A stretch of DNA of 64,000 nt, from positions 1 to 64,000 of the IMG/VR virus record IMGVR_UViG_3300032235_001020; one strand, given 5' to 3'. Positions 1-64,000 of the stretch are shown piece after piece (the first letter of the stretch is position 1; the number at the start of each line of letters is the position of its first letter). The stretch is from a virus. The position numbers and the translations under genes are program-made. The notes beneath the pieces were generated by a model. That model was given only the letters and a program-made list of their open reading frames with translations, had not been told where the DNA came from and made no database searches.

Positions 1-231
1 ATAACAACTGGGGGCATTACTGTGCCGGCCGGCGTCTTTAATGTGGGTGACGCAATCAGCATTTACAACAACAGCGCCAATAGTCAGACGATCACACAAG
101 GTGCAAGTACAACCCTGAGATTGGCGGGCTCGGCTGCTTCAGGAAACAGGGCAATTGCCCAGTACGGCCTGGGCACAATCCTATGTGTGGCGAGCAATGT
201 TTTTGCAGTGAGTGGAGCAGGAGTTAGCTAA
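1..231 (+). CDS. C-terminal end of a tail-fibre/adhesin-like protein (partial)
   Basis: The frame is open from base 1, so the gene starts upstream of the window and only its last 76 residues are seen. They read as alternating beta strands and Gly/Ser turns (VGDAISIYNNS, then AIAQYGLGTILCVASN), the pattern of short C-terminal domains of phage fibre proteins. The TAA at 229-231 overlaps the ATG of the next gene by one base, so the two are probably translationally coupled. A GTG at 22 could serve as a start, but coding continues upstream of it. The fibre role is inferred from this pattern and from the neighbouring adhesin genes. Confidence 0.6.
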   Translation: MTTGGITVPAGVFNVGDAISIYNNSANSQTITQGASTTLRLAGSAASGNRAIAQYGLGTILCVASNVFAVSGAGVS

Positions 232-992
232 TGACAATCCAGCAGATGCTGTTAGGTGGTTCAGCATTTTCAGCGACTGGTGGAACAATCACGACCATCA
301 GTTCTGAAAGGATACACACCTTTACTGGAACGGATACCTTTACGGTTAACAACGCCCCTCCGGGGTTTCAGGTGAGATACCTCGTTGTCGCAGCGGGTGG
401 CGGCGGTGGCAATAGCACCGACAACGAAGGCGGCGGCGGCGGCGGGGCAGGGGGCCTGCTGCATGCAACAAACGTACCTGTCGCTAGCGGCTCCTACGTG
501 GTCGCCGTTGGTGGCGGCACGGGTAACAACTCGGAAATCATTGGTATTTCTGCAACAGCGATCGGCGGTGGCAATGGAGCGCAATTCACTGCAGGTGGCT
601 CTGGCGGTTCCGGCGGCGGCGGCGGTGGCTTCAACGCGACAAGGCCTGGCGGTGCCGGCACGCCCGGTCAGGGGAACAATGGCGGCACGGGGCTACAACT
701 TGGCGGCGGCGGCGGCGGCGGCGGGGCAGGGGGAGCTGGCGGCGACGGAATGAACCCCACGGGTGGCGGAGCTGGGGCGGGCTCTCCTTACAACATCACA
801 GGTGCGATTGCTATCTACGCTTGCGGCGGCCCCGGGAATGGTCGATTTTTCTCAAATGGAGGTGCCGCTGCACTTGGTGGTAGCAGCGCCGGGCAGTCAG
901 GCGCCGCCAATACCGGTAACGGCGGAGGCGGTAGTACCGCTGGGACCGCTGGCGGCTCCGGCATTGTTGTCATCCGCTACACCATTCCATAG
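231..992 (+). CDS. Glycine-rich tail-fibre tip protein
   Basis: This 253-residue protein has a short N-terminal beta segment (IHTFTGTDTFTV, then VRYLVVAAGGGGG). After it come about 190 residues dominated by Gly runs, closing with SGIVVIRYTIP. This layout is known from the Gly-rich domain of phage receptor-binding tips, where poly-Gly strands pack as a polyglycine-II type sandwich. The start overlaps the preceding stop (TAATG). It probably sits at a fibre end and contacts the host surface. The GGC-rich codon runs make the region slippage-prone. Confidence 0.7.
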   Translation: MTIQQMLLGGSAFSATGGTITTISSERIHTFTGTDTFTVNNAPPGFQVRYLVVAAGGGGGNSTDNEGGGGGGAGGLLHATNVPVASGSYVVAVGGGTGNNSEIIGISATAIGGGNGAQFTAGGSGGSGGGGGGFNATRPGGAGTPGQGNNGGTGLQLGGGGGGGGAGGAGGDGMNPTGGGAGAGSPYNITGAIAIYACGGPGNGRFFSNGGAAALGGSSAGQSGAANTGNGGGGSTAGTAGGSGIVVIRYTIP

Positions 993-994
993 TC

Positions 995-1321
995 ATGGCA
1001 CATTTTGCTGAACTCGATAGCCAGAACATAGTGACCCGCGTCCTGGTTGTAGAGAACTCCAAGATCACAGACGAGCAAGGTCAAGAGAGGGAGCAGCTCG
1101 GTCAGGATTTCCTGCGGGGACTTTTTGGCCTTGGTACGGTTTGGGTGCAAACCAGCTACAACGGCAACTTCAGGAAGAACTACGCGACTATCGGCTGCAC
1201 CTACGATTCTGTGCGCGATGGCTTTATCCCTCCCATGCCAGACGATGGGCGCGAATGGGTGCTCGACGAACAAACCCTTCAGTGGGTATTGGCAGCGGAT
1301 CAAGAGACGACTCAGGGCTAG
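995..1321 (+). CDS. Cyanophage-type conserved small protein
   Basis: This 108-residue protein begins MAHFAELDSQNIVTRVLVV and contains the block WVQTSYNGNFRKNYATIG, followed by FIPPMPDD and a Trp-rich end. I recognise this pattern as a small protein of unknown function that recurs near tail genes in marine and freshwater cyanophages and related phages. It starts two bases after the Gly-rich gene, so it is co-transcribed with the fibre block. No membrane segment or signal peptide is visible. A structural or fibre-assembly role is only inferred from position. Confidence 0.6.
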   Translation: MAHFAELDSQNIVTRVLVVENSKITDEQGQEREQLGQDFLRGLFGLGTVWVQTSYNGNFRKNYATIGCTYDSVRDGFIPPMPDDGREWVLDEQTLQWVLAADQETTQG

Positions 1322-1422
1322 CGAGCCGTGAGCTGCTCAGATAGCCCTGGCTATCCGCTTCGGTAGTCACATGGACTGGAGCCGACCAGGGGCAAGGGCT
1401 GAGTTTTGAACAGGGGGCCTGC

Positions 1423-1429
1423 TTAGAAT
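1423..1429 (+). promoter_or_regulatory. TTAGAAT box, candidate -10 element
   Basis: TTAGAAT lies 24 nt upstream of the ATG at 1454 in a 132-nt gap. The same box (TTAGACT or TTAGAAT) recurs at similar distance before other plus-strand clusters at 28929, 51034, 57777 and 60389. TAGAAT resembles TATAAT, but no good -35 is visible at 17 bp. Confidence 0.35.
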
Positions 1430-1453
1430 TGTGGAAAGATACAGTTATCCGCG

Positions 1454-1714
1454 ATGCCAACGGTCCGGATCAATGACCGTCCGTACGAGGAAATCGCGGT
1501 CACAACGCGAACCGGTATCCCCCTGCCGGTCACCAGTGGCCTGGAGATTCCTGCGCACGACTATATCGATGTGTCGTATGTCCCTAGCGGCAATGGCGCC
1601 GGGGAGATCTACCAAGTCCTCTACAAAGATGGCGGCTCAGGCGGGCGAACGGTGGCAACGTTGACCCTGTCATACGACGCCAGCAACCGACTTGCGGGCG
1701 TTGCACGGAGCTGA
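1454..1714 (+). CDS. Small phage protein of the fibre block, function unknown
   Basis: This 86-residue protein runs from MPTVRINDRPYEEI to a C-terminal part (VATLTLSYDASNRL) that looks like small beta-rich proteins encoded next to phage tail-fibre genes. It stands alone, with gaps of 132 and 88 nt on either side and a candidate promoter box in each gap. No catalytic motif, signal peptide or membrane helix is seen. Its role is unassigned. Confidence 0.55.
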   Translation: MPTVRINDRPYEEIAVTTRTGIPLPVTSGLEIPAHDYIDVSYVPSGNGAGEIYQVLYKDGGSGGRTVATLTLSYDASNRLAGVARS

Positions 1715-1754
1715 CTTCAGGGAGAGCAAGGCGCCTGCCAGAGATTGCACGGTG

Positions 1755-1761
1755 GCTAAGA
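1755..1761 (+). promoter_or_regulatory. CTAAGAT box, candidate -10 element
   Basis: CTAAGAT lies 41 nt upstream of the big fibre gene at 1803. It is a weaker member of the TTAGAcT/TTAGAaT group seen before plus-strand clusters. No convincing -35 is present. Confidence 0.25.
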
Positions 1762-1802
1762 TGATTGCAGCATCGTGAGCGCTTTCGGTCGGATAGCGAG
1801 GC

Positions 1803-4800
1803 ATGGGGTACAAGTTCAACCCATTTACTGGAACGTTCGACCTTGATCCGTCAAGCGAACTTTCCAAGCGACTGGAGGGGTTCCGTGATTCCCGGCGCCT
1901 CTATGTCTCGCTCGAGGGGAATGACAGCAATAACGGAACGTCACCAGGCGAGCCACTCCTGACGCTTGCCGCAGCAGCTGCAGCAGCCGTACCAGGGGAT
2001 GTCGTTGAAGTAGCGCCCGGCGTCTACGCAGAAAACCTGCCGATTCGCTGGAAGCGCGACGTCAGCGTCATTTCGCGCGGGGTCAGGAACTGCGTCGTTC
2101 GGCCAAAGCCTGGCCAGGAAATGAACGACATCTTCCATGTCGATTCTGGCTTCTGGTGTTGGGGTCTGCAGTTTGCTGGGCACCAGGCCGACGCGGCAAA
2201 CAATCAACAGTCTTGGGCCATTTCATTTGATGCGCTGGCCGACAACACGGCACTTGGCGCACTGGGGCTGGGCGCATATGTCCTGAAGTCGCCCTATATC
2301 CAGAACTGCACGTCAATTACTGCAGAGGACGACAGCGGTACTGCTGGTAGTCAGTCCACCGGCGACACCGGCGGCGGCATCCTGGTTGACGGCTCGCGCT
2401 GTGCCTTGAACAGCCCCATCCGTTCGATGGTGGTTGACTCGTACACGCAGGTCAACCTGGGCGGCCCCGGTTGCCTCGTCATCAACGACGGCTACGCACA
2501 GCTGGTCTCGTTCTTTGGGACGTTCTGCGAATACCACGTCAAGACCACGACCGGCGGACAGGTCAACCTCTCGGGCGGCGGCACGAGCGACTTCGGTACG
2601 TACGGCCTGGTGGCAGACGGGTATTCCCCGACTGCGATCTTTACCGGTAAAGCGAGAACCACCTACTTCGGTGCTCCGAGAATTGAGAAGACCGTCGCCA
2701 TCGACACGACGACGGATGTCTTCACATGCACGGCGCATGGACTCAGCAATGGCGACCAGGTCACGTTCAAGCTCTCTAGCGGCACGCTGCCGACAGGTCT
2801 GAGCACGACAACGACGTATTACGTGCGTGACGTTGCCGCCAATACGTTCAAGGTCTCGGCGACCGCAGGTGGCGCCGCCCTGGACATGAGCGGTGCAGCG
2901 ACGGGGACCTATCAGGTCGTTCGCCAGGGAGTCACGGAAGCCGACCTGATCAGCTTCAGTGCCAACCGTCTGGGCCGTCATATCAAGTACCCCACGGCCG
3001 GGAGCCTGGGCTCGTCGACGAGTCCAGTTCAGATTCAGACGGTCAGCGGCAGCTCGTTCACTGTCACTCTCGGCACGAGCACGATTCTGCACACCTATCG
3101 CGGTGGCGGCACGCTGACTGTAGGTGCGTCGACTTACGCCATCACGAGCGCAACCTATAACAACACGACCGGTGTTGCGACACTGACGGCCAGCGGCTAC
3201 ACGCCAACGGTTGGAGCGACAGTGTCCCTGACTGGGCTTGTCTTCATCTGCAACAGCGTCAGCCGTCCCACTGCGGGGCAGCTGATGTTCCCCCGCCTGG
3301 TGTTCCCGAGGAATTCCACGACGGGCGCGGCGCAGGCGAAGGTCTTCACGTACACGCGGACTGGCACATACACGCTGACCTACCTGGAGGCAGCCTCTCC
3401 GTCCGGTCCTGATCACGAGTACGCCGAGGGCGGCACCGTCAAAGTGAACGGTGTGACGGACCTGGGTGTCGCCAATGCCGTCTACAACAAGACGACGGGC
3501 CTGGTCACGGTCACCACCAAGTCTGCAGTTCCGGCCAGCAGCGGAAGCATCACCGTCGAGGGTCTGGAATTCATCTGCCCAACAAGCGCTTATATCGTCA
3601 CCAGCAGCGTACCGATCAACGCCAGTGGTGTGCCTGTCGCCAATGACGCACCCACCAAGGCTGGCTATAGGGTTCTGTTCTATTCGGGCACGAATGGTGG
3701 TCTGTCCAATAGCTTGGCCGCTGACCAGGTTCTTGATTTCCGCAGCCGTTCGCAGATCAGCGCCCCGAGCCATACCTTTGAGTACGTAGGTTCAGGCACG
3801 AACTACGACGCATTGCCGTTCAATGGAGGCGTCCCCATTCCCGCCAACCGGATTGTTGAGACCAAGAACGGAAAGGTCTACTCATCGAATACCGACGAGC
3901 TAGGCAACTTCGCTGTTGGCTCTCAGTTCACGGTCGATGGCACCACTGGCGCGGTCACGATCAATACCAACCAGTTCAACCTCAGCGGACTGAATGCGGT
4001 TGGACCATTCTCGAGGAATGGAGGGTTTTCGACCGTAGGTGTTCAGCTGCAAGAAGTCAGCAATAATGCCGATCTGATTGCAAGCACCGGGGTCGCAGAT
4101 GGCAATACGGCGCCGACGCAGTTTGCTGTTAAGGAATACGTCGGCTCTCGCTATGTCACCAACGTCACAGGGACCGCCGGCCAGCCACTGACGCTGTCGG
4201 GTGCCGTAGCGACGGATGGCACGGGGAACAAGACCTTCGTACGGAACATTGAGCTGAGCCTGAATACAGCCAATGGCCTGCTGAGGCTTGATGGCAGTGG
4301 CCTGGCTCCGCGCGCGCAGCTGCCGTCGGTGATCACGAGCCAGATCGACAACGATGCGGTCACCTACGCCAAGATCCAGAACGTCACCGCCACCGACAGG
4401 CTGCTGGGCCGCTCCAGTGCTGGTGCCGGCGACGTCGAAGAGATCGCCTGCAGCGCTGCCGGACGCGCCTTGCTGGATGACGCCGATGCGACGGCACAGC
4501 GAACGACCCTGGGTCTGGGGAATGTCGACAACACCAGTGACGCCGCCAAGCCAGTCAGCACGGCGACGCAAACAGCGCTGAATCTCAAGGCTCCCCTGGC
4601 ATCCCCAGCGCTGACTGGAACGCCGAGTGCGCCTACAGCAGGGGCTGGCACGAACACCACTCAGATCGCGACGACGGCGTTTGTGGCGACGGCTGTCGAT
4701 GCAGCCAAGCAAGGCCTCAGCATTAAGCAGTCCTGCCGCACTGCCACGACAGCCAACATCACGCTGTCGGGCTTGCAGACCATCGACGGGGTGACTGTCG

Positions 4801-7343
4801 CTGCGGGCGATCGCGTTCTGGTGAAAGACCAGTCGACTGGTAGCGCGAATGGTATCTACGTCGCAGCCAGCGGGGCATGGAGCCGCGCCAGTGACTTCGA
4901 TGCGGGCGCTGACGTCGTCGAAGGGGCGTTCACCTTTGTCGAAGAAGGCACCGCCAATGGCGACAGCGGTTGGGTGCTGGTCACAGACGGAACCATCACG
5001 ATCGGCACGACGGCGCTGGCGTTCACCCAGTTTTCCGGCGCCGGTCAGATCACGGCTGGAGACGGCCTCACCAAGACAGGTAACACCATCAATGCGGTGG
5101 GCACTGCCGGGCGCATTGTCGTTAATGCCGACAGCATCGACCTGGCCTCGAGCATCGTCACCGCCGGTACGTATCAGGCAGTCACTGTCGATACCTACGG
5201 TCGGGTCACGGGTGGCAGCAACCCGACAACCCTGGCTGGCTACGGGATTACTGATGCCCAGCCCCTCGACGGCGACCTCACGGCCATCGCCGGCCTGGCA
5301 GGCACCACTGGCTTCCTAAAGAAGACAGCAGCCAATACCTGGAGCCTGGATACCAGCACGTATCTGACGGGTAACCAGTCGATCACGGTCTCTGGGGATG
5401 CCAGTGGCAGTGGGGCCACATCGATCTCGTTGACACTTGCCAACACTGCTGTCACGCCCGGGAGCTACACCAACGCTTCTCTGACGGTAGACAGCAAAGG
5501 CCGTATTACCACTGCGAGCAGCGGGACGGCGCCAGTCACCACGGTCTCGGGTACGGCCCCCATTGTTTCGAGCGGTGGCACGACTCCTGCCATCAGCATC
5601 AGCGCGGCTACAACCTCCGCTGCTGGCTCCATGTCAGCGGCCGACAAAACCAAGCTGGACGGAATCGCCGCCGGAGCTCAAGTCAACGTCGCCACCGACC
5701 TCAGCTACACAGCGGCCACGCGCTTACTGGAGAGCAGCACGGGCGCGGATGTCACCCTGCCCCTGTTCAGCAGCACGGCCGCTGGCTTGGTTGGGAGTTC
5801 CGGCGGCGGAACCACCAACTTCCTGCGTGCCGATGGCACATGGTCTGCCGCTCAACCACTCGATGCTGACCTCACAGCTATCGCTGTCCTTGCCGGCACT
5901 AGCGGCTTCCTCAGGAAAACGGCAGCAGATACGTGGACGCTTGATACCAGTACCTACCTGACAGGTAACCAGTCGATCACGGTCTCAGGGGATGCCAGCG
6001 GTACTGGCTCTACCTCGATCGCGCTGACCCTTGCTAACACTGCCGTCACGCCCGGCACCTACAGCAACGCGTCGATCACGGTCGACGCCAAGGGGCGAGT
6101 CACATCCGCGAGCAGCGGGGTAGGTCCTGCGGTCGTCGATGGTGACAAGGGCGACATCACAGTCAGCGGCTCGGGTGCGACCTGGACCATCGACAACGAT
6201 GTTGTTACGTACGCCAAGCTGCAGAACGTCACCTCGGCGCGCCTGATCGGACGCAGTAGTGCAGGCGCTGGTGATGCAGAAGAGATTTCGATCGGCTCTG
6301 GGCTCGCCTTGTCTGGGGGCACGCTCTCTGCCACGGGTAGCGGCACGTCTCTCACGGACGGCGACAAGGGCGACATCACGGTCAGCGCATCTGGTGCGAC
6401 CTGGACCATTGATAACGGCGCTGTTAGCTACGCCAAGATCCAGAACGTCTCGGGCACTGACAAGCTGCTGGGACGCTCGAGTGCCGGCAGTGGCGCTGTA
6501 CAGGAAATCACCTGCACGGCTGCAGGGCGCGCTCTGCTGGACGACGCTGATGCGGCCGCGCAGAGAACAACGCTGGGCCTGGGCAACCTCGCCACTCAGA
6601 GCGGCACGTTCAGCGGTACGTCCAGCGGCACCAATACAGGCGACCAGACGATCACCCTGACCGGTGACGTGACAGGGGGCGGCACTGGCTCCTTCGCTGC
6701 AACGCTTGCCAATACAGCAGTCACTGCTGGCAGCTACACCAACGCCTCGCTGACCGTCGATAGCAAGGGCAGGCTGACTGCCGCCGCGAATGGCACCGCA
6801 CCGGTCACCAGTGTCACGGGTACGGCGCCCATTGTCTCGAGTGGCGGCGTCACACCGGCCATCAGTATCAGCACAGCCACGACGTCCGCTGCTGGCTCGA
6901 TGTCCGCCTCGGACAAGAGCAAGCTCGATGGGATTGCCGCAGGAGCGGATGTTAACGTCCCGACAGACCTGAGCTACACCGCAGGCACCCGCTTGCTGGC
7001 TAGTAGCACCGGCGCCGATGTCACGCTGCCCCTGTTCAATAGCACGGAAGCAGGTCTTGCCCCACTGAGTGGTGGTGGCACTGGCAACTATTTGCGGGCA
7101 GACGGAAGTTGGGCTGCCCCGGTCAGCATCGGGGTAACAGCTGCAGACGTCCTGAGCTACGTCAATGGAGAGGTTGAAGCAGATGATCCGGGTGTTGACC
7201 GACTGCTCTTCTGGGATGACAGCGCCGGGAAACTAACTCATCTAGAACCCGGAGCTGGTCTTACGATTAGTGGAACCAAGATCACCGCATCCGGGAGCGG
7301 TCCATCTGCCGGATCGCTTTACTTGTACGCATTCTGCGTTTGA
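1803..7343 (+). CDS. Large tail-fibre protein with beta-helix and tandem repeats
   Basis: This 1846-residue fibre protein opens with GYKFNPFTGTFD, a virion-attachment-like motif common at fibre N-termini. Residues about 35-290 read as a right-handed beta-helix (pectate-lyase-like; RRLYVSLEGNDSNNGT, then GDVVEVAPGVYAENL). Around 295-370 is an 'HGLSNGDQVTF' beta module. From about residue 840 to 1775 similar modules recur: YAKIQNVT...LLGRSSAGAG near 4366, 6205 and 6427, and SLTVDSKGR- or SITVDAKGR-type units near 5480, 6070 and 6740. The protein ends GLTISGTKITASGSG then AFCV. It presumably forms trimeric fibres that bind the host surface. The beta-helix may have depolymerase activity, but no catalytic residues can be assigned by eye. 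Confidence 0.88.
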   Translation: MGYKFNPFTGTFDLDPSSELSKRLEGFRDSRRLYVSLEGNDSNNGTSPGEPLLTLAAAAAAAVPGDVVEVAPGVYAENLPIRWKRDVSVISRGVRNCVVRPKPGQEMNDIFHVDSGFWCWGLQFAGHQADAANNQQSWAISFDALADNTALGALGLGAYVLKSPYIQNCTSITAEDDSGTAGSQSTGDTGGGILVDGSRCALNSPIRSMVVDSYTQVNLGGPGCLVINDGYAQLVSFFGTFCEYHVKTTTGGQVNLSGGGTSDFGTYGLVADGYSPTAIFTGKARTTYFGAPRIEKTVAIDTTTDVFTCTAHGLSNGDQVTFKLSSGTLPTGLSTTTTYYVRDVAANTFKVSATAGGAALDMSGAATGTYQVVRQGVTEADLISFSANRLGRHIKYPTAGSLGSSTSPVQIQTVSGSSFTVTLGTSTILHTYRGGGTLTVGASTYAITSATYNNTTGVATLTASGYTPTVGATVSLTGLVFICNSVSRPTAGQLMFPRLVFPRNSTTGAAQAKVFTYTRTGTYTLTYLEAASPSGPDHEYAEGGTVKVNGVTDLGVANAVYNKTTGLVTVTTKSAVPASSGSITVEGLEFICPTSAYIVTSSVPINASGVPVANDAPTKAGYRVLFYSGTNGGLSNSLAADQVLDFRSRSQISAPSHTFEYVGSGTNYDALPFNGGVPIPANRIVETKNGKVYSSNTDELGNFAVGSQFTVDGTTGAVTINTNQFNLSGLNAVGPFSRNGGFSTVGVQLQEVSNNADLIASTGVADGNTAPTQFAVKEYVGSRYVTNVTGTAGQPLTLSGAVATDGTGNKTFVRNIELSLNTANGLLRLDGSGLAPRAQLPSVITSQIDNDAVTYAKIQNVTATDRLLGRSSAGAGDVEEIACSAAGRALLDDADATAQRTTLGLGNVDNTSDAAKPVSTATQTALNLKAPLASPALTGTPSAPTAGAGTNTTQIATTAFVATAVDAAKQGLSIKQSCRTATTANITLSGLQTIDGVTVAAGDRVLVKDQSTGSANGIYVAASGAWSRASDFDAGADVVEGAFTFVEEGTANGDSGWVLVTDGTITIGTTALAFTQFSGAGQITAGDGLTKTGNTINAVGTAGRIVVNADSIDLASSIVTAGTYQAVTVDTYGRVTGGSNPTTLAGYGITDAQPLDGDLTAIAGLAGTTGFLKKTAANTWSLDTSTYLTGNQSITVSGDASGSGATSISLTLANTAVTPGSYTNASLTVDSKGRITTASSGTAPVTTVSGTAPIVSSGGTTPAISISAATTSAAGSMSAADKTKLDGIAAGAQVNVATDLSYTAATRLLESSTGADVTLPLFSSTAAGLVGSSGGGTTNFLRADGTWSAAQPLDADLTAIAVLAGTSGFLRKTAADTWTLDTSTYLTGNQSITVSGDASGTGSTSIALTLANTAVTPGTYSNASITVDAKGRVTSASSGVGPAVVDGDKGDITVSGSGATWTIDNDVVTYAKLQNVTSARLIGRSSAGAGDAEEISIGSGLALSGGTLSATGSGTSLTDGDKGDITVSASGATWTIDNGAVSYAKIQNVSGTDKLLGRSSAGSGAVQEITCTAAGRALLDDADAAAQRTTLGLGNLATQSGTFSGTSSGTNTGDQTITLTGDVTGGGTGSFAATLANTAVTAGSYTNASLTVDSKGRLTAAANGTAPVTSVTGTAPIVSSGGVTPAISISTATTSAAGSMSASDKSKLDGIAAGADVNVPTDLSYTAGTRLLASSTGADVTLPLFNSTEAGLAPLSGGGTGNYLRADGSWAAPVSIGVTAADVLSYVNGEVEADDPGVDRLLFWDDSAGKLTHLEPGAGLTISGTKITASGSGPSAGSLYLYAFCV

Positions 7344-7346
7344 TCC

Positions 7347-7739
7347 ATGGCTTCCACACCTGAATTCGTCAAGACCCCTCGTATCGAGGTGGTGAACATT
7401 TCGACGGCCAACACCGCTATTGACGGCACTGGCACGGTGACCGCTCTGATCCAGGGCGCGACTGGCGGCACGCGAGTCCTGGAGATCGTTGCCAAAGGCG
7501 CGGCTACGACGGCAGCGGCCAATGTCAACATCTTCTTGAGCGTCGACAGCGGGACGACCTGGCGGCTGTTCGACACAATCAGCGTCACCCCGGTAACTAG
7601 CGCCAACACGACCGCTACGTTCCGCGCCAGGACGACCTATACCAACCTTTTACTGGCAAGCTCCACTCAGCGCCTTGGCGTCACAACGAGCATCGCGCAA
7701 AGCACAAACGTCATTGCGCTTGGAGGCGACTTGGCATGA
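7347..7739 (+). CDS. Fibre-associated structural protein
   Basis: This 130-residue protein (MASTPEFVKTPRIEVV...) is beta-strand rich with 'VNIFLSVDSGTTWRLFDTI' and Thr/Ala-rich loops. Small proteins of this look commonly sit directly after tail-fibre genes in cyanophage-like genomes, so I infer a baseplate or fibre-joining role. It starts three bases after the large fibre gene and overlaps the next gene by four bases (ATGA), so it is part of the same transcript. No enzymatic motif is seen. Confidence 0.6.
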   Translation: MASTPEFVKTPRIEVVNISTANTAIDGTGTVTALIQGATGGTRVLEIVAKGAATTAAANVNIFLSVDSGTTWRLFDTISVTPVTSANTTATFRARTTYTNLLLASSTQRLGVTTSIAQSTNVIALGGDLA

Positions 7740-8608
7740 CCCAGCGGACATACGGCTGGCCCGGGTCGGGCCCTACCGACTTTCGTGGCGGCGTCAACGT
7801 CGCTGAAGGGGACTTCAGTGTTGAAGACGGTGCAATTAGCGTCAAGAAAGGGGACCTCTCGCTGGACGGCGGAGCTGCGTTCACGACAACGCTGCAATGC
7901 ATCCCGGCCACCGCTAATCGCACTCTGTCACTTCCGGATGCCAACGGGGTACTGACGGTACTGGCCGGCAACCCAGGCCAGGTTATTTACAACAACCTGG
8001 GATCGTACGCTGGCATTGCAAACAGCGTCGTCAATTCATCAGGGTTGATTGACCTGGGCTCCAACAGCGTGGCATCCGCTCCGTTGGCGACGCTGAGCGG
8101 AGTTTGGTTCACCGGTGGTACGGCCACGACAACCAAGCCGCATCTACTGGTTGAGCCGGCCGGCACGACCAGTACGGGCTGGTCCACTACCGGCACAGGC
8201 ATTGGAGTTAACGCGACAGCGGCCTTCACTGGGCGGCTGATTGATCTGCAGCTCAATGGCTCGACCCGCTTCAGCGTATCGTCCGCTGGCTTAGCGACCT
8301 GCCGGGGAGTCGATATTGCCGATGGCTTCAACATCAGTACCGGCACGACTACTGGAACGCGGATCGGAACAGCGACGACGCAAAGGCTTGGGTTCTTCAA
8401 CGCAACGCCAGTCGTCCAGCCAGCAGCCGTGACGGATCTAACGGTGACGGCCACAACGGGGACGCTGCCGACGGCCAACGGTTCAGTGACGGTCGCCAAT
8501 GCTGCGACTCCAACAACAGCCGAACTCCTGGAGTACTGCGTAGAGATTGAGGCTAAATTAGAGGCAGCCCTTGGCAGGCTGCGCAGCTTGGGCCTCATCG
8601 CCACCTAA
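7736..8608 (+). CDS. Tail-fibre protein (second fibre)
   Basis: This 290-residue fibre-like protein has an N-terminal FRGGVNVAEGDFSVEDG repeat-like stretch, then TANRTLSLPDANGVLTV, a motif typical of phage fibres. The body is beta-rich. The C-terminus shifts to a helical coiled coil (AELLEYCVEIEAKLEAALG), probably a trimerisation or capping helix. It overlaps the previous stop by four bases. Assignment rests on these fibre hallmarks and on position in the block. Confidence 0.75.
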   Translation: MTQRTYGWPGSGPTDFRGGVNVAEGDFSVEDGAISVKKGDLSLDGGAAFTTTLQCIPATANRTLSLPDANGVLTVLAGNPGQVIYNNLGSYAGIANSVVNSSGLIDLGSNSVASAPLATLSGVWFTGGTATTTKPHLLVEPAGTTSTGWSTTGTGIGVNATAAFTGRLIDLQLNGSTRFSVSSAGLATCRGVDIADGFNISTGTTTGTRIGTATTQRLGFFNATPVVQPAAVTDLTVTATTGTLPTANGSVTVANAATPTTAELLEYCVEIEAKLEAALGRLRSLGLIAT

Positions 8609-8622
8609 CGCTTCTGGATCCC

Positions 8623-8910
8623 ATGGATTTCGTTATCTCGATCCCTGATGATCTCGTCCCAGGGGTGGTTGCCAGCGCAGCCCTAGAAAACACAACGCCA
8701 GAGCAGGTGGTACAGGGCTCGGCTATTGCCCTGGCCACTAAGACTTGCCAAGACCTGAACGTCGGCCCGTATTACGTTGGTCCGACAAATCCTCTGTTTA
8801 ACGCCGACGGCAGCCCCTTCACCCCTCCCGTAGAACCCGCTCCCGATCAGCCCAGCGCCGATGCTCCTTCCGCCGCAGTGGTGGACATCGACGCTGATCA
8901 GGAGCTGTGA
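8623..8910 (+). CDS. Small acidic protein of the fibre block
   Basis: This 95-residue protein starts with MDFVISIPDDLVPGVV and a helical region (PEQVVQGSAIALATKTCQDL). It then has a Pro/Asp-rich acidic tail ending DIDADQEL. Its stop is immediately followed by the ATG of the first LamG gene (no gap), so the two are translated together. Proteins of this kind occur beside fibre genes in phages, but I cannot assign a function. Confidence 0.55.
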   Translation: MDFVISIPDDLVPGVVASAALENTTPEQVVQGSAIALATKTCQDLNVGPYYVGPTNPLFNADGSPFTPPVEPAPDQPSADAPSAAVVDIDADQEL

Positions 8911-9627
8911 ATGACGTTGCTGCTGCCCTCGGGTTACCTGGCAACTGATCCGCTCTATAGCAGCGTGCCAATTTTGCTGCATGGAGATGGCAGCAATGGC
9001 AGCACGGTCTTCGTGGACTCGAGTCCCTCGGCGCGAACGCCGCTTTACGTCGGCGGGAATACATCCATCAGTACAGCACAAAGTCAGTTTGGGAAGTCTT
9101 CAATTAGGTTTGATGGAAGTGGCGACTACCTGGGATACGCCTCTTCTACGGCCTTCGACTTGCCTGGAGACTTCACTATCGAGTTCTGGCTCCATATGGT
9201 GGCTACGGGCGGCGGCATGCTCGTGCGCCGCAGGCTGGACACCAGTGGCGTGGGCTCATGGGGTTTCGTGCATGAAACAGGCAACATTGTCAGGTTTACT
9301 TCGCTCACGGGTTCAGGAGATGTTGCCGTTAATCTCGGTACTTACCAAGTAAATCGCTGGCACCACTGTGCAGTTACACGCCAGGGAAATAGAATTCGTG
9401 GCTTCATAGACGGAGCACTAGGAGCATCCGCATTCTCCTCCATAGACTTCACGAGTACGTGGGACTTATTCCTGGGCGCCTGGGATAGATCTGGCAGTGG
9501 TTCCGTTCCTACTCAGAACTACATGAACGGGTACATTGAGGACCTGAGGATCACGAAGGGATTCGCAAGATACACGGTCCCATTCTTCCCTCCACTGACA
9601 CGGCTGCCTGACACGGCTAGCCGGTAG
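8911..9627 (+). CDS. LamG/concanavalin A-like adhesin (one domain)
   Basis: This 238-residue protein is essentially one LamG-type fold. It opens with a lead (YSSVPILLHGDGSNG... FVDSS). Core strands follow (ISTAQSQFGKSSIRFDGSGD, DFTIEFWLHM, then NRWHHCAVTR). It closes with the GYIEDLRITKGFARY motif and a Pro-rich tail. LamG proteins bind carbohydrate or protein ligands, and here the likely target is host surface glycans. It is the shortest of three tandem paralogues (8911-13168) that share the lead and closing motifs. Confidence 0.85.
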   Translation: MTLLLPSGYLATDPLYSSVPILLHGDGSNGSTVFVDSSPSARTPLYVGGNTSISTAQSQFGKSSIRFDGSGDYLGYASSTAFDLPGDFTIEFWLHMVATGGGMLVRRRLDTSGVGSWGFVHETGNIVRFTSLTGSGDVAVNLGTYQVNRWHHCAVTRQGNRIRGFIDGALGASAFSSIDFTSTWDLFLGAWDRSGSGSVPTQNYMNGYIEDLRITKGFARYTVPFFPPLTRLPDTASR

Positions 9628-9667
9628 CAGTCAAGTGCCGACCCCAGAACGACATCAGGACTAGGTC

Positions 9668-11752
9668 ATGAGCCCCGCATACGATCCAAGCAAGCTGACT
9701 CTCTCGCAGGGCTTCGTTGAACTCGACCCTTACTATGACGACGTTTCACTTCTGGTCAATGCCGATGGACCCGATGGAACTAGTTTTGTTGATAGCAGTA
9801 ATAATAATCTGGCGATCACCCGAAACGGCGGGGTAGTCCAGGGATCGTATAGCCCCTTCTCGAAGAGTGCGCCCTATGTCGCCAGTCCGAGTGGAGGCAG
9901 CGGCTATTTTGACGGGGATGGAGACTACCTGACGCTCCCCGCGGGGCTGGCGACTGCCTTTGGGACCGGCGACTTTACCGTCGAGGCCTGGGTCAACTTT
10001 TCTAATGCGGGCAGCACCTCGGTTTACATATTCGATAACAGAAACTCTGGTCAGACCGGGAACTGGGCATTCTTTAGAAACGCATTCAATGGACTGGAGT
10101 GGTACACGGGCTCAGCCTCAATATCAGGCGGGGCATTGGTCGCAGGCCAATGGCGCCATGTTGCCTATAGCAGAAGCGGCACGACAGGCCGGCTCTTCAT
10201 CGATGGCACGCAGGTAGCTACCGCCGCGGATAGCACAAACTATACGGTCTCATCAACAATCTCTTATGTTGGATCCAGATACTCAATAGCGGAGTATATC
10301 AATGGTTACATCTCAGACTTCAGGGTCGTAAAAGGGACCGCCGTGTATACGGCCAATTTCACGCTACCCACAGCGCCACTAGCCGCAATCGCGAATACCA
10401 GCATACTTCTCAGCTTTACTAACGGTGGCATTGTCAACGCCAGTGGCAACACAAACCTTCAGGCAGTGGGCAATGTACAGGTCAGCACCGCGCAGAAGCG
10501 ATATGGCGCCGGGGCTTTGTATTTTGATGGGTCAGACGACTACCTGATGGTGCCAGAAGACTCGGTCCTTAACCTCATTGGTGACTTCACGATAGAGGCA
10601 TGGATCTATCCTCTGAGTACCGGACTCAATACTTTTGTTTCCCTTAGGGGCGGCAACGCTGGCGCAATCTCACTCCGAATCAGGTTGCAATCAGGCGGAG
10701 TCCAACTGGTCGCCAATGCAACTGGAGCCAGTATCGATTCCGGGACTGTATCCTCGGTTCCTGGATCTACGTGGACTCATTTTGCCTGCGTAAGGCGAGG
10801 CGGAACGTTTGAGCTGTATCTGAACGGGGTCTCCGTTTACGTAAGTACCGCCATAGGACCTACTGCGTCTCTCGCAGCGGCGGGCAGCTTTAATGTAATT
10901 GGCGCATGGAGGGACTTTAGTTTTATCCACCCTTTTTCTGGCTGGATCGACGACCTGCGGATCACTAAGAATATCGCTCGCTATGCGGGCCCGTTCACGC
11001 CACCTGTCCGCGCGCTACCGGATCGGCGCTATACAAGCGCTGATACCGACCAGGGCGCCGTCATACAAGGCCGGGTCCTCAGCCTCGATGCAAGTCAACG
11101 CGAATCATATCGAGGGGGCGGATCAACCTGGAATGACTTGAGCGGTAATAACCGTCACGCGACGCTTTTCGGTTCACCAACCTATCCCAGCGACAAGCGT
11201 AAGCATGTTAAGTTCCTAGATAGCAGTAATCAATATGGAACTGCCCCGTACATAGGTACTCTCAGGCAATGGACGCTGGAGGCCCTAGTACGCTTCACGA
11301 CTAACTACACGTCATCCGGGAAGATTGCGGCGATTATCACCCGAGAGGCCAATGGTGCTGGCGAAATCAACTTCTGCATGGGGCAACTCAAGGCACCCGG
11401 CAATCGCAACATTTGCATTGGATTCCTTGATTCCTGGGGTACCGGTGGCTGGAAGGGCACCGATGGCGTCGAATACGCACTGAATCAATGGGTTCACATT
11501 ACTGGGACCTACGATGGCACCACGGTGAAACAATTCACGAATGGGCGATTCACGAGCTCCTTTGCATTCACTGCGGTCTTTAACGATTTTGGCTCCCTGC
11601 CAATTCGTATCAATCGGCGATGGGACCAGTCCCTTGGCGCCGCTCAGCTCTTTGGCGCAGAGATCGCATTGGCGCGCGTTTACGACCGCGCCCTGACAAA
11701 TGCAGAGGTGCAGCAGAATTTCAGGCTTGTACAAGAGCGGTATGAACTCTAG
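9668..11752 (+). CDS. Three-domain LamG adhesin
   Basis: This 694-residue protein carries three concanavalin A-like units. The first (about 25-245) has SGYFDGDGDYLTL, GDFTVEAWVNF and GYISDFRVVKGTAVY. The second (about 245-460) has ALYFDGSDDYLMV, GDFTIEAWIYP and GWIDDLRITKNIARY. A more divergent third (about 470-694) has KHVKFLDSSNQYGT, NQWVHITGTYDG and ARVYDRALTNAEV. It is a paralogue of the flanking LamG genes, most likely produced by domain duplication. It probably acts as a virion-surface adhesin. Codon usage switches to a more AT-rich style than the main fibre gene. Confidence 0.85.
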   Translation: MSPAYDPSKLTLSQGFVELDPYYDDVSLLVNADGPDGTSFVDSSNNNLAITRNGGVVQGSYSPFSKSAPYVASPSGGSGYFDGDGDYLTLPAGLATAFGTGDFTVEAWVNFSNAGSTSVYIFDNRNSGQTGNWAFFRNAFNGLEWYTGSASISGGALVAGQWRHVAYSRSGTTGRLFIDGTQVATAADSTNYTVSSTISYVGSRYSIAEYINGYISDFRVVKGTAVYTANFTLPTAPLAAIANTSILLSFTNGGIVNASGNTNLQAVGNVQVSTAQKRYGAGALYFDGSDDYLMVPEDSVLNLIGDFTIEAWIYPLSTGLNTFVSLRGGNAGAISLRIRLQSGGVQLVANATGASIDSGTVSSVPGSTWTHFACVRRGGTFELYLNGVSVYVSTAIGPTASLAAAGSFNVIGAWRDFSFIHPFSGWIDDLRITKNIARYAGPFTPPVRALPDRRYTSADTDQGAVIQGRVLSLDASQRESYRGGGSTWNDLSGNNRHATLFGSPTYPSDKRKHVKFLDSSNQYGTAPYIGTLRQWTLEALVRFTTNYTSSGKIAAIITREANGAGEINFCMGQLKAPGNRNICIGFLDSWGTGGWKGTDGVEYALNQWVHITGTYDGTTVKQFTNGRFTSSFAFTAVFNDFGSLPIRINRRWDQSLGAAQLFGAEIALARVYDRALTNAEVQQNFRLVQERYEL

Positions 11753-11785
11753 GCACTCCGCTGCGTCCCGTTCTCCTCGCGTACC

Positions 11786-13168
11786 ATGAGCTGGCTTATC
11801 ACACCGCAAAACAAGGTCCCCGTGGACCCCTACATCGCCAACGTAAGCCTACTACTGCATGGCGATGGGGCGGAAGGCGCTCAGAACAACACGTTCCTAG
11901 ATAGCAGCACCAATAACTTTACGATCACGCGTGAAGGCAACCCTACGCAAGGATCGTTTAGTCCCTATGGGAAGGCTGGAGGTAGCAGCTACTTTGACGG
12001 CAGCAATACCGCATCACGCCTGAACATTGGCACTCCCATTGGTGCAACCGATAACTTTACGATTAGCTTTTGGTATTACCTTGACAGCTTTTCCACTGCA
12101 AGCGGCACTGTAACCGCAGCAGTGATACCACTTCTGAGTAATTTTGGCTGGTACAACAATTTTGATGTTGGCATTTCAATTCATATCGCCTCTTCGACAA
12201 CAATCTTTGCCGCTGTTGCAACTGGCGGTGGAACAACAAGTAGCCCTCCAAATACTCAACTAACAGCCACCATTGACCCTCTACAGAAGTGGAACCACAT
12301 CGCATTAGTCAGGGACGGAGCCACTATACGCTTCTTTGTCAATGGCGTAGGCATTAGCGGCACGCTGTCTAGCAACACTGGTTTAAATCACGCAGCGAGG
12401 AGCTTATACGTTGGTGGCTGGTTCTCTTTTGGAGGCGGCGCTCCAAGTAACAGTCGCTTCCCAAAGGGATACATCTCCGATTTGCGTATCGTAACGTCCG
12501 CCTTGTACAGCGGCAACTTCACGCCTCCAACGACGCCAAGCACTGCTATCACTGGAACTAGTCGTTTGCTGTCGTTTACGAACGCCGGCATCGTCGATAG
12601 CGCAGCTAAGAACAACCTAGAGACCGTCGGTAACGCTCAGATCAGCACCGCGCAGAGCAAGTTTGGTGGGGGCAGTATCGCGTTTGATGGGAATGGTGAT
12701 TATCTGACCATGCCCGGCTCAAGTTCGCTTGCATTAAGAAGCGGTAACTTTACAATTGAAGCGTGGGTCTATCCAACGGCACTCAGTGTTTCACAAACGA
12801 TTGTCGATTGTAGAACCTCGCCGTCTGACGCATCAGGATTTTTCTTTGGAGCGGCTAACAATACACAATTGCAAGTCTACGCACAAGGCGCCGCGAATAT
12901 CATCGGAGGAACTCTTGTTAATAACCAATGGCAACATGTCTGTGCGGTGAGAAACGGGACGACATTAACCCTGTATATCAATGGATCGTCCGTGGCATCA
13001 GCGACAAATAGCACAGACTGGACACGCGATACAGTCACAGTTGGCGCCGCTATCAATACTTTACGCGACCAGTGGAACGGCTACATCGACGACCTCCGCA
13101 TCACCAAAGGCATAGCCCGCTATACCGATAACTTCACGCCACCTACTGCACCGTTTGGCGACATCTGA
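11786..13168 (+). CDS. Two-domain LamG adhesin
   Basis: This 460-residue protein has two LamG folds. The first has SSYFDGSN, DNFTISFWYYLDS, KWNHIALVRDG and GYISDLRIVTSALY. The second has ISTAQSKFGGGSIAFDGNGD, GNFTIEAWVYP and GYIDDLRITKGIARY. The lead (NVSLLLHGDGAEG then FLDSSTNNFTI) matches those of the two preceding LamG genes. It ends the fibre block, and a 145-nt gap follows. Receptor binding is inferred from the family. Confidence 0.85.
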   Translation: MSWLITPQNKVPVDPYIANVSLLLHGDGAEGAQNNTFLDSSTNNFTITREGNPTQGSFSPYGKAGGSSYFDGSNTASRLNIGTPIGATDNFTISFWYYLDSFSTASGTVTAAVIPLLSNFGWYNNFDVGISIHIASSTTIFAAVATGGGTTSSPPNTQLTATIDPLQKWNHIALVRDGATIRFFVNGVGISGTLSSNTGLNHAARSLYVGGWFSFGGGAPSNSRFPKGYISDLRIVTSALYSGNFTPPTTPSTAITGTSRLLSFTNAGIVDSAAKNNLETVGNAQISTAQSKFGGGSIAFDGNGDYLTMPGSSSLALRSGNFTIEAWVYPTALSVSQTIVDCRTSPSDASGFFFGAANNTQLQVYAQGAANIIGGTLVNNQWQHVCAVRNGTTLTLYINGSSVASATNSTDWTRDTVTVGAAINTLRDQWNGYIDDLRITKGIARYTDNFTPPTAPFGDI

Positions 13169-13313
13169 TCAAGATTCTTTGCGTCATCGGCCCTGAGCCC
13201 CTCTGGGATAACCCTCGGCTTGCGCAAGGGCCCCGAGAACGACGCCTGCCCGGCAGGTCTCTCGCTGTTAGGCGATGACACAGGCGGGCGGTAGTCGCTA
13301 CCTTGGCGATGCC

Positions 13314-13607
13314 ATGTCTTGCAGTCTGTTGACTGAAGCTTACGTAGCCCGAGAGGCTGCCCCCGCTGGCCATATCCGCCAGGACCAGAACCGAGCCGAC
13401 TTCCTCGAGTTCCTGTACTACGCCGACGAACGGGACAACCCCGAGCACCCTCTGGCGAACACCTACACCGGCCTCTTCCAGGACTACTGCTACCTGGTGG
13501 GTGAGACGGTGCTGGCCTCTCTGGTCGTCGGGTGGCATGAGACCGAGATCAGGGGCATCGCCGATGCGCTGGTCGGATCGGTGGCCGGAGTGGCTGCAGC
13601 CGCGTGA
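13314..13607 (+). CDS. Conserved cyanobacterial/cyanophage small protein
   Basis: This 97-residue helical protein contains RADFLEFLYYADERDNPEHP and NTYTGLFQDYC, a pattern I associate with small uncharacterised cyanobacterial proteins. It ends in an Ala/Val-rich helix (ADALVGSVAGVAAAA). I chose ATG 13314 (MSCSLLTEAYV); an in-frame ATG at 13275 would add 13 residues. It overlaps the next gene by four bases. Function is unknown. Confidence 0.5.
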   Translation: MSCSLLTEAYVAREAAPAGHIRQDQNRADFLEFLYYADERDNPEHPLANTYTGLFQDYCYLVGETVLASLVVGWHETEIRGIADALVGSVAGVAAAA

Positions 13608-13837
13608 GCGAACGCTACCGCTTGAACGTCCCGATCAGCAGCCCCCTGCAGCAAGTCGCTGCGGTGGTGGCGACGCGGGACTTTCTCTTGCGGCTGAGCG
13701 ACCCTCATGCGACCAAGCGGGTCCCTGGGGAGGTCAGGAAGGAGGCGCGGGCCCTACTGCGCCACTACCCTTTGCCGGAGCGACTGCGCCCTGTACTCGA
13801 GGCAGGCTTACAGGAGAGGCGACCAGATCCCCTGTAG
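13604..13837 (+). CDS. BPSL0761-like small protein
   Basis: This 77-residue protein has the pattern 'RDFLLRLSDPHATKRVPGEV' then 'EARALLRHYPLPERL'. It matches my memory of the BPSL0761 family (TRDFL-L-DP-..-VR-EA--LLRHYP), found in bacterial chromosomes and mobile elements with no known function. Its start overlaps the preceding stop. Its stop codon lies inside the left arm of the inverted repeat upstream of the serine recombinase, so the two genes share regulatory DNA. Confidence 0.5.
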   Translation: MSERYRLNVPISSPLQQVAAVVATRDFLLRLSDPHATKRVPGEVRKEARALLRHYPLPERLRPVLEAGLQERRPDPL

Positions 13838-13881
13838 TCAATAGAGCAACTACCCTTCGAAGAAGTTACTCTATTGACTAC
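13834..13881 (+). repeat. 48-nt inverted repeat before the serine recombinase
   Basis: An 18-nt left arm (13834-13851, GTAGTCAATAGAGCAACT) pairs with a right arm at 13864-13881 with one mismatch, around a 12-nt loop containing TTCGAA. It spans the stop of the 77-residue gene and ends 15 nt before the recombinase GTG. No T-tract follows, so it is not a standard terminator. An operator or recombinase-binding site is an inference. Confidence 0.8.
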
Positions 13882-13896
13882 ATCAGGGTCAGGGCT

Positions 13897-15144
13897 GTGA
13901 TCGTCGGCTACGCCAGGGTTTCGACCGTCTCCGATGAGCAAAAGGTGTCGGTCGAGGCTCAAGTGCAGCAGCTTCTGGATGCGGGCTGCCAGCGGGTGAT
14001 CCGGGAGCAGGGCTCAGCCTTCAAGGAGAGCAGCCGCCGCCCGGGCTGGGAAGAGCTGCAGGGACTTGTGGCCCAGGGCGCTGTCACGAAGGTCGTCGCC
14101 ATCAGCCAGTCGCGGCTGTCGCGGCGGGAGGACGTGCTGACCTTTCTGCGGATCTGTGCTCGCAAGGGGGTGGAGGTCCAGTTCCTCGATGGCAGTGCCG
14201 GCGACGTAGCGGATCCGGCGGGGCTGTTGATGTCAAGTGTCATGGCCGCCGTCAACGAAGTCGACAGCCTGATCAAGAGCATCAACATCAAGAACGGCAT
14301 CCAGCGCCGCCGCGCCGCCGGGCACTACGCCTCCGGGCGGGTTCCGTTTGGCTACCGCTACGACGGCCGGTACGTGGTGTGCGATCCGGTGGACTTTCCG
14401 CAGGCGCAGCTGTTGTGGACGCGGCTAGAGGAGTCCGAGTTCAACTTCGGCCGCACCATTCGGCAGTTCGGCTACGACTGGAGCATCCAAGGCCTGCGCC
14501 GCTGGGCCATCAATCCCATCCTGCGCGGCCAGGTGCCAGGGCAGTTGGAGCCGCCAGAGGCCTTGATCACGACGACGCAGTACAGCCGCGTGGCCGCACT
14601 GCTGGAAGGGCGCCGTCTCAAGGGATGCCGGGCCCCTCGGCAGCCAAGGCTGTTGTCCGGGGTCGTGCGTTGCCAGTCTTGCCAGCGCTCTCTCTATTAC
14701 GTGATGGCACACGGGAAGCCGCGGCTGAAGTGCTGCACGATGCAATGCGACTGGTGGGGCCGCGGCATCGCGGAAGCCAAGTTGCGCAAGCAGATACTTG
14801 ACGCCCTGCGCCAGCAGGTGGAACCGATGGCACGGCTAGCAGCTACCCCGGAGCCGGGGGTCACACCGCAGGAGCTAGAGCGGCAGGAGCGCCTGGCACA
14901 GTTACTCGCCCTGCGCGAGCAGGGGGTGCCAAACCTGGAGGCGGCCATTGAGGCCCTGGAGCGCCAGGCACCGATGGTTACGGCGGCCTTAGCGCCCCGC
15001 TGGGACAGCCTCGCGGCGATCCTGGCGCGCCCCGGCGTGCTGGAGGCCAGCACGGATGAAGAACTCCGGGCGCTCGTGCTGGAGTTCGTTGACGAGGTCG
15101 TCTACCTCGGGAACTCCGCCACGGTCGAAGTCCGGCTGCGCTAA
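13897..15144 (+). CDS. Large serine recombinase, XisF-like
   Basis: This 415-residue site-specific recombinase opens (V)IVGYARVS with catalytic Ser9. The resolvase catalytic domain (about 1-140) includes FKESSRRPGWEEL, AISQSRLSRR and the long helix region VMAAVNEVDSLIKS. A 'recombinase' domain follows (about 140-245; RAAGHYASGRVPFGYRYDG, NPILRG). A Zn-ribbon follows with CQSCQRS and a later CC/C cluster, then a C-terminal helical region. The layout resembles cyanobacterial XisF, which excises the fdxN element. I chose GTG 13897 because the conserved domain begins there; the frame is open further upstream through unrelated sequence. It could integrate/excise this genome or invert a segment. 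Confidence 0.88.
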   Translation: MIVGYARVSTVSDEQKVSVEAQVQQLLDAGCQRVIREQGSAFKESSRRPGWEELQGLVAQGAVTKVVAISQSRLSRREDVLTFLRICARKGVEVQFLDGSAGDVADPAGLLMSSVMAAVNEVDSLIKSINIKNGIQRRRAAGHYASGRVPFGYRYDGRYVVCDPVDFPQAQLLWTRLEESEFNFGRTIRQFGYDWSIQGLRRWAINPILRGQVPGQLEPPEALITTTQYSRVAALLEGRRLKGCRAPRQPRLLSGVVRCQSCQRSLYYVMAHGKPRLKCCTMQCDWWGRGIAEAKLRKQILDALRQQVEPMARLAATPEPGVTPQELERQERLAQLLALREQGVPNLEAAIEALERQAPMVTAALAPRWDSLAAILARPGVLEASTDEELRALVLEFVDEVVYLGNSATVEVRLR

Positions 15145-15320
15145 GGCGCGAGCAGCAATACGCCGCAGGGCTTCGCGTGCAGTCATGGCCCCTGGGCAAC
15201 GTGCCGCCACTGTACGCCGAGGCGGGCGGTTTGCAAGCCGCCATCCTAGAAAGGTTCGAGGCGGCACTCATTTTGCGCACTGTGGGTGCTGCCTAGGGTT
15301 GCCTCAACCGAAGACGGCGG

Positions 15321-15914
15321 ATGACGCCAGAACACTGGGATGACTATGTGTTCAGCCTCATCGATCTATCGCCCAGTGGGGCAAGGCGGCGCTTCCGCCA
15401 GGCCATCAAGGACGAATGGGGCGGCTGTGCCTACTGCGGGCATAGCTGCGGCCAGGACGGCCGGCCGCTGACGATGACCCTGGATCACGTCAAGCCCAGG
15501 GCCTTCGGTGGGAGCAGCTTGCGTTCCAACTTGGTCGCCGCCTGCCGGGGTTGTAACGCGGCCAAAGGTAGTGCCAGGGACTGGCGCGCCTGGTACGTTC
15601 AACAAGATTTCTATTGTGAGCGCCGAGCCGCGAAAATAGAGGCATGGCTGCAGCCCTCATTCGCCGCTTCCGCAGCTGAAACCTGGTTCCGTCACGGAGA
15701 AGGCCATGGAGGACATGGAGCTGACCTCGGAGCAGAAGTATCTGCTGCGCCGGGTCGAGATCGAGGCCAAGGCCATGAGCAAGGACGAACTCGTCGAAGC
15801 TTTGTGCACTTCCTGGGAGGCGCGATTCAAGCTCAAGCAGACCTTCATTGCGAACAGCCGGGAAGCTGGGTTCATGTTCTTCCTAGAGGAGAGACATCCA
15901 TGGCAGCAGCCTGA
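15321..15914 (+). CDS. HNH endonuclease (C-terminal part doubtful)
   Basis: The HNH core is clear: C36-x2-C39 (CAYCG), TLDHVKPRAFGG with Asp55-His56, then ACRGCNAAKG (C75, C78). These bind a metal and cut DNA in the classic beta-beta-alpha fold. The real protein probably ends near residue 120 (EAWLQPSFAASAAETW). The remaining 75 residues overlap the next gene by 209 nt in another frame and look like shadow translation (Gly/His/Arg-rich, no pattern). A lost stop or frameshift is therefore likely. It may be a free-standing homing nuclease. Confidence 0.8.
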   Translation: MTPEHWDDYVFSLIDLSPSGARRRFRQAIKDEWGGCAYCGHSCGQDGRPLTMTLDHVKPRAFGGSSLRSNLVAACRGCNAAKGSARDWRAWYVQQDFYCERRAAKIEAWLQPSFAASAAETWFRHGEGHGGHGADLGAEVSAAPGRDRGQGHEQGRTRRSFVHFLGGAIQAQADLHCEQPGSWVHVLPRGETSMAAA

Positions 15915-16062
15915 GACGCGCGAAGAGTTTGAAGAACTGATGGGCTACGCGCCCACGGAAGAGGAAGCGAATGATTATCTACGTGAGATGTGGGAAACTG
16001 CCACAATGGAGTTGGACATGGACGAAATCGTCCTGACTCCTGACGATGATTCGGATCTGTAA
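15706..16062 (+). CDS. NblA-like phycobilisome-degradation protein
   Basis: In this 118-residue protein residues 4-50 (ELTSEQKYLLRRVEIEAKAM then SKDELVEALCTSWEARFKLK) match the NblA pattern of two helices (L-EQ---L---E------S-EEL---L---W). NblA targets phycobilisomes for Clp-dependent breakdown, and some cyanophages carry nblA. The C-terminal half is unusually long and acidic (PTEEEANDYL, ELDMDEIVLTPDDDSD), unlike the roughly 60-residue classic NblA. GGAGA lies five bases before ATG 15706; ATG 15715 is an alternative. Its stop overlaps the next start (TAATG). The assignment is a pattern match only. Confidence 0.5.
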   Translation: MEDMELTSEQKYLLRRVEIEAKAMSKDELVEALCTSWEARFKLKQTFIANSREAGFMFFLEERHPWQQPETREEFEELMGYAPTEEEANDYLREMWETATMELDMDEIVLTPDDDSDL

Positions 16063-17264
16063 TGGTACTGGCAAGGGGAGATGCTACGGCGATTGCATCG
16101 CTTGCCCAGCGACTTGGTGTAGACCCTAGAGGACTGGGTGCCCTGTTTGAGCTGGAGTCTGGGACCGATCCCAATATCTGGGGTGGTGCAGGCGGTCAAT
16201 ATCTAGGCTTGATTCAGTTTGGTCCTGGAGCCCGCAAGGAGGTGGGGCTGCCCCAGGGGCCGATGACGATTGCCGGCCAGTTGCCGTACGTCGAGAAATA
16301 CTTCAAGCAGCGAGGCTTCCAGCGCGGCAAGCATGGGCTGACCGAGCTTTACAGGACGGTCCTGGTCGGCAATCCAGGGCAGTCCGGTACCGATAGTTTC
16401 GGGACCAATTCGGACACCGCCGCCAAGCGCATGCTGCCCGGTGGTGATCTCTACAAGCAGTTCTCCAAGAAGTTTGATCCGGTGTTTGGCGGCAGCCCTG
16501 AGCCCTCGCCAGCGCCCGCCTTGTTGACACAAGAATCCGACTCGCTGGGCTTGAGCCCGAGTGGCAGCGCAGGCCCAAGGGAGCGCCGCTCCGGCGACCC
16601 CCTGGCAGCCGTGGCCGCCGCCCTCGTGCAAGGCAGTCTGGAGGCGGCACAAGCGCAGCCCCGTGAACCCGGGCGGATGGCAGCCCTTGGTGCTTCGCCT
16701 GGCCTGGAGGCTCAGGTTGCTGCCGTGACCGCCTTGCTGCCTGGGGCTGCACCGGTCGCCAGGGCTGTAGACACCGCTAGCCCCCAGCCTGTGCCACCCG
16801 CTGCCGACAGTGCGGGCGTGCAGAGTCCCGTCGCCCTTGACGGCCGGAATATCAGCTCGATCGTCAAAGAGACGGCAGGAGGTCAACCAGGCTTCGACCT
16901 CTTCTTTGAAGACAAGCGGTTCCCGGCTCTCCTGCCTGGAAGAGTAAAGGAGATCGGCCGAGAGAACGGCTACGGCAACTATGTAGTTGTCGAATCAAGG
17001 GACCCGAAAACTGGAGACCCGCTTGATGTGCTGTACGGGCATCTGGCCGACGGGAGTATTGAAGTAGGGAACGGACAATACGTGCGCCCGGGGCAGCAAT
17101 TGGCGACACAGGGCGGCACTGGCAATGTTCGTTCAGCCGACGGAACAATTGCCTCGGTGGACTTCCTAGCCCCTGCCCCCCGCGGCTCTGGCTCGATGGC
17201 GCCATACAAGCGATGGAGCGCGCTGGTCGATGAGATCACGAGCAGCATACGGGGCCGCGGCTAG
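16062..17264 (+). CDS. Lysozyme-like plus M23-like (degenerate) virion/lysis protein
   Basis: In this 400-residue protein residues 1-145 read as a lysozyme-like/transglycosylase fold (LFELESGTDPN with candidate catalytic Glu, YLGLIQFGPGA, LTELYRTVLVGNP). A low-complexity Ala/Pro linker covers about 150-265. Residues 265-385 follow the M23 endopeptidase scaffold (GNYVVVES, DVLYGHLADG, VRPGQQLATQGGTG). However, the first zinc His is Gln (QPGFD), and the final HxH motif is replaced (IASVDFL). The M23 half is therefore probably not an active zinc peptidase and may bind peptidoglycan. It precedes two membrane proteins, a lysis-like arrangement. Confidence 0.7.
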   Translation: MVLARGDATAIASLAQRLGVDPRGLGALFELESGTDPNIWGGAGGQYLGLIQFGPGARKEVGLPQGPMTIAGQLPYVEKYFKQRGFQRGKHGLTELYRTVLVGNPGQSGTDSFGTNSDTAAKRMLPGGDLYKQFSKKFDPVFGGSPEPSPAPALLTQESDSLGLSPSGSAGPRERRSGDPLAAVAAALVQGSLEAAQAQPREPGRMAALGASPGLEAQVAAVTALLPGAAPVARAVDTASPQPVPPAADSAGVQSPVALDGRNISSIVKETAGGQPGFDLFFEDKRFPALLPGRVKEIGRENGYGNYVVVESRDPKTGDPLDVLYGHLADGSIEVGNGQYVRPGQQLATQGGTGNVRSADGTIASVDFLAPAPRGSGSMAPYKRWSALVDEITSSIRGRG

Positions 17265-17305
17265 CCACACCGGATACATTACCGGTGTCGTGCATGATGT
17301 GTGCC

Positions 17306-17761
17306 ATGGCTAGCTTCTTAGCCATCGCAGAGCCAGCGTTGATCGGGGCGGGCGTGATTGCCCTGCCGATTGGCGTCAATGCCCTGCTGACTTACCTCAA
17401 GCTGCGTCGGTTCTTACCGGTGATCCGCAGGGCCTTCGCGGTGATCGATCCCCTGCTGAACGAGCACATGAAGGGCTACAGCAGCGGCGAGGTTCGCTTC
17501 GCCATGGAGCTTGTTACGGGCGTCCTGGCTGACGGGTCCTTGAGCCGGAAGGAAGTCACGCAAGCCGTCCGCGAACTGGAGCGCCGGTATCAACCCAGTT
17601 CCGCTGCTGGTAAGACCAGTGAGGGGCTCAAGATGCGCCTTGGCCCCAGCTCCACCGAGGCCCAGTTACTGGATGCCGTCGTTGGTGTCGTGCAGAAACG
17701 CGAGCTCCTGCCAGCCAGCCTGCTGGATGCCGCTAAAACCATTCGCCTGAGGATCTCGTGA
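17306..17761 (+). CDS. Membrane protein, holin-like candidate
   Basis: This 151-residue protein has one N-terminal hydrophobic segment (ALIGAGVIALPIGVNALLTY). A cytoplasmic-looking helical domain follows (EVRFAMELVTGVLADGSLSR then VTQAVRELERRY). I chose ATG 17306; GTG 17285 and ATGs at 17294 and 17297 are also in frame. It overlaps the next gene by four bases (GTGA) and follows the lysozyme-like gene, so holin or holin-accessory activity is plausible but unproven. One membrane segment would fit a class III holin. Confidence 0.45.
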   Translation: MASFLAIAEPALIGAGVIALPIGVNALLTYLKLRRFLPVIRRAFAVIDPLLNEHMKGYSSGEVRFAMELVTGVLADGSLSRKEVTQAVRELERRYQPSSAAGKTSEGLKMRLGPSSTEAQLLDAVVGVVQKRELLPASLLDAAKTIRLRIS

Positions 17762-18150
17762 TCAGCTACGTCATTACCGGTGCAGCCGCCATGTTGATTG
17801 GCATGGCCTCCGGGCAAGCCATTGTCCTGAGTGCGGGTCGGCGCCGGCTCTCGTACCAGGTCAAGGCCGTCGGCGGGCAGATCAGCGAGCTGGTCAGCCA
17901 GGTCAACGAGCTCAAGGAACAGGTGCCGACGATGATCTCGAGGGCTGAGGTGGAGCGGGCCTTTGCGCAGGTCGCTCAGATCGAGGCGCAGCGCCAGGCG
18001 GCCACGGTGCAGCAGGCTCGTGCGCAGGCCGTCTTTGGTGGCAGCAGGGGCGCGGGTGCCACCGCCGAGCTGAATACCGCGATCAACGCCCAGCTGAACT
18101 CCCTGACGGATCGGATCAACCGCATCAACCAGGAGTTCGGCGTCGGCTAG
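17758..18150 (+). CDS. Membrane-anchored coiled-coil protein (spanin/holin-like)
   Basis: This 130-residue protein starts with a transmembrane or uncleaved signal segment (YVITGAAAMLIGMASGQAIV). A long coiled coil follows (VGGQISELVSQVNELKEQV, VERAFAQVAQIEAQRQAA) and a second short coil near the end. This is the build of inner-membrane spanins. Translation is coupled to the preceding membrane protein. Its stop overlaps the convergent DUF5664 gene by four bases. The function is inferred from topology and context. Confidence 0.45.
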   Translation: MISYVITGAAAMLIGMASGQAIVLSAGRRRLSYQVKAVGGQISELVSQVNELKEQVPTMISRAEVERAFAQVAQIEAQRQAATVQQARAQAVFGGSRGAGATAELNTAINAQLNSLTDRINRINQEFGVG

Positions 18151-18614
18151 TCCAGGCCGTCATCGTCGTCGTAAATCGATGGGCCTGTAGTTGCACATTG
18201 CTGCAGGCCATCGCTGCCCACCCAGCAGGCGCTCTGCCCTGGAGCATTGCCTTGCTGGGCGGGATGCTGCAGGCGGATTGGCGTCGAGCTGCCCCGGCCG
18301 TCGTACTTCGTGAAGGACTGACCATCGGGGCCGGAGAAGCGGTCGTCGGTGCCCCAGGCGTTGCGCTGGTATTCCATCAGGAACAGCAGGCAGCAACCCG
18401 CGTGGGCCAGGTGTGAGAACCCTGTCTCCGGGTCTCGGTCCTCGCCGCGCCACCAGGCGAAGATGTGGCGGCATAGGGCTGAGAAGTAGCGCCCCCACTC
18501 GGTGCCGCGACACCAGTTATTGGCGCTGTACTTCTCGGCGCCATAGGCCAAGACGTCCGCAATCTCGCCCACGGCGGCAAAGGGGATCAAGTCAAAGCGC
18601 GTCTTCGCTGACAT
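18147..18614 (-). CDS. DUF5664 dATP/dGTP diphosphohydrolase-like protein
   Basis: This 155-residue protein shows the DUF5664 signature: RFDLIPFAAVGEIADVL, YGAEKYSANNW, GRYFSALCRHIFAWWRGE, DRDPETGFSHLAHAGCCLLF. The family is known as the N-terminal dATP/dGTP diphosphohydrolase fold, and members (MazZ) shape the dNTP pool in phages that use 2-aminoadenine. I chose ATG 18614 (MSAKTRFDLIPF); the longer frame to 18692 collides with the divergent gene. About 60 residues at the C-terminus are low complexity, ending in an acidic run. With ThyX and dCMP deaminase nearby it belongs to a nucleotide-metabolism set. Confidence 0.75.
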   Translation of the reverse strand: MSAKTRFDLIPFAAVGEIADVLAYGAEKYSANNWCRGTEWGRYFSALCRHIFAWWRGEDRDPETGFSHLAHAGCCLLFLMEYQRNAWGTDDRFSGPDGQSFTKYDGRGSSTPIRLQHPAQQGNAPGQSACWVGSDGLQQCATTGPSIYDDDDGLD

Positions 18615-18690
18615 GGACCCCTTGTAATTTCGCCTAGGGTAAACAGAGGCGTGCGCTGTGGCAAGCGTTTCGCACGTCTGCTCATGCGCC

Positions 18691-19029
18691 ATGGATCGTC
18701 GCTACAAAGAAGCCCGCTTCTATAACGGCCTCCGTGCCAAGAGTGGTAGCCAGGAGCAGAGCGATCGGCTGGTGCGCTCCTATCTATCGCGGGCGCGGCA
18801 GGAGAACCGGGCCAGTCAGGACTACGGCGGCAGTACTGGTGGGGTGAGTAGCGCTGGCGGCGGGCTTGCTGTGGTGGCAGGACGCAACTTCGATACCAAG
18901 GAAGCCCGGGAGATCTTCCGCACGGAAGGCTCCGGCGACCTGGGCGGACGCGCCAACCTGGCTGAACTCAAAGGTTTTCGTCAGAGCAGGGCGTCAGCGG
19001 CGACGAGTGCGGCCCCTCCGGCAGGCTGA
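18691..19029 (+). CDS. Uncharacterised basic/Gly-rich protein
   Basis: This 112-residue protein begins MDRRYKEARFYNGLRAKSG. It has a helical Arg-rich part (SDRLVRSYLSRARQENR) and then Gly/Ser-rich segments. It reads like the small virion-associated proteins in the other plus-strand blocks. A GTG at 18658 would extend it by 11 residues. It is divergent from DUF5664, and its 3' end overlaps the convergent gene ending at 18968 by 62 nt. No function can be assigned. Confidence 0.45.
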   Translation: MDRRYKEARFYNGLRAKSGSQEQSDRLVRSYLSRARQENRASQDYGGSTGGVSSAGGGLAVVAGRNFDTKEAREIFRTEGSGDLGGRANLAELKGFRQSRASAATSAAPPAG

Positions 19030-19450
19030 TCTCCAGCCAGTTGAGCGAGCGGGCCTGGATCTTGAGCTGCCCTTTGAGCCTGGGCGGGATTTCCTGCTCC
19101 ACGTCTCGGGCGGTGTAGCCGTTGATCCGCAGTAGGGCCCGCTCGCCTGTCAGCCATTCGCCGGTGTCGTCGGTGGGATCCCACCAGCGACTGACCGCAA
19201 AGGGTGTATCCGTGAGACGGCGGTAGTCCGGCAGAAGCTGGTGCAGGCTGTGGACGCGGCGGGCCAGGGCCTCGATCGTCACGAAGACGTCATGGTCCAT
19301 CGCTGGCCAGAGCAACGGGTCCTCTGGCAGCGCGTGCTTCCAGAGCAGCCAGCCGTCGAAGGCGATGGCACGGAGTGTGGTGAACCATTCGCCGCTGGGA
19401 GTCTGGAACTCGTCAGCCGGAGATTCGGAGCAGGGCAAATGGTATTTCAC
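18968..19450 (-). CDS. Uncharacterised protein
   Basis: This 160-residue protein is rich in Trp and His (FDGWLLWKHALPEDPLLWPA, SRWWDPTDDTGEW) with a C-terminal beta-rich part (ALLRINGYTARDVEQEI). It lies one base after the gene at 19452 on the same strand, so it is co-transcribed with it. I recognise no family. The compact aromatic core suggests a folded soluble enzyme-like protein. Confidence 0.55.
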   Translation of the reverse strand: MKYHLPCSESPADEFQTPSGEWFTTLRAIAFDGWLLWKHALPEDPLLWPAMDHDVFVTIEALARRVHSLHQLLPDYRRLTDTPFAVSRWWDPTDDTGEWLTGERALLRINGYTARDVEQEIPPRLKGQLKIQARSLNWLEISLPEGPHSSPLTPCSDENL

Positions 19451-19451
19451 G

Positions 19452-20072
19452 TCACCAGCGGAAGTCGTAGGGCTGCTTCATGGCCACTTGGTAGGCCTCG
19501 GTCCAGTCGTCCTCGCCGCTGTTTTCGTTGAAGACAACCCTGCCGATGGGCGAAAAGGCGACGTGAAACTTGCTGAGGCCGGAATGAAAGCCGTACGAGT
19601 CGTCCGCTGGCGGCAGGTACAGAACGGCTGACCAGTCAGACGGGGCGACGGTGCGGAACTTCTCGAGCTCGTCGTCCCAGTAGGAGGGCCGCAGGCGGCG
19701 GTAGGGGATACAGATCGGGAAGTCCCACAGCCAGGGCATGCGGATGATCGACTCGTTGTGGCCAATCCAGGCGATGGCATGGGAGATGCGGCCGGCCCGG
19801 TACTCGCGTAGCAGCTTGTTGAGCAGGCGGCGGGTGGCACCGGCGCCGACGGGAACGCCCACAAAGGCTCGCTTTTGACCAGGGGCATCCCAGTCGCAGG
19901 CCAGGACATCCTCGATGCTCTCGAGGTCACGATCGTGGATGCGCGAGGCCATGACCACCCGGTTGATGATCGGGGTGGAATAGGGATCGAAGTCGATCGC
20001 ACCGAGTACGGATCGTGCCGGCAGGATGATGTCCTGGGGTGGGGCAAGATCGAGGCGGCTGAATTCGCTCAT
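19452..20072 (-). CDS. Possible degenerate Dam-like DNA methyltransferase
   Basis: This 206-residue protein has an order of motifs resembling phage Dam-type N6-adenine methyltransferases: an early FDPYS segment (compare LDPCS), then CDWDAPGQKRAFVGVPVG where NPPY normally sits. After that come a helix (LLNKLLREYRAGRISHAIAW) and a late RLRPSYWDDE. The catalytic NPPY is absent, so it is either inactive, a derived enzyme, or an unrelated protein with similar topology. It sits next to the nucleotide genes, so DNA modification or protection is a reasonable idea but unproven. Confidence 0.35.
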   Translation of the reverse strand: MSEFSRLDLAPPQDIILPARSVLGAIDFDPYSTPIINRVVMASRIHDRDLESIEDVLACDWDAPGQKRAFVGVPVGAGATRRLLNKLLREYRAGRISHAIAWIGHNESIIRMPWLWDFPICIPYRRLRPSYWDDELEKFRTVAPSDWSAVLYLPPADDSYGFHSGLSKFHVAFSPIGRVVFNENSGEDDWTEAYQVAMKQPYDFRW

Positions 20073-20115
20073 GACCTGGGCAGGGGCGCGGGCCGCTGCT
20101 GCATGGTGAGCGAGC

Positions 20116-20559
20116 TCAAGCGGCGAACTCCTCGAGTAGGGCCTGGACAGAGCGAGCCGGGTACTCGCGATCGATCGGGAACAGCTGGATGCTGCTGTTG
20201 TCCACCATTAGAACCAGACCCGCCTTCTCTGGATTGATGCGCTCGATCTCGTCGACCATGGCCTTCATGGAAGACTCGATGCCGCTGTCACCGGCAGCGC
20301 GGGCCTGCTCCTGGTCGGCGCGCAGGTCCGCTAGGGCGAGGTAACTGCTTTCGCCAGCACCCTTATGAAGGCGGACGCAGAGAGTGCCGGGTCCGTGGGA
20401 GGAGAAGCCTTTGTCGTAGAGGCGCAGCAGGTCAGCAAGGACAACCTCGCAGGCCAGCGTGTTGTAGGCAATGGACTGCTCCTTGTCGGACTTGCTGACC
20501 TTCTCCTTGATCTCGGGGAAGAAGCGCGACAGGAGCTCGATCTTGGAGGGGCGAGGCAT
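20116..20559 (-). CDS. Uncharacterised protein between ThyX and the 20072 gene
   Basis: This 147-residue soluble protein opens MPRPSKIELLSRFFPEIKEK, has a helical middle (YNTLACEVVLADLLRLYDKG) and a beta-rich C-terminus with GLVLMVDNSSIQLFPIDREY. It starts four bases after the ThyX stop codon, so the two are in one transcript. No family was recognised. Confidence 0.6.
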   Translation of the reverse strand: MPRPSKIELLSRFFPEIKEKVSKSDKEQSIAYNTLACEVVLADLLRLYDKGFSSHGPGTLCVRLHKGAGESSYLALADLRADQEQARAAGDSGIESSMKAMVDEIERINPEKAGLVLMVDNSSIQLFPIDREYPARSVQALLEEFAA

Positions 20560-20562
20560 GGG

Positions 20563-21276
20563 TCAGGGAGCGAGGAGTGCTTTGCCGCGGCGGTTTTCGG
20601 AATACCAGCCATAGATCTCCGGTACCCAGCGCTGCACTTGACCGGCGACAAGATCCATGAGGCACCGGATCTCGAATTGGGCGTCGCTCTTGAGGCGGAC
20701 ATCGAGCAGGTGTAGCCAGGCGCGCAGGTTGGCCGAGACGATGGCGTTCTGGAAGTAGTTGGTGATCAGCACACCACGGGCATGTTCCTCGGAGACGCCG
20801 CGCTCCCGGAGGCGGGCGTAGTCGATTGCTGAGGAAAGCGACATGGCCAGGGATTCTTCGACGTCGTCCTCAGTCCACTCGTAGGGATCGCCTTGCCGGT
20901 CGCGGTACTTACCAGGCGGGCGGACGTAGAAGACGTCTTCGATGGGGATTTCTCCGGCTGCAACCTTCTCGATGCGCTGCCCCGAGTACCGCATGGATTG
21001 CAGGTCGTAGGAGCAGCCGACGCGGTGCGTGCGCAGCTGCATCAAGGTGTTGTGATCGGCCTTGAGGGCCAGGGTCAGTTGCGGGTGCTCGAGTGGGCCC
21101 CAATGCCCCTTGCCGCCCTTGAGGAGACGCTCTACAGCGATCTTGCCGCAGGCGTCCTCAAGCAGGGCCGTCGAGGCGATGAAGTCCTCGGAGTAGTCGT
21201 TATGCAGCGCGATATAGACCAGTTGCTGCGGGCACTCCGTCGCAGCGACACGCTCGACCTTGAAAGCAGGCTGCAC
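20563..21276 (-). CDS. thyX: Flavin-dependent thymidylate synthase ThyX
   Basis: This 237-residue protein carries the ThyX signature RTHRVGCSYDLQSMRYS (82-98), a variant of the RHR-x7-S motif that positions FAD and dUMP. GHWGPLEHPQLTLAL before it and NYFQNAIVSANLRAWLHLLD after it are also typical. It converts dUMP to dTMP using methylenetetrahydrofolate and NADPH. Many cyanophages carry thyX to raise dTTP during infection. The first residue of RHR is followed by Thr, a change seen in some phage forms. It is co-directional with the dCMP deaminase that supplies dUMP. Confidence 0.93.
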   Translation of the reverse strand: MQPAFKVERVAATECPQQLVYIALHNDYSEDFIASTALLEDACGKIAVERLLKGGKGHWGPLEHPQLTLALKADHNTLMQLRTHRVGCSYDLQSMRYSGQRIEKVAAGEIPIEDVFYVRPPGKYRDRQGDPYEWTEDDVEESLAMSLSSAIDYARLRERGVSEEHARGVLITNYFQNAIVSANLRAWLHLLDVRLKSDAQFEIRCLMDLVAGQVQRWVPEIYGWYSENRRGKALLAP

Positions 21277-21335
21277 GGGTGGAGGCCAGAGACTGCAGGC
21301 AGCCTAAGGACAGGTCTTGCAGAGCGCAACCCCTG

Positions 21336-22211
21336 TCAGGCCCGCTTTAGGTTGTCGCCCAGGAAGCCGAAGACGCCCCCCTCGCGAATCTTGCGTTCAT
21401 TCTTTTTCCCAAAGATCTCGTCGTATTCGGGAATTCTGAGATCAAGTGGCAGGTTGGCGATTGCGTTCTGGGCGGCGTAACCGATCTCGTGGGCTGTCAG
21501 GGACGCATTGGCCTGGAGCTGCGGGATAGCGAGGTCGTTGTACGCCTGAACGCCAGCATTGCCCGCTCGATTGATCTCTGTGTAAAGATCGGAGCCAGTC
21601 TTCGAGAGATCGGCGACCACGCGCCCCGCAAAGGATCCGCCATTGGCGCTCTCTTGCTGGTACTGATTAGCGCGGTCGTAGGCCTCCCGGGCCTTGGTGA
21701 GGCCAGGGCTGGGCTGTGTGCTGGCCGGGGCAACCTGCTGGGCTGGTGCAGCGGCACTGCCTGACTGGGGCTTCTGCTGGACCATCCAGCTGGGCACAAT
21801 AGTCCTGTCGACCTCGCGGTTGAGCACACCGTCTGTGTAGCGCGTGAAGTCACTGCCCTCGGTTGCCGGACCCACCTCGGTCGCGCCCATGTAGACATCG
21901 CCCCGGCCAAGCTTGGCGCCTTGTAGGCCAGCGATATCAGCCTTGGTGCCACGCCCGTATTTCTTGTCGAGGTCCTCGCCAGCATCCGCAAACGCGCCAA
22001 AGGCGCCCATGGAGCCGTACTTGCCGGTGGGGTACTTGCCCTCGTTGTAATTATTGACGACGTTGGCGCTCAGCCCGCGGTCCTTGGCGAGCTGCCTGGC
22101 AAGGATCTTCGTGACATCAGGATGCTTCTGGCCGCGCTCCTCTTGCCGGCGAATTGCTCGCTGAACAAACTTGTCCCCAACAACAGGTCGGTTGGGGCGT
22201 GCGAAAGACAT
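21336..22211 (-). CDS. Uncharacterised protein, virion-type composition
   Basis: This 291-residue protein begins MSFARPNRPVVGDKFVQRAI with basic helices, then has Gly/Ala segments (GAFGAFADAGEDLDKKYGRG), a Ser/Pro/Gln-rich linker (about 145-170) and a helical C-terminus ending EYDEIFGKKNERKIREGG. The composition resembles the internal-virion-like proteins on the plus strand, yet it is coded in the minus-strand nucleotide cluster. A GCGAAAG motif falls inside its start region by chance of coding. The function is unknown. Confidence 0.5.
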   Translation of the reverse strand: MSFARPNRPVVGDKFVQRAIRRQEERGQKHPDVTKILARQLAKDRGLSANVVNNYNEGKYPTGKYGSMGAFGAFADAGEDLDKKYGRGTKADIAGLQGAKLGRGDVYMGATEVGPATEGSDFTRYTDGVLNREVDRTIVPSWMVQQKPQSGSAAAPAQQVAPASTQPSPGLTKAREAYDRANQYQQESANGGSFAGRVVADLSKTGSDLYTEINRAGNAGVQAYNDLAIPQLQANASLTAHEIGYAAQNAIANLPLDLRIPEYDEIFGKKNERKIREGGVFGFLGDNLKRA

Positions 22212-22259
22212 ATCGAGCGGCGATCACGATACCTCTCATGATAAAGAGCTCGTGATGCT

Positions 22260-22970
22260 CTAGTCTTCCTCGTCGAAATCAGGGTCGTCGTCAGCGTCGT
22301 CAGTCATCAGGGCGGCGATCTCCTCGGCGGTGACTGGTCCGTCTTGCCGCATGCGGAACTCGATCCAGAGCTGATTTGCCGCCTCCAGTTTCAAGAAGCG
22401 CTTGGGGTCACGCTCCTGTGTGGTCTTGAGGAAGAGTGAGGTTTCGTGATTGAGCTTGTGGGTGCTGAACTCAAGATCGATCGATTGCAGCCGGCGGTTG
22501 TGGTAGTAGTGCGGCACCCCCTGAACTCGCAGGTGCAGGGGATTGCAGCAGCTGTTGTCTCCGCACAGGTGCTTGATCGGTAGTCGTCCCACGTCTCCCC
22601 AGCTGAACCAAGCGGCCACGCGCGGCGCGGCGAACTGATGACTGCGGTGCCAGTGGCGTGGAACGCGAAAGATGGTGGAGTTCGAGCGGCTGTGCATGGC
22701 ACCCCGCCAGGGCCAGCAGTCGTCGGGATCGTTGATCTCCACGAAGGACCAGAACTCCAGGAAGCGGCGTCTGTGCTTGCGGTGAATCTTGTGGACGTCG
22801 AGGGTGAGGCGCCCTTCGGTCAGCGACGAGATGCAGCGCACGCAAGCATGGCTGTCGATATAGCGGGGGACACGGCCGTCCTTACTGCCGATGCTGTGCT
22901 CATGGAAGAAGCACAGCGGACCACCAATGATTTCCGAGTGGAGATCAGGCGGGATCGGCCAGCGCGCCAT
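22260..22970 (-). CDS. HNH endonuclease with N-terminal Cys/His motif
   Basis: This 236-residue protein has FWSFVEINDPDDCWPW (73-88) and HLCGDNSCCNPLHLRV (134-149) in the order of phage HNH_3-type nucleases (CW-W ... H-C----C-NP-HL). Residues 20-46 hold a putative zinc site (LCFFHEH ... CVRC). The C-terminus is acidic (DDADDDPDFDEED). Such enzymes act as homing nucleases or in genome processing. It sits between virion-like and small SH3-like genes without obvious operon partners. Confidence 0.8.
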   Translation of the reverse strand: MARWPIPPDLHSEIIGGPLCFFHEHSIGSKDGRVPRYIDSHACVRCISSLTEGRLTLDVHKIHRKHRRRFLEFWSFVEINDPDDCWPWRGAMHSRSNSTIFRVPRHWHRSHQFAAPRVAAWFSWGDVGRLPIKHLCGDNSCCNPLHLRVQGVPHYYHNRRLQSIDLEFSTHKLNHETSLFLKTTQERDPKRFLKLEAANQLWIEFRMRQDGPVTAEEIAALMTDDADDDPDFDEED

Positions 22971-22997
22971 GGGAGAGCATCTATTGCATTGAATGTA

Positions 22998-23264
22998 TCA
23001 ATCAGCAACCTTCTCGATGCGCGAGCTCGCGTGCACGGACGGCGTATTGAGATGGTCCCATTGAACGTGGATGTACTTGCAGGCGCTGCCGCGAATGCTC
23101 TTCTTGATCTCCACGCCGACGACGATGCCGTAGCGGCGGTGGCCAAGGATGCCGCGCACCTGCTGGAAGCTGGGCGAGTTGGGCGTGACGACATGATCCG
23201 CGACGCGCTCCCGTTCGCGAACGCGGTCACCGACAGACAGCAGGGGTGCTTTGGGTTTGCTCAT
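22998..23264 (-). CDS. Small beta-barrel-like protein
   Basis: This 88-residue protein (SVGDRVRERERVADHVVTP, RRYGIVVGVEIKKS, KYIHVQWDHLNTPSVHAS) has alternating short beta strands with G-x-V turns, the look of an SH3-like or KOW-like barrel. Its start overlaps the stop of the gene at 23261 (ATGA), so it is translated with its neighbour, which has a similar fold pattern. No specific family was identified. Confidence 0.55.
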   Translation of the reverse strand: MSKPKAPLLSVGDRVRERERVADHVVTPNSPSFQQVRGILGHRRYGIVVGVEIKKSIRGSACKYIHVQWDHLNTPSVHASSRIEKVAD

Positions 23265-23503
23265 TGGATGCGGAGTGGGTATCCAGCAGCGGCTTGAAAG
23301 CGGCCACCGAGTGCGGGGAACTGTTCCTTGGTGGGGCGAACGTCAATCCAGTGCTCTGGCCAGAGCTCGTTGCGGGTGCTGCCCTCGATGACGACCGGCA
23401 CCAGGGAGAAGCGGGTGCCGATGGCCTCGGACTTGCCGATGACGAGCCCGGCCCGACCATCGAGGCGGTTGAGGATCCGCAAGCCAACCAGAAAGGACTT
23501 CAT
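23261..23503 (-). CDS. Small SH3-like protein
   Basis: This 80-residue protein (MKSFLVGLRILNRLDGRAGL) continues with FSLVPVVIEGSTRNELWPEH. Start ATG 23503 was chosen at the first hydrophobic strand; upstream in-frame ATGs (23524, 23545) add a basic leader. Coupled to the 22998 gene by an ATGA overlap. The strand pattern again suggests a small beta barrel. Unknown function; the pair may have arisen by duplication. Confidence 0.5.
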   Translation of the reverse strand: MKSFLVGLRILNRLDGRAGLVIGKSEAIGTRFSLVPVVIEGSTRNELWPEHWIDVRPTKEQFPALGGRFQAAAGYPLRIQ

Positions 23504-23557
23504 CGTGAGTGAGCTGCGCGCCATGTCTTGCACTGTGCGCGCCAAGGGTAGAGGGTT

Positions 23558-24097
23558 TTAGCCCACCGTCAACGGGTCGAACAGCTCGTCGGCGTATCCC
23601 TCAAGGGCTGGCTCGATCGGACCGCTCATCGGGATCGACGACACGGCGACGCCGGCCTCGATGAACATGAGCTTGGCGGTCTCGAACGACTCTTGCCAGC
23701 GCAGGGGCATGACGAAGTTCGGGATGACGACCTTGTTGAAGCCCGCCTGGATGAGTTGGGCGGCGCACTGACTGCAAGTCATCAGCGGCCAGACGTAACA
23801 GGTGGCACCGTTGAGGCAAACGCCGTGCCGGGCGGCGTAGCAGATGAGGTTGGCCTCGGCATGCACCGTCATCTGCAGGCGCAGTTCACGATTACTTAGG
23901 CGGCTGATGTCGTCATTGACGTGCATCGGGATGCCGTTGTAGCCGGAGGCGAGGATGCGCCGTTCCCGCACGGCCACTGCTCCGACCTTGGTGCTGGGGT
24001 CTTTGCTCCAGCCAGCGATATTGCGGGCAATCGAAAGGAAGCGTTGGTCCCAGTGCTCAGGCGCCTTGGGCGGACGCATCTCAGGCGGGTTGGACAT
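23558..24097 (-). CDS. dCMP deaminase-like protein
   Basis: This 179-residue zinc-dependent deaminase has the first zinc motif TVHAEANLICYAA (H79-A-E81) and the second PLMTCSQC (C108-x2-C111). The start region matches dCMP deaminases (FLSIARNIAGWSKDPSTKVG, SGYNGIP). It would convert dCMP to dUMP, the substrate of ThyX encoded 2.3 kb downstream. The usual Pro before the Cys pair is displaced (PLMTC rather than PC). It is divergent from the small plus-strand gene at 24157. Confidence 0.88.
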   Translation of the reverse strand: MSNPPEMRPPKAPEHWDQRFLSIARNIAGWSKDPSTKVGAVAVRERRILASGYNGIPMHVNDDISRLSNRELRLQMTVHAEANLICYAARHGVCLNGATCYVWPLMTCSQCAAQLIQAGFNKVVIPNFVMPLRWQESFETAKLMFIEAGVAVSSIPMSGPIEPALEGYADELFDPLTVG

Positions 24098-24120
24098 GAT
24101 GACTCAGTTAGCGAAGTTTT

Positions 24121-24127
24121 TTAGGAT
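24121..24127 (+). promoter_or_regulatory. TTAGGAT box, candidate -10 element
   Basis: TTAGGAT lies 29 nt upstream of ATG 24157, a spacing like the TTAGAcT/TTAGAaT boxes before other plus-strand genes. It follows a T-rich run. It is a weak match and is listed for comparison. Confidence 0.2.
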
Positions 24128-24156
24128 GTTGCGAGTAAGCACAGGCGCTGCCGCCA

Positions 24157-24363
24157 ATGATTGAAGTTGGTGCCGTCATTGGCGTTGCGGCAGTTGGTGC
24201 CCTGTGGCGGATGGCCTTTGAGCAAGGCTCCATGAAGCGCGGCATGGATGGAATCCTGCATGAATTGCAGATGTTGCGCAGTGAACTGAGCAAAGACATC
24301 CACGAGCTGGAGATCCGTATTGGCGACCACGAACTCAGGCTGCGCGAACTAGAGAAGCGCTAA
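24157..24363 (+). CDS. Small membrane-anchored coiled-coil protein
   Basis: This 68-residue protein has an N-terminal hydrophobic helix (MIEVGAVIGVAAVGALW) followed by a heptad-repeat coil (LHELQMLRSELSKDIHELEI, then IRIGDHELRLRELEKR). It is a lone plus-strand gene between minus-strand genes, and its last four bases overlap the stop of the opposite-strand 50-residue gene. The topology fits a small holin/spanin accessory, but no family was recognised. Confidence 0.5.
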   Translation: MIEVGAVIGVAAVGALWRMAFEQGSMKRGMDGILHELQMLRSELSKDIHELEIRIGDHELRLRELEKR

Positions 24364-24512
24364 CCGAGTACGAACCAAATCACCAGGGTGATCAATAGAG
24401 CAAGACCGCATCCCTGGGCGAGTAGTTGCAGCACCAGGCCGGCGAGCTGGTGAGGCTTGGGCGGCTGGTGCATAGGGCCTGGGCCTGGGATGGCTGCTCC
24501 GGCGGGAGTCAT
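24360..24512 (-). CDS. 50-residue single-helix membrane protein
   Basis: Translating 24512 down to 24360 gives MTPAGAAIPGPGPMHQPPK, a Pro-rich lead, then a hydrophobic helix QLLAQGCGLALLITLVIW and FVLG before TAG. It starts two bases after the DUF3288 stop, so it is the downstream partner in that operon. It belongs with the other very small membrane proteins of the window. The function is unknown. Confidence 0.55.
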   Translation of the reverse strand: MTPAGAAIPGPGPMHQPPKPHQLAGLVLQLLAQGCGLALLITLVIWFVLG

Positions 24513-24514
24513 GG

Positions 24515-24808
24515 CTAGCCGGCGGCGACGTCTGCGCCAGAGCCGACCTCGACGTCATCGACGATGGCGGGGCGCCAGCCGGCGGACCAGAGCTTCCGGG
24601 CTCGGCGGTAGAGCTGATCGGTATCCATGTGCCAATTGGATAGGGACCGGGCCAGGTCGTGCTGGATGTCCCTGGCGCCTGGGTAGCCGAGATAGCGCAT
24701 CAGGAGCCGAGCGCAGTCCGCGATGTCGGCGTCGGTGGGCTGTGCGGCAGCCAGAAGGCGGTCAACGATGGGCCGATCCTGGTCCTGCATGGGGTGCTTG
24801 CGGTCCAT
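24515..24808 (-). CDS. DUF3288 family protein
   Basis: This 97-residue protein reads DQDRPIVDRLLAAAQPTDAD, ARLLMRYLGYPGARDIQHDL and LWSAGWRP. It follows the cyanobacterial DUF3288 pattern (D--HP---DR-VVD-LL ... RY--FPGA-DI--DL). The family is essentially restricted to cyanobacteria and has no known role. Its presence here supports a cyanobacterial host and suggests acquisition of a host gene. It leads a two-gene unit with the 50-residue membrane protein, downstream of a 0.5-kb gene-free stretch that may hold its promoter. Confidence 0.75.
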   Translation of the reverse strand: MDRKHPMQDQDRPIVDRLLAAAQPTDADIADCARLLMRYLGYPGARDIQHDLARSLSNWHMDTDQLYRRARKLWSAGWRPAIVDDVEVGSGADVAAG

Positions 24809-25303
24809 GCCTGCATGCTGTGGCGTGCAGATCGTAGTCCAGGACAGGGTTTTTGGGGCGTCTTGCGTGCTGTGTCGGTCGTACCGGCGGAATTTGGGGG
24901 ATCGGCAAAGAGACCGGAACGCTCAGATCGGTTGCAGCGGAATGGATTTGGAGGGCTGTTCCGATAGTACCAGTCTTTTTGCTTCTCTTTTATATAGATA
25001 GGGGGCGACCTCTGGGTTCTTTCTGGGGAACCAAACCCTTCAAATTGTCCAGTACGCAAAGTGTAGCGAACTCAGAAGTGGGATGCCAACACAGGAGGGA
25101 GGGGGACAGGCGTGACCTGGCAGCTCCTGGTCCCAGAGAATATAGGGAAGTGGCGTCACTACCGGCACAACTGGTAAATCGATTCTCCTGCAGGCGATCT
25201 CGGTGTGACGCACCCCCTGGCAAGGTGCCAAATATCCAAGACCTGCCTATCTCAGTATGGGACGCCAAGCAGTGACTAATAAGTGGAACCGGCAGGAAGA
25301 CAC
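24809..25303. other. Gene-free, locally AT-rich region
   Basis: About 500 nt between DUF3288 and the primase-helicase terminator holds no credible gene. It includes an AT-rich patch (TTTTATATAGATAG near 24990), a short hairpin-like GGTTC...GGAACC near 25016-25033 and GCACC...GGTGC near 25208-25227. It may contain the promoter for DUF3288, a small RNA or an origin-like element. None of these can be fixed by eye. Confidence 0.5.
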
Positions 25304-25332
25304 AAAAAAGCCGCCCCGTAACAAGAGCGGCT
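25304..25332 (-). terminator. Rho-independent terminator of the primase-helicase gene
   Basis: On the minus strand AGCCGC...GCGGCT forms a hairpin followed directly by TTTTTT, 26 nt after the stop of the 830-residue gene. This is a clear intrinsic terminator. Confidence 0.85.
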
Positions 25333-25357
25333 AATCAATGAGGACTCAGGAGGCTGG

Positions 25358-27850
25358 TTAGGCGGCGATGCCCTCGTCGGCCTTCATCCAAATGCGCCGT
25401 GCCTCGCGCCCAATCCTCACGCGCTTCTGCTGGTAGCCAAGGCTCTTGAGGGTGTCGGTCATGGCAGTCCGCACGCTGTTGTGGCGATCGATCGGGATCT
25501 CGAGCCACTCGTACAGGTCGCTGAGGACCACGAAGCTGCGGCCCTGGTGGACGCCCGAATGGCGCAGGCTCAGTGCTGTGCGGATCCTGGTGTCGAACGG
25601 GTTGTCGACGCGGAAGTTCTCCTGGTACTCCTGGATCTGCTTGAGCTCGTCGCTACTGAAGTTGTGAACGGGGTTGTCCTGGTAGGCCATGTAGGCCGCC
25701 GCCCAGATCCCATCACGGTCTTGCTTGAGACGATCCAGATCGATGATCAGGGTTTTGGGATCATCCGGACTGGGCACCTTGCCGGCAACGACGATCGGCA
25801 TGAAGCGCCTGTTGCCGGTGGGGTCGACGAAGAAGTCATCGCTGTTGGTGGCCCCGCAGAGCACGAAGGCCCGCATGAAGTTGCGCTCGTTCTCGTACTT
25901 GCGGGCAGAGCGATCCACCGGCACCGAGACCAGGTTCTTGAGCTCCTCGACGTAGCCCCGCTGGAAGTAGCGCTCGGTCTCGTCCAGGACGACAAACCAG
26001 CCGGCATGAAGCAGGTGAGGTTTTTCCTTGAGGCCGCGGATGCCCTGCTGGATCGTGGCGACCCAGGGGTAGACGCCTGGATCCGAGGGCGAAGGAGGCG
26101 TGATGTACTGGAAGAAGTTGGTCTTGCCGCAGTTCTGCGAGCCAATCAGGATCGGCATCCAGTCATGAGCGCAGCCGGGTGAGAGCACACGGGCGACAGC
26201 GCCCACCAGGAAGCGCTCGAGCACCACGTCCGCCAGCAGGCGTCCCTTCTCAGGGCCACGGGTGAAACATGGGTTCAGCAGGGGATCCGCCTTAAGACCC
26301 AGCAGCTCGCTGGCCAGGGTCTTGAAGTAGGGGCAGGGTTCTGCTGTGCCGGCGCAGTGGGTGAGGTAAGCCTGCACGGGATGGACGCGGTTCTCCCAGG
26401 CCGTGATGCCTGCGATGTCGATCACCGTGGTCTTGGGGTAGACCGTGCCGGTGCCGAGGCTGATGCGGCAGTAGGCGGTGGTGATGTCGTCGACGAGGCG
26501 GGGGGAATCGAGAGGGCCGTACTCGAGCTCCTGATTCATCATGTTGCGCCGCAAGCCCGGATAGAGGGCGTTGAGGCGGTCGCGGATGACGCGAACGGTG
26601 TCTTCTGGGACGTTGCCATCCCCCCTGCGGCGAGGAACGTCGGGGATAGGGCGATCGGGGCGACGGTCTTCGGGTGGGACGTGGCCGTCATCGATGAACT
26701 GGAAGCCGGGATCGTTGTCGTCGTCAAAGGGGTCCTCGTCATCATCTGGATCTGAGGATTCGAGCGGCTCGGGTGGCGCAAGGGTTGGAGCTGCGATGGC
26801 TGCCCAGGGGCGCTCGGCATCAAAGAGCCCAGGGGTGCTGTCGGCTGATTGCGGAGCGGGATTGCTGAGGCCCGTATCCCAGGAGTAGGGGGAGTCCTGG
26901 CCGCCATGGAGGAAGTCCTCGTGGTCGTAGCCGACTGCGCCGTGGTTCTTAGGTGGAGCAAACGCACTCTGACGGAGCTCGTCCGGCAAGGTCTTGGTCC
27001 AGCTGGGGTCTTCCTGCATGGCCAGGTAGAAGAGGGTCAGCAGGCTGGAGCGGGTGTTGCGGAAGGAATAGAAGAAGCGCTCGGTGCCCTGCTTACTGCG
27101 GTAGCCACTGGTGTGATGGCAGCGAGAAGCCCAGTTCTGCCAGGCCGGGAACACTGCCTCTCCGCCGGAGCAGGCCGCAGCGGTCACCTTGATGAAGCGA
27201 TCACGCTCGCCGTCTTCCGTGGGGGTGAGCACCTGCTCCAGGACATGGCAGGCCTGGCCGATGGTCTGATCGTCGTAGAGGGAGGCGTCTAGGCGGTGGC
27301 GAGCAGAGGCGACTTCTGCCTGGGTCCTGGCGTCCTGGATGATCGAGTCCGGCAGCAGGGCATCGGGCTGCCAGAGCGGGACCTGGGCGTTGTCAGCGCC
27401 ATAGAACAGGCGGCAGGGATCAGTGCAGGATTTGTCGCCGCCCAGGGCTGTAGTCAAGATGGTGACGACGGCCTTGTAGAGGTCTGGATCCTCCATGCGC
27501 TTGGGCAGGCGGAAGATGACCCGGTAGCGAGGGGCGTCGTCGCGGTGGCTGTGGGTGGTGTAAACGAAGCAGGCATGGGTTGCCAGGGGGTGGGCGCGGA
27601 AGGCGTCGAGGTCGAGGCCGTTGTCGACATCCACAACAGCTAGATCAGCGTGGCGGAATGCAGCAGAACTGCGGTGCTGTGAGCTCATCGCTGCCGAGAT
27701 GAACGCACCTCCGGTAGTGACGTGATCACGCAGCTCCTGGAGGGAGCCCTCGCGGGACTGCCAGTTGGCGGCGAAGTCGTTCTGCCAATGGACAGGTTTG
27801 TTGCGGATCGAGGGGTGAACAGAGAAGCAGATGGGTGAGGCGGATGACAT
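25358..27850 (-). CDS. PrimPol-VapE type replicative primase-helicase
   Basis: In this 830-residue protein the N-terminal archaeo-eukaryotic primase fold shows motif I DVD (74-76), motif II TTHSHRD (98-104) and motif III DPCR (144-147), all apparently intact. A PriCT-like helical region follows (about 215-290). An acidic, disordered linker follows (about 300-420) carrying GAVGYDHEDF (304-313), nearly identical to the SSB tail. The C-terminal VapE/SF3-like ATPase has Walker A GSQNCGKT (K576), Walker B VLDE (D623-E624), and GATNSDDFF then GNRRFMPIVV. It probably primes and unwinds the element's DNA. It is divergent from the HTH-like gene at 28068. Confidence 0.88.
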   Translation of the reverse strand: MSSASPICFSVHPSIRNKPVHWQNDFAANWQSREGSLQELRDHVTTGGAFISAAMSSQHRSSAAFRHADLAVVDVDNGLDLDAFRAHPLATHACFVYTTHSHRDDAPRYRVIFRLPKRMEDPDLYKAVVTILTTALGGDKSCTDPCRLFYGADNAQVPLWQPDALLPDSIIQDARTQAEVASARHRLDASLYDDQTIGQACHVLEQVLTPTEDGERDRFIKVTAAACSGGEAVFPAWQNWASRCHHTSGYRSKQGTERFFYSFRNTRSSLLTLFYLAMQEDPSWTKTLPDELRQSAFAPPKNHGAVGYDHEDFLHGGQDSPYSWDTGLSNPAPQSADSTPGLFDAERPWAAIAAPTLAPPEPLESSDPDDDEDPFDDDNDPGFQFIDDGHVPPEDRRPDRPIPDVPRRRGDGNVPEDTVRVIRDRLNALYPGLRRNMMNQELEYGPLDSPRLVDDITTAYCRISLGTGTVYPKTTVIDIAGITAWENRVHPVQAYLTHCAGTAEPCPYFKTLASELLGLKADPLLNPCFTRGPEKGRLLADVVLERFLVGAVARVLSPGCAHDWMPILIGSQNCGKTNFFQYITPPSPSDPGVYPWVATIQQGIRGLKEKPHLLHAGWFVVLDETERYFQRGYVEELKNLVSVPVDRSARKYENERNFMRAFVLCGATNSDDFFVDPTGNRRFMPIVVAGKVPSPDDPKTLIIDLDRLKQDRDGIWAAAYMAYQDNPVHNFSSDELKQIQEYQENFRVDNPFDTRIRTALSLRHSGVHQGRSFVVLSDLYEWLEIPIDRHNSVRTAMTDTLKSLGYQQKRVRIGREARRIWMKADEGIAA

Positions 27851-28067
27851 GCGGATGCTCTGCAGGCGTGCGGTGTGACTGCAGTGGCGCGCACCCTAGC
27901 GCTGCACGCAAGCCTTGTCACGCAGGTACCAAGCGCCGGTATGCAGGGTGTGTGCCGGACTAAATCCCTTGGTATGACTGGCGTTGTACCGTAAGCGTGA
28001 CGAACTTGACCAGGGTGCGGCACAGCTTGCGTCGCATGTGTATGGTGCAGAAACAACGGGAGAAGTT

Positions 28068-28697
28068 ATGGCCAAAGTCGTCCCGCACACGCCGATCGAG
28101 AAACAGCAAATCGAGCGCTTCATTAGCTGCCTGAACCAGGCGATGGTGGCCGGCCACCTCAGCCAGCGGGGGCTGTGCTCGAAAATCGAGGTGACAATCG
28201 GCTCACTGACCAAGTACCTGCGGGGCGATATAGCCCCGTTACGCGTGGGCCTCGGTATCCAGGCGCTCCTGGCCCAGGAGCTGGGTGTGACGCTGGATGC
28301 CCTCTACGCCTACTACCAGACGGGTAAGTACGTCACGGAGATCAGCGTGGGGCAGGTGGAGAGCTGGATCCGCAGTGAGGCCGGTCAGCTGGACCTGCCT
28401 CGTTTGCTGGCATCGTTGAAGGATGCCGGCGAGCGCTGGGTGGACGAGCCGGTGCCGGCACAGGAGGCGCCAGAGCCAGTAAGTCCACCGCTCTATACCT
28501 GGCCGATCGAGGAGCTCAAGGATGCGGGCGTGAGCGATCTGTTCCGCGAGCGGCTGGGCCTAACGGATGAGGCACTGAGGCTGCTGGCGACCACGGGCGA
28601 ATTCGAGGAGGAGCTGGCCGAGGCCTTTGGGATCGCATGCAACTACCAGAAGGCGGCAGTGATCGAGGCCTTTACAAACCGGGCTGCGATCGGGTGA
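28068..28697 (+). CDS. HTH-like putative transcription regulator
   Basis: This 209-residue protein has ATG 28068 preceded by GGAGAAG. The N-terminal helical region (IEKQQIERFISCLNQAMVAG, SQRGLCSKIEVTIGSLTKYL, ELGVTLDALYAYYQTG) reads like an XRE-type helix-turn-helix. The C-terminal half is helical and acidic, with a Pro-rich hinge. It faces away from the primase-helicase gene across a 217-nt shared promoter region and ends in a strong terminator. That is the position of a phage switch or copy-control repressor. No specific family was recognised. Confidence 0.55.
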   Translation: MAKVVPHTPIEKQQIERFISCLNQAMVAGHLSQRGLCSKIEVTIGSLTKYLRGDIAPLRVGLGIQALLAQELGVTLDALYAYYQTGKYVTEISVGQVESWIRSEAGQLDLPRLLASLKDAGERWVDEPVPAQEAPEPVSPPLYTWPIEELKDAGVSDLFRERLGLTDEALRLLATTGEFEEELAEAFGIACNYQKAAVIEAFTNRAAIG

Positions 28698-28736
28698 GCT
28701 GAATGCGTGGTATGGTTTGCTTGCGAAAGATCAAGT

Positions 28737-28768
28737 GCGGGTCCTGTGGTGGGGCCCGCCTTTTTTAT
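28737..28768 (+). terminator. Rho-independent terminator
   Basis: GCGGGTCC and GGGCCCGC pair (one G-T) and are followed by CTTTTTTAT, about 40 nt after the HTH-like gene. This is a clear intrinsic terminator isolating the regulator from the virion block downstream. Confidence 0.85.
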
Positions 28769-28928
28769 GGGGTTTATGGGAGAGCGATAATTATTCTCAG
28801 CACTGGCATGGCAATGAGACCCCGGGCTTGGTGACCTCGGGATCTCACGAGCACACACGGTGCCCAGGTGGCAGCCAATGCACAAGCTGTTGTGCGCTGC
28901 TGCTAGAGAAATGCTAACGAGAAGATCT

Positions 28929-28935
28929 TTAGACT
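28929..28935 (+). promoter_or_regulatory. TTAGACT box, candidate -10 element
   Basis: TTAGACT lies 23 nt before the GTG at 28959, at the head of the 29-33 kb virion-type block. It is identical to the box before the gene at 60420 and close to those at 57777, 1423 and 51034. Confidence 0.35.
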
Positions 28936-28958
28936 ACGAGTAATGCATCGGTAGCGCA

Positions 28959-29372
28959 GTGCGTACAGCTGGGACTGCTTTGGGGTATGGCGACCCGGTG
29001 ACGATGACTGAGTTGGTCGCTCGTGCGCCAAGCTTCGATTTGGGTTACCCGAAGATTCCAGGCCGGGATCTCGAGGGGATTCCTAATGCGAATGATCCAG
29101 TCATGAAAGAGAGGCTGCGTCAGCGACTGCTCCGCAATCCAGATGGTGGCCAGGAACTGCCTGGCTTCCTGCAGAAAGCAGAGGCTCCCGGTGGCCTGGG
29201 CCCTGTCGCCATGGACCTGCTCTACGACGGAGCCCAAGATGGCGACTACTCGAATATGCCGGTCATCCGTGACGTGGTGGGCGACGAGAGGGAGCGTGAT
29301 GCGCAACTGGAGGAGTATCGCCTGCGTGCATTTCCTTCTCCCGGTCTGAACGCTCCCTTGCTGTATAGCTGA
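28959..29372 (+). CDS. Virion-block protein, unknown
   Basis: This 137-residue protein contains PSFDLGYPKIPGRDLEGIP, MKERLRQRLLRNPDGGQELP and a charged helical C-terminus. GTG 28959 gives the full frame; ATG 29004 (MTELVARAPSF) is an equally good start. It heads a tight run of plus-strand genes joined by short overlaps to 31494. No membrane segment is present. It is probably a small structural or assembly protein, inferred from the block. Confidence 0.5.
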   Translation: MRTAGTALGYGDPVTMTELVARAPSFDLGYPKIPGRDLEGIPNANDPVMKERLRQRLLRNPDGGQELPGFLQKAEAPGGLGPVAMDLLYDGAQDGDYSNMPVIRDVVGDERERDAQLEEYRLRAFPSPGLNAPLLYS

Positions 29373-29374
29373 CC

Positions 29375-30295
29375 ATGACAGAACGTAAGGCCGGATCTCA
29401 GCTGATTGGATTCTTCCTGCACGACCCGCTGGGAGAGGAGCTACTGGAGGGAACTGTTGGTGGCTTGATGGCCGGTGCATCGCAGTTGGGTAGCGATCAG
29501 ACACTGGGGCAAACGGCACTGGAGACGGCGACAGCGATTGCAGGCGGCATTGGGCTTGGGATGGCGGGCCGCCGACTGGGTGCCATGGCTGGCAAGCGCC
29601 TGCATAAGGGTCCACTCAAGGAGCAGGATTCGATGGTGGCGAACCTGGCTCGGACCCTGGGGTCGGAGACGACAGCCGGTGGGCTGCGGGACCAGGGCGT
29701 CGTCATGAAGACAGCCGTGCAGGAGGCGCTGGTCAATGAGACCTCAGCCCAGCTGGCGAGGGAGGCGATGAGCAACCCTGCGGAGTTCGCCAAGCGCTAT
29801 GGCATGTCCGCTGAGCAGTTCACGCAACTACTGCCAGTCGTGAAAACGGGGCGAACTGCGGCGGCTGCAGCAGAGGCAATGAAGTCGATGCCACCCGAGC
29901 TGAAGGAGCAGGCTCTCAAGAAGCTGTCCGAGTACGAGGCGGTGGAGAAACTGTTGACCGGCCAGGCCGCAGGAAGTATGGATGAGCTGATCCAGAGCGT
30001 GGCATCGTCTGTGGATCGCCTGCAGAAAGACGTTGATCCCTCTGATCTGGAGGGTCTGCAGGCTGTGCTGAAGGGACGCAACCCGAGTGACGCGATCCGC
30101 TCTCTGCTGAATCCGGCGCCACCAATTACGGGTGAGCATGTGGGCCGGGCTCTGGGCCGCATGATTGGTGACGAGGTGGGCATCCTCGGTGGCCTGGCAG
30201 CGGGATCACTGCTTGCTCAGCAGCTAGGTATCGAGAGCCCGAAGGACCGCAAGATCCGGGAACTCGAGCAGCAAATGCAGGGAGCTGGCCGATGA
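29375..30295 (+). CDS. Internal-virion-like protein with glycine-zipper segments
   Basis: This 306-residue helical protein has Gly/Ala-rich amphipathic segments (ATAIAGGIGLGMAGRRLGAM) near the N-terminus and GDEVGILGGLAAGSLLAQQL near the C-terminus. A charged helical middle with SMPPELKEQALKKLSEYEAV lies between. Such glycine-zipper helices can insert in membranes and are common in ejected phage proteins. It begins three bases after the previous stop and overlaps the next start (ATGATG). Assignment is by composition. Confidence 0.5.
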   Translation: MTERKAGSQLIGFFLHDPLGEELLEGTVGGLMAGASQLGSDQTLGQTALETATAIAGGIGLGMAGRRLGAMAGKRLHKGPLKEQDSMVANLARTLGSETTAGGLRDQGVVMKTAVQEALVNETSAQLAREAMSNPAEFAKRYGMSAEQFTQLLPVVKTGRTAAAAAEAMKSMPPELKEQALKKLSEYEAVEKLLTGQAAGSMDELIQSVASSVDRLQKDVDPSDLEGLQAVLKGRNPSDAIRSLLNPAPPITGEHVGRALGRMIGDEVGILGGLAAGSLLAQQLGIESPKDRKIRELEQQMQGAGR

Positions 30296-30627
30296 TGAAG
30301 CGACGAATGGCAGGCGACGATGATGTGCTGCGGCTGCTCAGAAGCGATCTCAGTGGCGGCTTGGATGATTCGGTTGCTAATGAAGATCTAGGCCTGAGCG
30401 ATGAAGACCTTTATCGCGGTCAGTGGGGTGTAGTGAGCGCGGACGAGAAAGAGGAGCTACAGGAGCACCTGGAAGGAAGCGTGTATCCATACCAGCCTTT
30501 GTATCCGGCCGAGCAGGATGCTGTGCAGATGGCCTATGAGGCTGATGTGATTAAACGACTGACGACATTGATGATGCAGTATCCAGGTGAATCGCCAAAT
30601 AGACTGCTAGCACTGGCGCTTCAGTAA
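30292..30627 (+). CDS. Small virion-block protein
   Basis: This 111-residue protein starts MMKRRMAGDDDVLRLL and has an acidic centre and a helical C-terminus (YEADVIKRLTTLMMQYPGES). Overlaps at both ends (ATGATG with the previous stop, TAATG with the next) show operon organisation. No family was recognised. Confidence 0.5.
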   Translation: MMKRRMAGDDDVLRLLRSDLSGGLDDSVANEDLGLSDEDLYRGQWGVVSADEKEELQEHLEGSVYPYQPLYPAEQDAVQMAYEADVIKRLTTLMMQYPGESPNRLLALALQ

Positions 30628-30767
30628 TGGCCAAGCAACGCATGGCTGGCGAGAAAGGCAAGGAGCTAGCCCAGGCCTGCTGGAAGGGCTACGAGGCGAT
30701 CGGCTTCAAGCAGAAGGACGGCAAGAAGGTGCCTAGCTGCGTACCGAAGAAGGAGGGCAACGGCTGA
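30627..30767 (+). CDS. 46-residue CWKGYE...CVPK small protein
   Basis: The ORF from ATG 30627 to TGA 30767 encodes a basic peptide with ACWKGYEAIGFKQKDGKKVP and SCVPKK. This C-W-K-G-Y-E ... P-x-CVPK pattern recurs in small cyanophage and pelagiphage proteins of unknown role. It is joined by one-base overlaps to both neighbours (TAATG and TGATG), which argues strongly that it is a real gene. It is abundant in Lys, so a nucleic-acid or scaffold contact is possible. Confidence 0.65.
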   Translation: MAKQRMAGEKGKELAQACWKGYEAIGFKQKDGKKVPSCVPKKEGNG

Positions 30768-31207
30768 TGGCTCCCCTGGGCGACTGGGGCTGGACGGGGG
30801 AGGCAGCGGAGCTGGACTGGTACTACCCGCTGGACCCAGGCCGGTACAACTATTCGCTTGCCTACGCCAAGGCCAGGCAGCTGGGGATCGAGCATGAGGC
30901 TGCCGTGCAGTCTGCGCAGCGTCAGGTCTACGGCGCGGTCAGGTCTAAGAACCCTCAGCCGGAGAATGCTGACAATCGGTCCTGGAGCGCTAAGCGGCTG
31001 TATTCCACGCTGCCTGCGTTGGGCGCCGCGCAAGCGGCAGTAGAGGAGCTGGAGGCAGCACCGGTCCCGCAGGCGCAAAGCGGTAGACGTATGGCCATGC
31101 GGTATGAGCTAGCTACCCTGGCCGCACTGGGTGGGGTGTATGCACTTTCTGCATTAAGTCAGCCAAGGGCCGAAGTGGAGCAGGAAAACTATGCGGGGGC
31201 GGTCTGA
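30767..31207 (+). CDS. Virion-block protein with C-terminal hydrophobic helix
   Basis: This 146-residue protein is Trp/Tyr-rich at the N-terminus (LGDWGWTGEAAELDWYYPLD). It has helical YAKARQLGIEHEAAVQSAQR and a C-terminal hydrophobic segment (ATLAALGGVYALSALSQP). It is coupled to both neighbours by overlaps. It resembles other block proteins with one Gly/Ala membrane-like helix and has no known family. Confidence 0.5.
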   Translation: MAPLGDWGWTGEAAELDWYYPLDPGRYNYSLAYAKARQLGIEHEAAVQSAQRQVYGAVRSKNPQPENADNRSWSAKRLYSTLPALGAAQAAVEELEAAPVPQAQSGRRMAMRYELATLAALGGVYALSALSQPRAEVEQENYAGAV

Positions 31208-31494
31208 TGGCTGAGTCAATCCGGTATGCCGGCGAAGTCTTCCAGGGCTACAACAAGCCCAAGCGCACCCCGGGCGACAGCAAGAAGTTTGCGGTCCTGG
31301 TCAAGGATGATGAGGGAGAGAACAAGATCGTCAGGTTTGGTGATCCAAGAATGGAGAACTACCGCAATGGCCCTCGCGGTGAAGGCGGGCACGGCGATGA
31401 AGAGCGCAGGGAGGACTTCAAGCGCCGGCATAACTGCGATGAGAAAACAGACAGGACCACGCCAGGCTGGTGGAGCTGCCAGTGGAGCTGGTGA
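31207..31494 (+). CDS. Conserved phage protein (FAVLVKDD...GDPRME family)
   Basis: In this 95-residue protein the order GDSKKFAVLVKDDEGENK, IVRFGDPRM, then RREDFKRRHNCDEKTDRT and WWSCQWSW matches a small protein widespread in marine cyano- and pelagiphages (K-F-VYV-D ... V-FGD ... F-ARHNC ... YWSC--W). The conserved Cys and Trp residues suggest a metal-binding or compact fold. The family's role is not established. It ends the tight 28.96-31.5 kb run. Confidence 0.7.
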   Translation: MAESIRYAGEVFQGYNKPKRTPGDSKKFAVLVKDDEGENKIVRFGDPRMENYRNGPRGEGGHGDEERREDFKRRHNCDEKTDRTTPGWWSCQWSW

Positions 31495-31523
31495 GCCTAG
31501 AGATCCTGGCTCTAGTGGGCTTC

Positions 31524-31530
31524 TTAAGAT
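31524..31530 (+). promoter_or_regulatory. TTAAGAT box, candidate -10 element
   Basis: TTAAGAT lies 24 nt before GTG 31555 within a 60-nt gap. A nearby GATCCTGG...short inverted repeat (about 31499-31515) could end the preceding transcript. It is a weak member of the plus-strand box group. Confidence 0.25.
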
Positions 31531-31554
31531 AGGCAGAGTGCAATAAGTCCTGCA

Positions 31555-32982
31555 GTGCCTGGTCGGGAAGAAGCGCTAGATCGTGCTCGTCGCGTGCGCT
31601 CAGTGGACATCATGGGGTTGGCTGGTGAGTTCGTCGAGCCATACGGCCTCGATGTGCAGCCTCCCCTGGAGAACGCACCATTTCCGTTGCACGATGCAGG
31701 GCATCGCCGTGGCAATATTCCGGCCACTATTTACGGAGAGCTGCTTCAGAATGTTCACGACCATGCAGCTTTTGACAAGCTCTATGGTTCCGGAGCAATT
31801 CATGGGAGCCCGCCAAGCTACAGGGAAGGCGTGTCAGGTGAAGCTGGTGACGCTAGGCCGAGTTCATTTGTGAACTACGGGGGGATGGAGGACAAGAATC
31901 ACTTCGATCAGCGCAGAGATCGCGCCGTCAGGATGGGAGCGACACCGGATGACTTCGAGGCTGGAGGTGAATATGGATGGGATGCAGCCGTTGCTCAGAA
32001 GATAACGGCTCAGCAAGCGGATCTCAGCAGGCTGATGAAGGTTGCGGAGGATCGATTCAGTAAGGGTGACTATACCTTCTTTCAAGGAGCTGGTGGGTAC
32101 GACCCTGCGCAAGGGTTCATGCCATCTGTCGACCTGCGGAATACAAGAGAAGTGTCGCCAGAGGATGTCAATACTGCCAGGACTAGAGGCGAAGACTTTG
32201 CGACTGCCTTGCGCAAGGGCTACGACGATGCGGTAGCCAATGGTGAGTATCGCCCGCAGCGTGGCGTGACCGATGGGATGATTCATGCTGCCGACCTATC
32301 GGATGCGGCCATGCAGGGCCAAGTCAACGTGGGTCGCGGATGGGCCGACGAGGGCTTCTTCCCATACAAGGACAGGGTGGGTGCGCTGTCGAATCCTCCA
32401 GCTCGGATTGCCCCGCGAGTCCTGGAATCGCCCGCTGCCCTGCGACAAGTGCTGGATCAAGCGGCTGAGGCCAGAAGTGCACGCGACTTGAGCCGGTTGA
32501 CTGGCGCGGTCCGAACCGGGGCTACTGCCACGACAGATATCGCCGGATCCGTCCCATTGTTTGACCCGGAATTTCGCAATGCCGTTGAGACTGGAAACGT
32601 CCGCAAGGCGGGAGAGCAGGTAGCTAAGGAATACCTGGCTGGGACCCTTGCAGCCCCTCTAGTGGGTCTGGGAGCAGGGACCCTGCAGCGCATGGCACCT
32701 CAGGTCGCGTCGAAAGCTCTGCCCATTGCCGCTGGAGCTGTGCGTACCGCCAACCCCGTAGCGGTCGTCTCTCAGCTGGGTGGCAGTAGCAAGCCGTCGC
32801 GCCGTCAGGTTGCTGTTGAGCGCAATCAAGATCCCGCCGCCTTCGGCGCCCAGGGTCCAAGCGCGGACCCCCAGCTGCTCAGGGCAGAGGCGGCACGTCG
32901 GCGTGGCGGTCGTTGGAAGATTGGCGGCTTTACTGTGCCTGATCTTGGGATCAGCGAAGCCGGGGGACTGCTCTTCCGTTAA
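31555..32982 (+). CDS. Large virion-associated protein, unknown
   Basis: This 475-residue protein (GTG start) contains GNIPATIYGELLQNVHDHAA, many charged/aromatic helices and a C-terminal Gly/Ala region (GTLAAPLVGLGAGTLQRMAP). It ends with a basic tail (EAARRRGGRWKIGGF). The mix resembles internal-virion or ejection proteins. It follows a candidate promoter box and converges with the minus-strand gene at 32979 with a four-base overlap. No catalytic motif is seen. Confidence 0.5.
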   Translation: MPGREEALDRARRVRSVDIMGLAGEFVEPYGLDVQPPLENAPFPLHDAGHRRGNIPATIYGELLQNVHDHAAFDKLYGSGAIHGSPPSYREGVSGEAGDARPSSFVNYGGMEDKNHFDQRRDRAVRMGATPDDFEAGGEYGWDAAVAQKITAQQADLSRLMKVAEDRFSKGDYTFFQGAGGYDPAQGFMPSVDLRNTREVSPEDVNTARTRGEDFATALRKGYDDAVANGEYRPQRGVTDGMIHAADLSDAAMQGQVNVGRGWADEGFFPYKDRVGALSNPPARIAPRVLESPAALRQVLDQAAEARSARDLSRLTGAVRTGATATTDIAGSVPLFDPEFRNAVETGNVRKAGEQVAKEYLAGTLAAPLVGLGAGTLQRMAPQVASKALPIAAGAVRTANPVAVVSQLGGSSKPSRRQVAVERNQDPAAFGAQGPSADPQLLRAEAARRRGGRWKIGGFTVPDLGISEAGGLLFR

Positions 32983-33296
32983 CCCGCCTGGCCGCGGAAC
33001 CACTTCTGCTTACTACTGAACCACTTCGCGAGAGTGGTGGGATCCTGGGGTCCAACCAGGTGATCGCTGGGGTCCGGTTCGCCCAGGTCGAGGGCCTGGC
33101 AAAAGGCATCGAGGCTGCCCTCCTGGACGTCGCCTTGGATGGCAGAGCGGCGTGCCTTGCGCAGCCAGCTGTCGACAGTGGGATTCAGGGAAGCCAGCTT
33201 CTGCAGCCAGGTCATGTCGCTGAGTTCGACTGCGGCTCCCTTGGCAATTCGATCGCAGATGAATTCAACGCGCAGCCTGGTTTGTGTCGACAGCAT
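32979..33296 (-). CDS. Small conserved phage protein
   Basis: This 105-residue helical protein (TRLRVEFICDRIAKGAAVEL, SDMTWLQKLASLNPTVDSWL, RKARRSA) ends with an acidic/aromatic C-terminus. The pattern resembles small cyanophage proteins encoded near replication genes. It lies about 50 nt downstream of the nuclease gene on the same strand, so it is likely the last gene of that transcript. The function is unknown. Confidence 0.55.
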   Translation of the reverse strand: MLSTQTRLRVEFICDRIAKGAAVELSDMTWLQKLASLNPTVDSWLRKARRSAIQGDVQEGSLDAFCQALDLGEPDPSDHLVGPQDPTTLAKWFSSKQKWFRGQAG

Positions 33297-33346
33297 CCAA
33301 ATGCTGCATGTCTACGAAGTCTAGGAATTCCCTACCTGGAAACCCG

Positions 33347-34135
33347 TCAGGCGGGCTGAAGGATCTTGCAGTCGCCAGCCATGGACTCCTGCTGTTCACG
33401 CTCAAGCTTTTCCTGTTCGATCAGCTCGTAGTACTTGCGGACCTTCTGCAGCCACTTGATGCGGTAGTGCACCAGGTCGTCGCCGTGCAGGTAGAAGGAC
33501 TGATCAATCTCAGGCGTGGAGACCAGGATCTGAGCGCAGTCGATCTTGAGATCCAGGGTTTCCTTGCAGGCCAGGGCGTAGGCCGCTAGCTGCACGGAGC
33601 ACTTGTTGAACTTGTTCCAGCCGGTGAAATTACTGCGGTCCTTGTCCTTGGGGTAGAAGCGACAGTACGGCTGGTTGCTGGTTTTGAAGTCAGCCAGGAT
33701 CGTGACTCCATTGCGTACGCCGACCAGGTCCGGGCAGCCGGCATAGCCATGCTCATGCGACCAGATGCGGTGGATGCCATCGTCGCCAGAGCAGAACTTC
33801 CACTCTGGGCGCAGAGGCTTTTCACTCCAGAGGAAGTAGTCGTATTTGTCGAGATGCTTGGCCAGACCGTCCCAGAACGGGCGGTATTCATCGGGGATCT
33901 CGGTGGGTAGGCCGCGGATGTAACGCTCACAGGCGTAGTGGACGGCAGTGCCCCGAGCAGCGGCTGCTTCCTTGCCGCCAGGGTTCTTGAGGCCCCAGTT
34001 GTAGAGGGCCTTCTTGCTGTGCTCAGATGCTGTCTTGCCGAGGATGGCGGTGACCGAGGCGTAGGCCTTGTTGGGATCGTCACCGGACCTGTAGAAGCGA
34101 GTGCCGTCTACCTCAAAACGTGTAGCGACACCCAC
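33347..34135 (-). CDS. RecB/Cas4-like PD-(D/E)XK nuclease
   Basis: This 262-residue protein has the RecB-family nuclease motif set: RGTAVHYACERY (His66, Glu70), GCPDLVG (Asp136), LADFKT (Asp149, Lys151) and CSVQLAAYAL (Gln182, Tyr186). This matches metal-dependent exonucleases of the Cas4/RecB type used in phage recombination and DNA-end processing. SSB and clamp-like genes lie 2.6-4 kb upstream on the same strand. No CRISPR array or cas1 is nearby, so a Cas4 adaptation role is unlikely. Confidence 0.88.
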   Translation of the reverse strand: MGVATRFEVDGTRFYRSGDDPNKAYASVTAILGKTASEHSKKALYNWGLKNPGGKEAAAARGTAVHYACERYIRGLPTEIPDEYRPFWDGLAKHLDKYDYFLWSEKPLRPEWKFCSGDDGIHRIWSHEHGYAGCPDLVGVRNGVTILADFKTSNQPYCRFYPKDKDRSNFTGWNKFNKCSVQLAAYALACKETLDLKIDCAQILVSTPEIDQSFYLHGDDLVHYRIKWLQKVRKYYELIEQEKLEREQQESMAGDCKILQPA

Positions 34136-34182
34136 TCACCAGCATGCTGCTGTATGTAATGTAACGAGTTGCTACGTGATGT

Positions 34183-34449
34183 CTATTTGGCGCTCTCGTC
34201 TGGGCAGTCAGACGCGGCCCCAGGGACGCCCTTGGTATCGCTCAAGTGGGCAATGGCCTGCACCGTGACGATGGGCGAGGGTCCGTAGCCGACGTTGACC
34301 TTCCATCGGCAGCCATCGGCATCCACCAGGCTGGTCATGCCGGCGTTGTCCCTGGCAATGATGAATAGGGCCGTCTTGGTGTCTTGATAAACAATATGCG
34401 CATCTTGCATAGCCCGCCAGTAGCGGTAGATCTCGAGCGGGCTACTCAT
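34183..34449 (-). CDS. Uncharacterised small protein
   Basis: This 88-residue protein (MSSPLEIYRYWRAMQDAHIV) has a beta-rich middle (TALFIIARDNAGMTSLVDAD, WKVNVGY) and an acidic C-terminus. I chose ATG 34449 because the frame upstream is Ser/Arg-rich shadow of the neighbour. It overlaps the previous gene by eight bases. No family was recognised. Confidence 0.55.
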   Translation of the reverse strand: MSSPLEIYRYWRAMQDAHIVYQDTKTALFIIARDNAGMTSLVDADGCRWKVNVGYGPSPIVTVQAIAHLSDTKGVPGAASDCPDESAK

Positions 34450-34744
34450 GGCCAAAGACCTCGAGGCAGAGGGCACGCGCCTCGGGTGTGAGCGCGCCGC
34501 AAGGAGAGGGCTGGCCGAGGGAGTTTTGCTGAAGCAGCATCTGTGCAGCTTCCTGGAGCTTGGGCAGCTCTTCTGGATCGAGCAGGACGTGGCCCTCGGT
34601 GCCATGGGAGTCCTGCTTGACGGAGACGAAGAAGCCGCCGCCCATGTCGTCGAGCGAGACAACCGTGGCTTCCGGTGTGACCAGAGGGTTGTCGCCCAGG
34701 CGGTGGATCGTGACCTGGGTGATGGTGCAGACGTAGTCGCTCAT
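34442..34744 (-). CDS. Uncharacterised small protein
   Basis: This 100-residue protein (MSDYVCTITQVTIHRLGDNP) has beta strands (ATVVSLDDMGGGFFVSVKQD), then helices (DPEELPKLQEAAQMLLQQN) and ends LCLEVFGHE. The start overlaps the previous stop (ATGA-type), so it is part of the minus-strand operon. No assigned function. Confidence 0.55.
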   Translation of the reverse strand: MSDYVCTITQVTIHRLGDNPLVTPEATVVSLDDMGGGFFVSVKQDSHGTEGHVLLDPEELPKLQEAAQMLLQQNSLGQPSPCGALTPEARALCLEVFGHE

Positions 34745-35178
34745 GACTCTTCGCTGGGGGTGTCGCCCTGGTTCCAGGGGTCGTTGATCAGTTCGGTTTG
34801 CTCTTCGAGGTAGTCGTAACTGCCTTGCTGGGAGCGATAGGCCGAGAGTTCGTCGAGTAGCTGGCGGGCAAGCAGGGTGCCGCCCTTGATCAGTTCGTTG
34901 ATGTCTGAGGCGCCCATGTCCATGCGCTGCGCCAGGAGCGGGCCCATCAGCGCCAGGTAGGCCAGGGTCATCTGGTCGCACTGGTAAGCGGAGAAGGACG
35001 CACCGCCAGAGGTGAAGCCATTGACCAGATAGGTCAGATTCTCCAGCTGATCTGTGTGCATCCGCTGACCTTCCAGCACCTTGATCAGCAGCCGATTGGT
35101 CGTCTGCAGCTCGGCCAGCAGGAGCTTGCTGGTGTCAAAGAGGGTCAGATTCTCCGAAGTCGGAGGCAGTGAGGTCAT
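34741..35178 (-). CDS. Uncharacterised helical protein
   Basis: This 145-residue protein has coiled-coil-like helices (KLLLAELQTTNRLLIKVLEG, MHTDQLENLTYLVNGF), then SAYQCDQMTLAYLALMGPLL and an acidic end. I chose ATG 35178 after the shadow-like upstream part. It is coupled to the next gene by a four-base overlap. Such helical proteins are common in phage early operons. Unknown role. Confidence 0.55.
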   Translation of the reverse strand: MTSLPPTSENLTLFDTSKLLLAELQTTNRLLIKVLEGQRMHTDQLENLTYLVNGFTSGGASFSAYQCDQMTLAYLALMGPLLAQRMDMGASDINELIKGGTLLARQLLDELSAYRSQQGSYDYLEEQTELINDPWNQGDTPSEES

Positions 35179-35386
35179 GAAAGATGTCTCCTTGGAGGGC
35201 GCGAGCCAGCAGCAGGGAGCAGCGCTGGATGTAGGGCACATGAGGCCAGGCCTCGTGAATGTCCTGGGCCTCATGGCGCTGCTGGACCGCGGCGACATCC
35301 CTGCTGTTGCGAGCCGCGCAGAGCTCCTCGAGGATCTGAGGGTCAGGCGCGGACGACAAGGATCGCTGGCTGGGGCTTGGAATCAA
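35135..35386 (-). CDS. Uncharacterised small protein (start uncertain)
   Basis: The convincing part is ILEELCAARNSRDVAAVQQR then HEAWPHVPYIQRCSLLLARA. ATG 35386 gives 83 residues and overlaps the upstream gene by 44 nt. A TTG at 35359 is nearer the conserved-looking part. Its 3' end overlaps the next gene by 44 nt. Overlaps on both sides are typical of this compressed operon. No family is recognised. Confidence 0.4.
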   Translation of the reverse strand: MIPSPSQRSLSSAPDPQILEELCAARNSRDVAAVQQRHEAQDIHEAWPHVPYIQRCSLLLARALQGDIFHDLTASDFGESDPL

Positions 35387-35585
35387 TGTATCGGTAGTCG
35401 CTCAGCACGCCAAGGCTTGCAAGGTGAGCCAATGCAGATCGTTGCACGGACTCAGGTATGTCGGGCAGGGGCGCGAGCAAAAAGAGATCGCCGGACTCCG
35501 ATTGCGCGAACGGCATCGTTCTGTTCATAGCCCGCTGGTAGTGGTCAGCAGCTGAGAGAAGGGCGCAGTCAGCAGTAGCGGGCAT
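35343..35585 (-). CDS. Uncharacterised small protein
   Basis: This 80-residue protein (MPATADCALLSAADHYQRAM) includes GDLFLLAPLPDIPESVQRSA then LAHLASLGVLSDYRYIDSKP, a winged-helix-like alternation of helices and a short hairpin. It is the first minus-strand gene of this segment, divergent from the 35620 gene across a 34-nt gap. A DNA-binding role is only a guess. Confidence 0.45.
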   Translation of the reverse strand: MPATADCALLSAADHYQRAMNRTMPFAQSESGDLFLLAPLPDIPESVQRSALAHLASLGVLSDYRYIDSKPQPAILVVRA

Positions 35586-35619
35586 CGTTAGCGTAAGAGG
35601 ACAGCGTGTGAGCCCCGGC

Positions 35620-35904
35620 ATGAGCAATGCACACCCGGAGCGTGGGATAGACGACGGCCTTGAGCCCACCGTTGGGGAACAGCTACGGCTCGCGCAATTT
35701 GTAAATGCGCTGGACCGAGCAAATGAGCAGGAGCTGAGGGAAATTGCCAAGCAAATGGCTCAGCAGGTGATGGTCACCTACCCTTCAGCGTTGCGCTTCC
35801 TGGCGCGGGAAGCGGCTAGGAACCTATCGGGGCAGCAGTGGTCGCCAGAGTCTTCAGAGAAGCTGCTGGCGGCGCTGAGCGGCCCGGTTAAGGGGCCTCA
35901 ATAG
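35620..35904 (+). CDS. Small helical protein with NblA-like spacing
   Basis: This 94-residue protein has a central part GEQLRLAQFVNALDRANEQE then LREIAKQMAQQV, with the EQ---L--F---L-----QEL---A--M--Q rhythm of NblA helices. The C-terminus (ALRFLAREAARNLSGQQW) departs from NblA. ATG 35620 was preferred; GTG 35608 adds four residues. It is a lone plus-strand gene, convergent with the 36057 gene across a perfect hairpin. A phycobilisome link is only a weak possibility. Confidence 0.4.
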   Translation: MSNAHPERGIDDGLEPTVGEQLRLAQFVNALDRANEQELREIAKQMAQQVMVTYPSALRFLAREAARNLSGQQWSPESSEKLLAALSGPVKGPQ

Positions 35905-35970
35905 TACCGGTGCATTGGCACTTTTGTGGCATTCCGGCAGGAGCTGGAAAGTCTATGCAGAAAGTGCAAG

Positions 35971-36001
35971 AGCCCTGCTGCGTGCTAGAGGCAGCAGGGC
36001 T
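35971..36001. terminator. Strong hairpin between convergent genes
   Basis: An 11-bp perfect stem (AGCCCTGCTGC / GCAGCAGGGCT) encloses a nine-base loop between the convergent genes ending at 35904 and 36057. No T-tract follows on either strand, so it may be a bidirectional, Rho-assisted terminator or an RNA-stabilising hairpin. Confidence 0.6.
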
Positions 36002-36056
36002 AGATGCGTAGCTGATCTGCAGCATGGTGCTGCAAATGAGCACTGTGTATCGGTAG

Positions 36057-36758
36057 TTACCAGCCCGCGGGCATGGCTTCTGCAGACACGGTGGCTACCT
36101 CGTGGTCGGCGCCCAGTTGATCGCGGTGCGTGGGAGGTAGGCCTTCAGGTCGGCCAGCATTGGGCTTGCCGGCGAAGGGGTCGCCGTTGACGTAGAGGGC
36201 AGGCAGCCAGATGGAATCAGCGACTTCGCTCCAGCGCTTCTCGTCGGCCTTGGTGGGCACCTTGAGGGTGGGGGTCAAGGTGTAGGCCGTGTTCATCTCA
36301 GTGCCCTTGCGCTTGAGGGTGAGATAGAAGTTGGCCACGCCGGAGGGCAGGATCTGGTAGTCCTCGAGGTTCAGGACCTCTTCAAGCTGCTCGCGCAGGT
36401 CCTTGCGCTGGAACGTGTAGATCAGGTAGTCGTCGTCTTCTTTGGACAGTCCGACGAAGGACAGGAAGTAGCGGGGCTTGTCCTTTTCGCCAGTGCCATT
36501 GGTCTTGCCGGCCCAGGTCAGACCGATCTCTTCGGCGAAGTTCTCGGGGTATTTGGGGAACTTGCGGGGCTGGCCGTCCATCGTGAAGTAGGACCAGCCG
36601 GCAATCACGTGGCCGGTGTCGTGCAGGCCGCAGAGTCGGAAGGTGGTGGACTCGCCATCCTTGAGGCGCTGGCCTGGATCGAAGTAGCGGGTGCGCTTGG
36701 TGCCGGCGGTGTCAGTTGCGCCGGAAGTCGGGCGGTAGTCAGACGGTAGGAATCCCAT
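36057..36758 (-). CDS. Putative ssDNA-binding/replication accessory protein
   Basis: This 233-residue protein (MGFLPSDYRPTSG... RLKDGESTTFRLCGL...VIAGWSYF) has an OB-like beta pattern (RYFLSFVGLSKEDDDYLIYT, NFYLTLKRKGTEMNTAYTLT). It resembles cyanobacterial/phage proteins with the opening GFLP-Y and 'L-DG-N-FRIL---I-GW' that I associate with ssDNA-binding or recombination proteins. It lies 18 nt downstream of the SSB gene, which supports a DNA-metabolism role. The family name cannot be fixed by eye. Confidence 0.5.
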   Translation of the reverse strand: MGFLPSDYRPTSGATDTAGTKRTRYFDPGQRLKDGESTTFRLCGLHDTGHVIAGWSYFTMDGQPRKFPKYPENFAEEIGLTWAGKTNGTGEKDKPRYFLSFVGLSKEDDDYLIYTFQRKDLREQLEEVLNLEDYQILPSGVANFYLTLKRKGTEMNTAYTLTPTLKVPTKADEKRWSEVADSIWLPALYVNGDPFAGKPNAGRPEGLPPTHRDQLGADHEVATVSAEAMPAGW

Positions 36759-36776
36759 GGTTATGTCAGTAGGTGG

Positions 36777-37439
36777 TTAGTTGTTCCAGTCGCAGGGCAT
36801 GTTGTCGGCGGTGTTAACAAAGTCCTCGTGGTCGTATCCCACGGCCTTGGTGCCAGCGGCGGGGTTGCTCGTGCCCTTGTTCCCGCGCCCGCGTTCAAAG
36901 GCGCGGATCGAGCGGCCTTTGACTTCGCTGTAGGGCTTCCCCTCGCGATTAGTACGTAGATCGAGGGTGCCCTCGACCATGGCCAAGGTGCCGACGGGCA
37001 AGGAGATCAGCCGGTCCATGACGTAGCCGTAGCCACGCAGGGTGAACCAGTCGGTTACCTCTTCGCCATTGACCATGCGGTTGATGGCCAGCGAGCGAGA
37101 TGCGGATTTGTTGGACTCAGCGACCCGTGCTTCTTTGGCCAGGCGGCCGGTGACCGTCACCTGGTTGATGTAGGCGTCGGGGGAGACATCGCAGAGGGTG
37201 TGAATGAACACAACCGTCTGACTGTCTTCGAGAAGAAGGTCGCCAGCGATGATCAGGGTCTGGCCTGCGGTCTTGGTCTTCAGGGCCTCGGCTGTCTTAC
37301 TGCCTGATGCGCAACGCAATAGAACAGGAACCTGGTCCTTGCCGTTGGTTGCGGCAAAGACTTCCAGGACCTGCTTGCCGTGCGCGACGGTTTCGGCAGG
37401 TTGCGCCGCCAAGGCCACAACAAGAGTTGCGGTGCTCAC
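36777..37439 (-). CDS. ssb: Single-stranded DNA-binding protein (two OB-like halves)
   Basis: In this 220-residue protein the second half (about 90-185) is a classic SSB OB fold: INQVTVTGRLAKEARV, SLAINRMVNGEEVTDWFTLR, LPVGTLAMVEGTLDLRTNRE. The first half (1-90) repeats a similar beta pattern, suggesting a tandem OB arrangement in one chain. The C-terminal tail is not the usual DDDIPF but KAVGYDHEDF...MPCDWNN (198-220), which recurs almost exactly in the linker of the primase-helicase. GTG start. It protects and organises ssDNA, and the tail is probably a partner-docking peptide. Confidence 0.82.
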   Translation of the reverse strand: MSTATLVVALAAQPAETVAHGKQVLEVFAATNGKDQVPVLLRCASGSKTAEALKTKTAGQTLIIAGDLLLEDSQTVVFIHTLCDVSPDAYINQVTVTGRLAKEARVAESNKSASRSLAINRMVNGEEVTDWFTLRGYGYVMDRLISLPVGTLAMVEGTLDLRTNREGKPYSEVKGRSIRAFERGRGNKGTSNPAAGTKAVGYDHEDFVNTADNMPCDWNN

Positions 37440-37497
37440 GGAATTCGAGAAGGCGCAAGCCAGGCTAACCGGATTGCAAGATCTGGCAAGCAGCTTG

Positions 37498-38103
37498 TCA
37501 GCCGAAGTGCTGGATCCAGTCGGGCAGGGCTGGGATCGGCTCGGCGGTCTGGGGCATGACCAGGATGATCAGCTCGATGGTCTCGCCCTGCAGCCGCAAC
37601 GGACCGCCGTCGAAGGCCGAGAGCACCAGCGAGTCAGCGAGCAGTCCGGCCGCCTTGATGGCGCGCTCGAGGTAGGCGACCCGGTACCGGCCAGCGGTTT
37701 CGCTGAGCGTGGGGGTGGCACTCCATCGCTGCACGCAGGCCGCCAGAGCGCTGTCGATGTCCGGGAAGGGGGTGATGCTGTGCTGGAGCGGCAGCTGTTT
37801 GCCGTTGTTGCTGCTGGTCTTGTAGTAGGTGGTGACCGTGGCCGTCTCGCCGTCGATCACGAGACCGCGCTCGGCAGTCTTGATGCCACTGCTGGCCTTG
37901 AGTAGCTCTGGGCTGGGGATGATGGTGATGGACTCATCGGCTGTGCCCTTGCGGTCAAAGCCAATGGCCGTCACCTTGCCCTGATCACTGGCAGCTAGGA
38001 GCACCCCGCCGCAGTGAGGGCGGATGTGCACCGACTGGTAGGGCGCGTAAGGCCCCGTGAAGGAACCCACGGCAGCCAGGAGGGCGGAGTTGAACTGCAG
38101 CAC
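37498..38103 (-). CDS. Short beta-clamp-like protein
   Basis: This 201-residue protein has LQFNSALLAAVGSFTGPYAP, VHIRPHCGGVLLAASDQGKV and later RYRVAYLERAIKAAGLLADS, then LRLQGETIELIILVMPQ. It has the strand-helix rhythm of DnaN domains and the closing 'hhvMPh' block. It is about 55% of DnaN length, so it would contain two of three domains, as in some phage clamps. It neighbours SSB and the GFLP protein, consistent with a replisome. No DNA polymerase gene is in the window; it may use one encoded elsewhere or the host's. Confidence 0.6.
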   Translation of the reverse strand: MLQFNSALLAAVGSFTGPYAPYQSVHIRPHCGGVLLAASDQGKVTAIGFDRKGTADESITIIPSPELLKASSGIKTAERGLVIDGETATVTTYYKTSSNNGKQLPLQHSITPFPDIDSALAACVQRWSATPTLSETAGRYRVAYLERAIKAAGLLADSLVLSAFDGGPLRLQGETIELIILVMPQTAEPIPALPDWIQHFG

Positions 38104-38107
38104 GAGC

Positions 38108-38305
38108 TCAGGCCTGAGTTGCCAGCTGGACGACGCCCTGGAGCTGGGCGGTCCGAGGCGCCCACTGCCAGCGGTAGGAGAGCTGGTTCTTCTGCATCAG
38201 GGCATTGGCCGGCTCCAGCTCGCCCAGGCCGAGCATGGGTTGCCAGGCCGGATCGAGGGGCTGGTTGGTGCGGATGTCGACCATCAGGGCGCGGCGTCGC
38301 TCCAT
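38108..38305 (-). CDS. Small uncharacterised protein upstream of the clamp
   Basis: This 65-residue protein (MERRRALMVDIRTNQPLDPA, then WQPMLGLGELEPANALMQKN) lies four bases upstream of the clamp gene on the same strand. Its Trp-rich middle (YRWQWAPRT) suggests a folded miniprotein. It is the first gene of this replication segment, facing the plus-strand gene at 38386. No family was recognised. Confidence 0.45.
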   Translation of the reverse strand: MERRRALMVDIRTNQPLDPAWQPMLGLGELEPANALMQKNQLSYRWQWAPRTAQLQGVVQLATQA

Positions 38306-38385
38306 CGGGGAGTCTTGTGTCGGCCCTTCAGGCTAAGGAGGGTTGCAAGCCCCTTCATCATTTCGCACGATTTGTCTTACGTAGC

Positions 38386-38631
38386 ATGGAGCTGGCCGCT
38401 TGGCTGAGGCAGATGGACCGGGGCGACGAAGAGCTGCTGAACCGTGCCTACGCGCGGCGGCATGAGCTGCTGGCTCAGCCGGAGACCAAGTGGGTGCGCA
38501 TGACGCTGGAAGCGCGCGGCGTCACGTTTGTGCTGGAAGAGCGCACTGGTGTTGAGCGCATCGAGTGGATGCCCAGGCAGCAGGAGCCGGCAGATGGGGG
38601 CAGCGGCAATGGTGCCTACGACCGGGAGTAA
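38386..38631 (+). CDS. Small uncharacterised protein
   Basis: This 81-residue protein (MELAAWLRQMDRGDEELLNR, HELLAQPETKWVRMTLEARG) ends with a strand (VTFVLEERTGVERIEWMP) and a Gly-rich tail. ATG 38386 was chosen; TTGTCTTACGTA just upstream also occurs before the gene at 57814. It precedes the holin-like gene by two bases. The function is unknown. Confidence 0.5.
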   Translation: MELAAWLRQMDRGDEELLNRAYARRHELLAQPETKWVRMTLEARGVTFVLEERTGVERIEWMPRQQEPADGGSGNGAYDRE

Positions 38632-38633
38632 CG

Positions 38634-38894
38634 ATGCCGGTCTGGTTGTGGCGATCGATTATCGGCGTGGCGTCGACAACTGCCCTGCTGGTGATCATGC
38701 AGTGGGCGGCATGCACGTTCTATGTGATGCCGAAGATCTGGCCCTGGTATGCCAAGTACAAGGGCACAGCCATCGCTGAGAAGATCGAGATGCCACCGGT
38801 GGGATGTGATGACGCCAGCGGCCGCTCCGTAGCAGCGCTGATGGCACTTCTGACTACATTGATCTCATTGAGTCGCCAGGCCGACGACCGCTAA
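38634..38894 (+). CDS. Holin-like two-helix membrane protein
   Basis: This 86-residue protein has transmembrane segment 1 (IIGVASTTALLVIMQWAACT), a short loop with KYKGTAIAEKIEMPPVGCDD, then segment 2 (SVAALMALLTTLISLS) and a polar tail. Size and topology fit a class II holin, and the sequence resembles small membrane proteins of cyanophages. It is flanked by two small soluble plus-strand genes, forming a three-gene island in the minus-strand region. A lysis role is inferred. Confidence 0.5.
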   Translation: MPVWLWRSIIGVASTTALLVIMQWAACTFYVMPKIWPWYAKYKGTAIAEKIEMPPVGCDDASGRSVAALMALLTTLISLSRQADDR

Positions 38895-38900
38895 AGACCG

Positions 38901-39278
38901 ATGGAAACAACAGACTCTGACCTGATGAGCCTTGATGAGCACGAGCCGGTCTTTCATATCGAAGACGATGGGCTTGGCATCAAGGGCTATGAGATTGATG
39001 GTCGGTTCATCGTGGACTTTGACTGGGAGCCCGGCAGCCAGTGGGAATTCCTGGACGACGAAGAAGCATTCCAGGACTACGTGGCTCGCTGGCTCGAGGT
39101 GATGACCGGTGAACCCATGAGCGCCGTTGAGGTCAAGGCGCTCCAGGTCGCACGTGAATCGGGTGCTGCTGAGCAAGCGATCTGTCCGATGCCATCAGGG
39201 CAGGATCTTGCTGGCAATGAAGATGGCAAGGATGCCGATGCCGGAGAGTGCGCCTGCGACTTCAAGCAGGTTCAGTAA
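38901..39278 (+). CDS. Acidic uncharacterised protein
   Basis: This 125-residue protein is strongly acidic, with HEPVFHIEDDGLGIKGYEID, FIVDFDWEPGSQWEFLDDEE and a helix (YVARWLEVMTGEPMS). It could be a DNA mimic or an inhibitor, but no family was identified. Its 3' end overlaps, on the opposite strand, the 31-residue membrane peptide gene (39195-39290) by 84 nt. Confidence 0.45.
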   Translation: METTDSDLMSLDEHEPVFHIEDDGLGIKGYEIDGRFIVDFDWEPGSQWEFLDDEEAFQDYVARWLEVMTGEPMSAVEVKALQVARESGAAEQAICPMPSGQDLAGNEDGKDADAGECACDFKQVQ

Positions 39279-39290
39279 CTGCGGATCCAT
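39195..39290 (-). CDS. 31-residue membrane peptide ending ASKILP
   Basis: ATG 39290 to TGA 39195 encodes MDPQLLNLLEVAGALSGIGI then LAIFIASKILP: a single hydrophobic helix with short ends. It starts 28 nt inside the end of the preceding gene (39262-39585). It lies antisense to the acidic plus-strand gene. The shared C-terminus ASKILP with the 29-residue peptide at 40486-40575 argues that both are real. Function unknown. Confidence 0.5.
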   Translation of the reverse strand: MDPQLLNLLEVAGALSGIGILAIFIASKILP

Positions 39291-39585
39291 CGGTAAGAGC
39301 GGGGAGATCCTCCTGGAGGCATAGGTCGTAGAAGCCTGCGACCTTGCGCATGGCCTCGACGTTCCTGCACTCGTTGAAGGCGAGTTGGGTGCCACCGCGC
39401 ATGATCTGCTCCTCCTGGAACCCAGCTGATGCGAGCACCCGCTCGAACAAGTGGAACCAGGCATGCACGGAGCAGTCACTCATTTCGGTGCTGATCGTTG
39501 TGGTGATCGCATTGGGATCATCCAGGCCATCACCGCCTGAAGTTTCGACGGTGATGGAGAGCTTGGTGAAGTGCTCGTTCGACAT
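39262..39585 (-). CDS. Small conserved phage protein
   Basis: This 107-residue protein begins with MSNEHFTKLSITVETSGGDG and a beta-strand motif. It then has the helical block SVHAWFHLFERVLASAGFQE, a pattern I know from small phage proteins of unknown role in early operons, followed by QLAFNECRNVEAMRKVAGFY. It is transcribed with the genes upstream on the minus strand. Function unassigned. Confidence 0.55.
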   Translation of the reverse strand: MSNEHFTKLSITVETSGGDGLDDPNAITTTISTEMSDCSVHAWFHLFERVLASAGFQEEQIMRGGTQLAFNECRNVEAMRKVAGFYDLCLQEDLPALTDGSAVTEPA

Positions 39586-39755
39586 GAAGTCAGGGACTGA
39601 TCAAGTAAGCGCATGTGCTGCCCGACCTGCGAAAGGTCTCGGCATGTGGGGTTGGGCCAGCAACATGACGATCAGTCCAACGTACACAGCAAGTGCGCTG
39701 ACTGCAGGTGCTGTCGTGACAGCGGCACATGTCCAGCGGTAAACGGGTGCGAGGT

Positions 39756-39968
39756 TCAGTCGGGAGGGGGAGCATAGTTAAAGACGTAGGGATTGTCTCC
39801 TGGATCCGGCAAGCCGCGGACGATGGCGCAGGCGCGGGTATAGAAGGGTGAGCTGGTCTTACCTGCCGCTTCCAATGCAGCCTTGACCTTCGCCCAGTTC
39901 TCGTGATTGGTGCTGTCGATGAGCCTGAGAACGGCTCGCCATACGCTAGTGAAAAACAGATGTGACAT
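39756..39968 (-). CDS. Small protein preceded by a CAGTGCAT cassette
   Basis: This 70-residue protein (MSHLFFTSVWRAVLRLIDST, WAKVKAALEAAGKTSSPFYT) ends PYVFNYAPPPD. ATG 39968 was chosen over GTG 39977 because it lies directly after the terminator plus CAGTGCAT box (39971-39978). Its helical core could bind nucleic acid, but no family was recognised. The 170 nt between it and the 39585 start hold only weak small frames. Confidence 0.5.
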   Translation of the reverse strand: MSHLFFTSVWRAVLRLIDSTNHENWAKVKAALEAAGKTSSPFYTRACAIVRGLPDPGDNPYVFNYAPPPD

Positions 39969-39969
39969 T

Positions 39970-40015
39970 TGATGCACTGTTGGTGCAATAAAAAAGCCGG
40001 CCTGGTGGGGCCGGC
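39970..40015 (-). terminator. Terminator with downstream CAGTGCAT box
   Basis: GCCGGCC...GGCCGGC (39996-40002 / 40009-40015) followed on the minus strand by TTTTTTATTGC, then CAGTGCAT at 39971-39978. It ends the transcript of the 40034 gene and starts the leader of the 39968 gene. The order T-tract, ATTGC, CAGTGCAT is the same as in the 55.7-57 kb cassettes. Confidence 0.8.
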
Positions 40016-40033
40016 GTGATGGGCGGATGTGAT

Positions 40034-40303
40034 CTAGCGCTGTTCCAGTGCAATCTGGATGGCGGCCTGGAAGTAGCCCGCGACCTTCATGCGGCGGAAC
40101 TCGGCGTGGCCCTCGTCGGATTGCTTGCGATCGAGCTGCTCGTGGTTGCGGCGGGACTCATTGAGGGCAGCGAGGGTCTCGACGTTGAGCATCTCGAGCT
40201 CCTTGGCTGAGAGCTGAGAGAGCTTGTCCAGCTCGATGTTCTTGCCAAGGATGAACGAGCGGAAGAAGGGCATGAAGGATGTATCGGTCATGGCAGTAGA
40301 CAT
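40034..40303 (-). CDS. Small helical protein
   Basis: This 89-residue protein is almost all helix: KNIELDKLSQLSAKELEML, ALNESRRNHEQLDRKQSDEG, then AEFRRMKVAGYFQAAIQIAL. ATG 40303 and ATG 40291 are both possible. It is followed by a strong terminator with a CAGTGCAT box. No family was recognised. Confidence 0.5.
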   Translation of the reverse strand: MSTAMTDTSFMPFFRSFILGKNIELDKLSQLSAKELEMLNVETLAALNESRRNHEQLDRKQSDEGHAEFRRMKVAGYFQAAIQIALEQR

Positions 40304-40485
40304 GGTTTGGGAGCGGTGCGGAGGGAAAGAGAGTGGGTGGCGTCCGGGCTATTGGAGGAGTGCCCTGATCACGCCAGATGAGGTAAGCTGTTGGTCCAAT
40401 GATTTTCAGGAATCACTGGGCATTCCGTAGCTGGCCGGCTGCGGTGAGGTGGGCACCTCGTGAGGACCCGCCACCGGCCACCCCA

Positions 40486-40575
40486 TTACGGCAGGATCTT
40501 GGACGCCAGCCATAACGTCAGGCAGCAGACCACGACGTAGGCGACGAGCAGCTCGAACATTAGGTGGACGGTCAT
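40486..40575 (-). CDS. 29-residue membrane peptide ending ASKILP
   Basis: ATG 40575 to TAA 40486 encodes MTVHLMFELLVAYVVVCCLT then LWLASKILP. It is one hydrophobic helix, and its start codon overlaps the stop of the upstream gene (ATGA). It shares the C-terminal ASKILP with the 31-residue peptide 1.2 kb away. Overlap coupling plus the shared end support a true gene. Role unknown; it may modulate membrane proteins, as small phage peptides often do. Confidence 0.6.
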   Translation of the reverse strand: MTVHLMFELLVAYVVVCCLTLWLASKILP

Positions 40576-40787
40576 TGGTCCTCCAGCTCGGCGGCGATGG
40601 CGAGGAGACGAAGGCGCGTCAGTTGTCGGGCTTCTACTGCGGCATCCACTCCGGTCAAATACTCGTGCGGCACCACCTGATCCGCAGCGGCGCGGAGGGC
40701 GGCGGCGACTCGCTTGGATCCAACCAACGGTTTTTCGCAGTAGTACGCATCCAGCACAGTTTGTGCGGCGGGGGAGAGGTCAGTCAT
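40572..40787 (-). CDS. Small cyanobacterial-type protein
   Basis: This 71-residue protein (MTDLSPAAQTVLDAYYCEK) continues with RVAAALRAAADQVVPHEYLT and ends LRLLAIAAELEDQ. The pattern recurs in small Synechococcus/cyanophage proteins. ATG 40787 sits over the upstream stop. The helix-rich fold could bind DNA, but there is no firm evidence. It is coupled with the 29-residue membrane peptide downstream. Confidence 0.55.
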   Translation of the reverse strand: MTDLSPAAQTVLDAYYCEKPLVGSKRVAAALRAAADQVVPHEYLTGVDAAVEARQLTRLRLLAIAAELEDQ

Positions 40788-41151
40788 CGGGCAGGGCCTC
40801 CAGGGCGCGGCGGATGGTGTGTTGGTCATCGGCAGTAGGAAGTTGATCTATGCGGTCCAATGCCTCAAGCGCTTGCTCCTTCAAGCTCGGCGCCTTGGGG
40901 CGGCGGGCGGCGCGGAGGTTCCCAATCCCTCCTGGGTACTCATCCCGACACCAACCAGCCAGCCACTCACAGCACGCCTCGAGCTCCTGGTCGGCGCCCC
41001 ATTGGGCGGCGCGGGTGGCCAAGTCATCTACGTCGAAGTGGATCTCGCCTGTTTTGGATGCATCGCACCACTGCTGCACCAGCTCCGGCGGCGGGGTGAT
41101 GCCGGAACTCCTAATTTGGCTTGGATTAGGAGTTGGTTGGGAGTTGGTCAT
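40780..41151 (-). CDS. Conserved cyanobacterial/phage protein (TPPPELVQQW type)
   Basis: In this 123-residue protein SGITPPPELVQQWCDASKTG, DLATRAAQWGADQELEACCE and WLAGWCRDEYPGG are followed by SLKEQALEALDRIDQLPTAD. I recognise this order from small Synechococcus and cyanophage proteins of unknown function. It overlaps both neighbours by four to eight bases. The several Cys/Trp residues suggest a compact fold. Confidence 0.6.
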   Translation of the reverse strand: MTNSQPTPNPSQIRSSGITPPPELVQQWCDASKTGEIHFDVDDLATRAAQWGADQELEACCEWLAGWCRDEYPGGIGNLRAARRPKAPSLKEQALEALDRIDQLPTADDQHTIRRALEALPDD

Positions 41152-41411
41152 TCGGGTATGTCATTGATAATGGCGTGCTCACCGATGATGGCAAGTGCTG
41201 CCTTGTTGTAGGCGCGAGCTGCATCGATCTCACTGACATGGTTGCCGAGGTAGTAGCGCCGTCCCTTGTACGTCAGGTTGGCTCGATACAAGCCTTTGTT
41301 GCCCTTGCTGACGCCTCGGTACTTGCTGTAGGCAGTAGCAGGCCTGGGCCTCGATGCCTGAGACAGGTAGAAGTCCTTGTCAGACATCTTCCGAGTGAGA
41401 TAGCTAACCAT
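41148..41411 (-). CDS. Stand-alone AP2-domain protein
   Basis: In this 87-residue protein the C-terminal 58 residues are a complete AP2 DNA-binding domain: YRGVSKGNKGLYRANLTYKG, RRYYLGNHVSEIDAARAYNK, AALAIIGEHAIIND. In phages AP2 usually accompanies an HNH homing nuclease; here it is alone with a short basic lead. ATG 41411 or 41387 (MSDKDFY) may be the start. It could be a sequence-specific regulator or the remnant of a homing endonuclease. Confidence 0.82.
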   Translation of the reverse strand: MVSYLTRKMSDKDFYLSQASRPRPATAYSKYRGVSKGNKGLYRANLTYKGRRYYLGNHVSEIDAARAYNKAALAIIGEHAIINDIPE

Positions 41412-41472
41412 TGGTGCTTACGGTTCTGCTGGTGCGTTATTGCGGTGACTGCTGGCAGCAGTGGATGCTTTG

Positions 41473-41571
41473 TCAGCGGGGCTGAGTGGCCTGGCCGTGG
41501 GTGGTGGCCCAGCGCGCCAGGGCGCCAAGGGCAATGCCAACTGCGAGTGCAAAGAAGGCGGAGCGTTTCAT
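41473..41571 (-). CDS. 32-residue membrane peptide
   Basis: ATG 41571 to TGA 41473 encodes MKRSAFFALAVGIALGALA then RWATTHGQATQPR. A basic start followed by an Ala/Gly-rich hydrophobic helix and a polar tail is typical of a small single-pass membrane or secreted peptide. Its start overlaps the stop of the 26-residue membrane peptide upstream (ATGA). No family was recognised. Confidence 0.55.
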   Translation of the reverse strand: MKRSAFFALAVGIALGALARWATTHGQATQPR

Positions 41572-41648
41572 GACAGTTGGGTGAGGTAGATCGTGACGGC
41601 AAGGATGCCGAGTAGCCAGGTCAGTCCGAAGGTGACGATGGGAGGCAT
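41568..41648 (-). CDS. 26-residue membrane peptide
   Basis: ATG 41648 to TGA 41568 encodes MPPIVTFGLTWLLGILAVTI then YLTQLS, almost entirely one membrane helix. It overlaps the gene upstream (41621-41800) by 28 nt and the 32-residue peptide downstream by four nt. The coupling suggests the two peptides are made together and may act as a pair. Confidence 0.5.
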   Translation of the reverse strand: MPPIVTFGLTWLLGILAVTIYLTQLS

Positions 41649-41800
41649 TGCGGGTACATGCGGAGGAGCTGTGCCTTGCGCTCGTCAATCAGGTGAGCGG
41701 ATGAGACGATCGAGCACGGTCCGCCTGGGATGCAGATGCGGTAGCAGTCGTGCCCGTGGGAGTCGATGTAGTACTCGACATCGAGGTCGTCAGGGGTCAT
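41621..41800 (-). CDS. 59-residue cyanobacterial-type small protein
   Basis: ATG 41800 encodes MTPDDLDVEYYIDSHGHDCY, then RICIPGGPCSIVSSAHLIDE and RKAQLLRMYPQCLPSSPSD. The beta-hairpin then helix pattern with spaced Cys and His suggests a small folded domain. It overlaps the upstream gene stop at 41797 by four bases and the 26-residue peptide by 28 nt. No known function. Confidence 0.55.
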   Translation of the reverse strand: MTPDDLDVEYYIDSHGHDCYRICIPGGPCSIVSSAHLIDERKAQLLRMYPQCLPSSPSD

Positions 41801-42162
41801 TGAGCTGGGGTGGCTTCAGGATCCGAGGCAGCGGATGGTCCGGTCATCTGCTCGTAGTGCGAACGCAGGACTTCTTGCCACTGCCAGGCTGACCACTGGC
41901 GACCCGTGCGGAGATTGAGGATGCGGCTGGGTGAGTAGGAACCCAGTAGCAAGCCACCGGCCTCATGGGGTAGGAGTGCCCCGAAGGCCAGGAGTTCACT
42001 GCGCTGAATCTTGAGGTCAGCGGGCAGTGCGCCGGCGGTCCGGGGTGTAGTGGAACTGGCGGCCGTGGTCGTAGATGAGTCTGTACTCAATGTCATTGTC
42101 TGCGCAGGTCTTAATGAGCTCACGGAGTTGGGCTCCGTTGTGGAGGGGGAAGTAGACGTCAT
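41797..42162 (-). CDS. Uncharacterised protein with uncertain start
   Basis: The credible part is DLKIQRSELLAFGALLPHEA, GGLLLGSYSPSRILNLRTGR and WSAWQWQEVLRSHYEQM. The first 45 residues after ATG 42162 are a Ser/Thr-rich shadow of the overlapping gene at 42017-42193. No ATG, GTG or TTG start occurs near the credible part. It might be read by +1 slippage from the upstream gene, by an unusual start, or the upstream part may be real. Function unknown. Confidence 0.4.
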   Translation of the reverse strand: MTSTSPSTTEPNSVSSLRPAQTMTLSTDSSTTTAASSTTPRTAGALPADLKIQRSELLAFGALLPHEAGGLLLGSYSPSRILNLRTGRQWSAWQWQEVLRSHYEQMTGPSAASDPEATPAQ

Positions 42163-42193
42163 TGACCGGCAGGGACGGGTAGTGGACGAGCAT
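42017..42193 (-). CDS. Small protein (MLVHYPSLPVNDVYFPLHNG type)
   Basis: This 58-residue protein continues with GAQLRELIKTCADNDIEYRL and IYDHGRQFHYTPDRRRTAR. I chose ATG 42193; ATG 42289 (MAPNPSTPQPG) is also possible but overlaps the GP88 gene by 131 nt with a Pro/Ser-rich lead. The alternation of strand and helix looks like a small domain. It overlaps the 41797 gene in another frame. Confidence 0.45.
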   Translation of the reverse strand: MLVHYPSLPVNDVYFPLHNGAQLRELIKTCADNDIEYRLIYDHGRQFHYTPDRRRTAR

Positions 42194-42944
42194 GGGAGTG
42201 ACCGCTGCGGGAGTAACCGGAGAATTGACCCTGGGCTCGGCGCTGCTGGATGGCTTGCCCGGCTGCGGAGTGCTTGGGTTGGGTGCCATGAACAAGGTGT
42301 GCGAAATGAGTTGGTGTTGTTTGGTAGGCCAGGGCGTCAGTGAAGTCAATGGCCAGGCCCAGAGCGTATGCCTCTTCTTGCGTATTGACAACCCTCGCTG
42401 TCCGAGGAAACAGACCGTCTGCCAGGAGGAAGTCGTAGCGCCCGCCCCAGGAGGCGGTCATGGTCATGTTGCTGGGCAGGGGCAGTAGCGCACCGCGATC
42501 CAGCCAGAGCGGCAGGTTCTTGCTGTACAGGTAGAACTGGAGGTCGCTATGGCGTTGAGCGGTCTCGATCAGGGCATCACGCAGCTGGTCGTTGTAGCAA
42601 TCGCCGGAGGTGAACCAGCGGACGCGTTCGGTGTAGCTGCGGACCTGGGCGCGCAGGGACAGATCCAGTAGATCGGCCATGGCGCCAGCGTTGAGCCCGC
42701 GCAGCAGTGACCAGTTGTGGTGGCGCGACTTGCGGACGGAGGGCCGGGTCTCCTCGCTGGCGGCAGAGCAGCGAAACAGGGTGTGTTCGCCGTCGGTGAT
42801 CCTGCCTGTCGTGGGGTCGGCCTTGGACAGACAGAGCAGAGCGCCCGGGCAGGTGAAGCCAGCGGGCAGAGCGAACGTCATGGTGGTGTTGGGCAGCTTG
42901 GCGTTGCCGTGCCCGAACCGCAGCAGCTGATCTGACAGGGTCAT
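42159..42944 (-). CDS. GP88-family phage/plasmid protein
   Basis: In this 261-residue protein KLPNTTMTFALPAGFTCPGA, LLCLSKADPTTGRITDGEHT and LFRCSAASEETRPSVRKSRH are followed by VRWFTSGDCYNDQLRDAL and FYLYSKNLPLWL. The end has SWGGRYDFLLADG and VHGTQPKHSAAGQAIQ. This is the pattern of the 'gene product 88' family shared by phages and plasmids. The clustered Cys residues suggest metal or iron-sulfur binding. The family's activity is not established. It overlaps its upstream neighbour by four bases. Confidence 0.75.
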   Translation of the reverse strand: MTLSDQLLRFGHGNAKLPNTTMTFALPAGFTCPGALLCLSKADPTTGRITDGEHTLFRCSAASEETRPSVRKSRHHNWSLLRGLNAGAMADLLDLSLRAQVRSYTERVRWFTSGDCYNDQLRDALIETAQRHSDLQFYLYSKNLPLWLDRGALLPLPSNMTMTASWGGRYDFLLADGLFPRTARVVNTQEEAYALGLAIDFTDALAYQTTPTHFAHLVHGTQPKHSAAGQAIQQRRAQGQFSGYSRSGHSHARPLPVPAGQ

Positions 42945-43186
42945 GCGCCCTCCTGGCGAAGGGCGGCAGCGCGCATATGCTGAAGTTGGGTCTCGGCTAC
43001 AGCCTGTGCTCGCTGAATACCGAGCTCCAGTTGGGTGATTGAGCTGAGCAGCGCGCGCTCATCGTTGGGTTCGATGGAGGTATTGGACTCGCGGTAATGA
43101 GCCAGGAGACCAAGGAGCTCGAAGTACAGGGTTTCGGCTTGCGGCGGGGAGAGCCGGAGATGAACGGCTGAGGGTCTGGGGAACAT
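42941..43186 (-). CDS. Small helical protein
   Basis: This 81-residue helical protein has LRLSPPQAETLYFELLGLLA then HYRESNTSIEPNDERALLSS and a C-terminal coil (GIQRAQAVAETQLQHMRAAA). ATG 43186 was taken; ATG 43210 lies in the terminator leader. It is the first gene after the 43209-43240 terminator and is coupled to GP88. No family was recognised. Confidence 0.5.
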   Translation of the reverse strand: MFPRPSAVHLRLSPPQAETLYFELLGLLAHYRESNTSIEPNDERALLSSITQLELGIQRAQAVAETQLQHMRAAALRQEGA

Positions 43187-43208
43187 GCACAGGTGTTGAG
43201 GTGCATGC

Positions 43209-43240
43209 AAAAAGGCCGCCCCGCGAGATGCGAGACGGCC
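43209..43240 (-). terminator. Rho-independent terminator
   Basis: On the minus strand GGCCGTCTCGC pairs with GCGGGGCGGCC (two G-T pairs) and is followed by TTTTTGCATGC. It ends the RHH transcript; the downstream GCATGCACC...GTGCAT resembles but does not match the CAGTGCAT box. Confidence 0.8.
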
Positions 43241-43268
43241 GGTGAGGTGTTGGATGTTTGGTGATGGC

Positions 43269-43445
43269 TTAGCCGCCTTGACCGTTCATGGCGCACTCGA
43301 GCAGGTAGGCGCAGAGGTTGGACAGCGATCGCCCTTCCTGGTCACTGCGGACCTGCAGGAGGGTGAACAGCGTCGGGTTGAGGGAGACCGTGACCCGTTT
43401 GCTGATGCTCGTGTTGCGGCGGCTGCGGGGTTGAGTGATGAACAT
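43269..43445 (-). CDS. Ribbon-helix-helix (CopG-like) DNA-binding protein
   Basis: ATG 43445 to TAA 43269 encodes 58 residues: a basic lead (MFITQPRSRRNTSISK), then RVTVSLNPTLFTLLQVRSDQ and EGRSLSNLCAYLLECAMN. This is the RHH fold (VTV-L strand, two helices, SLSN turn). RHH proteins act as dimeric repressors. A terminator follows 29 nt downstream. It overlaps the frame of the 43342-43596 gene, whose C-terminal half is then probably shadow. Confidence 0.7.
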   Translation of the reverse strand: MFITQPRSRRNTSISKRVTVSLNPTLFTLLQVRSDQEGRSLSNLCAYLLECAMNGQGG

Positions 43446-43596
43446 GGTGGGTTGGGAGTGTGAGTTGAGAGGCGAGGGTGTCGTCGTGCCAGTGCTCCAG
43501 GCGGGTGGCTTCTATGTGGTGTGTCAGGACTAGCCGGCTGCCATCGGGAAGCAGGACCGTGATGACCTGCTCTACGGGGAGGTCGATGGTTGCCAT
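43342..43596 (-). CDS. Small protein, C-terminal part doubtful
   Basis: The N-terminal 45 residues (MATIDLPVEQVITVLLPDG, then SRLVLTHHIEATRLEHWHD) read as a real beta-rich domain. Beyond that it is His/Pro/Gln-rich and overlaps the RHH gene by 104 nt, so the frame there may be non-selected. It overlaps the 43572 gene by 25 nt at its start. Unknown function. Confidence 0.4.
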   Translation of the reverse strand: MATIDLPVEQVITVLLPDGSRLVLTHHIEATRLEHWHDDTLASQLTLPTHHVHHSTPQPPQHEHQQTGHGLPQPDAVHPPAGPQ

Positions 43597-43964
43597 TGCT
43601 GTCGCTCAGGTAGATGGGACCAGGACGTGCGCTTGCCGATGCGGTAGTACGTGCTCGAGGCAATGCCAAAGCGGCTCTTGATCTGCATGTAGGTCAGACC
43701 CTGGTCGTAGGCCTGACGGATGGCGTAGACATCCTTGTCCTGCAGAATCGCCAGCGGGTTGCTCTCGCCTTTAAGGGCGTAGTTGATGTTGCGCCGGGTA
43801 GCGCCTCGCTTGGGCCCTGGCTTGGGCTTGATGTAGCACTCCTTGGTGATGAACCGGGTGTCACAGTCGAAGCAGCGGATGTACCTGCGTTGATGGTCGG
43901 GGTAGATCTCCGTGCAGGTGACACGGGTCTGCTTGGAGTTGCAGGTGCGGCAGTGCATGGCCAT
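43572..43964 (-). CDS. Zn-ribbon plus HTH putative regulator
   Basis: In this 130-residue protein the N-terminal NrdR-like zinc ribbon has CRTCNSKQTRVTCTEIYP then YIRCFDCDTRFIT (two CxxC pairs). The C-terminus (DVYAIRQAYDQGLTYMQIKS, RFGIASSTYYRIGKRTSW) has the resolvase/Hin-type HTH pattern. It resembles phage-encoded transcription factors. Inverted repeats lie just upstream of its operon partner (44199-44271), a possible binding site. Confidence 0.6.
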   Translation of the reverse strand: MAMHCRTCNSKQTRVTCTEIYPDHQRRYIRCFDCDTRFITKECYIKPKPGPKRGATRRNINYALKGESNPLAILQDKDVYAIRQAYDQGLTYMQIKSRFGIASSTYYRIGKRTSWSHLPERQQWQPSTSP

Positions 43965-43971
43965 CGCTTGC

Positions 43972-44184
43972 TCAGGCCCTGGGACGATGGCGGGTCAGCG
44001 GATAGCCCAGGTCATTGAGCTTGGCGTACTCGCGCTGGGACAGCCACCGCACTACGAGGTGGGGCGGCAGGAGTGGCATAGACAGCCAGGGATGCCGCTT
44101 GCTGGTATCCACGATGCGACGAGAGATCGAAGCAAGGTGCTCGATGCGGTGCTTGGCCTGGAGCAGCGGAGTGAGATGAAGCAC
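43972..44184 (-). CDS. Small basic protein
   Basis: This 70-residue basic protein (MLHLTPLLQAKHRIEHLASI, SRRIVDTSKRHPWLSMPLLP) ends LTRHRPRA. It lies just upstream of the Zn-ribbon/HTH gene with a seven-base gap and downstream of an inverted-repeat cluster. The high Arg/His content suggests nucleic-acid contact. No family was recognised. Confidence 0.4.
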   Translation of the reverse strand: MLHLTPLLQAKHRIEHLASISRRIVDTSKRHPWLSMPLLPPHLVVRWLSQREYAKLNDLGYPLTRHRPRA

Positions 44185-44198
44185 GAGAGGTATCTGGA

Positions 44199-44271
44199 GT
44201 GGGGTCAGATCGTCAGACCCTTAGGGGTAGCGGAGCTTGATGCCAGACGACGGCGTGTCAGTTTCTGACAC
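44199..44271. promoter_or_regulatory. Cluster of inverted repeats
   Basis: GGGTC...GACCC (about 44199-44221) and a perfect GTGTCAG-TTT-CTGACAC (44255-44271) sit in a 108-nt gap upstream of the 44184 start, with repeated GTCAG. No long T-tract follows. This looks like an operator pair or an attenuator for the regulator genes downstream. Confidence 0.5.
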
Positions 44272-44292
44272 TTTGTATGGGGAGTCGTTGAG

Positions 44293-44397
44293 TCAGGGGC
44301 CGGTAGCCAGCCCGTTGGCGTAGCTGCCTTGCGGTGATTGCACCGTGGGCCAGGGGGTGCCCGCGAGGATCAGCGTGCAGCCGATGAGGACTGCCAT
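44293..44397 (-). CDS. 34-residue membrane or lipoprotein-like peptide
   Basis: ATG 44397 to TGA 44293 encodes MAVLIGCTLILAGTPWPTVQ then SPQGSYANGLATGP. The LIGC-like segment in a short hydrophobic lead could be a lipobox or just a membrane helix. It starts one base after the stop of the gene upstream, so it belongs to the same operon. One of several tiny membrane proteins in the window. Confidence 0.45.
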   Translation of the reverse strand: MAVLIGCTLILAGTPWPTVQSPQGSYANGLATGP

Positions 44398-44398
44398 T

Positions 44399-44608
44399 TC
44401 AAGCAGCCTGCGCTTGCGCCCTGGAGAACGCCTCGGCGTTTTGATCGTGGATGAGCTGATCAGGCGGCAGCGTGCCATGCGCCCAGAGGAAACGGGTACG
44501 GAAACGCGGCGGCGGCGGATCACCCGGGGCGGCAATGGCGGCAAGCTTGGCGACATAGATGGAGTAGTCATGGATGTCTGCGTCAGTGATGAATTGGCGG
44601 TCGGTCAT
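44399..44608 (-). CDS. Small uncharacterised protein
   Basis: This 69-residue protein (MTDRQFITDADIHDYSIYVA) has an Ala-rich helix, then RFRTRFLWAHGTLPPDQLIH and an Ala/Gln-rich helical end. It starts four bases after the stop of the 44613 gene. The frame upstream of ATG 44608 is shadow. No family was recognised. Confidence 0.5.
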   Translation of the reverse strand: MTDRQFITDADIHDYSIYVAKLAAIAAPGDPPPPRFRTRFLWAHGTLPPDQLIHDQNAEAFSRAQAQAA

Positions 44609-44612
44609 GGCG

Positions 44613-44807
44613 TCAGGTGTGGGAGCGACCGTTGGCTTCGATGAGTCCGTAAAGCCCGCACCAGGGCAGGGTTCCGGTGATGGCCCCGTCCATGAAGGGA
44701 TCAGGGCGGAAGTCTTCAAGGAGGACGTCGACGGGTGTGTTCTTCTCGGCGGCGCAATCGAGGAAGCGTCGCTGCTGGGCGGGAGAAAGCTGTTGGAGGG
44801 TGAGCAT
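44613..44807 (-). CDS. Small protein with CTTTCGC leader
   Basis: This 64-residue protein (MLTLQQLSPAQQRRFLDCAA) ends LPWCGLYGLIEANGRSHT. The start at 44807 is preceded, five bases upstream, by the CTTTCGCA motif found before five other minus-strand genes. The helical first half may be protein-binding. Unknown function. Confidence 0.5.
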   Translation of the reverse strand: MLTLQQLSPAQQRRFLDCAAEKNTPVDVLLEDFRPDPFMDGAITGTLPWCGLYGLIEANGRSHT

Positions 44808-44859
44808 GAGATGCGAAAGAAGAGGAGATCGCCCCACGGGTGTGAGGCGTGGGTGGGGT

Positions 44860-45888
44860 TCAGGCGGCGACGAGTTCGCGTTGCTCGAGGAACTGGCCTT
44901 CGAGGAAAGCGAGGAAGCCGGTAGCGGTACGGGCTCGTGCGCCTTCGAGCTGGGAGCGGAAGGCGGTGGCGTCGTTGCGCACCTTCTCGTGGGAGGTGTA
45001 CTGGGTGACGGCCGAGGCCAGGCGCCAGGCATTGCCCGTGCGGGTATCGAGCTCACCACCGATTAGATCGCTGGTGTAGATCTGCTCGAGGCGCTGGGCG
45101 AGGCGACCTTGGCCTTCGGGGTCAGCGAAGTACGTGCGCAGGGCAGTGCGAGCGGTATCCATGGAGATCTCGGTCGCGATCATGCGCTCCTTCATGCGGT
45201 CGTAGGCCTTGCACTGCCGGACGGCATGGCCAAGGACGGCGTGGACGATGTCCTGGTTCATGGCCTGGGTGTGGCTGAGCCTGACCTCGCACTCGGTGAC
45301 CTTGCGGGCCAGGCCGTTGGTGCAGACCAGCTCATTGGCGATGACGGAGACGCGGGGGCGCAGTGCCTCGCCGAAAGACTCGCTCAGAACCAGCCAGTGG
45401 TCAGTGCGGTCTTCCTTGTTGATGTAGGCGGAGTGGCCGGGGCGGCTGATGAACAGCCCGCCATCGGCTTGGAGTAGTTCGCCGTTGTTGCCGCTGAGCT
45501 TGGCAGCCATGTAGAGGCTGCGGCCTTTGTTGTAGGCACCGACGACGTCGAGGGAGATGGCTTTGCCTGAGGCGTCGCAGAAGGCGCGGAAGTAGTCGAT
45601 GAAGGTGGAAGGCTGGATGGCCTGCCGCTTGGCACCAAAGAAGCCGAGGAGATCTTGGTTGTCGTCCCGGAGCCAGAGCTGGCAGTCGGGGTAGGGGCGT
45701 CCGGCGTGTACAGCGGGTGTACGTACAACATTGAAGTTGCAGCCGATCGAGGCGAGGATCTCGCTGTCGCTCATCCAGGGCTGGACTTCCGCGGCTGTGC
45801 CCCGGAACAGGGAGCGATCAGCAGGAGTGAGCTTGCTGGTTGAGGTGGTGGTGTCGGACTGGAGTGCTGTGGTGATGGTGGCGGTCAT
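44860..45888 (-). CDS. DUF932 phage/plasmid-like protein
   Basis: This 342-residue protein shows DUF932 (TIGR03299-type) features: FRAFCDASGKAISLDVVGAY, SLYMAAKLSG, then LVLSESFGEALRPRVSVIAN and ELVCTNGLARKVTECEVRLS. GNAWRLASAVTQYTSHEKVR stands near the end. The family is common on plasmids and phages and its role is unknown; a DNA-related role has been suggested from context. It overlaps the upstream gene by four bases and leads a three-gene unit with 45885 and 46475. Confidence 0.85.
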   Translation of the reverse strand: MTATITTALQSDTTTSTSKLTPADRSLFRGTAAEVQPWMSDSEILASIGCNFNVVRTPAVHAGRPYPDCQLWLRDDNQDLLGFFGAKRQAIQPSTFIDYFRAFCDASGKAISLDVVGAYNKGRSLYMAAKLSGNNGELLQADGGLFISRPGHSAYINKEDRTDHWLVLSESFGEALRPRVSVIANELVCTNGLARKVTECEVRLSHTQAMNQDIVHAVLGHAVRQCKAYDRMKERMIATEISMDTARTALRTYFADPEGQGRLAQRLEQIYTSDLIGGELDTRTGNAWRLASAVTQYTSHEKVRNDATAFRSQLEGARARTATGFLAFLEGQFLEQRELVAA

Positions 45889-46478
45889 AGTTCAGAGGAA
45901 TCGTCTGGGTGATCGGTGATCTGGTCGAGGTAGGTGGTGACCGCAGTGCGCTCGACTTCCAGGGAGTCGAGGAGCTCGTCAGAGATGAGGAGGTGACTGC
46001 GGAAATCACGCATCAGGACACGCTTGGCTTTGAAGCGGTCCTCGATGAGCGCCTGCGCGCGTTGGCTGTAGTAGGGGTAGCCCACCTGGGTGAGCACGTC
46101 CTCGAGGTGCTTGACAGCGACCTTGAGGCCCAGGGTGTGGTCACGCATCACGCGTCCGAGCACCTGCTGATCAGCTGCGGGGAGCTGGTCATAGGGCTCG
46201 TCCTCGAGGGCCAGTGAGGTGAGGTGCTTCTCGAAGTGGCTTTCGACGTCGGTCAGCAGGTGCATGGCGGCAACCAGCATCTGGATGATGTTGGTGCCGT
46301 TGCTGGAGCGCTCGATCAGCTGGCAGATTGCAAACTGCAGATCGCAGGGCGCGCCGAGTTCGCCCCCGAAGTCCAGGGCTGGTACGACCTGACTGATGGG
46401 CAGCGGGTTGCGCCCACGCAGCAGGGTGTCGAGCATCTCAGGCGAGATGCTGTCCGGGATCTCGGGGGTTGCGGTCAC
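45885..46478 (-). CDS. Uncharacterised helical protein
   Basis: This 197-residue, mostly helical protein contains FAICQLIERSSNGTNIIQML, VAAMHLLTDVESHFEKHLTS and YYSQRAQALIEDRFKAKRVL, then ISDELLDSLEVERTAVTTYL. It is overlapped by both neighbours (four bases each), so it is translated with DUF932. No catalytic motif is seen. It may be a partner of the DUF932 protein. Confidence 0.55.
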   Translation of the reverse strand: MTATPEIPDSISPEMLDTLLRGRNPLPISQVVPALDFGGELGAPCDLQFAICQLIERSSNGTNIIQMLVAAMHLLTDVESHFEKHLTSLALEDEPYDQLPAADQQVLGRVMRDHTLGLKVAVKHLEDVLTQVGYPYYSQRAQALIEDRFKAKRVLMRDFRSHLLISDELLDSLEVERTAVTTYLDQITDHPDDSSEL

Positions 46479-47092
46479 TGGAACTGGGGCTCGAGGTCAA
46501 GGGAGCGACGCAGGCGATCGACGGTGACCTCCAGGGTGTGGCGGTCAGGGTCAATGGCTTGTGACGAGACCCGCGCCGGTGCTTCGCCGCCCAGTTCGCC
46601 GTAGACGAAGAGGTCGATGAAGTTGGCAACGTGGCCGTAAGCGTTGGGCTTGGTGCCCCGCCGCGCACAGATTGTGCCTGCCATGGCTCGCATGTCAAGC
46701 ATTCTGTCAGCCGTGGCGAGCGATCCGAGCAGGGTGCGGACCGGCCAGGAGCTGCGGTCGGGTTTGCAGTTGAAGACCGGCAGCGACAGGACGAAGATGT
46801 GGTATGGGTGAGGGGAGCCGAGGGTGACGTCCAGGTAGAGCTTGCGGCGATCGCCTTGGCGCTCGAAGGCCTTGATGTCGTGGACGCCGAGGAAGTTCAG
46901 GCCGTCGTCGGGGCTGGAGAGAACGCGCTTGGGCGTGGCATGGGATTCGCCGTACTCATACAGCTGGCCGACTTGGTTGATACCAAGGCGGATGAACTTG
47001 GTATTGGGGGGTCGCTTGGTGATGGCAGCCGCGAGGGGATCGTCGATGTCTTCAAGGCAGAAGGGATCGTCGATGGGGGCGAGAGCGTTCAT
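46475..47092 (-). CDS. Uncharacterised protein at head of the DUF932 operon
   Basis: In this 205-residue protein FIRLGINQVGQLYEYGESHA and LNFLGVHDIKAFERQGDRRK precede LYLDVTLGSPHPYHIFVLSL. A C-terminal helical part reads DRHTLEVTVDRLRRSL. Its ATG (47092) lies just after a CAGTGCAT cassette with terminator. It is a soluble alpha/beta protein with no recognised family. Confidence 0.55.
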   Translation of the reverse strand: MNALAPIDDPFCLEDIDDPLAAAITKRPPNTKFIRLGINQVGQLYEYGESHATPKRVLSSPDDGLNFLGVHDIKAFERQGDRRKLYLDVTLGSPHPYHIFVLSLPVFNCKPDRSSWPVRTLLGSLATADRMLDMRAMAGTICARRGTKPNAYGHVANFIDLFVYGELGGEAPARVSSQAIDPDRHTLEVTVDRLRRSLDLEPQFQ

Positions 47093-47097
47093 ACGAA

Positions 47098-47170
47098 GTC
47101 AGGTAACGACAATGCACTGCTGAAAGAGTGCACGCAAAAAGCCCCCACCTGAGGCTCAGGCAGGGGCGGC
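47098..47170 (-). repeat. Terminator/CAGTGCAT cassette copy
   Basis: On the minus strand GCCCCTGCC...TGGGGGC with TTTTTGC is followed by CAGCAGTGCATTGTCGTTAC and the ATG at 47092. It matches the cassettes at 55755-57007 in layout. Here the upstream neighbour is the plus-strand Dps-like gene, so the hairpin would stop antisense transcription through it. Confidence 0.8.
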
Positions 47171-47229
47171 TGAATAGACTGGGGCGAGGGTTAGATGACT
47201 GGATCGTGCAGCAGGAACAAGGGCTCCTG

Positions 47230-47715
47230 ATGGAGATGCCACAGGTGCAGATGCAGTCCTGCGAGGGCGATGGCGTTGCCCAGCTGGTCCAGCAGTTGAT
47301 CGTGCTGGCTGCGTTGCTCAAGGAGCTGCAGACCCAGAGTCACTTGATCCATGTGAACTATGAAGGTGCGAACTTCCTGGAGGTGCATGCGTTCCTGAAG
47401 GAGCGCTATGAGGAGCACCTCGAGCAGTTCGACCAAGTGGCTGAGCAGGTACGGACGCTGGATCACTTCATGCCGATGTGTGCCTGCGGCCTGAAGGAGG
47501 CGATGCCGCCCTTCCAGAACGTCGAGAGCTACGAAGGGCGCTCGATGCTGATGGCCTATTACGTCAACATTGAAGGCATGGGCTACCTGGCCAAGGAGCT
47601 TGAGCAGGTAGCCGCAGAAGCAGGTGCGCCGGACGTGCAGAATTACATGGCCGAGCTGGTGGGCTCAGCCTTTAAGACGTCGTGGATGCTGAAGAGCATC
47701 CTGCGCGGCTGCTAG
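47230..47715 (+). CDS. Dps-like ferritin-fold protein
   Basis: This 161-residue protein follows the four-helix Dps pattern: LAALLKELQTQSHLIHVNYE, GANFLEVHAFLKERYEEHLE, QFDQVAEQVRTLDHF. Later helices are GMGYLAKELEQVAAEAG and MAELVGSAFKTSWMLKSI. The pattern H--HV-YEGA-F---H-FL-E-Y then D--AE matches the Dps ferroxidase-bearing segment. Dps proteins store iron and protect DNA. ATG 47230 was chosen; the true start could be GTG 47206. It is a lone plus-strand gene inside the minus-strand operon, with a minus-strand terminator near its 5' end. Confidence 0.65.
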   Translation: MEMPQVQMQSCEGDGVAQLVQQLIVLAALLKELQTQSHLIHVNYEGANFLEVHAFLKERYEEHLEQFDQVAEQVRTLDHFMPMCACGLKEAMPPFQNVESYEGRSMLMAYYVNIEGMGYLAKELEQVAAEAGAPDVQNYMAELVGSAFKTSWMLKSILRGC

Positions 47716-47957
47716 TCGAGTGCGAAGAAGTCGCAGGCCTTGCCATTGAGCGTGATGCCATCGCGCCAGGTCAGGCCGATGGATTGCCCGCTGGTGTGGT
47801 CAATGGTGTAGCGCAGGGCAGGATTGCAGGCATTGCCTGGATTGTCAGGGTGGCTTGGGCCCTTGCGCACGGTGTAGCTGCTGTTCTGCCAGTGGACAGT
47901 GCGGCCGGCGTCGACGGCAGTGGCGATCTCGTTGAGGGTCATGGGCGTGTGAATCAT
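47712..47957 (-). CDS. Small uncharacterised protein
   Basis: This 81-residue protein (MIHTPMTLNEIATAVDAGRT, VHWQNSSYTVRKGPSHPDNP) ends GITLNGKACDFFALD. The alternation of short strands around GNACNPALRYTIDHTSGQS suggests a compact beta fold. ATG 47957 or 47942 is possible. It overlaps the Dps-like stop by four bases, so the two genes converge. Confidence 0.5.
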   Translation of the reverse strand: MIHTPMTLNEIATAVDAGRTVHWQNSSYTVRKGPSHPDNPGNACNPALRYTIDHTSGQSIGLTWRDGITLNGKACDFFALD

Positions 47958-47958
47958 G

Positions 47959-48192
47959 TCAAGGAAGGATGATGGTTTCTTTGGCGCGCCAGCCTTTGCG
48001 ATCGACCCAGGCATTGAATGCTGCCTTGGCTTCCGGGGTCATGTAGCCGAAGACTCGATTGAGCACGTGCTTGAAGGCGTGCTCTTTGTCGGCGAGCTTC
48101 TCATGTTCTACTGCGGCCTGAGCGGCGCAGGCGATGTCCAGTAGGTCGTACATCGGAACGCTGGCTCGGGTGTTGGCCTGCTCGTTATTCAT
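47959..48192 (-). CDS. Small helical protein
   Basis: This 77-residue protein (MYDLLDIACAAQAAVEHEKL, HAFKHVLNRVFGYMTPEAKA) ends AFNAWVDRKGWRAKETIIL. All-helical with a basic, Trp-rich end. It overlaps the gene at 48189 by four bases. No family was recognised. Confidence 0.5.
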   Translation of the reverse strand: MNNEQANTRASVPMYDLLDIACAAQAAVEHEKLADKEHAFKHVLNRVFGYMTPEAKAAFNAWVDRKGWRAKETIILP

Positions 48193-48482
48193 GAGATGGA
48201 GGGAGTGTGGGCGTTGTCGAGGGCTTCGTAGAAGTAGAAGGCGGATGCCCAGGCTGGGAACTCGGGGTCTTCCGGGAGCGGATAGCCCTCTACGTGTTCC
48301 CAGTCGGACTCATGTATTCCTTCGGGGGAATACCAGCCGCCCTCATCGGCTGTCCAGCCGGCCTGCCAGCGCAGGCGGTGGACGCGGTCGTCATGAGCCA
48401 TGGCCGCTTCCACTTGGGAGAGATGCTCGTACCAGTTGGGGCGGTGTTCGAGTTGGAGCAGGTTGCAGGCAGGGTCGTTCAT
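48189..48482 (-). CDS. Small acidic protein
   Basis: This 97-residue acidic protein (LLQLEHRPNWYEHLSQVEAA) contains RLRWQAGWTADEGGWYSPEG and SDWEHVEGYPLPEDPEFPAW. It is rich in Trp and acidic residues. ATG 48482 was chosen; the longer frame upstream is shadow of the HicA-like gene, which overlaps it by 92 nt. Unknown function. Confidence 0.5.
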   Translation of the reverse strand: MNDPACNLLQLEHRPNWYEHLSQVEAAMAHDDRVHRLRWQAGWTADEGGWYSPEGIHESDWEHVEGYPLPEDPEFPAWASAFYFYEALDNAHTPSIS

Positions 48483-48672
48483 GGGCGGCGCGGCGGAGAG
48501 AGGCGTGGATATTGCGCTCGGATCTGGCCGATCGCTTGCGGCCAAAGGGCACGATGGTGCGCCCGCCATCGGGGTGACGGGCATGCCAGTGCTTGCGGCC
48601 AGGCGTGAGCTGGAAGCCCAGCTCGATCGCATATCTGAGGCAGGGATCTTTGCGGAAGAGTGGATTGGTCAT
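48391..48672 (-). CDS. HicA-like small protein
   Basis: Residues 1-63 (YAIELGFQLTPGRKHWHARH, then PDGGRTIVPFGRKRSARSER) resemble the HicA/YcfA dsRNA-binding-like fold (G-----GKHWH-----G---VP). HicA toxins cleave mRNA with a catalytic His, but no hicB antitoxin is adjacent, and the C-terminal 30 residues overlap the next gene and look like shadow. It may be a stand-alone HicA-like domain or a decaying gene. Confidence 0.4.
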   Translation of the reverse strand: MTNPLFRKDPCLRYAIELGFQLTPGRKHWHARHPDGGRTIVPFGRKRSARSERNIHASLRRAAHERPCLQPAPTRTPPQLVRASLPSGSGHGS

Positions 48673-49286
48673 GAGTAGTTCATGGCCTTCTCGTCGGTGT
48701 CGTTGAGGGTGACGCCGCGTTCCTTGAGCCAGGGGATCATGCAGGTGACGACGATCTTCTGAGCTTCCATAGGGCGTGGCTTCTCGGCAGTGCCGATCAG
48801 CTTGCAGGTGAGATTGAAGGCACGGGAGGCCTGTTCAATCAGCATCAGCAGGTCGATGTCGATGTTGTGCTCAGCGGCGCGGGCTTCGGCGTTGCGCTTG
48901 CGGACCGTGGCCGGCCTGACGCCGCGATTGGGAATCACGGCTGTGCGATGGGCGACTGCCGTCATGGCCTGCGGGTCGGCGGACTCGAGGGCAGCGAGAT
49001 GGTCAGGATCGGACCAGCCTTCCTCTCGAGCAGGGATCGCAGGATCCGCCAGTTCCGGTTCGTCAAAGTCAAGTTTGAGAACAGAAGCCTTGAGGTCTGT
49101 GTCGAAGGTGAGGCAGCTGTCATCGAAGACGAAGCCCTTCTTGACGATGTCACGGATGGAATCGGGGACGAGTGCTGCGCATTCGCCGCCGTTGGCAAGC
49201 TTCTTGTTGAAGTAGAAGTAGTAGTAGCCGCGGTGCTCAGTCTTAGTGCTGGGCTTGGGGTCTGAGGTGGTGATACGGACGGCCAT
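48669..49286 (-). CDS. Uncharacterised protein with CTTTCGC leader
   Basis: This 205-residue protein (MAVRITTSDPKPSTKTEHRG) is acidic in the middle (SVLKLDFDEPELADPAIPAR). It is helical later (IDIDLLMLIEQASRAFNLTC, then WLKERGVTLNDTDEKAM). ATG 49286 follows a CTTTCGC motif 15 nt upstream. It overlaps the HicA-like gene by four bases. No family was recognised. Confidence 0.55.
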   Translation of the reverse strand: MAVRITTSDPKPSTKTEHRGYYYFYFNKKLANGGECAALVPDSIRDIVKKGFVFDDSCLTFDTDLKASVLKLDFDEPELADPAIPAREEGWSDPDHLAALESADPQAMTAVAHRTAVIPNRGVRPATVRKRNAEARAAEHNIDIDLLMLIEQASRAFNLTCKLIGTAEKPRPMEAQKIVVTCMIPWLKERGVTLNDTDEKAMNYS

Positions 49287-49323
49287 GAGTGGTTGTCTGG
49301 TGTGCGAAAGGAATGGATGGCGG

Positions 49324-49548
49324 TCACCGGGGTGTGACGTCGAAGAAGCGGGAGCCGGGACCGAAGTCACGAACGACCTCTGGCCAGGTGTCGTAGATCT
49401 TGCGGGCGTTGTTGCCGTCCGCTCTTGAGAGAGCAGCGGCCAGGCCGGAGATGAAGCCGCCGCCGTGTAGCCGCATGGCGTCCACGGTGCGGCCCCGATA
49501 GGCGTAGAAGGTCTCGAAGTCGGCGATGGCGATGGAGGTGGTGATCAT
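49324..49548 (-). CDS. Small uncharacterised protein
   Basis: This 74-residue protein (MITTSIAIADFETFYAYRG) continues RTVDAMRLHGGGFISGLAAA and ends GPGSRFFDVTPR. It overlaps the Gp157 gene stop by four bases and lies downstream of it, so it is its operon partner. The alternation of strand and helix suggests a small alpha/beta domain. Function unknown. Confidence 0.5.
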   Translation of the reverse strand: MITTSIAIADFETFYAYRGRTVDAMRLHGGGFISGLAAALSRADGNNARKIYDTWPEVVRDFGPGSRFFDVTPR

Positions 49549-50114
49549 TTGATGGTCCAGTTAGTGCGTTGAACGATGCGAGCGCCTGCGATCTCTTGGC
49601 CTCCCTTGAGGGCGGCCTTGATCGCGGTCTTGTCGGGGGAGCGGGTGGTCTTGCTTTTGAAGAGGTCGTCAGGGATGAGGTCTTCGTCCTCGATCTCGAC
49701 GGCCTCACTGCGGCGGGAGCGCAGTTCGTGGGTGGGCAGGGAGAAGCGGTTCGCCTCGGGCTGCAAGGTGGTGAGGACCTTGAGCATGTAGTCGGTGAGC
49801 GACTGGGCGCGCTTCTCGTCGGCTGCGGCCAGATCAGCTAGGCGCTGGGACTGGTCCTTGCGGAACTTGGCGACCGCTTGCAGGTGGTCGATGTAGCGGC
49901 AGATGTTGTCGGCCTTGGACTCGAGTAGAGCCGCGGTGTGGGCCTGGGCCTCGAGGTACTGCTCGACCAGGCGGATCGCGGTGTCCTCCTGTTCGGGGTC
50001 ATCTGAGCCGAGGAGCTCAGCGGCAAGAGCCAGTTCGCCGTCGACGTACTGGGCCTGGATGCCAAGGGCGTAGAGAGACTCCGCGCCCTGTGCTCTTGGG
50101 TCAGTAGAGCTCAT
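49545..50114 (-). CDS. Siphovirus Gp157-family protein
   Basis: In this 189-residue protein a coiled coil (ICRYIDHLQAVAKFRKDQSQ, RLADLAAADEKRAQSLTDYM) is followed by RFSLPTHELRSRRSEAVEIE, DEDLIPDDLF and DKTAIKAALKGGQEIAGARI. This is the Gp157 domain order (helical coil, beta part, DKKAIK-ALK-G-EVPGA). In Streptococcus phages Gp157 is linked to phage resistance; its biochemical role is not known. ATG 50114 chosen; further upstream is shadow. It is coupled to 49324. Confidence 0.85.
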   Translation of the reverse strand: MSSTDPRAQGAESLYALGIQAQYVDGELALAAELLGSDDPEQEDTAIRLVEQYLEAQAHTAALLESKADNICRYIDHLQAVAKFRKDQSQRLADLAAADEKRAQSLTDYMLKVLTTLQPEANRFSLPTHELRSRRSEAVEIEDEDLIPDDLFKSKTTRSPDKTAIKAALKGGQEIAGARIVQRTNWTIK

Positions 50115-50448
50115 GCTCGTGGCGAGGGCCGACGTAGTGCTGGATGACGAGCGCTTGCGGCCAGGCGGATGGTTGGCCGGTGCGGAGGTGATTGACGTAG
50201 GTGTTGCGCTCGAGCTGGCTGCTGAAGTCACAGCGCCAGCAGAGTGTGGTTTCGGTGTCATAGACGTAGACGGAGTAGCGGTGGTCAGTGGTGACGCGGC
50301 ACAGCAGATAGCGCGTTCCGCGCTCGCTTGAGGTGGCGGTCAAAGGACGCCAGTTGCCGCTTGATCGCTTGGACTGAGCGGTGGTCTTGGGACGGGTGGC
50401 CTGCCTTGAGGGCGCGTTGCGCTTCGAGCAGGAGTTCCGCGGTCGCAT
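50101..50448 (-). CDS. Small protein with uncertain start
   Basis: The credible part is RGTRYLLCRVTTDHRYSVYV, YDTETTLCWRCDFSSQLERN and TYVNHLRTGQPSAWPQALVI. The nearest in-frame ATG (50448) lies inside the overlapping upstream gene and gives a basic, shadow-like lead of about 45 residues. No nearer standard start exists before the domain. As with the 41797 gene, the frame is +1 relative to its upstream neighbour. Unknown function. Confidence 0.4.
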   Translation of the reverse strand: MRPRNSCSKRNAPSRQATRPKTTAQSKRSSGNWRPLTATSSERGTRYLLCRVTTDHRYSVYVYDTETTLCWRCDFSSQLERNTYVNHLRTGQPSAWPQALVIQHYVGPRHEHELY

Positions 50449-50497
50449 CACGGAGGCGAACCAGCGGAAGCAGGCGTGAATCGATGGCATCTCGCAT
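50285..50497 (-). CDS. Small helical protein
   Basis: This 70-residue basic helical protein (MRDAIDSRLLPLVRLRDATA, ELLLEAQRALKAGHPSQDHR) ends LKRARNALSAVPRHH. It is a long amphipathic coil, possibly a nucleic-acid or protein contact. Its start follows the 50541-50575 terminator hairpin by about 45 nt. It overlaps the next gene in another frame. Confidence 0.5.
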   Translation of the reverse strand: MRDAIDSRLLPLVRLRDATAELLLEAQRALKAGHPSQDHRSVQAIKRQLASFDRHLKRARNALSAVPRHH

Positions 50498-50540
50498 GCT
50501 GCAAGCCGTAGCTTGCGCATTGTGGCTGGAAAATCCAGAA

Positions 50541-50575
50541 AGGGAAGCCCCGGCAGGCGGATTGCTCGCCGGGGC
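50541..50575 (-). terminator. Hairpin terminator with weak U-tract
   Basis: On the minus strand GCCCCGGC pairs with GCCGGGGC around a 13-base loop, followed by TTCCCTTTCTGG. It lies just after the stop of the 50583-50957 gene and probably ends its transcript. Confidence 0.6.
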
Positions 50576-50582
50576 GTGGAGA

Positions 50583-50957
50583 TCAGGCCGCGGTGGTGGC
50601 CTTGGCGTCAGCGGTTACGGACTCGGTTGCGGTCTCGGCAGCGGCCAGGCCGTGCTTGACCGCCTTGGTGTAGAGGGTCTTGGTGTAGACCTCCTTGGCC
50701 GAGATCGCGTAGACGCCGGTGGGCGAGGAGACGATCTTGCCGAAGTACAGAGCGCCGGTTTCGGGGCACTCGAACGTGTCGGCAGGGTTGTCCTTGCCGG
50801 CCATCTCGGTGAGGTGGTCGGACTTGAAGCCGGCGTTGATGGCGGTCTCACGGCGAGCCATGCCGCCGTTGCGGTTGGAGACCCAGGCCAGTTCGGCGTG
50901 GGTCCAGTTGCTGCCGGAGTAGAGGCGAGCGGAGATAGGGCCGAGGTTGAGTTCCAT
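50583..50957 (-). CDS. Uncharacterised protein in a stand-alone cassette
   Basis: In this 124-residue protein ARLYSGSNWTHAELAWVSNR, TAINAGFKSDHLTEMAGKDN and ETGALYFGKIVSSPTGVYAI precede an Ala/Thr-rich tail. It looks like a monocistronic unit: CAGTGCAT element upstream, CTTTCGC motif eight nt before ATG 50957, and a terminator hairpin right after the stop. No family was recognised. Confidence 0.5.
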   Translation of the reverse strand: MELNLGPISARLYSGSNWTHAELAWVSNRNGGMARRETAINAGFKSDHLTEMAGKDNPADTFECPETGALYFGKIVSSPTGVYAISAKEVYTKTLYTKAVKHGLAAAETATESVTADAKATTAA

Positions 50958-50983
50958 GGTGGGTTGCGAAAGTGATGTGAAAC

Positions 50984-51035
50984 GAAGCAGGCCCCTTACA
51001 TGCACTGCTGTAAGAGGCCACAAAAACAAGCAATT
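50984..51035 (-). repeat. CAGTGCAT cassette copy (variant)
   Basis: Minus strand TTGTTTTTGTGGCCTCTTAC is followed by AGCAGTGCATGTAAGGGGCC. The box CAGTGCAT is retained but the flanking hairpin differs from the 55-57 kb copies. It lies upstream of the 50957 gene. Confidence 0.7.
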
Positions 51036-51040
51036 AGAAT
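51034..51040 (+). promoter_or_regulatory. TTAGAAT box, candidate -10 element
   Basis: TTAGAAT lies 29 nt before ATG 51070, back to back with the minus-strand CAGTGCAT cassette. It is identical to the box before the 1454 gene. A divergent promoter pair is likely here. Confidence 0.35.
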
Positions 51041-51069
51041 GCAAGCAACGCAGTACGAGTCGTTCCGCG

Positions 51070-51555
51070 ATGCTTCGCGACATTGGCGCAAAGATCCAGG
51101 GCCTTGATGAGCGCGTGCGCCAGTCATGGGCCGAGCGAGCAATGGATGCCCGCTCCCGGCAATTGCAAGCTTCTTACAATGAGCTGTCGGGGCGGATGGG
51201 TGGCAAGAGCCCTGACGTTGCCAGCGTGAGCGCTGCAATTGCACATCGACTGCAAGGCTCTCCGGAGGATTACAGCAAGGTGCTGCAGAGCCGGGCAAAG
51301 GGCGCCCAGTCGGGCCGGGAGGCTCTGTACCAGCAAGCGGCTGCGGCAGAGAAGCCTGGCCTGGGAGTTCGGCTCAATGACATGCTGTCGGGAACAGATG
51401 CCATGAGCCGTGCTGGTCAGGTGGCGACTTACGGCGCCATTGGCGGCGGCACGGTTGCCGGTCTGACGGCTGCCGGTCAGGGCCTGGTGGCTCTGATGGG
51501 TTACCTGCAGCAAGGGCAGCAGGTCGAGGACGAGCGTCAGGCACCGCTGGCCTGA
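51070..51555 (+). CDS. Virion-type protein with C-terminal hydrophobic helix
   Basis: This 161-residue protein has a helical N-terminal part (LRDIGAKIQGLDERVRQSWA). A Gly-rich hydrophobic segment follows (QVATYGAIGGGTVAGLTAAG, QGLVALMGYLQQ). This layout resembles small membrane-active virion proteins of cyanophages. It starts a three-gene plus-strand island (51070-51902) within the minus-strand region. No enzyme motif is seen. Confidence 0.5.
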   Translation: MLRDIGAKIQGLDERVRQSWAERAMDARSRQLQASYNELSGRMGGKSPDVASVSAAIAHRLQGSPEDYSKVLQSRAKGAQSGREALYQQAAAAEKPGLGVRLNDMLSGTDAMSRAGQVATYGAIGGGTVAGLTAAGQGLVALMGYLQQGQQVEDERQAPLA

Positions 51556-51556
51556 T

Positions 51557-51697
51557 GTGGAATCACCGCAGCGCTGGGAATGTGAGCTGTGGGTCCGGAT
51601 CAAGGCCGCCTTGGAAGCAGGTGGCCGTACCCGGACGTCCCATTACGTCATGGCGGAAGAAGCAGTCCGCCTTTGCAAGCTGAAAAGCCATGGATAG
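51557..51697 (+). CDS. 46-residue uncharacterised protein
   Basis: GTG 51557 (two bases after the previous stop) to TAG 51697 encodes ESPQRWECELWVRIKAALEA, then GRTRTSHYVMAEEAVRLCKL. The helical, Trp/Cys-containing content and tight spacing argue for a real gene. It overlaps the next start by eight bases. Function unknown. Confidence 0.5.
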   Translation: MESPQRWECELWVRIKAALEAGGRTRTSHYVMAEEAVRLCKLKSHG

Positions 51698-51902
51698 CGA
51701 CTCTCGAGTACCTGCGGGATCTAGGTTTGGACTGGAACCGATGGACATACGCAAGGGCCTAAGTAACGGGTCTTTGAATGGACTGAGGCTGTCCGCTGCG
51801 GTTGGTCCCTTATGGCAAGGGAACCCGATGGCGCCAGAGAACAGTGAGCCGTACTACACGGCAAGTGGTGGATACCAGCCGGAGCAGGCGTACGGGGCCT
51901 AG
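51690..51902 (+). CDS. Small uncharacterised protein
   Basis: This 70-residue protein (MDSDSRVPAGSRFGLEPMDI, RKGLSNGSLNGLRLSAAVGP) ends YTASGGYQPEQAYGA. It is low in secondary structure and Gly/Tyr-rich, like small virion components. Last gene of the plus-strand island, converging with the 51899 gene by four bases. Confidence 0.45.
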   Translation: MDSDSRVPAGSRFGLEPMDIRKGLSNGSLNGLRLSAAVGPLWQGNPMAPENSEPYYTASGGYQPEQAYGA

Positions 51903-52090
51903 TCAGTAACAGGCCCCATCAGGCGCCGGAAGTCAGCGGTGAACTGGGCGCAATCGCTGACGGATTCCTCGATGTCGAGGAGGACGCGGGCCTCTGCTGC
52001 GAGGGTGAGGTTGGAGTCGAGCGCCAGGGTGCCGACGATGAAGCGGCGCTCGAGTGATTTGTCGTCGATAAAAAGGTTGGTAGTGGTCAT
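51899..52090 (-). CDS. Small uncharacterised protein
   Basis: This 63-residue protein (MTTTNLFIDDKSLERRFIVG) has helical LTLAAEARVLLDIEESVSDC and ends RRLMGPVTD. It overlaps the gene at 52087 by four bases. Short alpha/beta domain; no family. Confidence 0.45.
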   Translation of the reverse strand: MTTTNLFIDDKSLERRFIVGTLALDSNLTLAAEARVLLDIEESVSDCAQFTADFRRLMGPVTD

Positions 52091-52284
52091 GAGTGTTCGT
52101 CTTGGTAGCGGATTAGAACGGTGCCGAAATAGCCGCCGAAGTCTTCGTCGATGTCGGGCTTGATGTAGGACAGGAAGCCGTCTTCGGTTGGCTCCTGCTG
52201 CTGTTCTTCGCAGTACTCGAGATAGAGGGCGGGTGTGTAGGTGAGGGTCTGGGTGGCCTGGACCTCGGAGATGTTGAAGGTCAT
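52087..52284 (-). CDS. Small acidic protein
   Basis: This 65-residue acidic protein (MTFNISEVQATQTLTYTPAL, YLEYCEEQQQEPTEDGFLSY) ends TVLIRYQDEHS. It lies in a string of short minus-strand genes downstream of the PcfJ-like gene. No family was recognised; acidic surface might mimic DNA. Confidence 0.45.
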   Translation of the reverse strand: MTFNISEVQATQTLTYTPALYLEYCEEQQQEPTEDGFLSYIKPDIDEDFGGYFGTVLIRYQDEHS

Positions 52285-52336
52285 GGGAGATCAGGTGCGG
52301 AGGTGTAGGTGGCGGGGGATTCGTAGTTGTTGGCTA

Positions 52337-52531
52337 TTAGTCTGGGAGTTCAGGGTGATCAGGAGTGTCAGTATCAGTAGAGGATTGTGCGTAGAGGTTG
52401 CCCTTGCCGTCGATGAAGAAGCCAAACCCGAAGCCGCCAGCGGCACGGGACTTGGCGTTGAGCTCGGATAGCAGGCGAAGCATTTGATCCCGGGCGGGAT
52501 CAGCGCCGTCTGCGGGAACGGGCTTGGTCAT
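52337..52531 (-). CDS. Small uncharacterised protein
   Basis: In this 64-residue protein a helical half (RDQMLRLLSELNAKSRAAGG) is followed by FGFGFFIDGKGNLYAQSS and an acidic tail. The start overlaps the stop of the PcfJ-like gene (ATGA), so it is its downstream partner. Function unknown. Confidence 0.45.
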   Translation of the reverse strand: MTKPVPADGADPARDQMLRLLSELNAKSRAAGGFGFGFFIDGKGNLYAQSSTDTDTPDHPELPD

Positions 52532-54219
52532 TGGGCGAGTGCCTCGGATTGTTGTTGCAGCGCCTGTTGCATGCCTTGCTGATAGAGCAGGCGTTGGTCG
52601 GCGCTGAGTGATTGGTTGGAGGTGGAGACGACCTGGTCGGTAAGGAGCTGACCGTCGCGGTGGCTGAGCTGGATGGTGAAGGTGGGCTTGCCGTTGACCA
52701 TGCCGAGGACGATGAAGTTCTGGAACTTCTTGATGCGATCGGCATAGGCACCATTACCGACGCAATTGCGTACGGCGGTGCCCCACTCAGCCAGCTGGTG
52801 GACGGAGTTGGGCTGAAAGAAAGAGACGCGGTCATCGCTGAGGGTGACGCGAACGGGCTCGGGGAAAAGATCCTGAGGCAGTGGTGCATCAGGAGTCTTG
52901 AGTTTCCAGAGCCGCTCTTCTAGCTGGCGATTGAGATCAGCAAGGCGCAGGCGCTTGGGCCTGGGTAGCTCACGCACGCCGACCCAGCGCTGCTTTTCGT
53001 CTGACCAGGTCATGCCGTAGGTGATGTATTCAGCAAGTTGATGGTTGAACCTGTGGATGTCTGAGAGCCAGCAGTTGTCATGCTCTTCAGCGGAGCGGCG
53101 CATCCAGTGCACGAAGGTGGCCAGGGGCAGGTGCTCCCTGATCCAGGCGATCACGGGGTTCTCGCCAAAATGCCGGAAGCCGCTCTGGCCGTAGCGCCAG
53201 TTAGCGCGGGTGATGTTGTCGAACGACAGGCGGCGGTTGATCTGTTCGCTGAATGCCCAGAGCGCTTGAAGGTGATCAAGGCTGGCGTCGGGCCAGATCT
53301 CAGTGATGGGCTGGAGGCCTCCACACTGTTGCCTGAGAGCGATCCATTGATTGCGGACTTGGTGAGGCGATGCCACCGGAGCGTCGTACTCGGCGAGTAT
53401 GTCGTTGAGCTTGCCTTGGATCTGGTTGCGGAACCAGGGCGTATCAACGAGGGTGCCTTTGAGGAAGTCGGAGTGGGATGGCACCCAGCCCGCCGGGGCG
53501 TCCGTAATGCGCAGGATGGAGGCCCAGGTGTCCTGGACGCGAGCGAAGGGGCAGGAGCCCTGCTCTGCCCAGGACTTGCTGAGCATGGACTTGGCGTAGC
53601 GGTGGACGCGGTCGCCGGTCTGCTGGATGAACTCGCTGTTGGAGCAAGCGGCGCGACCGTTGTCTTGGCCAACGGTCCAGATGTTGGCGACGTGGAGATA
53701 GCGGGTGTCCGAGGCGACGCTGGCTTCCGTGAAATACCAGCGGCGCACTTTGAAGGTGGAGCGACTGCACTCGAGGATCTCGGCGGCCTCGTCGTCGAAA
53801 GGGTTAGAGCCGGGCGCTCCCTCGTAGAGGAAAAGCCGGTGCGGCAGTGAGGCTGCGCCTGGCCTGGCGGCCCATGCCAGATGTAGTCCCTCGGTGGGAT
53901 CGGCGTAGGCGGCGACCCAGAGTTTACGGCCGTCCCCGGCATTGACATGCCAGACGGCGGCTTTGAAGTTGGCGTCATCATCGAGCCAGTGCTCGTGCTG
54001 ACGAATGGCAGGTGAGTTGTTGATGGTTTGTAGCGCCCGCAGGAAGGCGTCTGCCGGGACGATCTCGGGAGGGATCAGTCCGACCGGCAGGCCAAGCGGG
54101 TAAGCAGGACCCCGTGTGGCCGAGCGCTGGGCAGCGGCCTCGGCCTTAAGTCTGCTACGCAGGGCGGGGTCGTACTTGGCGATGCGCTGCTGGAGATTGG
54201 CGGATACGGTGAATTGCAT
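52528..54219 (-). CDS. Large protein with PcfJ-like C-terminal domain
   Basis: In this 563-residue protein the first 400 residues are Trp/His-rich with no recognised fold (WLDDDANFKAAVWHVNAGDG; RFNHQLAEYITYGMTWSDEK). The C-terminal region has DRVSFFQPNSVHQLAEWGTA, VRNCVGNGAYADRIKKFQNF, IVLGMVNGKPTFTIQLSHRD and DQVVSTSNQSLS. This matches the PcfJ-like order (L---G--M--CV--Y---I ... P-FTIEL). PcfJ-like proteins occur on conjugative and phage elements and are uncharacterised. It is the largest gene of the right part of the minus operon. Confidence 0.55.
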   Translation of the reverse strand: MQFTVSANLQQRIAKYDPALRSRLKAEAAAQRSATRGPAYPLGLPVGLIPPEIVPADAFLRALQTINNSPAIRQHEHWLDDDANFKAAVWHVNAGDGRKLWVAAYADPTEGLHLAWAARPGAASLPHRLFLYEGAPGSNPFDDEAAEILECSRSTFKVRRWYFTEASVASDTRYLHVANIWTVGQDNGRAACSNSEFIQQTGDRVHRYAKSMLSKSWAEQGSCPFARVQDTWASILRITDAPAGWVPSHSDFLKGTLVDTPWFRNQIQGKLNDILAEYDAPVASPHQVRNQWIALRQQCGGLQPITEIWPDASLDHLQALWAFSEQINRRLSFDNITRANWRYGQSGFRHFGENPVIAWIREHLPLATFVHWMRRSAEEHDNCWLSDIHRFNHQLAEYITYGMTWSDEKQRWVGVRELPRPKRLRLADLNRQLEERLWKLKTPDAPLPQDLFPEPVRVTLSDDRVSFFQPNSVHQLAEWGTAVRNCVGNGAYADRIKKFQNFIVLGMVNGKPTFTIQLSHRDGQLLTDQVVSTSNQSLSADQRLLYQQGMQQALQQQSEALAQ

Positions 54220-54265
54220 GGTTCGACGTGGGTTGCGTTACGTGTGTCGTGGCAGGCAGATTGGC

Positions 54266-54300
54266 ATAAAAAGAAGCCCTGCTAGCGGGGTGCTGGCAGG
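54266..54300 (-). terminator. Rho-independent terminator
   Basis: GCCCTGC...GCAGGGC (54274-54280 / 54294-54300) followed on the minus strand by TTCTTTTTATG. It ends the transcript of the gene at 54308 just before the PcfJ-like gene. Confidence 0.8.
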
Positions 54301-54307
54301 GCGGGAA

Positions 54308-54541
54308 TCAGAAGGCAGGAGCGGGCCATGCGTAGCGCTCTTCGAGGGTGCGCTCGTAGATGGCCTCCAGGACTTCGATGCGTTCGTCGTCGAGTTCATC
54401 GCCGTGGTCTTCGTCGGAGGTGACGATGACCTCGCCGGGGAAGAGCTGCTCGAGGATCAGGCCGATGGGCTCGAGCTGGTCGGGGGTGCCGCGCACGGAG
54501 AGGCGGACGCGGCGATCGGGGCAGTACTGAGTGAGGACCAT
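54308..54541 (-). CDS. Small acidic protein
   Basis: This 77-residue protein (RRVRLSVRGTPDQLEPIGLI, LEQLFPGEVIVTSDEDHGDE) has helical DDERIEVLEAIYERTLEERY. It is acidic with a beta-alpha start. It follows the TM protein at 54577 and is terminated by the 54266 hairpin. No family was recognised. Confidence 0.5.
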   Translation of the reverse strand: MVLTQYCPDRRVRLSVRGTPDQLEPIGLILEQLFPGEVIVTSDEDHGDELDDERIEVLEAIYERTLEERYAWPAPAF

Positions 54542-54576
54542 GTGTTTGTTGAGAATAGTTTGCAGTAAGAGTTGAA

Positions 54577-54861
54577 TCAGGCGGTGAAGCCAGCGACGGC
54601 ACGGGACTTCGCCTTAGGAGCGGCGGTCCGTGCCTTGGGCTTGGCAGTGCTGATGTGCTGCGGGCGTGCGGGCTGGCATTCGATGACCAGGGTCTCGAGC
54701 TGCGGGGGTACGGTGCTTTCCCGTACTGGAGTCCTGGGCTCGGAGAAAAGGTCTTCGATGCCGGGGAAGAAGTTCTTCAGGCCCGGCCAGAGCAGGCGCT
54801 GCCAGAAGACGGTTGCTATTGCTGCGGTCCAGGCCGCGATGGTGATGATGGTGTTGCGCAT
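54577..54861 (-). CDS. Single-pass membrane protein with basic tail
   Basis: This 94-residue protein has an N-terminal membrane segment (TIITIAAWTAAIATVFWQRL), a Pro-rich region and a Lys/Arg-rich end (TAKPKARTAAPKAKSRAVAG). The tail could bind nucleic acid. ATG 54861 follows a CTTTCGC motif seven nt upstream and the 54890-54950 cassette. Function unknown. Confidence 0.55.
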   Translation of the reverse strand: MRNTIITIAAWTAAIATVFWQRLLWPGLKNFFPGIEDLFSEPRTPVRESTVPPQLETLVIECQPARPQHISTAKPKARTAAPKAKSRAVAGFTA

Positions 54862-54889
54862 GGTGGTTGCGAAAGAGCGAAGGAAGGGG

Positions 54890-54950
54890 CGCCCCATGCA
54901 CGGCTGCAGGGGCGCAGTAAAAAACCCCACCCGGCAGGCCGAGTGGGGTG
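54890..54950 (-). repeat. Terminator cassette, diverged CAGTGCAT copy
   Basis: CCCCAC...GTGGGG hairpin (54925-54948) with TTTTTTACTGC, then GCAGCCGTGCATGGGGCGCC. The box reads CCGTGCAT, one base off CAGTGCAT. The CTTTCGC motif follows before the 54861 start. It combines both recurrent minus-strand signals. Confidence 0.7.
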
Positions 54951-54973
54951 TGAGGTGAGATGGGGACTGGCGA

Positions 54974-55138
54974 CTAGCAGCAGAGCCAGATGGGAATCCC
55001 GAGTTGGGTCTGTCCCACCCGTTGACAGCGCATGAGGTCCGGGGACACCCAGGCAGCGACGTGGAAGCAGCTGCTCTGGGCGATGGCAGTCGAGGGGGCT
55101 AGTGCCAGTAGGGCGAGGAGTGGGAAGAGGTAGCGCAT
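54974..55138 (-). CDS. 54-residue secreted Cys-containing peptide
   Basis: This 54-residue peptide has a signal peptide MRYLFPLLALLALAPSTAIA. The mature part (QSSCFHVAAWVSPDLMRCQR then IWLCC) has four Cys, so one or two disulfides are likely after export. ATG 55138. It may act in the periplasm or on the surface. A similar secreted Cys peptide lies at 56787-56966. Confidence 0.55.
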   Translation of the reverse strand: MRYLFPLLALLALAPSTAIAQSSCFHVAAWVSPDLMRCQRVGQTQLGIPIWLCC

Positions 55139-55214
55139 GGGGGCGTAGTCAGTGGAGGAAGAATAGAGCAAAGGAATTTCTTGCGATCAGAAGGTATAAG
55201 AAGTACTGGGGAGC

Positions 55215-55712
55215 TCAGAAGGCGACTTCTTCGCTGGTGGGCTCGGCGTAGGGCTTGAGGGTTTCGGGCTCAGCTACGGGAGCTGAGTTGAGGACCTCGA
55301 TGCGCTGAGCGCGGAGTTGTCTGCGGAAGGCGACGGGGTAGCCGCGTTCGTTGCGGGTGATCTCGCCGTAGACGGTCCAGTAGCCGCTGATGGCGACCCT
55401 GGCCCATTCGGTGGTGTTCGCGATCTGCTGGATTTCAGTCGCGATGGGCACACCGTTGTCGGTGGCGATGATCGAGTCGATGGGCAGGTCGACGCGGATT
55501 TCCTTGCCAGCGCGGTTGTCGCTGGTGGAGTTGGTGAGGATGGCCGAGACGGTGAACTTGCCGCCATCGGGACGGGAGATGTCCTTCACGGCTTTGAGCA
55601 TGCCGACGAGTCGGACCATGCCAGCCGTCTTGGGATCTCCGTTCGAGGTGGCGAGTTGTGCTTCGAGCTCGTTGATGCGAGCTTCGAGGTCGGCCTTGGT
55701 GGCGATTGCCAT
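55215..55712 (-). CDS. Uncharacterised protein with coiled-coil start
   Basis: In this 165-residue protein TKADLEARINELEAQLATSN precedes a beta-rich body (FTVSAILTNSTSDNRAGKEI, RVDLPIDSIIATDN, VYGEITRNERGYPVAF) that could be an OB or SH3-like barrel. ATG 55712 follows a CTTTCGC motif and the 55755 cassette. A nucleic-acid or replication link is only a guess. Confidence 0.5.
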   Translation of the reverse strand: MAIATKADLEARINELEAQLATSNGDPKTAGMVRLVGMLKAVKDISRPDGGKFTVSAILTNSTSDNRAGKEIRVDLPIDSIIATDNGVPIATEIQQIANTTEWARVAISGYWTVYGEITRNERGYPVAFRRQLRAQRIEVLNSAPVAEPETLKPYAEPTSEEVAF

Positions 55713-55754
55713 GGGTGGTGCCGGCGGCGCCGGTGCGAAAGAACCACGCCTCAT

Positions 55755-55825
55755 GTCAGGCAGCGTCAATGCACTGCTGAAAGGAGGCAATAAAAAAGCC
55801 CCCACCCGCAAAAGCGAGTGAGGGC
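55755..55825 (-). repeat. Terminator/CAGTGCAT cassette copy
   Basis: Minus strand: hairpin GCCCTCACTCG / CGGGTGGGGGC with TTTTTTATTGCCTCCTTT, then CAGCAGTGCATTGACGCTGC. It is nearly identical to the copies at 56158, 56411 and 56695. It ends the 55842 gene and leads the 55712 gene. Confidence 0.85.
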
Positions 55826-55841
55826 ATGTGTGTGCTCGAGC

Positions 55842-56114
55842 TCAGAAGGGGCAAACGTCCAGCTCGAGCTGGTGTATTGCCGGCCGATTGAGGTTGGCGA
55901 GCTCCTGGCACCAGGCGATATGCCGGCGCTGGAGATCACCGAGCGGGTGGCCGTCCATGATCTGGTCGATCATGGCGTTGAGGTGCTCGCGTGCGACTTC
56001 GATCTCCTGGGAGATCTCGCCGTGGAGCTTGCGGCCATCGTCGGTGATGGTGACGCCAGCGCGCGCCAGGAGGCGAAGTTGCTGGCTGAGACGGTAGAGC
56101 TTGCCTTCCGTCAT
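55842..56114 (-). CDS. Small helical protein in a cassette
   Basis: This 90-residue protein (MTEGKLYRLSQQLRLLARAG) contains LHGEISQEIEVAREHLNAMI, DQIMDGHPLGDLQRRHIAWC. It is a helical coil. ATG 56114 is preceded by CTTTCGC and the 56158 cassette. No family was recognised. Confidence 0.5.
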   Translation of the reverse strand: MTEGKLYRLSQQLRLLARAGVTITDDGRKLHGEISQEIEVAREHLNAMIDQIMDGHPLGDLQRRHIAWCQELANLNRPAIHQLELDVCPF

Positions 56115-56157
56115 GGTGGTAACCGGGGATCCCGGGGCGAAAGAACCACATGCCGTC

Positions 56158-56232
56158 AGTCAGGTAGCGCGTATGCACTGCTGAAAGAGGGCAATAAAAA
56201 AAGCCCCCACCCCGGGTAAGCGGAGTGAGGGC
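56158..56232 (-). repeat. Terminator/CAGTGCAT cassette copy
   Basis: Minus strand: GCCCTCACTCCG...CGGGGTGGGGGC hairpin, TTTTTTTATTGCCCTCTTT, then CAGCAGTGCATACGCGCTAC. The inverted repeat GCAGTGC/GCGCTaC around the box could form a hairpin in the leader. Confidence 0.85.
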
Positions 56233-56238
56233 TGTGGA

Positions 56239-56406
56239 TCAGAGGTGGAGAGGAGGCGCGTCGACTGCGGCCATGTACTCATCGAAGGTGAGTACGTAGG
56301 GGCTGTGGTAGTCGGCCTCCTCTTTGGAGGAGTGGAGTCTTGCGGCCCAGCCGGAGTCGGGATCGGTGGGATCGACGGGCTCGTAGGCGACGAAGAGGTT
56401 GGACAC
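56239..56406 (-). CDS. Small cassette protein (GTG start)
   Basis: GTG 56406 to TAG/TGA 56239 encodes 55 residues: VSNLFVAYEPVDPTDPDSGW, then AARLHSSKEEADYHSPYVLT and DEYMAAVDAPPLHL. It is acidic with alternating strand and helix. It is delimited on both sides by cassette copies, so it looks like a single-gene module. No family was recognised. Confidence 0.5.
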   Translation of the reverse strand: MSNLFVAYEPVDPTDPDSGWAARLHSSKEEADYHSPYVLTFDEYMAAVDAPPLHL

Positions 56407-56410
56407 CGTA

Positions 56411-56482
56411 GTTAGGCAGCGCGAATGCACTGCTGAAAGAGGGCAATAAAAAAGCCCCCACCCCGGTAAGCGGAGTGAGGGC
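56411..56482 (-). repeat. Terminator/CAGTGCAT cassette copy
   Basis: Minus strand: GCCCTCACTCCG / CGGGGTGGGGGC with TTTTTTATTGCCCTCTTT then CAGCAGTGCATTCGCGCTGC. It is nearly the same as 56158 and 56695. GTG 56406 lies 13 nt after the CGCTGC. Confidence 0.85.
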
Positions 56483-56492
56483 GAGGGCGTGG

Positions 56493-56690
56493 TCAGCGGA
56501 AGAGATGTGGTGTCTTGACGGGGTTGATGAGGCCGAGGCCGTAGAGGGCGAAGCCGACTGCGACACCAGCGCCGCCGATGAGGCCATGGGCGCCGAAGAG
56601 TAGATAGCCAATGCCGCCATAGATGAGGCAGCCGAGGGCGAGTCCACCGAGAGAGCCGAGGACGTAGCCGAACCAGATGGGGAGGGTCAC
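56493..56690 (-). CDS. Two-helix membrane protein (GTG start)
   Basis: This 65-residue protein contains VTLPIWFGYVLGSLGGLALG then CLIYGGIGYLLFGAHGLIGG and AGVAVGFALYGLGLINP. It has two to three Gly-rich hydrophobic segments. A GTG at 56690 immediately follows the 56695 cassette. It may be a small membrane effector. The Gly-rich helices suggest close packing or oligomers. Confidence 0.55.
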   Translation of the reverse strand: MTLPIWFGYVLGSLGGLALGCLIYGGIGYLLFGAHGLIGGAGVAVGFALYGLGLINPVKTPHLFR

Positions 56691-56694
56691 CGGA

Positions 56695-56767
56695 GTTAGG
56701 CAGCGCAAATGCACTGCTGTTGGAGGTCAATAGAAAAGCCCCCACCCCGGACAAGCGGAGTGAGGGC
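56695..56767 (-). repeat. Terminator/CAGTGCAT cassette copy
   Basis: Minus strand: hairpin GCCCTCACTCCG/CCGGGGTGGGGGC, TTTTCTATTGACCTCCAA then CAGCAGTGCATTTGCGCTGC. It ends the 56787 gene and leads the 56690 gene. Confidence 0.85.
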
Positions 56768-56786
56768 TAGGACCCACAAGGAGAAG

Positions 56787-56966
56787 TTAACGAGTTGCCA
56801 GATAGGTCCGGCAGAACTCGAGGTGGGCGGCGTGCTGGTGGACGGGCCAGTTCTGCTGGGCGCATTGAGCGCGGGTGGCGGTGTCGAGTTGAGCGACTGC
56901 GGAGTGGATGCCGGCGATGACGAGGACGGGGGTGGCGATGAAGAAAGCGAGGAGAGCGCGTGTCAT
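56787..56966 (-). CDS. 59-residue secreted Cys-pair protein
   Basis: This 59-residue protein has an N-terminal signal peptide (ALLAFFIATPVLVIAGIHSA). The mature part (RAQCAQQNWPVHQHAAHLEF then CRTYLATR) has two Cys, the pattern of small periplasmic helical-hairpin proteins with a disulfide known from picocyanobacteria. ATG 56966 lies after the last CAGTGCAT box. It is the first minus-strand gene of the whole region, so its promoter is likely in 57.0-57.3 kb. Confidence 0.6.
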   Translation of the reverse strand: MTRALLAFFIATPVLVIAGIHSAVAQLDTATRAQCAQQNWPVHQHAAHLEFCRTYLATR

Positions 56967-56970
56967 CGGA

Positions 56971-57007
56971 GTCAGGCAGCGCGTATGCACTGCTGTTAAG
57001 GGTCACA
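56971..57007 (-). repeat. CAGTGCAT box without terminator
   Basis: CCCTTAACAGCAGTGCATAC then GCGCTGCCTGACTCC leads the 56966 gene. The upstream terminator is missing, consistent with this being the first gene of the minus-strand programme. This supports the box being a 5'-leader or promoter element independent of the hairpin. Confidence 0.75.
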
Positions 57008-57813
57008 CCCCTGAACCCGCTCCTGTTAACGCGCGTGGCGTGTACCCTTGGCGTGATTTAACAGCGGAGAGGGGTCCAAGCACGGCGCGACGCGAGCGGG
57101 GAGAAGGGTGTGCGGCAGAGCAGATGCGGGGTGGAGCGTGTCGTGGTGAGTAACCTCCAGCGGAGAGAGAGTGGAGGCGTGTGGAATGTGCGGAGAGTAA
57201 AACAGAGAGCACAATAGAAGCATTGGGTAATACCGCGGCGCGCTAGAATAGGGGCACGAAGAGAGCAGCGCATCCCTCAAACCCACGGTGGGCATTGAGT
57301 TTGGCGCCGAGAGCGGAAGAGTGAGCGGGGGTATGAGAGAGCGCGAGGGTCGTAGTTACGCGTGTGTGCGTAGCGTGTCAGATGCGCGTGCTGTTGTATA
57401 GCAAGCGATTGCATGTGCAGTTGCGTGTGAAAGCTTAAGAAGCGTGCGCGTGTGGAAGCGTTAGAGCGCGTTGCATTTGAGTGTGCAACTGTAAGCAGCG
57501 GTTGTTCATATGTACCGTTGCTGTACCGTTGCCCTGCGTTCGCTTGCTGCTGCTCGCTTCTGCTGGCAGAAGGGCGCGCGCGTCTACTTCTTTTTTTTGT
57601 TTGGGCGCAGACGCAACCTGACGGGGGTGTTTGATGCGTACCGCGCGGCGCAGCAAAAAATTAGGTCTCTCCAGGGGAGCGGCCTTGCTTTAGGGCGACG
57701 CTTCCTCGTGTGAAATTTGGGCGTTTTACACGGCACGGGAATGCGCGCGCCGCGCAGGTGTGACGCATGAGTCTCGATAGACTTGTCTTACGTACTGAAT
57801 ACCGGCTTGCGGT
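57008..57813. other. Divergent gene-free control region
   Basis: About 800 nt between the divergent minus and plus programmes holds no credible gene. It is purine/GT-rich on the + strand to about 57450, with repeated GTGTG/GCGTGT words. It also contains TAGAAT (57244), an inverted repeat CTCAA.CCCAC/GTGGG..TTGAG (57276-57300), a direct repeat GTACCGTTGC (about 57512 and 57523), an eight-T run near 57590 and ATAGACT at 57777. It may be a promoter hub or origin. Confidence 0.5.
57777..57783 (+). promoter_or_regulatory. ATAGACT box, candidate -10 element
   Basis: ATAGACT lies 30 nt before ATG 57814, at the head of the right-hand virion-type block. The following TTGTCTTACGTA also occurs before the 38386 gene. 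It belongs to the plus-strand box group. Confidence 0.35.
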
Positions 57814-60147
57814 ATGGCACCTCGGGACCCCGCTGATTTATATCGTCAGCTGGTTGGGTTGGAGACACCTCAACCTGCAAATATCGTGGGGTTGCCTGCA
57901 CCTAACGAGCCAAATAATTACTACGTCACTCCACGCGGCTACGAGACGCTGATCAGTGGGACGGCCTACACCGACGAGGACGGACGCCGCGCTGGTTACC
58001 GGCCCGCATCCCGCCTGGATAGCAAGGATCGCCTGAGTCGCTCGAGCAATTGGGCTAGCACCGAGCGCCCTGGCCCGGGTCGGGAGGCCGACCGGGCTGC
58101 CGAAAAAGCAGAGGCTCTGCTGCAGCGTGTCATGGGTAACCGCGGGGGCGTGGTGAGCGACCCGGATATTCCCGATCTCGAGGCCGCCGCTAATGCACTC
58201 CTGGGCGAGGAGCCGATTAGTGCCCGCACCATCGACGAATCCGTAAGCCCCAATGAGCTGACCGGCGCGTTCGCTTCAGAGGACCCCACTGAATACGCGG
58301 CGCGCAAGCAGATCTCCGCTGACATCAACCCGTACTACACCGTCGAAGTTCCAGCTCGCGTCGCTCGCGAAGGTGGCCGCAGTGGCACCTGGACCGTAGA
58401 GACCGCCCAGGGATTCCGTCCGGCCATTGCGCGCATTGATCCCTCGCAGGTCATCGATTCCGAGGTTCTGAACCGGCGCAAGGGGCGCGACGGTTCCTTC
58501 ACTGGCGAGTCGGACAACACCGCGTCATTCCAGCGCGAACGCCCGATCACCATTGGCGACCTCGTTAAAGAGGCCATGAACGAAGAGCGCACGCCCGTGA
58601 TCACGGCTAGCGCTCTGGAGGCTGCCCGTTCCGCTGGTCGCGCGCGTTCGCTCCCGGCTGGCGAGCGAGACCGGAACTTGGTTGGCTACATGCGCCCACC
58701 GGGCTCGGATAGCGAGGTGCCTGTTTACGCCGTCACTGATGCAGAAGGCGATCGCAAGGTCACGGAGGTGACTCGGCCCGACCCGAAAGACCCATTGCGC
58801 AAGGTGGTTACCGAGCTGGAGGAGTATTTCCGTGTCGGCGGCCCCTATAACCGCGACAGCACCGCGATTCGCGAGCAGATCGCCCCGGCGCTGGGGGTCA
58901 CGGCAGACGGCCAATACGGCCCTGCGCCGGTCCTGGGCAACCAGTGGGACCGGACTTACGCCGAAAAGACGTTCCAAAGTCCCAAATTCGAGGGATTTCT
59001 GCGTGAACTGGCCGGCGGGTCCTTCATGCAGGAGCCCGACGAGGCGGCGTCCTCCTACAAGTTGCTCGCACAGGCCCTGATCACGGGCCAAATGGAGGTC
59101 CCAGGCCAGAAACCGGGTACCACTCAGGCGATTCCAGTGGATCGTCAGGCGCTTTTGGCGCTGAAATCGGACGATGGCCGCCCCCTCTTCGCTCCTGGCT
59201 CCAGCGCACGCACCCTGCTGGGGCAAGCGGTGTCGGAATTGCGCGGCGGGCGGGAAGTAGACCTCTTCTCCGAGGCCTCGATTGGTGAATTGGGCAACGA
59301 TTTGGCCTCCGTACAGCGCGGAGAGGCCTCAATCCTTGATCTGATCCGCCAACTCCAGGGCAACAGCAGTGGCCAGGCCGCTGAGGCTGCGGCCGGTGAG
59401 CTATTCGGCTTTGAGGGTGGTGACTCGGACGCAGCGGGTGACACTCTGCAGGGTCGATATGGCGATTTCGGTGATGTCCCTGGTGGGGTATCAGTGAAAT
59501 CGGCTCCTGCTGGGCCCGTAGACGCCCTAGATCGGGCGGCCATTGCGCTCACTGGCGATCTTGGCCAGGGTTTGTACCTCGCTGATGTCGCTCGCCGGAG
59601 TTCGGCACCAGGCCGCAGCAGTGGCACCAATGCGTACGGCACCACCGTGGGTCCCATAAAGGAGACTCCCGCCCGCGATCCCATGGCCACGCTCCTGGAG
59701 CTGACCGGAAAACGCGCCCCCGTCGAAGCAACACCCGGTCCCCAGCAAATTCGCCGCAAGTATCAGAACGACTTTGCGTCGATCAGCGGTACGGGAAGGC
59801 ACGTTCGCGGTCAGCGCGGTTACAACATGATGGCCGAGGGCCTTGGTGCCAGCGTCGGCTCGCCCGCGCAGGAAAAAGCCATGGCTCTCCTGGCTGGACG
59901 CCTTTCTGCTCAGCGGGAATCCCAGCGCGACAGCTTTCCGGGTGTTGCAGGGGGGATGCCCGCTGCACCGGCGACAACTCCAGCAGGGTTACTGGAGGGC
60001 ACGATGTTGAATGCCCCCGTCATTCCCGCCAAAGACCCTGAGGCAATGGAGCGCCAGGCCGGGGTTCAGCGACTCCAGCGCCGCCGCCAGGGATATACCG
60101 GTGGGATCGCTGATCGCTTCGTCGAGAACTTCGGCCAACTGGGATGA
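57814..60147 (+). CDS. Large virion-associated protein, unknown
   Basis: This 777-residue soluble protein contains LYRQLVGLETPQPANIVGLP, NEPNNYYVTPRGYETLISGT near the N-terminus and repeated charged segments. GDLGQGLYLADVARRSSAPG stands in the C-terminal third, and a Gln/Arg-rich end is present. It is probably an internal or tail-associated structural protein, judged by size and the downstream virion-like genes. No enzymatic motif was recognised. It overlaps the next start by four bases. Confidence 0.55.
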   Translation: MAPRDPADLYRQLVGLETPQPANIVGLPAPNEPNNYYVTPRGYETLISGTAYTDEDGRRAGYRPASRLDSKDRLSRSSNWASTERPGPGREADRAAEKAEALLQRVMGNRGGVVSDPDIPDLEAAANALLGEEPISARTIDESVSPNELTGAFASEDPTEYAARKQISADINPYYTVEVPARVAREGGRSGTWTVETAQGFRPAIARIDPSQVIDSEVLNRRKGRDGSFTGESDNTASFQRERPITIGDLVKEAMNEERTPVITASALEAARSAGRARSLPAGERDRNLVGYMRPPGSDSEVPVYAVTDAEGDRKVTEVTRPDPKDPLRKVVTELEEYFRVGGPYNRDSTAIREQIAPALGVTADGQYGPAPVLGNQWDRTYAEKTFQSPKFEGFLRELAGGSFMQEPDEAASSYKLLAQALITGQMEVPGQKPGTTQAIPVDRQALLALKSDDGRPLFAPGSSARTLLGQAVSELRGGREVDLFSEASIGELGNDLASVQRGEASILDLIRQLQGNSSGQAAEAAAGELFGFEGGDSDAAGDTLQGRYGDFGDVPGGVSVKSAPAGPVDALDRAAIALTGDLGQGLYLADVARRSSAPGRSSGTNAYGTTVGPIKETPARDPMATLLELTGKRAPVEATPGPQQIRRKYQNDFASISGTGRHVRGQRGYNMMAEGLGASVGSPAQEKAMALLAGRLSAQRESQRDSFPGVAGGMPAAPATTPAGLLEGTMLNAPVIPAKDPEAMERQAGVQRLQRRRQGYTGGIADRFVENFGQLG

Positions 60148-60383
60148 GTCAGGGGAAACGTGAAAAGGCCCGAAGCCTCGCGACGGCCTTTCAGAAAATG
60201 AGTAAGCCTGCTAGCAAGGGCGGCACTGGTGGGACGTTCAGCGCTGCCGCAACCAAGGCCGGACATGCGGACAGCCCCGATGGCCGCAAGGAATTCGCCG
60301 ATAAGGTCTTGAGTAGTCCTGATGGCTACTCGGACAAGATGGTGAAGAAGGCGAACTTCTACCGGAATGTGATCACTAAGTAG
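60144..60383 (+). CDS. Small basic conserved phage protein
   Basis: This 79-residue protein contains KARSLATAFQKMSKPASKGG, SAAATKAGHADSPDGRKEF and ADKVLSSPDGYSDKMVKKAN, FYRNVI. The pattern (A--KAG, FA-KVL--P--YS--M-K-A-FYRNVI) recurs in small cyanophage proteins of unknown role. It is Lys-rich and overlaps the previous gene by four bases. Confidence 0.55.
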   Translation: MSQGKREKARSLATAFQKMSKPASKGGTGGTFSAAATKAGHADSPDGRKEFADKVLSSPDGYSDKMVKKANFYRNVITK

Positions 60384-60388
60384 GGTCG

Positions 60389-60395
60389 TTAGACT
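60389..60395 (+). promoter_or_regulatory. TTAGACT box, candidate -10 element
   Basis: TTAGACT lies 24 nt before GTG 60420. It is identical to the box at 28929, which also heads a plus-strand virion-type block. Confidence 0.35.
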
Positions 60396-60419
60396 GAGAT
60401 TGCCCAGTATGGCTGCCTC

Positions 60420-60818
60420 GTGGCGAACCAGTTCGGTGATCCCGTTAAGTTCCGCCAGGCAGTAGACATGGGTCTTGCAGCTCGGGCGCGACTGCAGGAG
60501 CAGTTTTCCCCCACGCCAGCGGGTTACCCGATCGGGAAGTCTTTCTCCGAGGTAGCCGACAGGACGGTCAGAAGCCGAGAAGAGGGCTCCCCTGCGGAGA
60601 TCGCTGAGTCTGGCTTGAACTATGCAGGGGGAGCCGTGAACCGCACGGCGGTTCGCATGGCGGGGGAAAATGAAGCAGCTGTCGCACAGCTTGGATTAAA
60701 TGCAGGGCGGTCGTTCTATGACGCTGCAAACGATCCCAAGAATCCGAACAAGAAAGGATTGGGCGATTTCGCGAACCAGCTGATGCAGTTCAATAGCGCA
60801 TTCGGAGGCATGGCCTGA
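60420..60818 (+). CDS. Virion-type small protein
   Basis: In this 132-residue protein FRQAVDMGLAARARLQEQFS, SFSEVADRTVRSREEGSPAE and ESGLNYAGGAVNRTAVRMA precede a Gly/Asn-rich end. GTG 60420 is the start. It is moderately helical with no transmembrane helix. It starts a tightly spaced run through to 63847. The function is unknown. Confidence 0.5.
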   Translation: MANQFGDPVKFRQAVDMGLAARARLQEQFSPTPAGYPIGKSFSEVADRTVRSREEGSPAEIAESGLNYAGGAVNRTAVRMAGENEAAVAQLGLNAGRSFYDAANDPKNPNKKGLGDFANQLMQFNSAFGGMA

Positions 60819-60819
60819 G

Positions 60820-61395
60820 ATGAGGTTTGCTGGGCTCGCTAAAGACGTCGCCAGAGCGCTTAGACCCGTAGGCCCGCTAGATGCGGCGATTCGGTACGGG
60901 CCGGAGGCGATCTCCCTGCTTGCAGCGGGGACCGCCTGGGCGCCTCCCAATGCAACGGCCCTGGAAAGGGGAGGGATGATGGCAGAGGAGGCTATAGCGG
61001 GGCTAGGCCTGTCGGCATTGCTGAGTGGCGGAGCTAGGCACATAGCCAGGCGCCATCTACTGGGTAAACGCCAGGGCATGAGCTCGGCTGACTATCAGAA
61101 CAAGCTTGTCCAGGCCCAGCAGTTCGGCGACCTGGCCAACATTCCAGTCCAGATGCTTGCGCCCTCTTTATTGCGTCCATATTCCCAGAAAGTGCTGGAA
61201 GATGCATATGCTCGTCAGCCTGAGGGAACCCCTGAACCGCAGTCGTCTCCCTCGGCGGGGGGGATGACGGATGAAGAGATGGCAATGGCGCTCCTTGCCA
61301 CCGGAGCGCTCGGCGGCAGCGTTCTGGGCCCCCGTGACTCGTTCTCGACGCTGCGCGATCCATATGATCTGCGTGGATTGGGCGGGGCGGTGTGA
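60820..61395 (+). CDS. Virion-type protein with hydrophobic segments
   Basis: This 191-residue protein has hydrophobic helices (RYGPEAISLLAAGTAWAPPN; EEAIAGLGLSALLSGGARHI; DEEMAMALLATGALGGSVLG) between charged parts. Such Gly/Ala segments are typical of the internal-virion-like proteins in this window. It overlaps the next gene by four bases. Confidence 0.5.
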   Translation: MRFAGLAKDVARALRPVGPLDAAIRYGPEAISLLAAGTAWAPPNATALERGGMMAEEAIAGLGLSALLSGGARHIARRHLLGKRQGMSSADYQNKLVQAQQFGDLANIPVQMLAPSLLRPYSQKVLEDAYARQPEGTPEPQSSPSAGGMTDEEMAMALLATGALGGSVLGPRDSFSTLRDPYDLRGLGGAV

Positions 61396-62726
61396 TGGCC
61401 GAGTTCTCGCGCGACGATCTGCTGTACGGACTGGAGCGATCCGCAGTAGCCCTGCCTGGAACGGCTCAAGCTCGGATCCGCAGACAACTGGGCGATGAGT
61501 ACGAGGGCACGCCTGTTGAGCAGATGCTCCAGGGCTCGCAGCTCCTGAATTACGCACGCCAGCGACTGCCGGAAAATCTCGCCGCAACGCAAGTCGGCCA
61601 GAAGCTCGTTGGCATGCTGCCGGAGGATGCCAAGAAAGCGCGAGCGGCCATCGGCTCTGTACCTCTCGGCGGCTTCAACGAGAAAGAAATTCAGCGGCTG
61701 GATGCGTACCGGGACGGGGACCCCTCGCTCGAGATGGAGGGCGATCCGGAGGTCCAGCGCAACACGGTTCGCGTCGGCAAGTTCCCAGTGCCCGGTGGCG
61801 AGGTGCCGACCGGTGACAGCTTCAGGGCAGCCGCCACTCAAGCCGCAGGGGTTGGGCTGGCGGATCTGGCATCTGATGGCCTGCGCAATATCTGGTGGTT
61901 CCTGAATGCTCCGCAGGCATTGACGCAGCTAGCCATGCTGCAGGGCACGCAGAACGCAGGGCAGGAGCACCAGGCCATTGGGCGCCAGGCACCGCTGATC
62001 AAGAACCGTACGGTGCGGATGGCGACGACCCTGCCTGCCCTGATCGGTGTATCGATGGCCGTTGGCAATGCGTACCGCCAGCCCGGCTTCAAGGCGGTGG
62101 TGCCAAGCGAAATGGATCCAACGCAGACTGCGGATCCCCTGGCTGAGCTGGGCTCGCGCTACTTCCTGGGCCGGAGTGGCGCACTCTTGCCGTACGAGGA
62201 ATTCGTCAAGGAGCGGCCCGACGTCTCCAAGGGTGAGTACGAAGCGTACAAGTCGTATCTGTTCGGTAATGCATTACCACTCAAGGCCACAGCTGAAGGA
62301 ATCCATGGCCCTGAGGTGACCTTCCTGGGCAAGAGTATCCCGCTCGCCACCGGCATCCTGCCTGCAGTGGCGGCGGTGATTGGTGGGCGACGTGGCGCCC
62401 GCAAGGCTGGAGAGCGACTGGCCCGGAAGGGGGACCTGCAGGAAGCCGCAGATCTCCGGGAGACATGGGTAGAAATGAAGCGAGAAGCAGGTAATCCGGA
62501 TTCGGATATTAGTCCGGCAGACATTGCAGATGCGTACAACCGCTACGAAGACGTGCAGATGAAGAACGAGCGAGAGGTAGCGCTGCAGACAATCCTCTAC
62601 AGCAGTCTTGGCATGGGCGGGACCGCGATTGCGGGGCAAACCCTAGAATCAATCCGTCGGGCTCTCAAGGGCAAAGCACCCGTTGAAGAGCCGTTGGTTG
62701 AAGAGTCTTCACAGCCTGTTGCGTAA
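61392..62726 (+). CDS. Large virion-associated protein
   Basis: This 444-residue protein has a helical N-terminal part (DDLLYGLERSAVALPGTAQA), a Gly/Ala membrane-like segment (MATTLPALIGVSMAVGNAYR) and another (GILPAVAAVIGGRRGARKAG). A charged C-terminal helix reads DIADAYNRYEDVQMKNEREV. The mix of amphipathic segments suggests an ejected or internal virion protein. It overlaps the next start by one base. Confidence 0.5.
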   Translation: MMAEFSRDDLLYGLERSAVALPGTAQARIRRQLGDEYEGTPVEQMLQGSQLLNYARQRLPENLAATQVGQKLVGMLPEDAKKARAAIGSVPLGGFNEKEIQRLDAYRDGDPSLEMEGDPEVQRNTVRVGKFPVPGGEVPTGDSFRAAATQAAGVGLADLASDGLRNIWWFLNAPQALTQLAMLQGTQNAGQEHQAIGRQAPLIKNRTVRMATTLPALIGVSMAVGNAYRQPGFKAVVPSEMDPTQTADPLAELGSRYFLGRSGALLPYEEFVKERPDVSKGEYEAYKSYLFGNALPLKATAEGIHGPEVTFLGKSIPLATGILPAVAAVIGGRRGARKAGERLARKGDLQEAADLRETWVEMKREAGNPDSDISPADIADAYNRYEDVQMKNEREVALQTILYSSLGMGGTAIAGQTLESIRRALKGKAPVEEPLVEESSQPVA

Positions 62727-63112
62727 TGTCGGCAGCCATCCCAAATGCCTCCGGAATTCTTGGGAAGGGAGGCGACTCTCTTACAAGCGCCGGTGATTTC
62801 AACCAGGCCATCCAATACGGCTTACTAGGAAGTGGCCTTGGATCTCTAGCCAGGCAGCGTGCAGGGGAGTATCAGCGCCGTGCCATCGGCGAGTCTGCGG
62901 CGATTCGGAGCAATAGCATTATGAACCAATCGTTCATGGATGCCGGCTTTGACCTACTCGGAGCCGGACTGGGCGCTGGGATTAAGTCCTTCAAATCAAA
63001 TGCCCCCACGATGGGAAGCGGGGAAGTATCAGCCCCGTCGATCGACGTGGGCAGCGCGACTGCGGGGGAACAGGCGCTCATGAATGCCAAGTACAAGCTG
63101 CACGGGTGGTAA
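62726..63112 (+). CDS. Virion-type small protein
   Basis: In this 128-residue protein GDFNQAIQYGLLGSGLGSLA, AIRSNSIMNQSFMDAGFDLL, GAGLGAGIKSF and an end QALMNAKYKLHGW are seen. It is Gly-rich with amphipathic helices. It follows a TAATG overlap and precedes the S74-like pair. No family was recognised. Confidence 0.5.
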   Translation: MSAAIPNASGILGKGGDSLTSAGDFNQAIQYGLLGSGLGSLARQRAGEYQRRAIGESAAIRSNSIMNQSFMDAGFDLLGAGLGAGIKSFKSNAPTMGSGEVSAPSIDVGSATAGEQALMNAKYKLHGW

Positions 63113-63117
63113 CTGCG

Positions 63118-63636
63118 ATGACAAGTCAGGCAGCTATAACGGACCCATTCCAGGAAGCAAGGGAGCGTGCGGCACTCTGGAAATCCCGTGTTGACAAGGA
63201 CTTAAGCCTGGCGTCACCACCCACCGCAGGTCTATCAAGCTCGCGCAAAGAGTACGACAGAGCGGAGGGCAGTCTGAGCGCATCAGATTTGAGTGTTCCA
63301 GGTTTTGCGTCCCTTGGGCCTAGCCCCCTGAGCGAAAGCAGTCGCTTCCAGCAGGAGCTGCAAGGGCAGGTCGCCGCATCCGGAATTAGCGCCATGACGG
63401 ATATCACCGAAGCCGAGAAGACTGCCCAGGCGCAGATAGATGCGGCTAAGAGGCAGGCTAATGCGGCGAATTCTGGCGGCTTGATTAAAGGCATCACGTC
63501 GGTAGCCAGTGCTGGCCTCGTGGCACTGTGCGATTGCCGCCTGAAAGAAGACATGGCGCCATTGCAGGAATACGAGGTGGACGATGCACTCGCTGCACTG
63601 GCCGTCGCTGTGCAAGAACTGCATGACAATCCTTGA
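63118..63636 (+). CDS. Virion protein ending in the first half of an S74-like chaperone motif
   Basis: This 172-residue protein has helical and Ser-rich segments (EKTAQAQIDAAKRQANAANS). It ends VALCDCRLKEDMAPLQEYEV then DDALAALAVAVQELHDNP. 'CDxRLKEDhxPL' is the opening of Peptidase_S74-type intramolecular chaperones of phage fibres. ATG 63118 chosen; GTG 63106 is in frame. It overlaps the next gene by 14 nt in the +1 frame. Confidence 0.6.
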   Translation: MTSQAAITDPFQEARERAALWKSRVDKDLSLASPPTAGLSSSRKEYDRAEGSLSASDLSVPGFASLGPSPLSESSRFQQELQGQVAASGISAMTDITEAEKTAQAQIDAAKRQANAANSGGLIKGITSVASAGLVALCDCRLKEDMAPLQEYEVDDALAALAVAVQELHDNP

Positions 63637-63847
63637 GAAGGTTCTTCAGTTAAGACCGATCCAGTTCCGCTATGTAAGAGACGTAGATCCTGAGCAGAGG
63701 CTGCGCGCAGGGTTTTCGGCACAGCAAGTCCAGGAGGTATTCCCGCAAGCTGTTGTTGAGGTCAACGGTCACCTGGTGCTGGACCTGCGAGTCCTGGGCG
63801 ATCTCATAGACGAAGCAAGAAAAGAGCGGTCGAAGGGGAAGTCCTAG
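63623..63847 (+). CDS. Second half of an S74-like chaperone motif
   Basis: This 74-residue protein (MTILEKVLQLRPIQFRYVRD, RAGFSAQQVQEVFPQAVVEV) ends DLRVLGDLIDEARKERSKGK. 'VLQLRPhxFRY ... GFSAQQVQEhFP' is the second conserved block of S74-type chaperones. It starts inside the preceding gene, so the domain is split across two overlapping frames. It could work as a separate subunit or be joined by +1 frameshifting. Confidence 0.6.
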   Translation: MTILEKVLQLRPIQFRYVRDVDPEQRLRAGFSAQQVQEVFPQAVVEVNGHLVLDLRVLGDLIDEARKERSKGKS

Positions 63848-63883
63848 AATGACGCCATATCCAGGTATTACAGCTAGGTCGTG

Positions 63884-64000
63884 ATGCGTCCGTATCCGTC
63901 GTATCCAGGTAGCGGCGATGTATCTCTGGAGCTGAGTGATGATAGACGTCACTTGACCGCATTGGATCCAGGACCCAACTTGAGCGTCGACCCTGGCGCG
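63884..64000 (+). CDS. Start of an uncharacterised protein (partial)
   Basis: From ATG 63884 (GTG 63881 in frame) an open frame runs to the window end: MRPYPSYPGSGDVSLELSDD then RRHLTALDPGPNLSVDPGA. It is Pro/Gly-rich like virion or fibre N-termini. Only the first 39 residues are visible, so no assignment is possible. Confidence 0.4.
   Translation, partial: MRPYPSYPGSGDVSLELSDDRRHLTALDPGPNLSVDPGA

Follow-up and report, generated by a model that had tools for sequence, protein, structure and literature searches.

Why would a phage carry the same short peptide in the linker of its primase-helicase and in the tail of its SSB? Both copies lie in the window analysed here, a 64,000-nucleotide stretch of an IMG/VR virus record (IMGVR_UViG_3300032235_001020, positions 1 to 64,000) from an uncultured, widespread group of phages. 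A preliminary description of this DNA had proposed that the peptide docks two replisome members onto a common binding partner. Here we report that the peptide, GYxHxxF in its usual form, is family-wide, position-specific and sequence-specific in both proteins, and we weigh what it probably docks onto.

Results

The primase-helicase, PrimPol-VapE (830 aa; 25358-27850, minus strand), consists of a primase-like N-terminal region, a PriCT-2-like region, an acidic linker at approximately residues 299-424 and a VapE helicase domain. The helicase domain is matched by the Pfam VapE-like family over residues 540-747 (3.5e-38), the N-terminal part matches PHROG primase entries, and PriCT_2 matches at a subthreshold 0.061 over residues 207-277; this is the architecture of the S-2L type, with primase-like N-terminus, PriCT-2 (here below cut-off) and VapE helicase on a single chain. 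The SSB (220 aa; 36777-37439, minus strand) is matched by Pfam SSB over residues 91-164 (1.5e-7) and by the PHROG SSB family phrog_44. The peptide GYDHEDF, hereafter motif A, occupies residues 307-313 of the PrimPol-VapE linker (26912-26932, minus strand), where the longer shared stretch GAVGYDHEDF spans residues 304-313, and residues 201-207 of the SSB tail (36819-36839, minus strand). The near-identity of the two peptides, as first noticed, is real: AVGYDHEDF has two exact encodings in the window and none in 100 shuffles, and GYDHEDF is found at exactly two sites in the whole 84,980-bp record with two mismatches tolerated. Comparison of the linker peptide with PDB chains matched nothing meaningful, and a literature search found no description of such a peptide or tail.

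Two further features seen in the window were set aside. The dCMP deaminase of the window has GYADELF at its end, which was considered as a further copy and rejected, as the closest sibling phage reads GCEEELF there and other homologues differ. The preliminary description had also counted a Trp 11 residues past the motif Phe in both proteins; this is correct for the window (W324 of PrimPol-VapE, W218 of the SSB) and the SSB Trp is invariant, but most PrimPol-VapE homologues lack the stretch around W324, which falls in gap-dominated columns, so that this Trp is not a family feature and was rejected as part of the linker motif.

The bias of an earlier search based on GYDHEDF itself was removed by scanning IMG/VR and GTDB contigs with an alignment of the VapE C-terminal part without the linker (alignment A1), together with clamp patterns and SSB patterns placed outside the tails. 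The linker-free VapE scan returned 38 viral and 4 MAG loci, and two more distant members were reached via the clamp. GYxxxxF is present in 44 of 44 primase-helicases that cover the site, with VapE pairwise identity down to 41%; 43 of these were found by script, and the other is the truncated L097, which begins CGYEHSAF and was counted (L072 begins past the site and was not). Over 38 distinct contexts G, Y and F are invariant, position 4 is H in 34 and position 6 is D in 33, the variants including GYDHEDF, GYDHSDF, GYEHSAF, GYSHEDF, GYAHEDF, GYGHEDF, GYDWEDF, GYAMADF and GYRHEDF. The site itself is fixed directly behind the PriCT-2-like region, approximately 15-25 residues past a conserved LPxEL[RK].

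The SSB of the window terminates in KAVGYDHEDFVNTADNMPCDWNN, bearing out the earlier remark that it lacks a DDDIPF-type end, and none of 27 distinct tails in the family has the I-P-F or P-F ending that defines the bacterial SSB-Ct. All 34 SSBs, which comprise these 27 tails, carry GYxxxx[F/Y] and, among their five C-terminal residues, a Trp; Tyr replaces the motif Phe in L164, a more distant SSB. Only 15 columns are invariant over 24 aligned SSBs, among them A199, G201, Y202, F207 and W218 of the tail; the last of these belongs to a C-terminal Trp element, MPCDWNN, at residues 214-220 (36780-36800, minus strand). Twelve VapE contigs without an SSB match were not counted as counterexamples because they are mostly short fragments (5-32 kb; one is a MAG record), and a thirteenth contig has a match. 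Loss or free variation of the motif among homologues had been named in advance as the signs of chance or of recent, functionless gene conversion; with 44 primase-helicases and 34 SSBs carrying GYxxxx[F/Y], neither was found.

The two copies also vary by similar rules. Their substitution palettes are largely alike (D/E/S/A at position 3, E/S at position 5, D/A/Q at position 6), and a profile built from SSB tails only, with the window SSB left out, gives the VapE site the highest score in all 7 phage genomes when run on all six-frame ORFs of at least 60 residues; in the window this site receives 24.7 bits, as opposed to 8.7 for the next unrelated 7-mer. VapE/SSB pairs from the same genome agree at 1.81 of 4, as against 1.48 when shuffled (p = 0.017, uncorrected for phylogeny), a weak matching of the two sequences that is only suggestive. 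These palettes bear on the idea of ssDNA mimicry, by which the SSB tail, folded back, would occupy the OB groove of its own protein and so modulate DNA binding, with the VapE linker binding in the same groove; the SSB itself would then be the common partner, a form of SSB mimicry by the helicase. The motif is acidic with aromatic residues, as such a mimic would be, and the T7 gp2.5 tail, as Marintcheva 2008 is cited in PMC5686142, competes with ssDNA for one surface. However, it is the acidic positions that vary (E/S, D/A/Q) and G, Y and F that stay constant, and a non-specific acidic mimic would need no strict GYxxxxF at a fixed place in two families; we regard this explanation as improbable relative to docking on a further protein.

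At the DNA level, the codons for AVGYDHEDF agree at 23 of 27 nucleotides in the window and those for GYDHEDF at 19 of 21, and the latter agreement is what a chance similarity, or a recently copied segment without function, has in its favor. Two independent encodings are expected from codon usage to agree at 23.3 of 27 nucleotides (P of at least 23 = 0.72), so that there is no sign of recent gene conversion or copying, and the emphasis that the preliminary description had placed on near-identical DNA is not supported. In the closest sibling, IMGVR_UViG_3300017766_004544 (82 kb), both peptides are kept: residues 299-328 of the VapE linker have no residue change despite synonymous differences, residues 331-424 have 12 substitutions and a 13-residue indel, and the SSB tail is unchanged in protein with four synonymous codons. 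Gene conversion or DNA copying was rejected on the codon-usage expectation and on synonymous changes that accrued independently in the sibling, and functionless similarity is refuted by the homologue survey, in which the motif is universal in both families; we assign it next to no probability.

Motif A is not the only conserved part of the linker. A separate element, GLFDAERPW in the window (residues 341-349; 26804-26830, minus strand), has the family form TQ[GS]LF[DS]xxxPW and conservation over 41 homologues of 0.80 at L342, 0.95 at F343, 0.83 at P348 and 0.78 at W349. As a sequence it appears to recall clamp-binding peptides, with a conserved L-F pair; its Gln sits one residue away from where beta-clamp peptides usually have it, and the window (STPGLFD) has no such Gln.

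Directly after the SSB lies the gene for the GFLP protein (233 aa; 36057-36758, minus strand). Weak PHROG SSB matches occur in 2 of 25 homologues and weak Pfam gp32 matches in 8 of 25, the latter below cut-off wherever scores are shown, and a fold search gave no significant match; GFLP is perhaps a second ssDNA-binding protein. Its tail, GADHEVATVSAEAMPAGW (36060-36113, minus strand), ends in a Trp element of its own, the Trp being one of the last three residues in all 30 distinct homologues. The last 11 residues (223-233) are modelled at pLDDT below 50, a very low confidence that fits a disordered tail, as expected. As both SSB and GFLP end in Trp tails, a C-terminal MPxxW-like element is common to the two proteins. 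Similar Trp tails end the VapE proteins of several clades (L076 APMSRNW, L081 ELSRNWN, L092 ELGPDWD, L166 DIPLDWGT). The VapE C-terminus of L167 also has a Trp tail, but there the Trp is not terminal.

Directly before the SSB, a 201-aa protein is encoded (37498-38103, minus strand) whose AF2 monomer model has a pLDDT of 86.7 and whose best PDB fold matches listed are PCNA, 9-1-1 and beta clamps (best E 6.1e-7). The gene product has no Pfam match and a weak PHROG processivity-factor match in 1 of 23; going by the model, the gene beside the SSB encodes a PCNA/beta-like sliding clamp. As a separate observation, the clamp ends in a near-invariant [LIV]PxW past LVMPQTAEPIP (alignment A2), a segment similar to the MPxxW tails of GFLP and the SSB; modelled as a short C-terminal helix, it may be purely structural or may be related to the peptide code. 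Clamp, SSB and GFLP stand side by side in this order in every locus that spans them, and none of the three has a match among 50,697 public phage records, nor the SSB among plasmids. The PolA, PolB and PolC/DnaE families have no match in seven related records, though these may not be complete. The S-2L PrimPol, which has the same domain order, is described as the sole polymerase of its phage, and by analogy PrimPol-VapE probably serves as the replicative polymerase here.

Relatives with other replication modules carry other tips. S-2L, which has a PrimPol-VapE, gave no match to the clamp, SSB or GFLP profiles; the motif is missing from its linker, and GEDEIPF is the end of its SSB-like protein. 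Among public phages S-EIV1 has the most similar terminase (54.8%); it encodes a family A polymerase (PolA) and an SSB whose last residues are TDEPF, and none of the VapE, clamp, SSB and GFLP profiles matches it. Two other VapE proteins, from Paenibacillus phage Bob and from Clostridioides phage phiCDKH02, are also without the motif, as is a protein of a Leptospira phage with a match to the primase part. Since S-2L and S-EIV1 carry other tips, tail type tracks the replication module and not the likely host, which over few independent comparisons favors a partner from within the module, of whose components clamp and GFLP are the ones that never occur without the motif. The same comparisons weigh on a docking of both copies onto a host replication protein, such as the host clamp, polymerase III or another factor. 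As the seven phage records searched yielded no DNA polymerase of family A, B or C, host proteins probably act at some step, but the cyanobacterial phages S-2L and S-EIV1 carry DEIPF and TDEPF tips, and with the motif following the module rather than the probable host we consider a host partner very improbable.

Several observations concern the phage group more broadly. Besides their terminases, the PDDEXK exonucleases of S-EIV1 (L169/L170) and the window record match (E 6.9e-54), and their replication modules are entirely different: the two phages illustrate how modules are replaced within a lineage. The host of the group is probably cyanobacterial, judging by terminase similarity to S-EIV1 only. 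Loci L106, L107, L108 and L109 (PAZU01 and PBDV01 contigs) were binned with MAGs that carry the label Euryarchaeota (three share a single MAG) and are probably misbinned viral contigs. The sequence of a 547-aa ORF at 13501-15144 (plus strand), with VGYARVSTVSDEQKVSVEAQ, is suggestive of a serine recombinase, and the phage may accordingly be temperate. Finally, a small ORF with CWKGYEAIGFK (window 30603-30764, plus strand; L039 8160-8369, minus strand) is conserved between the window phage and G004.

Discussion

The question raised by the two copies is best answered, in our view, by docking: GYxHxxF is probably a docking peptide, with both copies addressed to one binding surface of a further phage protein. 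The motif is universal, it is located in segments of variable length, and it obeys the same substitution rules in both proteins. Under this reading, the SSB tail and the PrimPol-VapE linker would bind the same surface of one protein of the module; at this hub the primase-helicase and the SSB-coated strand would be held or handed over. The aromatic anchors Tyr and Phe, along with the acidic residues, would make the contact, and the C-terminal Trp element common to SSB and GFLP could add a second; the likeliest hub is the PCNA/beta-type clamp encoded beside the SSB. The shared peptide of the preliminary description is well supported at the sequence level; binding as such, one site for both copies and the identity of the partner are what we infer.

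The main rival places the partner within PrimPol-VapE itself, in the AEP and PriCT-2 core, where the linker motif would latch in cis and be displaced in trans by the SSB tail, recruiting PrimPol to the SSB-coated template. The position of the motif, right behind the PriCT-2-like region and at its short distance from LPxEL[RK], suits such a latch, and the VapE copy, directly after that region, could pack in cis. In addition, the motif is stricter in VapE, with its predominant H4 and D6, than in the SSB, and a PrimPol that is probably replicative, no PolA, PolB or PolC having been recognised in seven related records, would be a natural target for an SSB, with S-2L as precedent (PMC8065100). Yet S-2L itself, with the same domain order, has no linker motif and a different SSB tip, and a partner in the core leaves both the QGLF element and the constant presence of the clamp unexplained. 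We therefore see this as an unlikely explanation, though a stronger one than mimicry or a host partner.

Returning to docking on a separate protein, the phage's own clamp is the leading candidate, with somewhat less than an even chance of being the partner. The clamp had been among the first guesses for the partner, and this guess is strengthened by the predicted clamp fold of the neighbouring protein and by the missing motif in relatives without a detectable clamp. The link between clamp and motif is informed by only two cultured comparison phages, and GFLP co-occurs with the motif as strictly as the clamp does. As in known clamp systems (PCNA, beta), a protein with a modelled clamp fold is encoded next door and a QGLF-type element is present in the VapE linker. 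Unlike the peptides of those systems, to our knowledge, GYxHxxF fits no known clamp-binding consensus, being neither QLxLF nor a PIP box as these are generally known. The QGLF element is the better clamp-binding candidate of the two, which could leave motif A for another partner. More tentatively still, we can picture a replisome in which the PrimPol-helicase would be the sole polymerase, equipped with its own PCNA-like clamp and two SSB-like proteins, and wired by exchangeable peptides, an internal GYxHxxF and a C-terminal MPxxW, that would have moved between SSB, GFLP and primase-helicase and be read by the clamp.

In the GYxHxxF peptide the Tyr and Phe, together with the Trp at the terminus, offer a precise sequence handle on replisome assembly, and this in a PrimPol-based replisome in which no polymerase of family A, B or C was recognised, from a phage group described here with its own predicted PCNA-like clamp. 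As related phages with other modules have other tips, docking peptides are suggested to be portable modules that move with the replication cassette. If this is true, such a peptide could serve to identify the partners within replisomes of uncultured viruses from sequence alone.

Among described systems, the bacterial SSB-Ct of the DDDIPF type is comparable in that a conserved peptide ends the SSB tail and is likely read by several replication proteins; unlike the SSB-Ct, the tail described here has no D/E-D/E-I-P-F end, its signature is GYxHxxF plus Trp, and its peptide occurs inside the primase-helicase as well. The S-2L PrimPol, alongside which the NrS-1 phage polymerase is named, combines a primase-like domain, PriCT-2, a flexible linker and a VapE/VirE helicase in one chain and is described as the sole polymerase (PMC8065100). 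PrimPol-VapE shares this domain order, with no other recognised polymerase, but S-2L differs in its motif-less linker, in the GEDEIPF end of its SSB-like protein and in that homologues of the clamp, SSB and GFLP were not found in it. Closest in principle are the shared tails of T7 gp2.5 and gp4: the acidic tails of gp4 bind basic patches of the gp5 polymerase (PMC12593628), and the gp2.5 tail is implicated in contacts with both polymerase and primase-helicase (PMC5686142). As in T7, the SSB and the primase-helicase of a single phage bear related acidic peptides. Unlike in T7, both copies share a defined motif, GYxHxxF; motif A is internal in PrimPol-VapE (307-313 of 830) instead of both proteins carrying it at the C-terminus; and in place of a T7-like polymerase, of which none was found here, the phage encodes a predicted sliding clamp.
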